A stretch of 32,537 nt of DNA. Source: an uncultured Clostridia bacterium. GTDB lineage: Bacteria; Bacillota; Clostridia; Christensenellales; Pumilibacteraceae. The notes beneath the pieces are model-generated. The model was not told the DNA's origin, ran no database searches, and worked only from the letters and a program-made list of their open reading frames with translations. Shown here piece by piece: positions 1-32,537 of this stretch. Position 1 is the stretch's first letter, and each line of letters starts with the position of its first letter. The stretch covers positions 1 to 32,537 of the forward strand of contig CALWBH010000093.1 in assembly GCA_944376015.1 (NCBI GenBank), written 5' to 3'. A program made the position numbers and the translations under genes.

Positions 1-445
1 CGAGCACCCCCGCAGCGAACTGCAGCGGTTCTTTTTTGCTTCCGGGCAGAGCGCCGTCGGGATATCTGGCGTAACCGAGATATTCGTACTGGCCCGCGGG
101 TTCGTCGCATACCGCCACGCTGATAAGTCCGCTGTACGCGATGAAATAATAAAGATAATACCGCCCGTCGGCGCCGCGGCACACGTCGGGCGCATACATA
201 GCGCTGAGTATGCCTTTCTTACCTTTCGGGTCTTGGGCGCGGCGGTATATAACGCCTTCGTAACGCCAATCGGACAGATCGTCCACGGGCGCCGACCAGC
301 ACACATAATCGAGCAGACAGAACGACCGCCCGTTGAATTCGTCGTGCGAGCCGTAAATATATACCCTGTCGCCGAAAACATGCGGTTCGGCGTCGGGTAT
401 ATATTCATAGCTCGGCAGATAAGGATTAAAGACTTGTTTTTTCAT
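1..445 (-). CDS. Glycoside hydrolase family 43-like protein, N-terminal part (cut by window edge)
   Basis: The first 148 codons of a gene that runs off the left edge; no stop is seen. Reading starts at ATG 445, preceded by AAGGGG five bases upstream. The N-terminus reads FNPYLPSYEYIPDAEPHVFG, followed by a DRVYIYGSHD segment. This is the first blade of the five-bladed GH43 propeller, and the Asp of PDAEPH is the expected catalytic base (about residue 18). A second family motif, MYAPDV near residue 88, is followed by a YYLYYF strand. GH43 enzymes remove xylose or arabinose from xylan oligomers. The gene lies 67 bp downstream of xylB with no clear terminator between, so it is probably the third gene of the xylose operon. 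There is no signal peptide, which suggests cytoplasmic hydrolysis of imported oligomers. Family is fairly sure; the exact substrate cannot be told from this fragment. Confidence 0.85.
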   Translation of the reverse strand, partial: MKKQVFNPYLPSYEYIPDAEPHVFGDRVYIYGSHDEFNGRSFCLLDYVCWSAPVDDLSDWRYEGVIYRRAQDPKGKKGILSAMYAPDVCRGADGRYYLYYFIAYSGLISVAVCDEPAGQYEYLGYARYPDGALPGSKKEPLQFAAGVL

Positions 446-512
446 ATTTTCCCCTTGTGTTTCCGCGCTCGGGCGCGGACAGACCTTTCCCTGTCGGGTC
501 ACGGTCGGTTTT

Positions 513-2009
513 TTAGTTTTTACTAACTTCGCTCATCATCGAATAGCAGTTTTTAAGCGCGGGATAAAGCGAGCGGAACACGGCGTAACGTTTTTCGTAA
601 GCCGCTACGCGCGTTTCGTCCGGTTGCGTCGAGCCGGCTTCCGTCGCGAACTTTTTCGCGGCGGTGCGGACGTCCGTATATTCTCCGCACGCGACCATCG
701 CAAGTATGGCGGCGCCGTATGCGGGTCCCTCGTCCACGCTCAGACGTCTGACTTTTACGTTAAGCACGTCGGCTATTATCTGCCGCCACAGCGCGCTTTT
801 GGCTCCGCCGCCGCAAACGCTGACCGAGGTAAACTTTATGCCGTTCTTGCGCACTGCTTCCGCGCAGTCGCGAAGCGCGAACGCCACGCCTTCGAGCACG
901 GCGAGCGTCATGTGCTTTCTCGTGGTGTCGGGGCGCATGCCTATAAACGCTCCGCGCGCGTCTACGTCGTTATGCGGACTGCGCTCGCCCATAAGGTAAG
1001 GCAGAAAATAAACGTGATTGTTTCCGCAAATTTCTTCCGCGCCCGCCTGTTCGGCGACATAATCTTTGGTGCCGAGTATGCCGTCCGCCCACCAGGAATT
1101 ACAGCTCGCGGCGGAAAGTATACAGCCCATCAGATGATAACTGCCGTTTGCGTGGCAGAAACTGTGCAGCGCGTTGTTTTCGGGAAGAACGAACCTGTCG
1201 CTCGAAATAAATATCGTACCGCTTGTGCCGAGCGAAATATTGCAATCGCCGTCGCATACCGTACCCGTTCCGACGGCAGCCGCGGCATTGTCGCCCGCGC
1301 CAGCGCATACGGTAACGTCTTCGGAAAGTCCGAGCTCGCGCGCTACGTCCGGTCTGAGTTTGCCCGCTATTTCGTAAGACTCTTTGATTTCGGGCAGCCA
1401 TTCCGCTTTCGCGCCGGAAAACGCGCACGCATCCTCGCTCCATCTGCGGTTTTTCACGTCGAAGAACAGCGTGCCGCTCGCGTCCGAAACGTCTGTAACG
1501 CGCTTGCCGCAAAGCCTGTATACGAGATAGTCTTTGGGTAACAGTACGGAAGAAATACGCGAGTAAAGCTCGGGTTCGTTTTCACGCATCCACATCAGTT
1601 TGGGTGCGGTAAAGCCCGCGTATGCGATATTAGCCGTACACGCGGACAACCTGTCTTTACCTATGACGCCGTTCAGATACTCGGTCTGAGCCGCGCTTCG
1701 CCCGTCGTTCCAGAGTATCGCGGGGCGAAGCACTGCACCGTCTCCGCCCAAAGCGACCAGACCGTGCATTTGCCCGCCGAAAGATATACCGCGTACTCGC
1801 GAAGCGTCGCGACCGCCGATCAGCGCCTTAACGCCGCGGCAAACGGCGGCGTACCAGTCTTCGGGATCCTGCTCGCTCCACCCGCCTTTGGGATAATGCA
1901 CGGGATAAGTCTGCAGACTGTCTGCGATCAGACTGCCGTCGGCGCCGACGAGAAGGAATTTCGCACCGCTCGTGCCGAGATCTATACCTATGTATTCGTT
2001 CATGCTCAT
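513..2009 (-). CDS. xylB: Xylulokinase
   Basis: FGGY-family carbohydrate kinase, 498 aa from the ATG at 2009. It phosphorylates D-xylulose to xylulose 5-phosphate with ATP, sending xylose carbon into the pentose phosphate pathway. The N-terminal phosphate-binding motif is [14 protein letters not shown] (from residue 5). The conserved WSEQDP lies near 44, and [11 protein letters not shown] near residue 240 carries the expected catalytic Asp. [18 protein letters not shown] is the FGGY C-terminal signature. The start overlaps the xylA stop as ATGA, implying translational coupling. A second in-frame ATG sits two codons later (2003), so the exact start is uncertain by two residues. An upstream extension of the open frame lies inside xylA and is not credible. 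Length and motifs are typical for the family. Confidence 0.95.
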
Positions 2010-3328
2010 TTGCCGAACATCACTTCGTTCATGACGGATTCCAGCATTTCCTGACGTCCGCTGGAAGGGATACGGCAAGCGCCGAGTTTATCCGCGTACT
2101 CCGCAAGCTCTTTGAGCGAAGTATTGCCGGAAATTATTTTTTTGCCTATTTCGGTATCGGTGAAACTCGAATAGCGCGCTTTGATAAACTCGTCCATACG
2201 CCCGTCTTCTATAAGCGCGGCGGCTTTAAGCAGACCGAGCGCAAAAGTATCCATACCGAGTATGTAAGCAAGGAACATATCCTCTACCGTATTGGACGCG
2301 CGACGGGTCTTCGCGTCGAAATTGAATCCGCCGGTAAGACCGCCGGCTTTAAGCACTTCGTACATACAATGCGTAGCCGAGTAAGCGTCGAACGGGAATT
2401 CGTCGGTATCCCAACCGAGCAGATAATCGCCCTGATTGGCGTCTATCGAACCGAGCATTCCGTTGATCGCGCTTACACGCAACTCGTGCTCGAAGGTATG
2501 CCCCGCGAGCGTGGCGTGGTTCGCTTCGATATTCATCTTGAAATCTTTGTCCAGACCGTGCGCGCGAAGGAATCCGATAGCCGTCGCCGCGTCGAAATCA
2601 TACTGATGTTTCATGGGCTCTTTCGGCTTGGGTTCGATATAGAAATCGCCCTTGAAGCCTATCGAACGTCCGTATTCGACCGCCATTTTCATAAGACGCG
2701 CTATATTTTCCTGTTCGAACGCCACGTCGGTGTTGAGCAGAGTGTCATAGCCTTCTCTGCCGCCCCAGAACACGTATCCTCTGCCGCCGAGCTTTACGGT
2801 AATGTCAAGCGCTTTTTTCACCTGCGCCGCCGCGAAAGCGAACACGTCCGCCGTATCGGTGGAGCCTGCGCCGTTTTTATAACGGGGATTGGAGAACATA
2901 TTCGCCGTACCCCACAAACACTTGATGTCCGTTCCCTTCGCTTTTTCGAGAATATAATCGGATATTTCGTCCAGACGGCGGTTTGTCTCCTTTATGTCGT
3001 CCGCTTCGGGCACGAGGTCGACATCGTGAAAGCAGTAATACTTTATTCCGAGCTTGCGCATAAACTCGAAGCCTGCGTCCACTTTCGCTTTTGCGTGCTC
3101 CATCGTTCCGGGTTTCGCGCCGAAACTTTTATCGGTAGTACCTCTGCCGAACATATCCGTTCCGTCGGCGCCGAGATTATGCCACCACGCCATTGCGAAA
3201 GGAAGATGCTCGCTCATCTTCTTTCCCATAACCACCTTGTCTGCGTCATAAAATTTGAACGCAAACGCATTCTTGCTCCCCGCGCCTTCGTATTTGATAA
3301 CGGGAATATTCTTAAAAATTTCTTTCAT
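2006..3328 (-). CDS. xylA: Xylose isomerase
   Basis: Converts D-xylose to D-xylulose in the cytoplasm as a metal-dependent TIM barrel. The 440-aa length is that of class II xylose isomerases. From ATG 3328 the catalytic pair falls at His101 and Asp104 in CFHDVD, the classical numbering. Other family signatures are [14 protein letters not shown], the metal and substrate site around [32 protein letters not shown], and [17 protein letters not shown]. The start was chosen because AGGGGG lies six bases upstream of ATG 3328; the open frame continues upstream but has no such site and would cross the promoter region. First gene of xylA-xylB-GH43, transcribed from the promoter at 3413-3441. No transport or regulator gene for xylose is visible in the window. 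Confidence 0.97.
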
Positions 3329-3412
3329 AAGCGCCCCCTGCGTTTTAATTCGGCTTTCATCGATGCGGTTGCGACCGTCGAGACGCGCGCCGTCTTTATT
3401 TATTACATGTTT

Positions 3413-3441
3413 ATTATAATACATAAAATTACGGCAATCAA
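3413..3441 (-). promoter_or_regulatory. Sigma-A promoter of the xylA operon
   Basis: On the minus strand TTGATT (3441-3436) is followed after exactly 17 bases by a perfect TATAAT (3418-3413). This predicts a transcript start near 3406 and a 5' leader of about 78 nt before xylA. No clear operator palindrome was found, so catabolite or XylR control cannot be claimed. Confidence 0.8.
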
Positions 3442-3445
3442 GTCA

Positions 3446-3700
3446 AAATTAAACGAACATAGGACATAAATTACGATTTTTTCGGTTGCAAACCGCTAAC
3501 GCTCGCCGTTGACGTCCGCAAACCTTTTCCGCACTTACGAATTCCTTTCGGGCGCACGACCTTATTTTGGAGCGCGAGCAATGAGCGAACGAGGGCGGAA
3601 AGGGCGGAAAACAATGCAGAACATTTTTGCGAACATTGTTGCCCGCGTTTATCAGGCGGGCGAGCTAATGCCTTAGCGTTAACGTGGCTTGCACCCGAAA
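3446..3700. other. Gene-free stretch with clustered inverted repeats
   Basis: No convincing coding frame is seen between the xylA promoter and the terminator at 3707-3740. The stretch holds a 7-bp stem at 3610-3640 (AACAATG / CATTGTT) directly abutting a 6-bp stem at 3641-3661 (GCCCGC / GCGGGC). GCTCGCC near 3494 could also pair with GGCGAGC near 3657, enclosing both. This may be a structured RNA or a degenerate repeat element; I do not recognise a known family. Confidence 0.4.
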
Positions 3701-3740
3701 AAAGTGAAAGTACCCGAAGTTTGCGGACTTCGGGTACTTT
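3701..3740 (-). terminator. Intrinsic terminator, probably ending the pst-phoU transcript
   Basis: A 14-bp perfect stem (AAAGTACCCGAAGT at 3707-3720 with its complement at 3727-3740) has a 6-nt loop. On the minus strand it is followed by CACTTTTTTC. The plus-strand side is also T-rich, so it may act in both directions. It lies about 140 bp past the phoU stop. Confidence 0.7.
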
Positions 3741-3820
3741 TAGTTTTGATGGGTGTGCGCTGCGCCCCGTTCGCCGAAAGAATTCTTTGGCGTTCGCGCT
3801 TATATGAGCGCGGTCATTAA

Positions 3821-3861
3821 GTTATATTTCCCGTTCGCTACTTTTTAGCGCGAAATATAAC
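3821..3861. repeat. Nested inverted repeat just downstream of phoU
   Basis: Outer arms GTTATATTTC (3821-3830) and GAAATATAAC (3852-3861) match perfectly. An inner stem CGCTA / TAGCG surrounds a short T-rich loop. The element ends 18 bases from the phoU stop. Neither side has a proper run of T after the outer stem, so it is not an ordinary terminator; it may protect the 3' end of the pst mRNA. Confidence 0.55.
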
Positions 3862-3879
3862 AATCGGCGCGAAACTTGT

Positions 3880-4515
3880 TTAGCGGTCTTTTACGCCGTC
3901 GACGACGTATGCCGTCCACTCCGCGATATTCGTCGCATGGTCGCCGATACGTTCGAGGTATTTGCCTATCATAAGGCAATTGAGCATATCCTCGTTTGCT
4001 CCGTCTTCGGCGCGAACGCGTTCGCTTAGCTTTATCTGCAAGCGTTCGAAAGCGGAGTCTACTTTGTCGTCGCGAAGTTCCACGCGGCGCGCGCCTTCCA
4101 CGTCGCGACCTATGAACGCGTCGAGCGCGCCTTTTATCATCAAGGAACATTCCGTGCACATATCGCGCAGTTCCGAAAATTCGGGACGGGTCTTACACTT
4201 GGATATCGTTTCCGCGATATCGCGTATCTGATCCCCCACGCGCTCCATATCCACTACTATGTTCATAACGCTCACAATAAACCGCATATCCGAAGCTACG
4301 GGTTGTTGCGTCAACAGTAAAAGAGAGCACAGCCTTTCTATTTCGTCCAGCTTTTTGTCCGTCCGCTGTTCCACCCCGACGGCGCTTTTGACGTCCGCCG
4401 TTTTAGCTCCGATAAGGGATATGGCGACTTCGTCGAAGCCTTTAACGACGATACCGCCCATTTTGCCGATAAGTTCTTCCAGCTCGCTGAGCTGCTGAAT
4501 ATAATGCGATCTCAT
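3880..4515 (-). CDS. phoU: Phosphate transport regulator PhoU
   Basis: A 211-aa all-helical cytoplasmic protein with two PhoU repeats. It couples the Pst transporter to the PhoR/PhoP-type two-component system and damps phosphate uptake when phosphate is plentiful. The N-terminus ([19 protein letters not shown]) and the metal-binding-type signatures [13 protein letters not shown] (about residue 90) and [14 protein letters not shown] (about 191) are diagnostic, one per repeat. The start ATG overlaps the pstB stop as ATGA, so the two are translationally coupled. It is the last gene of the pst cluster, as in most Bacillota. Length is normal for the family. No PhoP or PhoR gene is present in the window. 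Confidence 0.96.
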
Positions 4516-5333
4516 CCGAACCTCCCTGAGATATACCGCTCCGTTTCGGGATGCGAAGGATTGGAAAATATTTTTGCCGTATCGTCGAACTCGATGACTT
4601 CGCCGAGCAGGAAGAATGCGGTCTTGTCGGAAATACGCGCCGCCTGCTGCATATTATGCGTTACTATGACGACCGTAACCGTCTTTTTCAGTTCGTCGCA
4701 AAGTTCCTCTATCTTACCCGTAGATATAGGATCGAGAGCGCTCGTCGGTTCGTCCATAAGCAATATCGCGGGATCCGCGGCAAGCGCACGCGCTATGCAC
4801 AAACGCTGCTGCTGTCCGCCGCTCAGTCCGAGCGCGGATTTATTCAGTCTGTCTTTCAGTTCGTCCCACATAGCGGAACGTCTGAGACTCGTTTCTACGA
4901 TATTGTCGAGAGTGGCTTTGTCGCGCACTCCGAACAGACGCGGCGCGTAAGCTATGTTGTCGTAAACGCTTTTCGGGAACGGATTGGGTTTCTGAAACAC
5001 CATACCGACGTTTTTACGAAGCATGGGAAGATCTACGCCCGCGCCGTAAATATCCTTGCCGCCTATTTCGATTTTTCCCGTTATTTTGCAACCGGGGACA
5101 AGGTCGTTCATACGGTTGAGTGATTTCAGAAGCGTCGACTTTCCGCAACCCGACGGTCCTATAAACGCGGTAACTTCGCCTTTTTTTATATCCATTGACA
5201 CGTTTTTTATCGCGTGGAAAGACGAATACCACAGATTCATATTGTTTATGCTTATTGCGACTTCGCGGTTAAAATCGAAATCCGAAGCATTCCCGCGCGT
5301 CACGCCGTTTTCGGCTTTATTTTTTCTTTGCAT
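4512..5333 (-). CDS. pstB: Phosphate ABC transporter ATP-binding protein PstB
   Basis: A 273-aa ATPase that energises phosphate import at the cytoplasmic face of the PstCA permease. Walker [10 protein letters not shown] is at residues 59-67, the Q-loop in [10 protein letters not shown] near 111, the signature LSGGQQQR from 170, Walker B LLMDEP at 191-196, and the switch His in [12 protein letters not shown]. The [18 protein letters not shown] segment is specific to PstB. The start at 5333 is supported by AAGGAG seven bases upstream. The first codons overlap the end of pstCA by 34 bp, so the ribosome binding site lies within pstCA. A short polar N-terminal extension (about 24 residues) precedes the ABC domain. 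Confidence 0.97.
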
Positions 5334-7243
5334 TTCCTGTCTCCTTTATTTTTTCCGAAATGTTCGAGCAATCCGAGCCCGACATAAATGACCGCAACGA
5401 TCAACAGCAATATAACAGCCAAAGCATACGCTATGTTCATTTCCGCGCCTTCGTTCGCCAATACATACATGTAAACAGTCAGCGTACACGATGCGTTTCC
5501 TCTTCCGACAATACCTTGCGGCAAAAACGCCAGTGACGAACCCATTGTAAATATCAGCGCGGCAGACTCGCCTACTATACGTCCTATCGAAAGTACAATT
5601 GCGGTAAATATGCCGGGAAGCGCCTGAGGAAGCACAACCTTAAATACCGTCTGCAGTTTGCTTGCACCTAGCGCAAGACTTGCTTCTCGAAGCGAATCGG
5701 GAACTGCGATCAGACTTTCTTCAACTGCTCGGATCACGGTAGGCAATATTATAAGCGCCATAGTCAACGCTCCGGCAAGCAAACATTGCGACATTCCCAT
5801 CCACGATACGAAAACTATATTACCGAACAGACCGAACACAATGCTCGGAACACCGCCAAGCGTGTCGTTAAACAGCCTTATGGCTTTCACCGTTCTACTC
5901 CCGGGGCGAGAATATTCATGTAAATAAATCGCAGCGCATATACCGAGCGGAACGGCTATAACCAAAGTGAGGAATATAAGCGCCACTGTACCGAAGATCG
6001 CCTTGCCAAGTTCGCCCACCGCATCGCCCGAGAACAAATCCGGCATATTCGGCAAACCGTTCACAAGTATAAACCCTACTATAACGACCAAACAAAGCCC
6101 GACGAACGCTGTTACGACGAAAGAAAAATATTTAAGTATTAAGCAAATTATGCCTTTCTTTTTATATACGGGCTCCGCAATCGGTTCTTTTACTCCGAAC
6201 ATTCGGCGTCCTATATACACGACTTCGGCGGAAAAACCTTTAACGTTTTCATTTGCTTTTCCCGCTTTACTCGTGCGCCCTCCGTTATCAGCGGCTTTTG
6301 CCCTGTTGACGCGTGCTAATGCAAAATTAAGAAAGAGCACGAATACGAGAAGTATCAGTCCTGTCGCTATAAGCGCGTCCCGCTGCAACCCAGACGCATA
6401 ACCCATTTCCATCGCAATAGACGACGTCATTGTGCGTATGGGCGAAAACAATCCTTCGGGAAAAGCGGCTACGCCGCCCGCAACAAGCTTTACCGCCATT
6501 GCCTCTCCTACCGCTCTGCCCATACCCATTATAAGTCCGCTCACGACACCCGATTTGGCGGCGGGAAGCATTACCGTAAATATTGCCTGTTCCTTAGTCG
6601 CTCCGAGCGCGATCGCGCCTTCGTAATAACTTTCCGGCACGCTTTTAAGTGCGTTCTTGCTCATACTCGCTATCGTCGGAAGTATCATAAGCATAAGCAC
6701 AAGAGTACACGCCATAATACCAAGTCCGGTAGTCCCCGTCATTTTCGCAAGAATAGGAACTATAAATACGAGACCGAAGAAACCGTACATTACCGAAGGT
6801 ATCCCGGCGAAAACGTTTATAAGCTGTTCGACGATTTTTTTCATTTTTGCAGGACACCAATAGACCAGGAACAGCGCCGAAAATACTCCGAGTATTCCGC
6901 CGAACAACAATGACAACAACGTAACGCATAACGAATTTATTATCATCGGAAATATTCCGAAATACTCGCTTGCATTGCTCGGGTCGGTCTTATATCCGTC
7001 CGGGAACCACTTGGTACCGAAAATAAACTGAAAAAAACCTATCTTGGAAAATGCCGGCACCGAGTTGATAAAAATAAATATCACTATAGCCGCCACAGCT
7101 ACAATCGAAAGTAACGCGCACGCGAAAAAAATATGCTTTTCGAACTGTATTTTGCGTGAACCCTTCTGTTTAACGAGTTTCGTATTTTTACTGCTGTCGG
7201 CAGGCGGTTCGCTCACGACCTGTTCGTTTTCACACAAACTCAC
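5300..7243 (-). CDS. pstCA: Fused phosphate ABC permease PstC-PstA
   Basis: A single 647-aa membrane protein holding both phosphate-channel subunits. Residues about 35-310 are PstC-like: an N-terminal [11 protein letters not shown], then a permease core with the [18 protein letters not shown] coupling helix. Residues about 365-630 are PstA-like: [42 protein letters not shown], and coupling motif [23 protein letters not shown] charged cytoplasmic linker of about 55 residues (around 310-365) joins them. These are separate proteins in most bacteria. The reading frame is open throughout with normal codon use, so this is a real fusion and not a sequencing join. The start is GTG at 7243 with GGAGG seven bases upstream. 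It has its own PHO-box promoter, separated from pstS by a terminator. Confidence 0.93.
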
Positions 7244-7289
7244 TTCACTACCTCCGTGTTTTTATTTATCGGTTTTATTGTAATATGCA

Positions 7290-7340
7290 ATTGTAAAAAA
7301 CTCGATCAAAAATGTAAACTAAATGTAAAAACCTTGTAAA
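7290..7340 (-). promoter_or_regulatory. PHO-box promoter of pstCA-pstB-phoU
   Basis: On the minus strand three TTTACA direct repeats start at 7340, 7329 and 7318, exactly 11 bp apart, one helical turn. The last also reads as a -35 element. It is followed after 17 bases by TACAAT (7295-7290), a good -10 that itself lies in a fourth TTTACA-like repeat. TT(A/T)ACA repeats with about 5-bp gaps are the known binding pattern of Gram-positive PhoP. The identical layout precedes pstS. Confidence 0.8.
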
Positions 7341-7353
7341 ACAATGACAAACA

Positions 7354-7388
7354 AAAAAACAGTACCGCAAACGCGATACCGCTTTTTT
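7354..7388 (-). terminator. Terminator between pstS and pstCA
   Basis: On the minus strand a short GC-containing stem (GTATCGC / GCGGTAC with a G-T pair, loop GTTT, extended by A-T pairs) is followed by TGTTTTTTT. It begins 26 bp past the pstS stop and ends before the second PHO-box promoter. Ending or thinning transcription here would let PstS be made in excess over the permease, as is usual for binding proteins. Confidence 0.65.
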
Positions 7389-7414
7389 CGTTATTCGTTT
7401 TTGCAAAGCTACGA

Positions 7415-8242
7415 TTACGCTTTTACGGAAACGTTACCCTGCTCCTCTACTATTTTCTGACCTTCTTCACTGAGACAGAATTCATAGAATCCTTTAGCCG
7501 CTTCGGAGAGTGCGTCTACTCCGCCTTCGGGAAGCACCAGATTGAAATTACGTTTAAGTCCGTAAGTATTGTTTTTAACGTTTTCCGCGCTGGCCACAAC
7601 ACCCTCGTAAGTAACTGCTTTCACGTCGCTCGTTACCGAACTGAGAGAAACATATCCGAGAGAATCCGCATGCTGTCCTACGTAGGTTGCAAGAGGACCG
7701 TTGCCATCCTGTATAACGACTTTGTCGTCGCCGGTGGTCTTATAATCGCCTTCGATACCGATCGCATCGTCGAAGCACTCGCGAGTACCCGAACTTGCTT
7801 CTCTGCCCACGCCGTATTTAACCGAAGCGATATCCGTTCCGTTTATATACAGATCTTTAAGCTGAGCTTTCGTAACGTTGGTTACGTCCGCATTATCCTT
7901 ATGTACGATAATAGCCACAGCGTCGATAGCTATAACCGTAGCGCTGATACCGGTTTTCTTTTCGTCTTCGGTAAGGTCTCTGGAAGCAAGACCCATATCA
8001 GCGGTCTTATCCTGAGCCGCGGTTACCCCCGCGCCGCTACCCGTAGCAGAGTACGTGATACGCACGTCGTTGGATTCCATGTACGCATCGGCAAGAGCCG
8101 TGATAACTTTTTCCATCGAAGTGGAACCGTTAAGGACGATAGTGGGTTCGCCGCATCCCGTAAACGCGAATGCGGATACCGAGATCGTCAGAGCTGCTAC
8201 GGCTGCCGCTATAATGACGGCAATTCTTTTCTTTGTTTTCAT
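7415..8242 (-). CDS. pstS: Phosphate-binding lipoprotein PstS
   Basis: A 275-aa extracellular solute-binding protein that captures phosphate and hands it to PstCA. A signal peptide with a lipobox (FTGC, Cys30) predicts attachment to the outer face of the membrane. Phosphate-binding motifs are GSTSMEKV (about 39), TYSATGSGAGVTAAQ (about 64), MGLASRDLTEDE (about 83) and the REASSGTRECFDDAI loop (about 147). The start is ATG 8242 with AAGGAG nine bases upstream. It is transcribed from the PHO-box promoter at 8303-8353 and followed by its own terminator. Length and motifs are typical of Clostridia PstS. Confidence 0.96.
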   Translation of the reverse strand: MKTKKRIAVIIAAAVAALTISVSAFAFTGCGEPTIVLNGSTSMEKVITALADAYMESNDVRITYSATGSGAGVTAAQDKTADMGLASRDLTEDEKKTGISATVIAIDAVAIIVHKDNADVTNVTKAQLKDLYINGTDIASVKYGVGREASSGTRECFDDAIGIEGDYKTTGDDKVVIQDGNGPLATYVGQHADSLGYVSLSSVTSDVKAVTYEGVVASAENVKNNTYGLKRNFNLVLPEGGVDALSEAAKGFYEFCLSEEGQKIVEEQGNVSVKA

Positions 8243-8302
8243 TTTTTCTTTCTCCTTAAAATTGATGTCTTTTTCGTTTACTTACCTATGTTTTAACATA
8301 CA

Positions 8303-8353
8303 GTTGTAAAAAACTTATGCAAAATTGTAAAGCAAACGTAAAAACGTTGTAAA
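8303..8353 (-). promoter_or_regulatory. PHO-box promoter of pstS
   Basis: Minus-strand repeats TTTACA (8353), TTTACG (8342) and TTTACA (8331) start 11 bp apart. The last, read as a -35, is followed after 17 bases by TACAAC (8308-8303) inside a fourth TTTACA repeat. The 11/11/21-bp spacing is exactly that of the pstCA promoter, which strongly suggests joint control by a PhoP-type regulator. Confidence 0.8.
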
Positions 8354-8382
8354 ATATCTTATTATAATTCTACATAGCTCAA

Positions 8383-8406
8383 AAAAAACGGTCCGAAGAC
8401 CGTTTT
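8383..8406 (-). terminator. Intrinsic terminator of the MGMT-like gene
   Basis: A perfect 9-bp stem AAAACGGTC / GACCGTTTT closed by a TTCG tetraloop on the minus strand is followed by a run of eight T. It lies 41 bp past the stop of the gene at 8447-8761 and upstream of the pstS promoter. Confidence 0.85.
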
Positions 8407-8446
8407 GCAATGATTCTTATTCATAAAAATACTTTCACTTCGCTCC

Positions 8447-8761
8447 TCAGTGCCCCGCGCCGAAAGGCATAAAGTGTTTTGCCATATCCACCTTATCCCC
8501 TATGAACGTAACGCCCTCACTTTCCAGCCATTCGCGCTGAACGCCGTCGCCGAACGCGAAGGAACGGGTCAGACTGCCGTCCGCGAACACTACGCGGTGA
8601 CAGGGTACCACAATGGGTTCTCTGTTTCCGTGCAGTATCTGTCCCACAAGGCGCGAGCCTCTCGGACTGCCGAGCGCGCGAGCGATCGCGCCGTATGTCG
8701 TGACCTTCCCCGCGGGAATTTTTTTAACGAGTTCGAATACTTCTTTTGCTTTCATTATCAA
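8447..8761 (-). CDS. MGMT-family O6-alkylguanine methyltransferase-like protein
   Basis: A small (102-104 aa) protein equal to the DNA-binding/active-site domain of O6-methylguanine-DNA methyltransferase, without the usual N-terminal domain. IPAGKVTTYGAIARALG forms the helix-turn-helix start, RLVGQILHGN carries the arginine-finger region, and VPCHRVV (about Cys54) is the alkyl-acceptor motif. Stand-alone alkyltransferase-like proteins often have Trp in place of this Cys, so the Cys suggests it could still accept alkyl groups. The C-terminal tail (KHFMPFGAGH) is unlike the usual family end. The start is either TTG 8761, seven bases from AAGG, or ATG 8755, which is poorly spaced (about 13 bases). 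Single-gene unit with its own terminator; the upstream region is partly duplicated. Confidence 0.85.
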   Translation of the reverse strand: MIMKAKEVFELVKKIPAGKVTTYGAIARALGSPRGSRLVGQILHGNREPIVVPCHRVVFADGSLTRSFAFGDGVQREWLESEGVTFIGDKVDMAKHFMPFGAGH

Positions 8762-8763
8762 TC

Positions 8764-8877
8764 TTTATCCTTCTTTGCAGTAGTACTATTATAAGTCGTA
8801 ACGCGAAACGTACAGACAAACCATGACGGAGCGCGGTTTTATCCTTATTCGCAGTAGTACTATTATAAATCGTAGCG
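8764..8877. repeat. 40-bp direct repeat carrying the promoter -10 and leader of the MGMT-like gene
   Basis: Bases 8764-8803 and 8838-8877 match at 36 of 40 positions, 74 bp apart. Each copy reads TTATAATAGTACTACTGC on the minus strand, a perfect TATAAT, followed by an AAGGAT-type ribosome binding site. The copy nearer the gene supplies its leader; the distal copy has the same layout but no gene behind it before the next copy. Confidence 0.75.
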
Positions 8878-8907
8878 ATATAAATATACGGTTTTTCAAG
8901 TTTATCG

Positions 8908-8958
8908 AAAAGGCGCGCAAAGGGAGCCATTCCTTTTTAAGAAGTGACTCCCCTTGCG
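8908..8958 (-). terminator. Hairpin terminator of the DUF308-like gene
   Basis: Arms at 8916-8933 and 8941-8958 form a stem of up to 18 bp with a few mismatches (core GGGAG / CTCCC, ends CGCAA / TTGCG). On the minus strand it is followed by GCGCCTTTTC, a short T-run. It begins 27 bp after the stop of the 188-aa membrane protein. The high symmetry also fits a dispersed palindromic repeat. Confidence 0.55.
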
Positions 8959-8984
8959 TAGAATTTACAAAAATTTCATAAAGC

Positions 8985-9551
8985 TCAATGGAAGAACAGG
9001 AAGAACGCCGCGCCGAAATAAGCGGCTATTCCTATTATTATATATCCCCAATCGCGAAGCCATGCCCAATCCGCATTGAACGTCCAAAGCAGTATCAGGA
9101 TACCGACTACTATAAGCATTATACCGAGCACGATACCGAAAGTATTGCTTCTTCTCGAAACAATAAGCAGATAAATGCCGTAAGCGATGAGCAGTATGCC
9201 TATGACAAGGTATATCCATTCCTTAATGGTGTTTGCCATAATGATGAACAGCACGCCAATTATCACCTGAAGTATGGCGACTATAAGACTGCCGTTATCG
9301 TCTTTATGACGAATGAAATTGACGATACCGACGGCGCCTATGCAAACGCAGAACACGCCGATTATCGTAATGCAAAGCGGAGTCGCGTCCTGCCCGTTAA
9401 AGAAAAGCAGGAAGGTGCCGATTACCGCGAGCATTGAACCGATAAACGCGTTTATCGTAATGTTCACATAAAACTTGCGGCTGGACGTTCTCGCCCCCGC
9501 CGTCGTATGACGTCTGTTATTGTTGTTTTTGTTACTTGACGATGAAGCCAT
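8985..9551 (-). CDS. HdeD/DUF308-like multi-pass membrane protein
   Basis: A 188-aa integral membrane protein. A polar, Asn/Ser/Arg-rich cytoplasmic N-terminus (residues 1-27) precedes about six closely spaced hydrophobic helices in pairs, with short Gly-rich turns. The repeating pattern LxxxIGxxxIxxG resembles the HdeD / DUF308 family, whose molecular role is unclear. The start is ATG 9551 with AAGGAG nine bases upstream. A 6-bp hairpin (TTGCGG / CCGCAA, 9567-9583) sits immediately before that ribosome binding site. The gene follows the Sel1 gene at 51 bp and could be cotranscribed with it. Family assignment is by pattern only; the membrane topology is firm. Confidence 0.7.
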   Translation of the reverse strand: MASSSSNKNNNNRRHTTAGARTSSRKFYVNITINAFIGSMLAVIGTFLLFFNGQDATPLCITIIGVFCVCIGAVGIVNFIRHKDDNGSLIVAILQVIIGVLFIIMANTIKEWIYLVIGILLIAYGIYLLIVSRRSNTFGIVLGIMLIVVGILILLWTFNADWAWLRDWGYIIIGIAAYFGAAFFLFFH

Positions 9552-9602
9552 AAAAATACACTCCTTTTGCGGATAAACCGCAACCGATGATTATTTTACC
9601 GT

Positions 9603-10361
9603 TCACGACCGTTTATCTTCGTCGGACGCGTTGTCGTAAAGCGCCTGCCCGCCGTCTGCGGAGATTTTACCTCCGGTCACCTCGAGATATTTTCTGCGCC
9701 AGTATTCCGCTTTTTCCTTATCCGCTTCCACGTAGATACCGTTTTCGTATATCTGTACCATTGCGTCTATGGCTTTGGGATGGTCTTTGAGCGCCGCCTG
9801 ATATATCCAGTTATAACCCGTTTCGTATTCGGGCGCCACGCCGTAACCGTTGATAAGGCATACGCCGTACCAGTACTCCCCTTCGGGTATACGCGCTTCG
9901 GCGGCGGGTCTCCACCATTCGGCGGCTTCTTCGAGCATTGCGCCCGCTTCGGGAAGTCGGCTCGCCTTACGCAGATACCGCATTGCTTTCACGTAATTTT
10001 TCTTTACTCCGCGTCCGCGCGCATACATAACGCCGAGCTCGAAAGCCGCTTTCATGTATCCCGCGTCCGCCGCGATACGGAAAAGCCGCGCGGCGCGTTC
10101 GTCGTCCGCTTCGCCGCCCACTGCGCCTACGAGCATTACGCCGAGCTCGTAACAGCAGCCGGGATGACAACCTTCCGCGCCTTTGCCGAACCATTCGCGC
10201 GCTTTTTCGTAGCTTTTGGCAACGCCCTTGCCGGTATACATTCGTTTACCGAGCTCGTAGCAGGCGTCATCGTCGCCCTTTTCGGCAAGCGCGGTAAGCT
10301 CGTTGATACCGGTGAGCTTGTATTTATTAAGTAACTGTCCGAAAACGGATGATAATTTCAT
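9603..10361 (-). CDS. Sel1-repeat (TPR-like) protein
   Basis: A 252-aa soluble protein of consecutive Sel1-like repeats, helix pairs that act as protein-binding scaffolds. Repeats are recognisable as DACYELGKRMYTGKGVAKSY (about 31-50), CCYELGVMLVGAVGG, AAFELGVMYARGRGVKKNYV (about 104-123), and GEYWYGVCLINGYGVAPEY (about 161), each followed by an A-x-x-W/R helix. There is no signal peptide or membrane segment, so it is cytoplasmic. The C-terminal 25 residues are acidic and probably disordered. The start at 10361 has GGAG six bases upstream. Neighbours (DUF308-like, lipoprotein) give no pathway clue. The partner is unknown. Confidence 0.85.
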   Translation of the reverse strand: MKLSSVFGQLLNKYKLTGINELTALAEKGDDDACYELGKRMYTGKGVAKSYEKAREWFGKGAEGCHPGCCYELGVMLVGAVGGEADDERAARLFRIAADAGYMKAAFELGVMYARGRGVKKNYVKAMRYLRKASRLPEAGAMLEEAAEWWRPAAEARIPEGEYWYGVCLINGYGVAPEYETGYNWIYQAALKDHPKAIDAMVQIYENGIYVEADKEKAEYWRRKYLEVTGGKISADGGQALYDNASDEDKRS

Positions 10362-10370
10362 TTATTTCTC

Positions 10371-10404
10371 CAAAACAAAAGGGGTCGCAGAAAACGCGCA
10401 CCCC
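10371..10404 (-). terminator. Terminator of the 153-aa lipoprotein gene
   Basis: Minus-strand stem GGGGT / ACCCC extended by a bulged GC stem is followed by TTTTGTTTTG. It starts 20 bp past the lipoprotein stop and ends at the leader of the Sel1 gene. Confidence 0.7.
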
Positions 10405-10423
10405 GATGTGTCATACCTGCAAA

Positions 10424-10885
10424 TCACGACAGAGCGTCGGAATAAGCTTCGCTCGTACCGTAAATGACGATTTTACCTTCGCGCGAGTATTTGATATCCG
10501 TGCTTCCGGAATAATTACCGCTTTCCGCTTCTTCGGCGTTAGACGGACCTATGATCGTTCCGAGTCCGTATTTGAGAAATCCCGTTTCGGAAATCTCGTA
10601 ATAATATATAGCGCCTTCTTCCGTCGTGAAATAAAGCAGTCTCACCCATTCCTGTTTGATGCCCGAAGTCTTATACGCGGTAACGCGCGCCTGCAAGCCG
10701 CTTATCTCGTTGTTTTCCATGGCGTCCGCCGTAATCTCTTCGACTTCATAGCCGTAATCGTCGCTCCTGAGTTTGGAAGCGACGTCGGAATAATTCACGC
10801 TCAGACATCCGGTAAAGCATACTATGATAAGCATCGCCGCAACGGCGATCAAACATGCGGGTAAAATTCTTTTTAACTTCTTCAT
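10424..10885 (-). CDS. Small lipoprotein of unknown function
   Basis: A 153-aa predicted lipoprotein. A basic start (KKLKR), a hydrophobic stretch and the lipobox FTGC (Cys27) predict attachment to the outer face of the membrane. The mature part has an alternating polar/hydrophobic pattern typical of a small beta-rich domain (EVEEITAD, ARVTAYK, WVRLLYFTTEEGAIYYYEI, KIVIYGTSEAYSDALS), with several Tyr and no Cys after the lipid anchor. I recognise no family. It lies 49 bp downstream of the ferredoxin gene, with a perfect 7-bp hairpin (10895-10914) between them. It ends in a clear terminator. Confidence 0.8.
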   Translation of the reverse strand: MKKLKRILPACLIAVAAMLIIVCFTGCLSVNYSDVASKLRSDDYGYEVEEITADAMENNEISGLQARVTAYKTSGIKQEWVRLLYFTTEEGAIYYYEISETGFLKYGLGTIIGPSNAEEAESGNYSGSTDIKYSREGKIVIYGTSEAYSDALS

Positions 10886-10894
10886 TTCGTACTC

Positions 10895-10914
10895 GTCCGC
10901 GACGACGCGCGGAC
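10895..10914. repeat. Perfect 7-bp hairpin between ferredoxin and lipoprotein genes
   Basis: GTCCGCG and CGCGGAC flank a 6-nt loop. There is no T-run after it on the minus strand. A similar GC hairpin with the same flank GCGCGGACAGAC lies at 463-484 between xylB and the GH43 gene, so this may be a small dispersed intergenic repeat. Confidence 0.4.
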
Positions 10915-10934
10915 AGACTCCTTTAATATAGTGA

Positions 10935-11105
10935 TTATTTCTCGCTTATTGCTCCGACGGGGCAAGCCGCTTCGCATGCGCCGCAATCGATGCACTCGTT
11001 CTCATTAATCTCGTAATGAGCCGCGCCTGCCGAAATCGCGCTAACGGGGCACTCGCCTTCGCAGGTACCGCAAGATACACATTCATCGGAAATTACTCTG
11101 GACAT
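10935..11105 (-). CDS. 2[4Fe-4S] ferredoxin
   Basis: A 56-aa electron carrier. Two classical cluster-binding motifs are present: CVSCGTCEGECP (residues 9-20) and CIDCGACEAACP (residues 38-49), each CxxCxxCxxxCP. This is the small bacterial-type ferredoxin used by clostridia with pyruvate:ferredoxin oxidoreductase and hydrogenases. It is cytoplasmic and of full normal length. The start is ATG 11105, eight bases after a consensus AGGAGG. It has its own promoter at 11141-11169. A longer overlapping frame across the same region has no ribosome binding site and no family features. Confidence 0.96.
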   Translation of the reverse strand: MSRVISDECVSCGTCEGECPVSAISAGAAHYEINENECIDCGACEAACPVGAISEK

Positions 11106-11140
11106 AATTCATTCCTCCTGTCTCGGTTTTAATATTCCAT

Positions 11141-11169
11141 ATTATAACACGGGCGTCGTAAAAAGTAAA
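11141..11169 (-). promoter_or_regulatory. Ferredoxin gene promoter
   Basis: TTTACT (11169-11164), a 17-base spacer and a perfect TATAAT (11146-11141) on the minus strand predict a transcript start near 11134 and a 29-nt leader containing AGGAGG. No repressor site is evident. Confidence 0.75.
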
Positions 11170-11306
11170 TAGTTTTTGGCGTGATATTTTTCTAAAAATA
11201 TAATTTATACCTTTTCGGAGCGTAAATCGTACCGCAATTCCGCCGCGCAAATACGCCAAAGCCGACGTATCCGCCGAATCATTCCCGTATCCGACCGAGT
11301 TCGGGC

Positions 11307-12200
11307 TCAATCCTCCATGTTTTTAAGCTCCGCTTCTTCGTCCTTGCTTACGTTCAGCTCGTCCGCCGCGCTCGACGCGTCCAGTTTGACGATTTTTTCG
11401 AGCGGATAATCGGATATGTCGAAACTGCCGTCGCGATTTTCCGTTTTGACTCTTACCGTCATTTTTATCTGATTGATGCCTACGGTTACGCCGGTGGCGA
11501 CGGTTTCGCCGTTTTCGACTATCTTAACTCTCCCGCCCGTTTTGGGCATGAGCTTGTTCGTTTCGCTGTAATAAGCGTTCTCGTAACTCAGGCAGCACAT
11601 CAGACGTCCGCAAAGCCCGCTTATCTTGCCGGGATTGAGCGAAAGATTCTGATTCTTCGCCATGCGTATATTGACTTTGGTAAACTCGCACCCCGAAGCG
11701 CAGCAACACAATCTGCCACAAGGTCCGTAACCGCCGAGCATACGACATTCGTCGCGCGTGCCTATCTGACGAAGTTCGATACGCGTACGGAACGCGCCCG
11801 CCAGGTCCTTGACGAGTTCGCGGAAGTCCACGCGTCCTTCGCTGGTGAAGTAAAGCACGAGTTTCGACCCGTCTATGGTATACTGCGCGTCCACAAGTTT
11901 CATTTTGAGCTTATGCGCGGCGATCCTTTCCGACGCCGTTTTCAGCACTTCGCGACGTTTGGAGACATGTTCTTCGTGTCTTGCCGTATCCTGTTCCGTA
12001 GCGACGCGCACGACGGGTTTGAGCGGAGACACTATCTCGCTTTCGTCCACTTCTTTGGGGAGCATTTTTACCGTCCCTATCTCCTGACCGCGCGCCGTCT
12101 CCACGATGACGCTCGCCCCGAGCGCGTATTCGCCGTCGCCTGCGGCGAACCAATATATTTTAGGCGTGTTTTCAAACTTGACGCCCACTACTCTTGGCAT
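11307..12200 (-). CDS. ricT: PSP1-domain protein RicT (YaaT)
   Basis: A 297-aa cytoplasmic protein of the PSP1 family. In Bacillus subtilis the homologue is part of the RicA-RicF-RicT complex, which binds iron-sulfur clusters and helps RNase Y mature certain mRNAs. Cysteines cluster as expected: Cys152, then CGRLCCC (161-167), Cys171, and LCGRLMCC (197-203). These flank the conserved GGYGPCG and NPGKISGLCGRL signatures. The start at 12200 has GGAGG nine bases upstream. It overlaps the holB end by 29 bp, keeping the tmk-holB-ricT order known from Bacillota. The acidic 30-residue tail is probably disordered. Confidence 0.93.
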   Translation of the reverse strand: MPRVVGVKFENTPKIYWFAAGDGEYALGASVIVETARGQEIGTVKMLPKEVDESEIVSPLKPVVRVATEQDTARHEEHVSKRREVLKTASERIAAHKLKMKLVDAQYTIDGSKLVLYFTSEGRVDFRELVKDLAGAFRTRIELRQIGTRDECRMLGGYGPCGRLCCCASGCEFTKVNIRMAKNQNLSLNPGKISGLCGRLMCCLSYENAYYSETNKLMPKTGGRVKIVENGETVATGVTVGINQIKMTVRVKTENRDGSFDISDYPLEKIVKLDASSAADELNVSKDEEAELKNMED

Positions 12201-13122
12201 AATGATTTACCTCCGTTACGCCGATAACGAAATGGTCCGCGACAGCGGCAAGATTGCCGCTTGCAGATCTCATCGCCGCACGGCGCGTTAATCTGGTTAT
12301 GGCGGGAAGCCCGCCGAGCGGATATTTATCCGCCAAAGTTTTAATATTGAAAAGTCCGTAAGTATCGGCGATTATCCCGCCGCCCGCGCGCATCACGTCA
12401 CCGAAGATCTTCTCCGTATATACGAAAATATCCCGCAATTCGCTTCTCTGCCGCGCAGAGAGCAAACTCACCGCCTTTGCCATATCCGCGCTTCCGTTTA
12501 TCGTTTCCACAAGCTTTATCGCGCGCATAAGACTGTCCGTTTTAACTCCGCGAAGCAGCGCGTCGAACTCCGTAAGACTTTCCGAACCGCCGTACATCGC
12601 ATAAGGCAGATTGGCCCCGCCGAAACCGCGCATCGCAGAAAGCGCGTCGCTTCCGAGCGTCGGCGTCAGTCTTTCCAGTCTGCTCGCCACCGTGGGAAGC
12701 AGTTTTTCCGCCGCGGGCGAAACGACGAAGAATACGGAACCGCGCGGCGGCTCTTCCAATGTTTTGAGCAGTTTGTTCTGCACCGCTTCCGTCGCGCCCG
12801 AAAAATCGAGAATGAAAGCGCGTCGCCTTAGCTCCGCAGGCGAATACGCGCTGAGCGCGATTACTTCGTCCGCGTCCGCCGCACGCATGCCCTCTTCGCC
12901 CTTTACCGTGACGTCGGAGCATTTTCCGCCCGCTATCCTGCGCGAAAGGGCGGCGGAATTTTCCGCGCACACCGCGGCAAGCGCCACGTATACGCAAAGC
13001 AGACCGTCCGCGGATTCCAGCAGATACGACTGTCCGCCGCGACCTGCGGCGAATTCCTCGCACAGCCGAACGCAGGTATCGCTCGAACGCGCTATATCGA
13101 GATACCTTTCGTCGTAAGTCAT
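12172..13122 (-). CDS. holB: DNA polymerase III delta' subunit-like protein
   Basis: A 316-aa clamp-loader subunit that helps load the sliding clamp on DNA. The most telling motif is QNKLLKTLEEPP (about 134-145), followed by a VFFVVSPAAEKLLPTVASRLERL segment in the place of the AAA+ sensor-1/SRC region, though SRC is replaced by SRL. No Walker A is present; the corresponding region reads AAGRGGQSYLLES, consistent with delta' subunits that do not bind ATP. The N-terminal part is quite divergent, so the call leans on this motif and on gene order between tmk and ricT, which is conserved in Bacillota. The start overlaps the tmk stop as ATGA. Confidence 0.85.
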   Translation of the reverse strand: MTYDERYLDIARSSDTCVRLCEEFAAGRGGQSYLLESADGLLCVYVALAAVCAENSAALSRRIAGGKCSDVTVKGEEGMRAADADEVIALSAYSPAELRRRAFILDFSGATEAVQNKLLKTLEEPPRGSVFFVVSPAAEKLLPTVASRLERLTPTLGSDALSAMRGFGGANLPYAMYGGSESLTEFDALLRGVKTDSLMRAIKLVETINGSADMAKAVSLLSARQRSELRDIFVYTEKIFGDVMRAGGGIIADTYGLFNIKTLADKYPLGGLPAITRLTRRAAMRSASGNLAAVADHFVIGVTEVNHYAKSSGRQV

Positions 13123-13742
13123 ACTATACCGCGCTCCGACAACAGACGTATTATATTTTCGCTCGTGGCGTGTTTGTCACCGAGCGTGGGAACGAACACG
13201 AAACGTTCTTCCCCTTCGCCTATCTTCCCGTAGCCTTCGTAAACTCTGTCGTGAAACTCCGCGCCTGCGTTTTCCATTCTGTCGTCCGCGCCGCGCGACG
13301 TGTTCGCGAACGGAGGCGCGTCGAGGAACACGGTAAGATCTATCTTCACGCCTGCCGTGGCGTATCTGTTAAGCCGCTCCACCGTATCGCGGTCAAGCCC
13401 TCTGCCGAAGCTCTGATAAGCCGTCGTGGAATCTATATATCTGTCGACGACCACTATCTTGCCCGCTTCCAGCGCGGGGATTATGATTTTCCGCGTATTC
13501 TCGTAACGCGCGGCTTCGAAAAGCAGCAATTCGGTTTCCGCGCACATATCCAGCCCGTCGTCTTTGAGCAGAGCGCGTATGCGTTCGCTCACTTCCGTGC
13601 CGCCGGGCTCGCGCGTGAAGAGCGCGTCTATCCCCTTGCTTTGAAAATATTCCTGTAAAAGCCTTATCTGCGTAGACTTCCCGACCCCTTCGCAGCCTTC
13701 GAAGGTTATCAGTTTTCCGTTGTGTTCGTAATCCATGCTCAT
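13119..13742 (-). CDS. tmk: Thymidylate kinase
   Basis: Phosphorylates dTMP to dTDP with ATP, an essential step of dTTP synthesis in the cytoplasm. The 207-aa length is typical. The P-loop FEGCEGVGKST lies at residues 14-24, the substrate-binding TREPGGTEVSERIR follows at about 43, and VVVDRYIDSTTAYQSFGRGLD (about 98) carries the DR-Y motif. A usual LID arginine is recognisable in SRGADDRME (about 148). The start ATG 13742 overlaps the stop of the upstream PLP-enzyme gene as ATGA, and its end overlaps holB as ATGA, so all are translationally coupled. ATG 13736 is an alternative start two codons in. Confidence 0.96.
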   Translation of the reverse strand: MSMDYEHNGKLITFEGCEGVGKSTQIRLLQEYFQSKGIDALFTREPGGTEVSERIRALLKDDGLDMCAETELLLFEAARYENTRKIIIPALEAGKIVVVDRYIDSTTAYQSFGRGLDRDTVERLNRYATAGVKIDLTVFLDAPPFANTSRGADDRMENAGAEFHDRVYEGYGKIGEGEERFVFVPTLGDKHATSENIIRLLSERGIV

Positions 13743-14755
13743 TTCACCCTTAATTCGCGGTACACTTCTTCCGTCGCCGCGGCAAACGCGTCAAGCCCGT
13801 CCGCGCCGTCGTACGGAGTTAGTATGAATACCGCGTATCTTTCGTCGTATTTTTCCGCCGCTATGCCTTTATCGAGATATGCGTATGCCGCCTGTCTCCC
13901 TTTATCGCCGAAATCCAACGCCAGCCGCGTAAAATCGGCGTTTTCCAGATGCGGAAATTTATTTCTCATTCGTTCGGAGAAAACTCTGAGCCCGTCGTAA
14001 AGCGGCTTTATCCGCTTTGCGTCGTCAACGCATTTTTCCAGCGACGCAAGCAGAATATAATTCGGGCTCGTTGTTCCCAGCGCTTCCAGCGCCCGTCCGA
14101 CTATTTTCTCGTCCCCGCCCCGTCCGAAAACGAGAAACGCCGTCTGAGTCATCGAGCCGAGCGTTTTGTGCGCGCTCATATTGCACAGATCGGAATATAA
14201 ATGCGCGCTCTGCGGAAACAGATCGGGGCGCAAAGCGAAATGCGCGCCGTGCGCGGAATCGCATATCAGCGTTCCGCCTCTGTCTTTTACCACTTCGTAT
14301 ATCGCGGCGAGCTCCGGAACCCTGCCGTAATAATCGGGATACTGCACCACCGCGCAGTCCGCGCGCGTTTCGTCCATCGCCTTTGCCACGCTCTCGGCGT
14401 CGGTGAGCGTCGGAAGTCCGTCCGCACCGATACTTTCTCCGAGCTTATACAACGGCAGTTTCGCCAAAGCCGCGCCGCCTTCGACCGCGACGTGCGCGTA
14501 CGAGTCGGTAACGATACCGCGCTTCGCGCAGGCAAGCACAGCCGCTTTAAGCCCCGCGGACGAACCGCCTACGAGAAACCTGACCGCGCGCGCCCCGTAA
14601 AGCGCTGCGGCGCGCCTTTCGGCTCTTTCCACGAGATCGGACGGAAAAACGTCAAGTATTTCGGTGATATCGCGGCTGTCGACGCTTCCCTTGTGCCCGG
14701 GCGTGTGACCGCGGTAGCGCGGCGCATAGTTTTCGATGTACTCACGCAGTGTCAT
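13739..14755 (-). CDS. Orn/Lys/Arg decarboxylase-like PLP enzyme, short form
   Basis: A 338-aa fold-type I PLP enzyme of the Orn/Lys/Arg decarboxylase group. RGHTPGHKGS (about 13-22) is the family N-terminal signature, LVGGSSAGLKAAVLA the cofactor-phosphate loop, ICDSAHGAHFAL carries the PLP-ring Asp, and MSAHKTLGSMTQTAF the Schiff-base Lys. B. subtilis YaaO, which also precedes tmk, is of the same group but about 480 aa. This copy lacks most of the C-terminal domain, though its stop is coupled to tmk (ATGA) and the frame looks intact. I chose ATG 14755 because the family motif follows shortly; an upstream ATG (14785) would precede a TATACT-like box. The substrate is not known. Confidence 0.85.
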   Translation of the reverse strand: MTLREYIENYAPRYRGHTPGHKGSVDSRDITEILDVFPSDLVERAERRAAALYGARAVRFLVGGSSAGLKAAVLACAKRGIVTDSYAHVAVEGGAALAKLPLYKLGESIGADGLPTLTDAESVAKAMDETRADCAVVQYPDYYGRVPELAAIYEVVKDRGGTLICDSAHGAHFALRPDLFPQSAHLYSDLCNMSAHKTLGSMTQTAFLVFGRGGDEKIVGRALEALGTTSPNYILLASLEKCVDDAKRIKPLYDGLRVFSERMRNKFPHLENADFTRLALDFGDKGRQAAYAYLDKGIAAEKYDERYAVFILTPYDGADGLDAFAAATEEVYRELRVK

Positions 14756-14889
14756 TTCCGTAACAGTATAACACTTGCGGTGCATAAAAGCAAGTCATTT
14801 TCTTTCTTTAACGTTCCCAAGCCGACGGTCGGCGTCGCTTTTAGCGTCTTTTGACGTAAATTGCTTACCCGCTCCGCCCGAGTCGTCTT

Positions 14890-15846
14890 TTATTTGCGTT
14901 TGCCGCGCTTTTTGTTATAGTTTTCCAGCCGCGCGCCGTAATTTTTTACTTTTCCGTATACCCTGTCTATATCGCCGAGCTTTTCGTCCTGACCGGTAAG
15001 CAGATTGAGCGAAAATTTCTTTTCGGGCAAAGGCAGATCTTTTTCCACGCAGTCGCGGAAAATCCGCGCCAGTCTGACCGCGTTGTCCACCGCCCTGTCG
15101 AAAAGCATAAACACGTTCTCGTCGCTCTTAACGGAACGGTCGGTTATATAGCTCCACTCGCGGCGCTCGGAATTGAGCGTATCGGGGCGCGAGCCGCTCC
15201 GCGCGAAAAGCGCGCCGAGAAGCCGAAAAGGTTTTAATCCCACTCTGCCCAGCCCGTCGGATATCTTACGGCGCACACCGCTGACGTCGGACGTGTTGCG
15301 TATCAGTCTGAAATAATTTTTCATTGCTTTGCGGATATTCCTTTCGGTTATGTCGGTACAGCCCAGCCTGCCGAAAATTTCGCGCATCGTTCCGGTTATT
15401 ATTCCGCTGTCGGGGTCGGAAAGCAGATACGGCAAACGGTAAGCGCGCGCCGAAATCCCTCTGCGTTCGAGAAAACAAGCGTCGAGATCGCGCTCCGCAA
15501 GCGTGTGCGTAATGTTTCTGTCCATGGACGTACCGCCCTTTTCGTCCACGAGAAAATATACGTAAGGGTGAAAAACGGTATCCGCCGCGTAATGCGTGAT
15601 ATAACCGAGCGCATAATCCATAGCCTGCGGACAGGCGACGACGTGGTCGCGCATCGCGCAAAAATTGCCGTAAACGTTCTCCCTGTGCAGTATCTTGCCG
15701 GGGCTGACGCCGTGCATGGCTATAAAGCGGTAAAAAAACATAAAATCTCCGCCCTGCGCTCCGAAATAATAATCGTATACGCGCGTGACGGGTATACCGT
15801 TTCTCGCTTCTTCGGCTATGAGCTGATGTGTGTACCAATTGGGCAT
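14890..15846 (-). CDS. Zinc-dependent phospholipase C-like protein
   Basis: A 318-aa protein with the all-helical Zn-dependent phospholipase C domain (family Zn_dep_PLPC). Candidate metal ligands appear in order: His7 (NWYTH), Asp34 (GGDFMFF), His54 (ILHRENV), and His85, Asp89 and His93 in GYITHYAADTVFHPYVYF. Unlike secreted clostridial alpha-toxins it has no signal peptide and starts directly at the catalytic region, so it is likely cytoplasmic or exported in an unrecognised way. The C-terminal half (about 190-318) is basic. Such proteins are common and uncharacterised in gut Clostridia; toxicity should not be assumed. ATG 15846 follows AAGGTG at a short distance. Confidence 0.85.
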   Translation of the reverse strand: MPNWYTHQLIAEEARNGIPVTRVYDYYFGAQGGDFMFFYRFIAMHGVSPGKILHRENVYGNFCAMRDHVVACPQAMDYALGYITHYAADTVFHPYVYFLVDEKGGTSMDRNITHTLAERDLDACFLERRGISARAYRLPYLLSDPDSGIITGTMREIFGRLGCTDITERNIRKAMKNYFRLIRNTSDVSGVRRKISDGLGRVGLKPFRLLGALFARSGSRPDTLNSERREWSYITDRSVKSDENVFMLFDRAVDNAVRLARIFRDCVEKDLPLPEKKFSLNLLTGQDEKLGDIDRVYGKVKNYGARLENYNKKRGKRK

Positions 15847-15907
15847 ATCGCACCTTTATTTTTGCATGATTTTCGCGGCGTTATACCGTAAGAATACTAC
15901 GCGGATA

Positions 15908-15947
15908 AAAATTTATAACGGCGGTAACGTCAGAACGTACCGCCGTT
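15908..15947 (-). terminator. Terminator of the P-type ATPase gene
   Basis: A perfect 10-bp stem AACGGCGGTA (15917-15926) / TACCGCCGTT (15938-15947) has an 11-nt loop. On the minus strand it is followed by ATAAATTTTTATC. It lies 58 bp past the ATPase stop. Confidence 0.7.
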
Positions 15948-16004
15948 GTTTGACCTTCGATAACGGCGCGCGTCGCCGCTAACCGCAGACAGTCCGCCGA
16001 AACG

Positions 16005-18782
16005 TCATTTCTTCTTTGACTTGTCATCATTGCGTACCGCCGGCTTTATCTTATCGTCATTGCGTACCGCCGACACGGACTCGTTTTCTTCTATCACCTG
16101 AGCGGCTTTCTTCTGCTCGCGGTATTCGGCAATAACGCGCTCTTCTTCCGCGCGCTGCTGTTCTTCCTGCGCCGCCTTGACTTCCACGGGCTGAACGCCG
16201 ATATTTATCTTGCTTATCACCGCGCCGAGTATGGACACTACGCCGTAAGACGCAAGCACGACGGTGGACATAAACAGTATATCCTGAGTTACCAGCACTT
16301 GCACCGCTTCGTCCGTGCCTTCCGCCTCCACGAAATACTGAACGCCGAACAGTCCGTGCAAGGCTATCGTTCCCACGAGACAGCAAGCGAGCGTTACCAC
16401 TACGAGCACCACGCGGTAAGCATTGAAAGGATGGCTGAGTTTAAGCAGTACCATATAGCCGGCATACGTCAACGTTATGGTGACCATCGTCGTAAACGTC
16501 TGATTGTAATATCCGAAATAATCCGCCGCGCTTTGATCCACGCCGCCCGCGTAAACGGTCGCCCAATAGATATAAACCGCCATAACGGCAAGCGTAAGCG
16601 TTATGCCGCCCGGCGCGGCGCTTTTCAGCATGTTGCCGAGGAACCGACCTTCCACCCGATCTTTGTTGACTTGAAGGGCAAGAAAAAGCGACGGAACCGC
16701 GGTAATGAAAAGCTCGTACATAAGCGTTTGCTCGGTAGTGAAAAAGTAAGGCTTTTCCATTATGAGCGCTATCGCCGACAAAAGCACCGTCATTATCGTT
16801 TTCATGAGATACAGCGACGAAGCTTTCGCGATGTTGTTTATAACGCGTCTGCCTTCGACCACAACGTCGGGCATGGACGTGAAATTATTGTCCATAAGCA
16901 CGAGATGCGCGACGTTTCTCGCCGCCTCCGCTCCGCTCGCCACCGAAAGCGCGCAGTCCGCCTGGCGCATGGCAAGTATGTCGTTAACGCCGTCGCCCGT
17001 CATCGCGACGGTATGACCCTTGCTCTTCATGCTACGGACGAGTATGCTCTTCTGTTCAGGAGTGACTCTGCCGAAAACGGTATAACGGTCTGCGGCTTCC
17101 ATGACTTCCTGATTGCTCAGTCCTTCGAGAGAGATGTACTTATCCGCGTTCTCCACGCCCACACGGCGGGCGACTTCCGCAACGGTTATGGGATTGTCTC
17201 CCGAAATGACCTTGACCGCAACGTCGTTTTCCTTGAACCATTTTATGGTATCCGCCGCGTCTTCCCTGATATGGTCTTCGATAACTATAAGGCATATCGG
17301 ACGGCGCAGAGAAGGAAGCTTGTTGTTTTTGATGTCCGCGGGCGAATGCGCGAGACACATCACGCGGTAGCCCTGACTCGCGTTCTCGTCGATAAGCCGC
17401 TTTATCCTTACGCCCATATCGCTGAGAACGTACTCGGGCGCGCCGAGCATGTAAGTGCCCATTTCTTCGAACGTGACCGCGCTAAGTTTGCGATCGGACG
17501 AGAAAGGCAGAATCGTAACGGGTCGGAATTTGAGATTGTATCCGAACTTATCCGCAAGCGCAAGCGCTGTCTGATTATTGTCTTCCGTAGCGCTCAACAT
17601 CGAGCCTATGATATCGCCCACGGCAAAGCCGTCTCCGCCGCCCTTTATCTCGATAACGCGCTTGACCGACATCGAACCGTCAGTTATCGTACCCGTTTTG
17701 TCAAGACAAAGCACGTCGACGCGCGCAAGCATTTCTATGCAGTACATATTCTTGACCATTGCGCGGCGGCGGGCAAGCCTGAGCATGGAAGCGGTGAGCG
17801 CCACGCTGGTAAGCAGGAACATACCCGACGGTATCATTCCGATTATCGCGCCGCTGACCGACGTTATCACGGCGTAAAACAAATGCCCGGTACCGCGTCC
17901 CCAGAGATCCCCTTTCGGACCGAGCGTAGGTTCGTATATGTTGTACGTCCTTATAAACATAAATATCGCTATGGGGATCATAATGATCGATACTACTTTT
18001 ATTATAAGGTTGATCGCGTTATTGAGCTCGCTCTTGGTTTTTTTGTATTTTTTGGCATAAGAAGCGAGCGTTTCCACGTAATTTTCGTCGCCGATCTTAT
18101 TTACCTGCGCGCGACACGACCCCGATGTTACGTACGACCCCGAATATACGGTATCGCCTACGCCCTTATGTATGGGAACGCTTTCGCCCGTAAGCATTGA
18201 CTCGTTAACTTCGCACTCGCCCTGCACTATAACCGAATCCGCGCATATCTGTTTGCCCGTCTCAAGCAGAATAATGTCGTCGAGCACCACTTCGCTGACG
18301 TTTATCGCTTTTGACTTTCCGTCGCGGAGCACCACGGCGGAAGGCGCGGTCACGAGCTTGAGTTTGTCTATTGCCATTTTCGCTTTGACTTCCTGAATAA
18401 TACCTATCATGGTATTTACGAGTATAATGACCACAAACAAAAATTTGCTCCAATCCTCGGCAAAATCGACGACAAGCGCCATTGCAATGAATACGACAAG
18501 CACGACCAGATTGAGATAAGTACATACGTTGGACACTATTATCCTGCCGTACGATTTTCCGCCGCTCTTACTCGTTATATTGACATATCCGTCTTCGGTA
18601 CGTTTCTTAACCTGTTCGTCTATAAGTCCGACGTCGGGCGAAGGTTCGTAGCGCTCCGCGCTCGAAGAAGAGGCGCGTTTTGTCTTTTTCAACGCGCGCT
18701 TTTTCTTACCGTGAGCGGACGTATAATCGAGCAGATCCATTGTGGACAAGCTCTTACTGCTTTTAGATTCCGTCGTTAACAT
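16005..18782 (-). CDS. Cation-transporting P-type ATPase (CtpE-like)
   Basis: A 925-aa membrane pump that uses ATP to move a cation. Landmarks in order: TGES (198-201) in the actuator domain, IPSGM (317-321) in the ion-site helix, DKTGT (361-365) with the phosphorylated Asp361, GAPE (447-450), SGDNP (527-531) and TGDGVND (595-601), plus about ten TM helices. SVASGAEAARNVAHLVLMDN resembles the CtpE group, known as Ca2+ importers in mycobacteria. The usual PEGL is replaced by PSGM, so the ion is uncertain. The tail after the last TM is charged, coiled-coil-like (EEQQRAEEERVIAEYREQ) and ends in two AVRNDDK copies. The ATG at 18782 sits seven bases after a consensus -10 and lacks a ribosome binding site; the next in-frame ATG is codon 15. 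Confidence 0.92.
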   Translation of the reverse strand: MLTTESKSSKSLSTMDLLDYTSAHGKKKRALKKTKRASSSSAERYEPSPDVGLIDEQVKKRTEDGYVNITSKSGGKSYGRIIVSNVCTYLNLVVLVVFIAMALVVDFAEDWSKFLFVVIILVNTMIGIIQEVKAKMAIDKLKLVTAPSAVVLRDGKSKAINVSEVVLDDIILLETGKQICADSVIVQGECEVNESMLTGESVPIHKGVGDTVYSGSYVTSGSCRAQVNKIGDENYVETLASYAKKYKKTKSELNNAINLIIKVVSIIMIPIAIFMFIRTYNIYEPTLGPKGDLWGRGTGHLFYAVITSVSGAIIGMIPSGMFLLTSVALTASMLRLARRRAMVKNMYCIEMLARVDVLCLDKTGTITDGSMSVKRVIEIKGGGDGFAVGDIIGSMLSATEDNNQTALALADKFGYNLKFRPVTILPFSSDRKLSAVTFEEMGTYMLGAPEYVLSDMGVRIKRLIDENASQGYRVMCLAHSPADIKNNKLPSLRRPICLIVIEDHIREDAADTIKWFKENDVAVKVISGDNPITVAEVARRVGVENADKYISLEGLSNQEVMEAADRYTVFGRVTPEQKSILVRSMKSKGHTVAMTGDGVNDILAMRQADCALSVASGAEAARNVAHLVLMDNNFTSMPDVVVEGRRVINNIAKASSLYLMKTIMTVLLSAIALIMEKPYFFTTEQTLMYELFITAVPSLFLALQVNKDRVEGRFLGNMLKSAAPGGITLTLAVMAVYIYWATVYAGGVDQSAADYFGYYNQTFTTMVTITLTYAGYMVLLKLSHPFNAYRVVLVVVTLACCLVGTIALHGLFGVQYFVEAEGTDEAVQVLVTQDILFMSTVVLASYGVVSILGAVISKINIGVQPVEVKAAQEEQQRAEEERVIAEYREQKKAAQVIEENESVSAVRNDDKIKPAVRNDDKSKKK

Positions 18783-18788
18783 AACTTA

Positions 18789-18817
18789 ATTATAACCGCA
18801 CCGTTCCCGTTTGTCAA
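18789..18817 (-). promoter_or_regulatory. Perfect consensus promoter giving a probably leaderless ATPase mRNA
   Basis: TTGACA (18817-18812), 17 bases, TATAAT (18794-18789) on the minus strand: a full consensus sigma-A promoter. Six bases separate the -10 from the ATG at 18782, so the expected transcript start is the A of the start codon or a base beside it. Confidence 0.85.
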
Positions 18818-18960
18818 TCCGTATTTTTGCGATATATGCGTTTTTAATGTACTTTTTAAGTTGCGCGCGCCACTAACGCCTGAGCGCCGAGAAATAATGA
18901 GCGCATTGATCTTTGCGCGCTCTAAAACTCTGTAAAACATATTTACGGGCGCGTTTGACA

Positions 18961-19001
18961 AAAGAAAAAGGCGTAAACGGAGTCCGAACTCCGTTTACGC
19001 C
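18961..19001 (-). terminator. Strong terminator closing the surface-lipoprotein operon
   Basis: A perfect 14-bp stem (18970-18983 with 18988-19001) has a 4-nt loop and is followed on the minus strand by TTTTTCTTTTG. It begins 16 bp past the stop of the LRR lipoprotein at 19017. Confidence 0.92.
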
Positions 19002-19016
19002 GCCACTGCTTTTCTT

Positions 19017-20249
19017 TCAGGAAAGCACCGTTTTTGCGGTAAGTTCGATATAGTCGACATTCATGCCGAGATATCCGACGGTTTCAAAAGATATCGTATT
19101 TTCTCCTTCGTCGAGAGAAATCTCGGCAACTTCATACGTTTGCCAATTATACCAATTGAAATCGGCTCCCGGACTGAGTATGGTAAAGTCTTCCGTTATC
19201 GCTGCCGTTCCGTTTACGGTAAGCTTGAGAAATTCGGAGAACGGAACGTCGGAAGAATGTCTGCCTACGCATATTGCAAGAGAGACTTTCGTCGAAGAAA
19301 CGGAATTAACCTTAAATTCGATCACCTTGCCCGAACCGCCGCCGCCCGCGCTGATAAACGCGTTGCCGCTTGCCCCGCTCGTCGCGTCCGTCATCGGGCT
19401 CCAACCCGAAAGCGTAGCGTTTTCGCATTCATACCTGTAAGTTTGAGCTTTTCCGTAAAGCTTCCACGTCTTACCGTTAACGTTTACGTCGGACGGTTCG
19501 CCAAGCGAAGAAATGTACGCGCCCGGAGATATACCGGCGTCAAGATAAATAAGTCCTACTTTCCCGAACAGACCTCCGCAAGCGTCCTCGTCCGTAGCCA
19601 AAGCGCTTACCGATCCGCTTTCGACATAAAGCACGTTAAGCGAGTCGCAACCGTCAAAGGCGTCGGCGCCTATACTCTTTACTTCCGCGCCGATGTATAT
19701 CTCTTTTAAAGACGTCACGTTATTAAAAGCCCTATCCGATATTTTAGTTCCTATTCCCGCCGTTACCAGCGAAGCCGGAAGATAATAAAGCGCGAATTCT
19801 TTATCCGCATAGTACTGTTTTACCGCGACGCAATCGGCATACATCTTCTGTCCGAACACGTATCCGAACATAGCGCTCTCTCCCGTAGCGTTAGACGAGC
19901 TACCCGTGAAAGGAAGAACGATATTCCGAAGTGCGGAACAACCGCCGAACGCCCCTTGCCCGATTGCGGTCACGCTGTTCGGAACGGTAATCGAAGTAAG
20001 CGATATATTGCCCGAAAATGCGTTTGCCGCTATTTCCTTAACCGGTTTGCCGTTATATTCGGCAGGTACGGAAACCGATTCGCCCTTCCCCGCGTAACTC
20101 ATAACGACATAATAATCGCCTTCCGACGAAAGTTCGTAGACAAAGCCGTTTGTCGGCTGCTCCCCGCAAGCCGTCATACAAAATACGGAAACGCCTAAAA
20201 TAAGTGCGGTAATTATCGCTATTGCGATTGTTTTAGATATCCTCTTCAT
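19017..20249 (-). CDS. Leucine-rich-repeat lipoprotein with C-terminal CBM-like domain (A)
   Basis: A 410-aa predicted surface lipoprotein. The signal peptide ends in MTAC (Cys28). Residues about 38-240 hold BspA-type LRR_5 repeats (VKEIAANAFSGNISLTSITVPNSV, AIGQGAFGGCSALRNIVLP, ISDRAFNNVTSLKEIYIG, SIGADAFDGCDSLNVLYVE). Residues about 270-405 form a beta-sandwich-like domain resembling CBM6/CBM35: YECENATLSG, SAGGGGSGKVIEFKVN, SEFLKLTVNG, ISLDEGENTISFE, NVDYIEL. BspA repeats bind proteins or surfaces, and CBM domains bind sugars; the real ligand is unknown. The start overlaps the stop of the preceding gene as ATGA and has GGAGG seven bases upstream. It is the last gene of the group and a paralogue of the protein before it. 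Confidence 0.88.
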   Translation of the reverse strand: MKRISKTIAIAIITALILGVSVFCMTACGEQPTNGFVYELSSEGDYYVVMSYAGKGESVSVPAEYNGKPVKEIAANAFSGNISLTSITVPNSVTAIGQGAFGGCSALRNIVLPFTGSSSNATGESAMFGYVFGQKMYADCVAVKQYYADKEFALYYLPASLVTAGIGTKISDRAFNNVTSLKEIYIGAEVKSIGADAFDGCDSLNVLYVESGSVSALATDEDACGGLFGKVGLIYLDAGISPGAYISSLGEPSDVNVNGKTWKLYGKAQTYRYECENATLSGWSPMTDATSGASGNAFISAGGGGSGKVIEFKVNSVSSTKVSLAICVGRHSSDVPFSEFLKLTVNGTAAITEDFTILSPGADFNWYNWQTYEVAEISLDEGENTISFETVGYLGMNVDYIELTAKTVLS

Positions 20250-21541
20250 GCCGATACCTCCGCGGTTTTTATTTCGGTGCCTTTAACCGATTTAAGGTAA
20301 ATGCAATCGAAGTTGGACGCTATGCCCTCTATCGCGCAAGTTCTGAATGTTATTGTATTGACCTCGTCCGCTTTAAGATCGATCGCCGAAAGCGCGTATT
20401 CCTGCCAATTCGCCCATGTTACGGTGTCGCAAGGCGCCACGGCAAAATCAGGAACCGTAACGCGTTCCCCGTTCACGTAAAGTTCCATAAGTTCGGAAAA
20501 CATTATATATCCGTTGGGATGTCCGCCGAGTCTTATCGAAAGCATAGCCGTAGCGTCAGACGAAACGGTAAACCCGAAAGTCACCGATTTTCCGCTGCCG
20601 CCGTTGCCGAACCCGACGTATTTGTTCCCGCTGCTTGTGTCCGAATCGCCTATGAGCGCGCCGTCAAGCGTTGCGTTTTCCGCTTCGAACGTCAGTTTTT
20701 CGAACGCCGATTCGTAATCGAGCACGTCGTATTTCGTCCCGTCCACCAGACCGCGCTCGGTTATAGCCATCGCGTTAAGAAAATCGCTCCGCTCGGAAGC
20801 TACGACGTTCTCGGAAACGTAAAGATTGTCGCAGTTACCCGCCAGCCCGCCGTAAGAAGAAAGTCCGGTTATTCCTTTCGCTATGGCGGGACTGCAAACG
20901 TAAAGATCGCTGAATGACGAACAGCCCGCAAACACGTTGGCATCTATCTCGTTCACACGCTCTCCGAGCACCACCGAACGCAGACCCGTCATGCCGTAAA
21001 AGGATCCGTAATTCAGCTTTTCTCCCCTGAATACGACCTTTTCCAACGATGTGGGTATATAATAAGTCGAATAATCCTCGTCTTCGTTGTATACCTGATC
21101 GGTAGGAACGGAATTGGGATATGACGAACTTCCGAAAATATAACCGAATACCGATTTGGCGCGCGTCGCCCCGACAGATTCTCCTATAAAAGGAACGGAT
21201 ATCTCGCGCAAACCCGTGCAGCCCGTAAAAGCGCCTTTTCCTATGTTCGTAATGCTGTCGGGAATATTGACGGACGTAAGCGTCGTACAGTTCTTAAACG
21301 CTTTCTGATTTATCGCTTTAACGGGCAGTCCTTCGTATTGCGCGGGAATACTCAGTTCGCTCCCCGTAAAATTGATCGTACCCGTGACGACGTAGAACTG
21401 TTTGTCGTTACTTATGGTAAGCACAAGCCCACCTGTGTCTTCGTCGGCTTCCTGCTTTCCGCAGGCGGTAATCGACAACGCGAATACCGCCATACATACA
21501 AGCAGAACCAACGCCAATAATTTTTTTAACTTATTCTTCAT
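20246..21541 (-). CDS. Leucine-rich-repeat lipoprotein with C-terminal CBM-like domain (B)
   Basis: A 431-aa paralogue of the next gene with the same plan. The signal peptide ends in ITAC (Cys27). BspA-type LRR_5 repeats follow at about 60-250 (AINQKAFKNCTTLTSVNIPD, NIGKGAFTGCTGLREISVP, INEIDANVFAGCSSF-type turns). The C-terminal CBM6/35-like domain occupies about 290-425: FEAENATLDG, GNGGSGKSVTFGF, SELMELYVNG, WQEYALSAIDL, NTITFRT, NFDCIYL. Both paralogues share an odd inserted segment after the second repeat (GATRAKSVFGYIFGSS here, SAMFGYVFGQ in the sister), so they arose by duplication. The start ATG 21541 has GGAG six bases upstream; an earlier TTG would fall on the ribosome binding site itself. 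It ends in ATGA overlap with the sister gene. Confidence 0.88.
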   Translation of the reverse strand: MKNKLKKLLALVLLVCMAVFALSITACGKQEADEDTGGLVLTISNDKQFYVVTGTINFTGSELSIPAQYEGLPVKAINQKAFKNCTTLTSVNIPDSITNIGKGAFTGCTGLREISVPFIGESVGATRAKSVFGYIFGSSSYPNSVPTDQVYNEDEDYSTYYIPTSLEKVVFRGEKLNYGSFYGMTGLRSVVLGERVNEIDANVFAGCSSFSDLYVCSPAIAKGITGLSSYGGLAGNCDNLYVSENVVASERSDFLNAMAITERGLVDGTKYDVLDYESAFEKLTFEAENATLDGALIGDSDTSSGNKYVGFGNGGSGKSVTFGFTVSSDATAMLSIRLGGHPNGYIMFSELMELYVNGERVTVPDFAVAPCDTVTWANWQEYALSAIDLKADEVNTITFRTCAIEGIASNFDCIYLKSVKGTEIKTAEVSA

Positions 21542-21562
21542 CTCTGTCTCCAATAGTCGCGC

Positions 21563-22822
21563 TTACGCCTGACCCGCGCTTATCTCGACTCCTGCGGTTG
21601 TCAGTTTTATACTCTTGAAGTTATATGCTATATTATCATTGTTGCTCTTGGATGTGAAAGTTATCGTGTTCGCTCCTTCCCGAAGCTGTATGTTGCCCAG
21701 ACTGCCGTCGCGGAATTCTTCCCAACCCGCACTCTCGGGAGTGAAATCGGTATAACCCGCATAAGGAGTATTATTAACGGTTATGTCGTAAAGCTGACTT
21801 ATGGGAAGTCCCGTGCCTTCTTTTGCAAGCGACATTATAAGCTCCGCTTCGCATGCCGCGGACGAATTTATCGTGAAGGTTACCACCGCGCCGCCCGCAG
21901 CCGTTCCGCCAAGATATCCGTTCGGATTTGCGTTTACTCCCGAATACGTCGCGTCTACCGCATTGAATACGGTACGGTTTTCCGTTTTTCCGCATACTAC
22001 GCAGCTATGGCTGTCTTTTCCGCTCGCGTCGCTCCACTCGCCCCACGAATGTTCTCCGAGTCCTCCGCTCGTGAACGTTTCCGTTCCGTTTGCTCCGCAT
22101 ACGCAGGACTTGTAGTACACTGCGGGAGACGTGCAGGTTGCCGCGCTCTTCAAGTATTCGTCTTTTATCACTTCCCGATCATAGACGTGCGCCGCAAGCT
22201 CGCCGTACTCTTCGCCGCATTCTTTGCATTCCGCTTTCTCGGTGCAGGTAGCCGTACCGCCGCTGTGCGCCTCTTTTCCTTCCGTCGCGTCGCAGTTAGC
22301 GCACTTATACCAATGTCCGGACGCGTCGTGCTGAAGTACGGTATACGAATGTGCAAGCGCGCTGCCGCTTTCGAACGTTTCCGTTCCCTTCTCGCCGCAT
22401 ACGCAGGACTTGTAGTACACCGCCGGCGACGTGCAGGTTGCCGCGCTCTTCAAGTATTCGTCTTTTACCACTTCCCGATCATAGACGTGCGCCGCAAGCT
22501 CGCCGTATTCTTCGCCGCAGACCGCACATTCCGCTTTCGCGGTGCAGGTAGCCGTACCGCCGCTGTGCCCCGTGGCTTCGACTACTACGGGCGCGCTTAT
22601 TTCGTTTTTACCGTTTTCGTCCGAAAACATTTTTCCGCAGCCGTCGCACTTCCAATATGCTTCATAGCCGTCTTGCGTGCATGTTGCCGCTTTTTCCGTC
22701 ACAGCGGTCAGTTCGTGAGTGTGTGCCGCGGGCGCTTCTTCTCCGCACGCGGTCATTATTACCGACCCGAAGACCAGTACTGCCGCGATCGCCATTACAA
22801 TCCAAAATTTGATTTTTTTCAT
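21563..22822 (-). CDS. Lipoprotein with Cys-x-x-Cys repeats and C-terminal CBM-like domain
   Basis: A 419-aa surface lipoprotein. The signal peptide ends in MTAC (Cys26). Residues 34-285 are Cys-rich, His-rich repeats of a type common in clostridial surface proteins: TCTQDGYEAYWKCDGCGKMF (about 48), then two 100-residue units (86-185 and 186-285), each with CxxC pairs such as AECAVCGEEYGE, YYKSCVCG and YKCANCD. These may bind metal or form small zinc-ribbon-like folds; that is inference. Residues about 286-412 resemble the terminal domains of the two LRR neighbours (VDATYSGVNAN, GAVVTFTIN, SQLYDITVNN, IQLREGANTITF). AAGGAG follows directly after the GH3 stop, seven bases from ATG 22822, so the genes are tightly coupled. 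Confidence 0.85.
   Translation of the reverse strand: MKKIKFWIVMAIAAVLVFGSVIMTACGEEAPAAHTHELTAVTEKAATCTQDGYEAYWKCDGCGKMFSDENGKNEISAPVVVEATGHSGGTATCTAKAECAVCGEEYGELAAHVYDREVVKDEYLKSAATCTSPAVYYKSCVCGEKGTETFESGSALAHSYTVLQHDASGHWYKCANCDATEGKEAHSGGTATCTEKAECKECGEEYGELAAHVYDREVIKDEYLKSAATCTSPAVYYKSCVCGANGTETFTSGGLGEHSWGEWSDASGKDSHSCVVCGKTENRTVFNAVDATYSGVNANPNGYLGGTAAGGAVVTFTINSSAACEAELIMSLAKEGTGLPISQLYDITVNNTPYAGYTDFTPESAGWEEFRDGSLGNIQLREGANTITFTSKSNNDNIAYNFKSIKLTTAGVEISAGQA
22064..22567. repeat. Two near-identical 204-bp direct repeats, 300 bp apart, inside the Cys-rich lipoprotein gene
   Basis: Copies 22364-22567 and 22064-22267 encode residues 86-153 and 186-253, matching at 61 of 68 residues with long identical DNA runs. 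The intervening 32 codons are only distantly alike, so the two 100-codon units are much more similar in their first two thirds than in the rest. Confidence 0.9.
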
Positions 22823-22835
22823 CTTTTTACTCCTT

Positions 22836-25800
22836 TTACATCGACTGTGAATAATCGAACTCCTGTTTTTTTAATTTATCTGCGCGTTTTTTTAAAACAA
22901 AACCGAGTACCGACATAACAGTACAGCCCAATGCGCAGACGGCAAATAACACTTGAATCGAAATTATGAGAACCTGCCACCACGGCATTACTTTGACGAA
23001 GACGTCGGTTACCGAAACTCCGTTCATCGCGTTGGAGTGAAGCTGAGTGTAAAGTATGCGTTTGCACGCTTCGCGAACGGCAAGACGAACGTAATTATTG
23101 TTTTCGTAAGGCTTGAAAGCTTCGGGATTCGTCGTGGGCATCCAATAGTCGTTGCCTGCGAGAATACCCGCGGCATACGCTTCCGCCGATTGCATATGCG
23201 GACCGGCGCCCGCGTCTGTCTCCATAATGCCGACAAAGCCCCATTCGTTGCGAAGCACGTCCGTCATCAGTCCTTTGTGAGCGCCCGCCCAAATCGCGCC
23301 GATTCTGTTGAGAGAGGACATAAGACCGTTGGCTTTACCTTTGACAACGCCCGTTTCGAAGGGTTTGAGATAAATTTCTCTGATAGTCTGTTCGTTCGCC
23401 CAGGTGGATATACCGCAACGCGCGTCTTCCTGTTCGTTAAGCGCAAAATGTTTTGCGAATACAATCACGCCCATTTCGATAAGCCCCTTTACTTCGCTTG
23501 CGAACATCTCTCCGGAAATATAAGGATCTTCGCTGTAATACTCCCAATTTCTGCCGCCGAGCGGAGACCTGTGCATATTAACGCCTGGTCCGTAAAGTCC
23601 CGTAATGCCTGCGTGCAGACAGTCCATGCCGAAACTGCGACCGACTTCGTATACGAGTTTGTTATTAAACGTCTGAGCAAGCAGTACTTCGTTGGGATAT
23701 GCCATATAGTTATCGAGAGAAGTAGCCGCCATTATCCCCTGCGGACCGTCCTTGCTCTTTCCGCCGGGAGCGCCCACGGTTGCGGAGCCGCAAATATTGA
23801 GATAGCCCGAAGTAACCATTTCGTTCTGTTCGCGCCAGGTCATCTGATCGAGCAGCTTTTCCCACTCCTCGTTTTTGTAATCCATATTGATCATCATTGC
23901 GAGATTATAACCGTTGTCGGCGCCGTAAACGGGCGACGGAACTTCGTCGTTCGTTTTTTCGACTACTCCGCCGTACTGCATATCGCGAACGAAAACGCTG
24001 TTCGTGCATTTAAGGCTTACGGGAGCTTTCGGGTAAGATCTTTCCCAGTTGTCTCTCGTGAGATACTCGATCTTCTGGTCGGAAGTGCCCTCGTAAAGGT
24101 TGATGTCGGCGTTATCGAAACGGTTGGTTATTTCGGTATTTGCGGAATACGAATACTTCTCGTAATCGTCTGCCGCGACGTTTATTTTCTCGCAAAGCGC
24201 TTTGTTGCCCGAGACGGCATCGCCGTTTGCGTCGTACATTCCGCTCTTGCCTTTTTCGGCAAGAATATTGTTAAGCGCGTCGTGAGCGTCAAAGCCGGTC
24301 GCAATGTAGTAGTCGCCCGCTTCGAGAATATAAGTTTTTTTACCGTAAGAATCGTAAGTTTTAAAGCTCTCTTCGGGAATGAACACGGAGACTTTTTCAC
24401 GGTCGCCTGGATTGAGCGTTTTGGTTTTTGCGTATCCCGCGAGCTCTACGGACGCCTTTTCTATACCGACCCGAACGTCGTAATCGGTATAAGGTTTCTG
24501 GACGTATATCTGCACTACTTCCTTGCCCGAATTGGAGTTACCCGTAACGTTACCGTTATTTCGCACGTCGAGAGTTACTTCCCAACCGCCGTCGACAGCC
24601 TTGACCTCGTAGTTTTCATAAACGAAATCGGCGTAAGTTTCGCCCCATCCGAAAGGATAAGCGACTTCGTCGGAATATTTCCAATTCCCGCTGCCTGCCG
24701 TAACTCCGACGGACGTCGAAGCGGAAGGGTTACCGAGAATACAGTCCTCGTACCGCGTTTCGTAATAACGGTATCCGACATAAATTCCTTCCTGATAAAC
24801 GACGTACTTGTCGTTATGAGAGTACGGCGAGTATGCGGGAACGTCTCCCGAAAGCTCGGTAAACGTACTGTGTCCGAAATTGACGGACGACGGCGCGGAG
24901 TAACTGTCGTATACGAAGGTATCGGTAAGTCTGCCCGAAGGCGGGATTTTTCCGCTGAGAGCCGCCGCGACGCCTTCGCAGGAAGCGCGACCGCCTATGC
25001 CGACATAAACGCACGCGTCGATATCGTAAGTCACGATATGTTTGAGCGACATCGGGTTCGTGGTATTGAGCAGCAATACTACGCTGTCAAGTTTGCCCTG
25101 CGCTTTGAGATTGCATATACCTTTGAGCATACCCGCTTCTTCTTCGGTCAAATCCAGATAATCGTTATCCGTATAATTGACGGAATTCGTATAATCGCCG
25201 GCATAAGAGCGCAGCCAGTTAAGATCTCCCGCTTCGCCCGAATTTCTCGATATAGCCATAATCCCTACGCCGCCCTCTACGGACGCTATCGCGTCGGAAG
25301 ATATCGATGTAAATGGCACTTCGTTCACGATAAAATTGTGAAACTTGTGATCCATCGTACCCGCCGACCACGAAACGGAGTTATAGAATATGCCGTACTG
25401 TCCGTCGGGAATATCGCGGTAATATCTCCAAAGAGTTCCGTTCACCGAATAATCGAGATCTTCGAAAGCGGTTTTAAGATTGACTGCGTTTTTAACTTCC
25501 ATCTGACCCGATCCGACGCCCGAATACAGCCAGTTTTGCGAAGTAATACCGAAAAAGTTCAGTTCGTCGCTTGTCTTTACCGGCAATGCGCCGTCATTCC
25601 AAAGCACGACGCTGCCTTCCGCAACGGCTTGGGTAGACACCTCCATCGCGTATTCGCGCTGAGAATCGTCATCGAAACCGCCGACGTAATCCATAAAATC
25701 CGTTTCTGCGTTCGTTATCGTTTCACCGCCCTCTTTGCTGATACGTTTGTATGGATTTATACCGAGAAAACCGTTTATGGAATTCGCGTTGTCCGCCGCT

Positions 25801-25892
25801 ATGGATCCGCCGATTGCTATAACAATCGACCACACTATAAAAAATATCGCCAACAATACCCAAACCGATTTGGCTACAAAAATCTTACGCAT
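22836..25892 (-). CDS. Permuted family 3 glycoside hydrolase with a membrane anchor at each end
   Basis: A 1018-aa enzyme, probably a beta-glycosidase facing outward. An N-terminal TM (7-29) is followed by the domain that is normally C-terminal: VAEGSVVLWNDGALPV (about 91), SGVGSGQMEV, SRNSGEAGD with likely acid/base Glu220, and GKIPPSGRLTDTF (about 314). A fibronectin-III-like part follows (YPFGWGETYADF about 412; ends about 535). The barrel domain comes last: KDGPQGI (about 714), GPGVNMHRSPLGGRNWEYYSEDP (768-790), KHFALNEQE (814-822) and GFVGIMETDAG with nucleophile Asp893. A second TM lies at about 972-1000, then KKRADKLKKQ. Start ATG 25892 has AAGGAGG six bases upstream and overlaps the 88-aa protein gene by 8 bp. 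All catalytic motifs are intact; the substrate is not known. Confidence 0.93.
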   Translation of the reverse strand: MRKIFVAKSVWVLLAIFFIVWSIVIAIGGSIAADNANSINGFLGINPYKRISKEGGETITNAETDFMDYVGGFDDDSQREYAMEVSTQAVAEGSVVLWNDGALPVKTSDELNFFGITSQNWLYSGVGSGQMEVKNAVNLKTAFEDLDYSVNGTLWRYYRDIPDGQYGIFYNSVSWSAGTMDHKFHNFIVNEVPFTSISSDAIASVEGGVGIMAISRNSGEAGDLNWLRSYAGDYTNSVNYTDNDYLDLTEEEAGMLKGICNLKAQGKLDSVVLLLNTTNPMSLKHIVTYDIDACVYVGIGGRASCEGVAAALSGKIPPSGRLTDTFVYDSYSAPSSVNFGHSTFTELSGDVPAYSPYSHNDKYVVYQEGIYVGYRYYETRYEDCILGNPSASTSVGVTAGSGNWKYSDEVAYPFGWGETYADFVYENYEVKAVDGGWEVTLDVRNNGNVTGNSNSGKEVVQIYVQKPYTDYDVRVGIEKASVELAGYAKTKTLNPGDREKVSVFIPEESFKTYDSYGKKTYILEAGDYYIATGFDAHDALNNILAEKGKSGMYDANGDAVSGNKALCEKINVAADDYEKYSYSANTEITNRFDNADINLYEGTSDQKIEYLTRDNWERSYPKAPVSLKCTNSVFVRDMQYGGVVEKTNDEVPSPVYGADNGYNLAMMINMDYKNEEWEKLLDQMTWREQNEMVTSGYLNICGSATVGAPGGKSKDGPQGIMAATSLDNYMAYPNEVLLAQTFNNKLVYEVGRSFGMDCLHAGITGLYGPGVNMHRSPLGGRNWEYYSEDPYISGEMFASEVKGLIEMGVIVFAKHFALNEQEDARCGISTWANEQTIREIYLKPFETGVVKGKANGLMSSLNRIGAIWAGAHKGLMTDVLRNEWGFVGIMETDAGAGPHMQSAEAYAAGILAGNDYWMPTTNPEAFKPYENNNYVRLAVREACKRILYTQLHSNAMNGVSVTDVFVKVMPWWQVLIISIQVLFAVCALGCTVMSVLGFVLKKRADKLKKQEFDYSQSM

Positions 25893-26151
25893 CGTTTTCC
25901 TCCTTCGGTTCACGATGAGTAGCGCGTTTTTTTATAATATAAAAAACTATACTCATTACAAAAAGCGCAACGAGCAAACAGTCAGTTATAAATAAAAAAG
26001 TTTGCCAACTCGTCTGGAATAAAGTTACGGTGTTGTTCGTAGCGCCCGCTATGGCGCTCAATACGACGTAACCTGCCACCACCCCCGCCGTAATTAAAGA
26101 AATTACGATAGCAAGCGCGCCGGCGATTATGCCCCACGGCAATTTTTTCAT
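25885..26151 (-). CDS. Small two-TM membrane protein encoded before the GH3 enzyme
   Basis: An 88-aa protein of unknown family. TM1 spans about 6-30 (GIIAGALAIVISLITAGVVAG) with a continuation into YVVLSAIAGATNN, and TM2 about 53-73. A charged tail KKRATHREPKEENDA follows. The second half (SWQTFLFIT...VMSIVFYIIKKRA) resembles the C-terminal anchor of the GH3 enzyme downstream (WWQVLIISI...VMSVLGFVLKKRA). ATG 26151 was chosen because GGGAGG lies seven bases upstream; the earlier TTG precedes that site. It overlaps the GH3 start by 8 bp, so expression is coupled. First gene of the five-gene group behind the promoter at 26212-26240. A role as partner or anchor of the enzyme is inference. Confidence 0.8.
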   Translation of the reverse strand: MKKLPWGIIAGALAIVISLITAGVVAGYVVLSAIAGATNNTVTLFQTSWQTFLFITDCLLVALFVMSIVFYIIKKRATHREPKEENDA

Positions 26152-26176
26152 TAATTGACCTCCCTTCAAATGCTAA

Positions 26177-26193
26177 TGCGTATAAATTACGCA
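26177..26193. promoter_or_regulatory. Palindrome in the leader of the GH3 operon
   Basis: TGCGTA and TACGCA, a perfect 6-bp inverted repeat with a 5-base centre, lies between the promoter and the ribosome binding site of the 88-aa protein gene, about 20 bp downstream of the -10. It could be an operator or a small RNA hairpin. Confidence 0.4.
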
Positions 26194-26211
26194 AAAGTGT
26201 TTTCGAAGAGA

Positions 26212-26240
26212 AGCATAACAACGGTTACGCTTTATGTCAA
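26212..26240 (-). promoter_or_regulatory. Promoter of the GH3/lipoprotein operon
   Basis: TTGACA (26240-26235), 17 bases, TATGCT (26217-26212) on the minus strand, just downstream of the kinase stop. The weak -10 fits an activated promoter. AACGTTCGT, which matches the nonamer bound by AgrA-type LytTR regulators, lies upstream of the -35 at about 26250-26258, and an imperfect copy, ACCGTTGTT, lies in the spacer; their 34-bp spacing is not the canonical one. Confidence 0.6.
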
Positions 26241-26275
26241 TATGCTTTGCACGAACGTTGCGGATAAATGCATAT

Positions 26276-27619
26276 TCATTGCTCCGAAGACGGCGGAATC
26301 GGTATAAGCACGGCGAGATTGAATATGCCGTCGTCGATATATATCTGCATGGTTCCGCCGTATTTTTCAACTATCATTTTCATGCTCTTAACGCCGAAAC
26401 CATGATACATTACGTCTGTTTTTGTCGTTTTGGGCAGACCGTTTTCAAAAGAAATGATACCCGAATAGGCATTGTAAATATTTAACGTTACAAGACCGCC
26501 TTTTGCATAAAGATTAAGCCCGATTATTCGATTTTCCACTTCGTCCAACTTCATTACCGCGTCGATGGCATTATCGAGCGCGTTGCCGAAAAGCGAATAT
26601 ACGTCGGTATCGCTCATAAATGCTATCTTTTCGCCGTCCGCCATACAGGTAAGCGTTATTCCGTTACCGTTGCATTTAATACTTTTTTCGGTAAGTATGG
26701 TATCGAGCACTTCGTTACCCGTTTTTATGTTCGAATCATACAACGAAATATATTTTTCCAGCTCCTCGATCGTTTCTCCGGGAATGGAGCGCGTTTGACC
26801 GAATCGGCGTATTTGATGCCGCATATCGTGACATTTGAGATTGAACAGATCTATGTTTTCCTTGGTAAGCTCGTATTGTTCCTTTCTCTGATGCCACAAG
26901 GTTTTCAACATATCTCTCTCGTCTTCCGCTTTCTTGGCTCTGACAAGTCCGAACTGCAAAGAAAGCAAAAGTATACAGCACAAGCAATTGTAAATGTAAA
27001 TTATAATGTTGGCGGCAATACCGCCGTCTACGATTAAATACACAAATACGGAATTCAGAAAAATATCTACTATAAGACCCACTCCGACTATAACGAAAAG
27101 CCATATATTGCCTACGACCAACGCCTGCGATTTTTTTATCTGTCTTGCGAACAAAAACCACCCTACCATATAGGAGGATAAGTAGCACGCGAAAGAAAGC
27201 GCGACGAGAAATACCGTTTCCTTGCTGAGAGACGACCAGTCCACTACCTTGTCCGAATATATTCCGAGCAAAGGACTTTTGGCGCTCATAACCGAAGTCA
27301 TTACAAGATTAGAAAGCTCGTAAGCGAAATGTTGCAACGTATATGCGGCGATAGCGCAGAACAGTATGTTTATTATAGGTTCCTTAAAGCAAAACAAAAA
27401 CATGCCTACCGTGGCGGCAAAAATGCACAAGTAAGCGAACGACATATACAGTACGTTATAGATCATCGGGAAAAAAACGGCAAAAATCAAAGAAACCGCA
27501 AAATGAGCGACGCACCGCAAAATAAATTTATCCCGCTTTTTAAGACGGAACATAAACATATATTCCGCGACAAGAAGCTCGGCAAGAAATATAAGCTTTC
27601 CGAATAACGCGCTAGACAT
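26276..27619 (-). CDS. GHKL (AgrC-type) sensor histidine kinase
   Basis: A 447-aa membrane kinase. The N-terminal half (about 1-215) has about six or seven hydrophobic helices with little extracellular loop, typical of AgrC/VirS-type sensors of peptides or small membrane-soluble signals. The cytoplasmic part has a coiled stretch, the H-box NLKCHDMRHQIRRF with the likely phosphorylated His, and a GHKL ATPase domain: SLFGNALDNAIDAVMKL (N-box) and GFGVKSMKMIVEKYGGTM (G-box). The start ATG 27619 has AAGGAG seven bases upstream and overlaps the response-regulator stop by 8 bp. It is the evident partner of that regulator. No AgrD-like signal-peptide gene or AgrB is seen nearby, so the signal is unknown. 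Confidence 0.92.
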   Translation of the reverse strand: MSSALFGKLIFLAELLVAEYMFMFRLKKRDKFILRCVAHFAVSLIFAVFFPMIYNVLYMSFAYLCIFAATVGMFLFCFKEPIINILFCAIAAYTLQHFAYELSNLVMTSVMSAKSPLLGIYSDKVVDWSSLSKETVFLVALSFACYLSSYMVGWFLFARQIKKSQALVVGNIWLFVIVGVGLIVDIFLNSVFVYLIVDGGIAANIIIYIYNCLCCILLLSLQFGLVRAKKAEDERDMLKTLWHQRKEQYELTKENIDLFNLKCHDMRHQIRRFGQTRSIPGETIEELEKYISLYDSNIKTGNEVLDTILTEKSIKCNGNGITLTCMADGEKIAFMSDTDVYSLFGNALDNAIDAVMKLDEVENRIIGLNLYAKGGLVTLNIYNAYSGIISFENGLPKTTKTDVMYHGFGVKSMKMIVEKYGGTMQIYIDDGIFNLAVLIPIPPSSEQ

Positions 27620-28346
27620 TTTCAAACTCCTTTCTTCCCGCAAGCCAGCTGTTAAGCTTGTTCAAAAATTCATTGCGTTTAAGATGCGAGATCAAAAGTA
27701 TATCTCCGCCTACGTCGGCCTGATACTGTTGCACGCCGTTTACGTACGCAAGGTTAACGAGATAACATCTGTTGCATAATGCGAACGGCAAACCCTTGAA
27801 CTGCTCTATCGCTTTCAACATACTGCCGTTCGTATGTATATCGCCGTTTACCGTATGATAAATAAGATCGTGCTTCATTACTTCGACGTACTTTATATCG
27901 CTTGATAATATTTTGCGCTGTCCGCCGTTTACGTTTATCCAAATACCTCGGCCGCGGGTATTTTCCAGACGCGTAAGCGCCCTCGTAAGTTTTACGGAAA
28001 AATTAAAATATGCCACGGGTTTAACTATAAAATCGAAAGCGTCGTATTCGTAACCGTTAACGGCGTACTGAGCGAGATTGGTCACAAATATTATCATCAC
28101 GTTTTTATCCCGTTGCCTGAGCATTTTTACGGTTTCCATACCGTTTTTTCCGGGCATATCGATATCCATGAGAACCATATCGAAACTACCGTCGTACTTT
28201 TCCAGAAAAATATCTCCGCTCGCAAACATCTCGACGTCAAAAAGCGTGCCTTTTTCCGCAGAGTATCTTTTGAAATACTCTACGTTCTTTTCCGCCGCGC
28301 CGCAGTCGTCTTCAACTATTGCAATTCTAATCTTTCCGTTCTCCAT
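27612..28346 (-). CDS. LytTR-family response regulator
   Basis: A 244-aa DNA-binding regulator. The receiver domain (1-120) has the acidic pocket Glu12-Asp13-Asp14, phospho-acceptor Asp61 (MVLMDIDMPG), the switch Thr89 (FVTN) and Lys109 (VKP). The C-terminal LytTR domain (about 135-240) shows SSDIKYVEVMKHDLIYHT, HTNGSMLKAIEQ, FALCNRCYLVNLAYVNGV and the terminal LLISHLKRNEFLNKL. LytTR regulators typically control extracellular products such as bacteriocins, toxins and surface proteins. The nearest target is the GH3/lipoprotein operon just downstream. The gene is first of the RR-HK pair, from the promoter at 28404-28432. Confidence 0.95.
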   Translation of the reverse strand: MENGKIRIAIVEDDCGAAEKNVEYFKRYSAEKGTLFDVEMFASGDIFLEKYDGSFDMVLMDIDMPGKNGMETVKMLRQRDKNVMIIFVTNLAQYAVNGYEYDAFDFIVKPVAYFNFSVKLTRALTRLENTRGRGIWINVNGGQRKILSSDIKYVEVMKHDLIYHTVNGDIHTNGSMLKAIEQFKGLPFALCNRCYLVNLAYVNGVQQYQADVGGDILLISHLKRNEFLNKLNSWLAGRKEFENV

Positions 28347-28403
28347 ATTTACCTTTACGATAACCCGTACATTAATTTACAAAATTTAGTCGAAATTTTT
28401 TTT

Positions 28404-28432
28404 ATAATAAAAAATAATACGCCGTTTGTCAA
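28404..28432 (-). promoter_or_regulatory. Promoter of the LytTR two-component genes
   Basis: TTGACA (28432-28427), 17 bases, TATTAT (28409-28404) on the minus strand. A 14-bp palindrome, AAACAT/ATGTTT with a 2-base centre (28439-28452), lies just upstream of the -35 and could be an operator. The rest of 28453-28583 shows nothing I can name. Confidence 0.75.
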
Positions 28433-28583
28433 TATTTTAAACATAAATGTTTATTATATTTGCACTATCGTGCTTAATGACAGCGTTTTTCGGGTTAGGC
28501 TTTGACTGTTTTTACCGCTAACGATTCACCGCGACGCGGGTTTTAAAAACGCGTTCTCTGTACGCGGACTCGAATTCAATATT

Positions 28584-29411
28584 TCAGATAATTGAAAACT
28601 CGTCTAAAATCTCCCCGCACTCCTCCCATTCGGGAAATTTCACGGGGTAAATGTGGATGTATTTTTCGCCGTGGGCGTTTTTCTTGGGTTTATAATCGAG
28701 CTTAAACGGATAGCCGCGCTCGGTCAGCAGTTCGGCAAAACGCTTTGTGGACTTTTTAAGGAAATCGCCTTCCGAGCTCGTCATAAATATTTTCGGCGGA
28801 GCGTAAACCTCAAAAAGCTTGCGCAGATCGGTATATTCGCGCCATTCGCCCTTTCCCTTGCCTATCGACAGCCCCGCGAGACCGTTAATTCGTCTCGAGC
28901 TGAAACTGTACATACCCGAAATCAGGAAAAGCCCGTCCGCCGCCGCGCCGCACATTCCGTCAAGCCCGTAAGCCGCGCGCACCTTTCCCGACTTTGCCGC
29001 GCCGTCCGCAAGCAGCGCGAGAAGCGCGCCCGCGCTGTCGCCGACTATGACCGTCCGTAATCCTTTTTTCTCGGTATGCGGCGCGTTTTTCTGTGCGAAA
29101 GCCACCGCCTTGCATGTCTGCCGCACCTGTTCGACAAAAGCGTATTCGGGCGCAAGCCCGTAATTAATGTTGGCTACGCAAAAACCTCGGAGCGCAAGCG
29201 CGTAACAAAACCGCTTGTTAAGCTCTTTATTGCCGTATACCAGCCCGCCGCCGTGTATATCCACGATAAGCGGCAGGTTTTCCCCGCCGTCGGGATAATA
29301 AAAATCCAGCGTTTCCGCCTTGTCGTCGCCGTAAGGCACGTCGGTAACCGCCGTCACGCCGCGCGGCAAAGTCGCGCCGCGCTCGCACTTCGCGTCGAAT
29401 TTCGACATCAT
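28584..29411 (-). CDS. Alpha/beta hydrolase (hormone-sensitive-lipase-like)
   Basis: A serine hydrolase of about 275 aa. The oxyanion-hole motif DIHGGGLVYGN, a family-typical NINYGLAPEYAF, and the nucleophile elbow VGDSAGALLALLADG (GDSAG) are plain. Later candidates for the acid and base are in SSEGDFLKK and AHGEKYIHIYPVKFPEWEE. There is no signal peptide, so it is cytoplasmic. Such enzymes hydrolyse esters; the substrate is not known. The start is uncertain: ATG 29411 (or 29408) is the first ATG but has no clear ribosome binding site. TTG codons at 29447 and 29498 would add 12 or 29 residues and overlap the upstream membrane-protein gene. It is probably cotranscribed with that gene. Confidence 0.85.
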   Translation of the reverse strand: MMSKFDAKCERGATLPRGVTAVTDVPYGDDKAETLDFYYPDGGENLPLIVDIHGGGLVYGNKELNKRFCYALALRGFCVANINYGLAPEYAFVEQVRQTCKAVAFAQKNAPHTEKKGLRTVIVGDSAGALLALLADGAAKSGKVRAAYGLDGMCGAAADGLFLISGMYSFSSRRINGLAGLSIGKGKGEWREYTDLRKLFEVYAPPKIFMTSSEGDFLKKSTKRFAELLTERGYPFKLDYKPKKNAHGEKYIHIYPVKFPEWEECGEILDEFSII

Positions 29412-29436
29412 TCGGCAGGTCAAGTTTTTAAGGATT

Positions 29437-30234
29437 TTACGAAACAATATCCTTTCCGTCCTTCTTTTTTCTGTATGTTTCGGCGTTGTTTTCGACAAGC
29501 CGTTCGGTAAATTTCAGTTTTGTTTCCCGTTTTTTCATGTCCTCGCCTATGCGCGCCGTAACGAACAGATATATGCAGTATATCGCGGGCAGACCGAGAT
29601 TGGTTTCCATAAGGGAGTTGGTAACGAGCACGCGAAGCTGCTCGGCAAATTCCATACCGCCCGAACGCACGCCGCCGAGAAGCAAAGTTGCTTCCCAGCC
29701 GAGCTGAACGGCTACGCCTATGACGAACAGCCACAGCAGACGGAGCCGCTCGGTTTTTTCTTTGCGTGTAAGATTGTATACGATAGCCGCGAAATAGCTT
29801 ACGGCAAGAAATACCGCCATGAACCAGTGATAATCCCCCGTTTCACGCCATATCTTTATCTGCATGCCGTCGCCCGTCAACGCGTCGTCTATCATCGGAC
29901 ACACTATCCACCATACGAGTATAAGCAACGTCCATTCGACGATATGCTCGTCCTTGCGCAGGCACAGCCATATCCACGCAAAGTTGGTTATGCCGTAACT
30001 GAGCGACATCCACAGCAGTACCCAGAACATGTTCCCGTTTTCGATATGCCGCGAACCGGTCAGTAAATGGAATATGCCGTAATCCACTATAAAATAAAGC
30101 ACGCCGCCCGCAAGCGCGAAAAGCAGCGTTAACCTGCGCTTCGTCGCGAAAAGCAGCGCGCAGAAAAACAAAATGAATATCGAGTCGAGTACTATATACG
30201 AAAGCCCGAAAGTCCTTTGCGCTATTACGTCCAT
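29437..30234 (-). CDS. Multi-pass membrane protein of unknown function
   Basis: A 265-aa integral membrane protein with about seven hydrophobic helices and short loops, and a basic cytoplasmic C-terminus (RIGEDMKKRETKLKFTER... KKKDGKD). Conserved-looking polar residues within membrane regions include FIVDYGIFHLLTG, SYGITNFAWIWL, WWIVCPMIDD, VQLGWEATLLLGG and MEATN-like SLMETNLGLPAIY. I recognise no family. The start ATG 30234 follows GGGGAG closely. The downstream hydrolase gene begins 25-60 bp away or overlaps, suggesting a shared transcript from the promoter at 30352-30380. An enzyme or sensor role cannot be separated on sequence alone. Confidence 0.8.
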   Translation of the reverse strand: MDVIAQRTFGLSYIVLDSIFILFFCALLFATKRRLTLLFALAGGVLYFIVDYGIFHLLTGSRHIENGNMFWVLLWMSLSYGITNFAWIWLCLRKDEHIVEWTLLILVWWIVCPMIDDALTGDGMQIKIWRETGDYHWFMAVFLAVSYFAAIVYNLTRKEKTERLRLLWLFVIGVAVQLGWEATLLLGGVRSGGMEFAEQLRVLVTNSLMETNLGLPAIYCIYLFVTARIGEDMKKRETKLKFTERLVENNAETYRKKKDGKDIVS

Positions 30235-30351
30235 GTTCTCCCCTTTACCGCACGGCGGTTTTTACTTTTTCCCGCCATGGGTTTGCCGCGATTTTTACGG
30301 CAACGCTCGTCCCCGAATCCGAGTCCCGCACCCGAAAGCGACCGTATCTTA

Positions 30352-30380
30352 ATTATAACAGATAATATCGCAAATTACAA
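30352..30380 (-). promoter_or_regulatory. Promoter of the membrane protein / hydrolase pair
   Basis: TTGTAA (30380-30375), 17 bases, perfect TATAAT (30357-30352) on the minus strand, about 110 nt upstream of the gene start. It lies back-to-back with the tRNA promoter. The long leader (30235-30345) is GC-rich and holds no frame I would call. Confidence 0.65.
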
Positions 30381-30446
30381 CGGTTTAAAAATAATAAACG
30401 CCGCTTTAACGCCGCCGCAAAATATTTCCGCACCGCCCGCTTATAT

Positions 30447-30475
30447 TTGACAAACCGCCGCCCTTCTGCTATACT
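30447..30475 (+). promoter_or_regulatory. Promoter of the tRNA-Ser gene
   Basis: TTGACA (30447-30452), 17 bases, TATACT (30470-30475), as expected for stable RNA. The 80-nt leader contains a perfect 8-bp hairpin CATGAAAC / GTTTCATG (30507-30530) that may be a processing signal. Confidence 0.85.
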
Positions 30476-30560
30476 TGGAAAGTCGGTCGCGGTCCCGAAA
30501 CGAATACATGAAACCGCCATGCGTTTCATGCGGAACCCGTCATATGATAAATAAAGATAC

Positions 30561-30649
30561 GGAGGCGTATCGAAGCGGTCATAACGAGGCGGTCTTGAAA
30601 ACCGTTTGAGTGAAAGCTCACGGGGGTTCGAATCCCTCCGCCTCCGCCA
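30561..30649 (+). tRNA. tRNA-Ser (anticodon UGA)
   Basis: An 89-nt class II tRNA. The acceptor stem is GGAGGCG (30561-30567) with CGCCTCC (30639-30645), the discriminator is G, and CCA is encoded (30647-30649). The anticodon loop CTTGAAA (30594-30600) gives anticodon TGA, reading UCN serine codons, chiefly UCA. A long variable arm follows (TTTGAGTGAAAGCTCACGG region), and the T-loop GGTTCGAATCC is normal. It has its own promoter and terminator. Confidence 0.97.
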
Positions 30650-30655
30650 TTAGGG

Positions 30656-30694
30656 AATAATACGAACCTTGATTTAGGGTTCGTATTATTTTTT
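30656..30694 (+). terminator. Terminator of tRNA-Ser
   Basis: A 13-bp perfect stem (30656-30668 with 30678-30690) is followed by a T-run to 30694. It starts seven bases after the CCA end. Confidence 0.92.
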
Positions 30695-30735
30695 GCCGTC
30701 GATTACTTCGGCATCGTCGTTGAACGGAAATAAAT

Positions 30736-30766
30736 ACAGTCAGCCCAAAAACAAAGGGCTGTCTGT
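30736..30766 (-). terminator. Hairpin downstream of the ABC permease, probable terminator
   Basis: ACAG-T-CAGCCC / GGGCTG-T-CTGT, a 10-bp stem with one T-T mismatch. It is followed on the minus strand by ATTTATTTC, which is T-rich but not a strict run. It lies about 80 bp past the permease stop. Nothing else is seen in 30695-30845. Confidence 0.5.
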
Positions 30767-30845
30767 GTAAATTTAAAGGCACTAATTTATTGCTTATTTT
30801 CTCAACAGATTTGTTAACTTTCAATTATGAGAACTCTCTAATTGA

Positions 30846-31502
30846 TTACAAATCTACTTTTTGGAAATGCCTCATTGACAGCTTACAGCTTACGACAGAT
30901 AAAACGGCATAAATGACAATTCCTATCGCAAGAGCCACTAATTTGGCACCGGTATTTTCGGAATTGATTCCGTTCAGAGTAGTAGAATAAAGAGGAGTTA
31001 CCCAACGTAAAACAATAAAAACGCCGATTAACAAAAATATGACGATTACACTTGTTACAAACGGAACTCCGATTTTATCGGGTTTTTTGAAATAACGGGG
31101 AAAGAAAACCAGATTGAATATGCCTAGCAAAATCGCCCCGTTGCCAACCAAAACAAGATTTGCCGATATTCCGGAATAATTAAAATATTGTTCTATGGGG
31201 AAAAATGCTCCTTTAATCGCTCCCATAATCCCCACCGACAGCATAATAATACATTGCAATCCGAATACCACAAACATCTTAGCAAGGGGGATCTGTTCTT
31301 TGTTCACCGGCAAAGTACAGGTAAAGGAAATATCTCCGTTTTCTCTTGTCATCATACAGCTGAAAAATACAGAGAGGCAAGAAAAAAAGAAAATAACTTC
31401 ATACGGATAACTCGGTACGAACACTAGTACCGCAAAAGAGAGGAAAATAAAAACCGTAGGATGCAAGCAAAGTCGCATTTCCTTTTTAATCAGTTTCAGC
31501 AT
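30846..31502 (-). CDS. ABC-2 type transporter permease
   Basis: A 218-aa membrane protein with about six hydrophobic helices. A basic amphipathic N-terminus (KLIKKEMRLCLHP), then pairs of TM segments and a cytoplasmic loop, MMTRENGDISFTCTLPVNKEQIPLAK. The phrase TLPVNKEQIPLAKM is typical of ABC-2 permeases, where the loop contacts the ATPase. It overlaps the end of the ATPase gene by 17 bp and so forms its transporter partner. The C-terminus is short and basic (SMRHFQKVDL). The cargo is unknown; similar small pairs export peptides or lipids or give resistance to antimicrobial peptides. Confidence 0.85.
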   Translation of the reverse strand: MLKLIKKEMRLCLHPTVFIFLSFAVLVFVPSYPYEVIFFFSCLSVFFSCMMTRENGDISFTCTLPVNKEQIPLAKMFVVFGLQCIIMLSVGIMGAIKGAFFPIEQYFNYSGISANLVLVGNGAILLGIFNLVFFPRYFKKPDKIGVPFVTSVIVIFLLIGVFIVLRWVTPLYSTTLNGINSENTGAKLVALAIGIVIYAVLSVVSCKLSMRHFQKVDL

Positions 31503-32346
31503 ATATTCTCTCCTTGTTCGCTTTTTCCAAGTGCACCATTATGCTGTCTATCGTTGCTTCAAATATTGTAACGTTCTTTAATCCATGTATGTTGTCGCAA
31601 AGCAGCCCTTCGAATCCGTCTTTTACGGATTTCACGCCTATAGCTTTAGCCGCTGTCGCATCCTCAAGAGTAGCAAACTGAGCCAGCTTATATTTATTTA
31701 GCAATTCTTTCAATGGACACGCCGCAAGAATTTTCCCTTGCGAGATATAAACGATATCGTCTGCAATTCGCATCAGATCGGACGTTATGTGCGTAGAGAA
31801 AAGAACCGACACGCCTTCTTCGCGTACAAGCTGTAAAATAATGTCGCAAAACTCTTCACGGGAAAGCGGATCGAGTCCGCTTGTCGGCTCGTCCATGATA
31901 AGCAACTTTGCACCGTGCGAGAGAGCGAGGGCAAGCGCAAACTTTACTTTCATTCCTTCGGAAAGCTCTTTTACCTTTTTACTTTCAATAAGCTCGAATT
32001 GCGAAAGGAATTTTTCATATCTACTTTGATTCCAAGTCGGATAAAAAGGCGCGTATGCTTTGCGTATTGCGGTAAGCGTATTCATAGGATAATATCGAAA
32101 GCCGCCGCCGACATAACCTATCATTTGTTTAACAGCCATTTCCTCTTTAAGAAAATCTTTTCCAAATACAGAGACACTTCCCTCTGCATTGATAAGACGT
32201 AAAATACCTTTAATCGTCGTGCTTTTTCCTGCGCCGTTTCTTCCGATCAGCCCGACAATATGTTCCTGTGGCACGCAAAAACTGGCTTTGTCCAAGGTAA
32301 ATTCCGGATAAACCTTCGTCAATCCATTCACTTCAAGCGCATTCAT
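31486..32346 (-). CDS. ABC transporter ATP-binding protein
   Basis: A 286-aa ATPase of the YtrB/BcrA-like export group. Walker A GRNGAGKST (about 35-43), Walker B LLIMDEPTSGLDP (about 146), switch His in LFSTHITSDLMRIADD. The signature loop reads LSEGMKVKFALALAL, a LSEGM variant of LSGGQ that is common in this export subgroup. The C-terminal 75 residues form a small accessory domain (LKNVTIFEATIDSIMVHLEKANKE). It starts at ATG 32346, overlapping the AbrB-like gene stop as ATGA, with GAGG four bases upstream. Operon: AbrB-like regulator, ATPase, permease. Confidence 0.94.
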   Translation of the reverse strand: MNALEVNGLTKVYPEFTLDKASFCVPQEHIVGLIGRNGAGKSTTIKGILRLINAEGSVSVFGKDFLKEEMAVKQMIGYVGGGFRYYPMNTLTAIRKAYAPFYPTWNQSRYEKFLSQFELIESKKVKELSEGMKVKFALALALSHGAKLLIMDEPTSGLDPLSREEFCDIILQLVREEGVSVLFSTHITSDLMRIADDIVYISQGKILAACPLKELLNKYKLAQFATLEDATAAKAIGVKSVKDGFEGLLCDNIHGLKNVTIFEATIDSIMVHLEKANKERIYAETD

Positions 32347-32537
32347 TTTTCCTCTTTCCCTTCGTCTTTAGCGCGATTGACGGCGTTCCAAAAGGTTTCT
32401 ACATAGGAATACGGCTGCAAGGCAATCCCTTGTCCTTTGTCCGCCATCAAAATCAACGAATCGCCTGCGTTCAGTGAAAACATATCGCGCACTTCTTTGG
32501 GAATGACGATCTGCCCTTTGGGACCGATTTTTACCGT
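32343..32537 (-). CDS. AbrB/SpoVT-type DNA-binding regulator, 3' part
   Basis: The last 64 residues of a gene cut by the right window edge. TVKIGPKGQIVIPKEVRDMF followed by SLNAGDSLILMAD is the swapped-hairpin AbrB DNA-binding domain, also seen in MazE antitoxins. The tail (YVETFWNAVNRAKDEGKEEK) has a helical look and no toxin partner follows. Its stop overlaps the ABC ATPase start as ATGA, so it likely controls the expression of its own operon. The N-terminal few residues are outside the window. Confidence 0.92.
   Translation of the reverse strand, partial: TVKIGPKGQIVIPKEVRDMFSLNAGDSLILMADKGQGIALQPYSYVETFWNAVNRAKDEGKEEK

Follow-up and report, generated by a model that had tools for sequence, protein, structure and literature searches.

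GH3 glycoside hydrolases have been noted beside LytTR regulators once before. In Butyrivibrio proteoclasticus B316, three LytTR regulators, in PUL7, 21 and 33, each lie near a secreted GH3 with a C-terminal TM helix, and it was proposed that these loci share a common function and that carbohydrate linkages are sensed (Kelly et al. 2010, PMC2914790). Grouping of glycoside hydrolase (GH) genes with regulators is also seen in the Gram-positive polysaccharide utilisation loci (gpPULs): the Roseburia gpPUL Ros-7 counts a LytTR response regulator and a histidine kinase among its genes, while the gpPULs as described carry ABC, GPH or MFS transporters and are mostly controlled by LacI/AraC regulators (PMC5320581). 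On the enzyme side, GlyA1 from gut Firmicutes combines a sandwich, Fn3-like, barrel domain order with a catalytic Asp and Glu, and its description makes no mention of transmembrane segments or histidine kinases (PMC5104943).

The locus analysed here lies in a window of 32,537 nucleotides, i.e. the whole stretch of DNA that was examined. It is likely a single module of a sensor-to-enzyme system that occurs many times over and trims glycosides at the cell surface, a reading in which we infer regulation, signal, substrate and insulation from sequence. Compared with B. proteoclasticus B316, which has three copies in 4.4 Mb, all inside PULs described as including transporters, genomes of the genus studied here hold up to 27 LytTR and 50 GH3 genes in less than 2 Mb, and their modules have module-specific repeats spaced by 21 bp. 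In contrast to both the B316 loci and the gpPULs, the module in the window lacks a transporter; relative to B316 it further has CBM35 lipoproteins and a genus-specific 88-aa partner. The original prediction knew of no named system with this gene set, and this holds, although a LytTR regulator beside a secreted, C-terminally anchored GH3 had been remarked on in Butyrivibrio in 2010 (PMC2914790). The array, the likely operators, the CBM35 lipoproteins and the small partner appear to be undescribed.

As read from the sequence, the seven genes all lie on the minus strand, as do the associated signals. A promoter-like site (TTGACA-17-TATTAT, 11/12; 28404..28432) stands 5′ of the gene for a 244-aa LytTR response regulator (RR; 27612..28346; Pfam Response_reg 3e-17, LytTR 4e-9), the stop of which overlaps by 8 bp with the ATG of a GHKL histidine kinase (HK; about 447 aa; 26276..27619; Pfam HATPase_c_5 5e-24) with a polytopic N-terminal sensor domain. 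A second promoter-like site (TTGACA-17-TATGCT, 10/12, with a TG before the second hexamer; 26212..26240) stands 5′ of a putative five-gene operon that encodes an 88-aa two-TM protein (TM88; 25885..26151), a permuted GH3 anchored at both ends (22836..25892) and lipoproteins A (21563..22822), B (20246..21541) and C (19017..20249). The GH3 ATG overlaps the TM88 gene stop by 8 bp, the genes for B and C overlap by 4 bp, and an intrinsic terminator with a 14-pair stem and a T-rich tail follows (18970..19001). Layout, overlaps, promoter and terminator are thus as originally predicted, and the domains that had been named (LytTR, GHKL, permuted GH3 and BspA-type LRR) were all matched in Pfam. Gene reading and Pfam also support the idea of a LytTR/GHKL-linked, transporter-less surface glycan module: a GH gene and a transcriptional regulator are both present, and no carbohydrate transporter was found in 19017-28432. 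Genes for xylose isomerase and xylulokinase are present elsewhere in the same window.

In the GH3 enzyme, Pfam places GH3_C at residues 102-381, the Fn3-like domain at 465-540 and GH3_N at 737-930. The catalytic nucleophile Asp900, in METDAG, belongs to the barrel, and the acid/base Glu227, in NSGEAG, to the sandwich (GTG-start numbering). Judged by domain order and catalytic residues, the enzyme is a member of the permuted (GlyA1-type) subfamily. It differs from GlyA1 in its position behind a sensor pair and in its TM anchors at both ends, where hydrophobic segments (about 13-41 and about 975-1008) agree with the double anchoring proposed earlier. A NagZ-type enzyme of peptidoglycan recycling was rejected, since sandwich, Fn3 and barrel are all present, as in the beta-glucosidase branch. 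The GH3 paralogues have diverged to about 30–48% identity; the catalytic Asp is kept in 79/87 and the Glu in 78/87 of the aligned sequences, with mostly gaps in the remainder, and because these residues are retained, we rejected the notion that the GH3s are pseudoenzymes.

Lipoprotein A has Cys-rich repeats, and lipoproteins B and C, which are paralogues with 34% identity, have BspA-type LRRs (Pfam LRR_5, 6.5e-18 and 1.1e-18, respectively). All three end in a C-terminal CBM35-type jelly roll (21566-22000 in A, 20249-20728 in B, 19020-19469 in C) that the original prediction had missed. A profile built from 17 such domains matches CBM35 2wz8 (1e-14), and an AF2 model of the domain (pLDDT 88.8) has CBM35 2w1w as its best fold match (TM 0.73/0.83, E 1.6e-8). 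The window's own domains, taken alone, fall below the Pfam CBM cut-offs; in a homologue (L056) both CBM_6 and CBM_35 are above cut-off. By sequence profile and modelled jelly-roll fold the domains are of CBM35 type, and sugar binding is predicted for them. The domain is found in 23/63 ORFs adjacent to GH3 genes compared with 5/306 other ORFs (p = 2e-15), and in several genes it is fused to GH3. The proposed co-occurrence of the lipoproteins with GH3 therefore holds for the CBM35-type domain, but not for the LRR and Cys-repeat parts, which differ among modules.

TM88 has two hydrophobic stretches in its 88 aa, shows no Pfam match above cut-off and, among the genomes searched, is known only from this genus. 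Wherever both neighbours were visible, clear members have HK on one side and GH3 on the other, in keeping with the predicted linkage of the small protein to the enzyme, and we infer that TM88 probably helps to assemble or anchor GH3. Weak TM88 hits to the C-terminal ends of GH3s and other proteins (L132-134, L153-156, L163-164) were disregarded, since they may reflect a general resemblance among TM helices, and a TM88-GH3 fusion (L161) was seen at one locus only.

On the contigs of this genome the order RR-HK-(small TM)-GH3 is seen some dozen times or more, and it turns up again in many related and unrelated genomes; the locus appears to be one of about twenty such gene sets in the genome, a feature that had initially escaped notice. 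In two well-assembled genomes of the genus, 18/22 and 15/19 LytTR genes have a GH3 downstream (same strand, within 12 kb), while 3.1 and 1.7 are expected by chance. The association of two-component and GH3 genes, on which the original prediction had made its module depend, is thus far above chance, and by this measure the gene set is more than a coincidence at a single locus. Across 14 genus genomes LytTR and GH3 counts correlate with r = 0.95, reaching their maxima of 27 and 50 in genomes of 1.1–1.8 Mb; in the family's other genera LytTR genes are absent and GH3 genes number 0–4. As a point against the sensor-to-enzyme reading, about 40% of the GH3 genes in G003 and G007 lack a LytTR gene in the 16 kb upstream of them. 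In the four genus genomes checked we found no SBP_bac_1 sugar-binding protein and only 1–2 MFS_2 genes per genome. Two apparent fusions were discounted: an HK-GH3 frame in G003 (L060), where an RBS-like stretch and an ATG precede the GH3 part and a stop may have been lost or the sequence may be in error, and the C119 case in the window's own genome, which looks like a deletion remnant.

The kinases of these modules form a clade scoring at least 268 bits, compared with at most 150 bits for ordinary AgrC-like kinases. The nearest HK relatives in named MAGs lie by GH3 in 6/7 cases, one of the six being the genus genome G007. In a class-wide sample, 8/10 high-scoring HKs are near GH3 (in one case the two genes face opposite strands, in another GH3 comes first), compared with 0/10 low-scoring ordinary AgrC-like HKs; 2/10 high-scoring HKs of other lineages have no nearby GH3. 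The same gene order is found in unrelated Clostridia and in one Bacillales MAG. At three loci outside the genus the module is also accompanied by GH78 or GH2 and an MFS_2 sugar transporter, which ties it to glycoside use, and in one lineage (L132-L134) it adjoins GGDEF, GH114 and GtrA-like genes, surroundings that resemble an exopolysaccharide locus.

The phospho-acceptor Asp of the RR and the His of the KCHD motif of the HK are each kept in 47/47 modules. With its polytopic GHKL kinase and LytTR regulator the pair is of AgrC/AgrA type, and it shares with such systems the conserved His motif, the GHKL ATPase domain and the receiver-LytTR regulator; it differs in that its kinase clade is linked to GH3 and in that an AgrB-like Pfam match was not found among the annotated window proteins, although a peptide as short as AgrD may have escaped annotation. 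Distances between HKs correlate with those between RRs at 0.88 and with those between GH3s at 0.34, and given this modest HK-GH3 co-divergence, sensors may have exchanged enzymes with one another.

Operator repeats in AgrC/AgrA-type LytTR systems are spaced by about 21 bp. A candidate LytTR operator in the window (26248..26277) consists of the repeats GAATATGCA and GTTCGTGCA, which are 21 bp apart, 5/9 identical, directly 5′ of the -35 and weak when taken alone. Direct repeats with spacing 21 occur upstream of the enzyme operon in 19/53 genus modules versus 1.4 expected, and other spacings in 0–4 modules; 34/53 modules have no clear repeat with this spacing. Repeats differ from module to module, and fitting a shared half-site matrix across modules failed, converging on GC-rich sites and missing evident repeats in many regions; the operator claim therefore rests on spacing and not on a consensus. 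Taken together, the copy number and the diverged kinases, regulators and repeats suggest insulated channels, each for a different glycoside or linkage.

In the mechanism that we propose, the membrane GHKL kinase would sense an extracellular cue and phosphorylate its own LytTR regulator, which would bind the direct-repeat pair just 5′ of the -35 of the following operon and switch on the permuted GH3, a membrane-anchored enzyme predicted to be an exo-acting beta-glycosidase. TM88 and the three CBM35-tipped lipoproteins would be co-produced with it, the lipoproteins holding the glycan at the surface, and the sugar freed outside would enter by a separately encoded transporter. 

In an unlikely alternative, an AgrC-like kinase would respond to quorum signals or to neighbours, and the GH3 set would be a social or competitive output, e.g. 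stripping sugars from neighbours' glycans, instead of a nutrient response. A polytopic GHKL kinase with a LytTR regulator is the classical peptide-sensing pairing, and no sugar-binding sensor domain is recognisable; however, an AgrB-type processing gene is absent among the annotated window genes, the low-scoring ordinary AgrC-like relatives do not adjoin GH3, and the clade occurs elsewhere with GH78 or GH2 and MFS_2 transporters. These same contexts also speak against the quite improbable reading that GH3s trim the cell's own envelope or exopolysaccharide sugars on envelope cues. LytTR systems do often govern envelope functions, the set is transporter-less and the L132-L134 setting would fit, but CBM35 domains are typically found with enzymes for plant and microbial polysaccharides, and a variety of external substrates would better explain how diverged and how numerous the GH3s are (up to 50 per genome). 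An association produced by repeated segmental duplication within one genus, devoid of regulatory meaning, would account for the genus-confined high copy numbers and the many copies at contig ends, but is very improbable given the same order in unrelated Clostridia and the Bacillales MAG, HK-GH3 linkage that tracks score across the class, operator-like repeats at a single spacing and the Butyrivibrio observation (PMC2914790).

If the sensor-to-enzyme reading is right, the genus would possess a large paralogous two-component set in which operators are likely private and enzymes matched. Such a set would be well suited to studying crosstalk avoidance among related sensor pairs and the co-evolution of sensor and enzyme specificity. 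It would also suggest that permuted, membrane-anchored GH3s of gut Clostridia serve as effectors of a sensing system, and the genus would appear specialised in the removal of terminal sugars. More tentatively, with somewhat less than even confidence, we envisage a small-genome gut genus that has built its carbohydrate life on GH3: about twenty insulated pairs, each with its own operator and in command of a separate surface GH3, in many cases accompanied by CBM35 proteins, would form an array that displays the cutter matching the glycosides present, with no transporters dedicated to it.

All seven genes of the original prediction were found on the minus strand at the positions it assigned. A response regulator with receiver and LytTR domains (RR, 27612-28346) is followed by a histidine kinase that joins a polytopic N-terminal half to a GHKL ATPase domain (HK, 26276-27619), a promoter-like TTGACA-17-TATGCT element (26240-26212), an 88-aa two-TM protein (TM88, 25885-26151), a GH3 glycosidase of permuted Pfam domain order (22836-25892) and, downstream, three lipoproteins and a 14-pair terminator. 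An esterase-like gene (BD-FAE / Abhydrolase_3, 28584-29498) lies on the same strand upstream of RR; a related module, L128, likewise holds esterases.

The expectation that the two-component and GH3 genes co-occur beyond this locus was borne out within both genome and genus. The 1.63-Mb MAG itself has ~29 GH3_N and ~20 LytTR matches, and the order RR-HK-(small TM gene)-GH3, whole or cut by contig ends, appears ~12 or more times on its contigs. Over 14 genus genomes, counts of GH3 (1-50 per genome) and LytTR (0-27) rise together (Pearson 0.95), while eleven other sampled genera of the family have 0-4 GH3 and no LytTR. In the well-assembled genomes G003 and G007, a GH3 follows on the same strand, no more than 12 kb downstream, for 18/22 and 15/19 LytTR genes (3.1 and 1.7 expected under random placement). 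The module is thus more than an accident of the window's locus. Many own-genome contigs (L023, L025, L027, L029, L035, L038, L039 and others) are short and end inside GH3 genes, even though the paralogues mostly share only short stretches at ~80% DNA identity. Two loci carry HK-GH3 joins: L060 (3165-7781) holds both at full length in a single reading frame, with an RBS-like stretch preceding the GH3 part, and L028 (5120-8431), where truncated HK and truncated GH3 are joined in frame and RR is split, looks like a deletion.

Outside the genus, RR-HK-GH3 accompanies six of the seven closest HK relatives among named species genomes, although one of the six, L054 (CALVYT010000027.1, uncultured Clostridia bacterium E03__bin49), and L083 of G007 are one and the same locus, and this bacterium appears to belong to the window's genus. 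Carriers include a chicken-gut MAG, Candidatus Mediterraneibacter merdavium and a Bacillales MAG. HK scores in 291 genomes of the class split sharply into high (>=268 bits) and low (<=150 bits, ordinary AgrC-like), with GH3 nearby at 8/10 high-scoring loci (one on the opposite strand) versus 0/10 low-scoring ones. Three outside loci combine the module set with GH78 or GH2 and an MFS_2 sugar transporter, which points to glycoside utilisation. In another lineage, a family where the same HK clade lies near paired GH3 genes (L130, L132-L134), the neighbours at L132-L134 are GGDEF, MCP, GH114 or GtrA-like genes, possibly an exopolysaccharide setting, so the module may instead have an exopolysaccharide role.

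The window's GH3 carries GH3_C (102-381), an Fn3-like domain (465-540) and GH3_N (737-930), with a hydrophobic segment at each terminus, so that the catalytic part should be extracellular. It has the catalytic Asp and Glu, and almost every one of the 87 relatives aligned keeps both, so the module GH3s are probably working enzymes. Clear relatives of TM88 were found only within the genus (none among 290 other class genomes at 1e-8); wherever neighbours are visible they sit between HK and GH3, and one is joined to the GH3 N-terminus. The simplest guess is that TM88 is an assembly or anchoring partner of GH3. An own-genome homologue (L045, ~3067-3297) has an in-frame TGA and may be a pseudogene or a sequencing error.

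Overlooked in the original prediction was a CBM35-type domain in the lipoproteins, whose C-terminal 145-160 residues are mutually related. A profile compiled from 17 of these domains hits CBM35 structures (2wz8, E 1e-14), one homologue reaches the Pfam CBM_6 and CBM_35 cut-offs, and AlphaFold2 confidently models one domain as a jelly roll (pLDDT 88.8), for which a CBM35 from Clostridium thermocellum is the closest structure in the PDB. Within the stretches compared, the domain occurs in 23/63 GH3-adjacent ORFs versus 5/306 of the rest (p=2e-15); several genes fuse it to GH3. Given these matches, enrichment and fusions, the lipoproteins are best read as glycan-holding partners of GH3.

The LytTR regulators AgrA and ComE bind paired repeats two helical turns apart beside the -35 element. 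We counted direct repeats (at least 9 of 11 matches, dinucleotide-shuffled background) in 53 distinct regions from HK to the next gene: spacing 21 occurred in 19 versus 1.4 expected, other spacings in 0-4. In several regions the second copy stops a few bases ahead of a -35-like TTGA. The window's candidate operator, GAATATGCA + GTTCGTGCA (26277-26248), is weak taken singly. The repeats vary between modules and no common matrix could be fitted, which accords with private operators without proving them. HK-RR distances correlate strongly (0.88) and HK-GH3 distances modestly (0.34, p=0.0005), indicating that HK and RR remain paired whereas their enzymes are partly swapped.

Parts of this system are known already: Butyrivibrio proteoclasticus has three LytTR regulators, each with a secreted GH3 close by that bears a TM helix at its C-terminus (2010, PMC2914790), and the permuted GH3 subfamily has been described (PMC5104943). 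The searched literature, with most subscription journals outside its scope, nowhere joined LytTR-GH3 and permuted GH3 into one system and held no description of the array, CBM35 lipoproteins, TM88 or repeats.

The glycosidase repertoire of the genus is extremely one-sided: four genomes (G000, G003, G007, G010) have 27-50 GH3 domains, one GH43 each, one or two MFS_2 and neither GH5 nor SBP_bac_1. Xylulokinase and xylose isomerase genes in the window (513-3424, minus strand) would let the cell use any xylose that GH3 enzymes set free. This fits an organism that strips terminal sugars outside the cell and imports monosaccharides.
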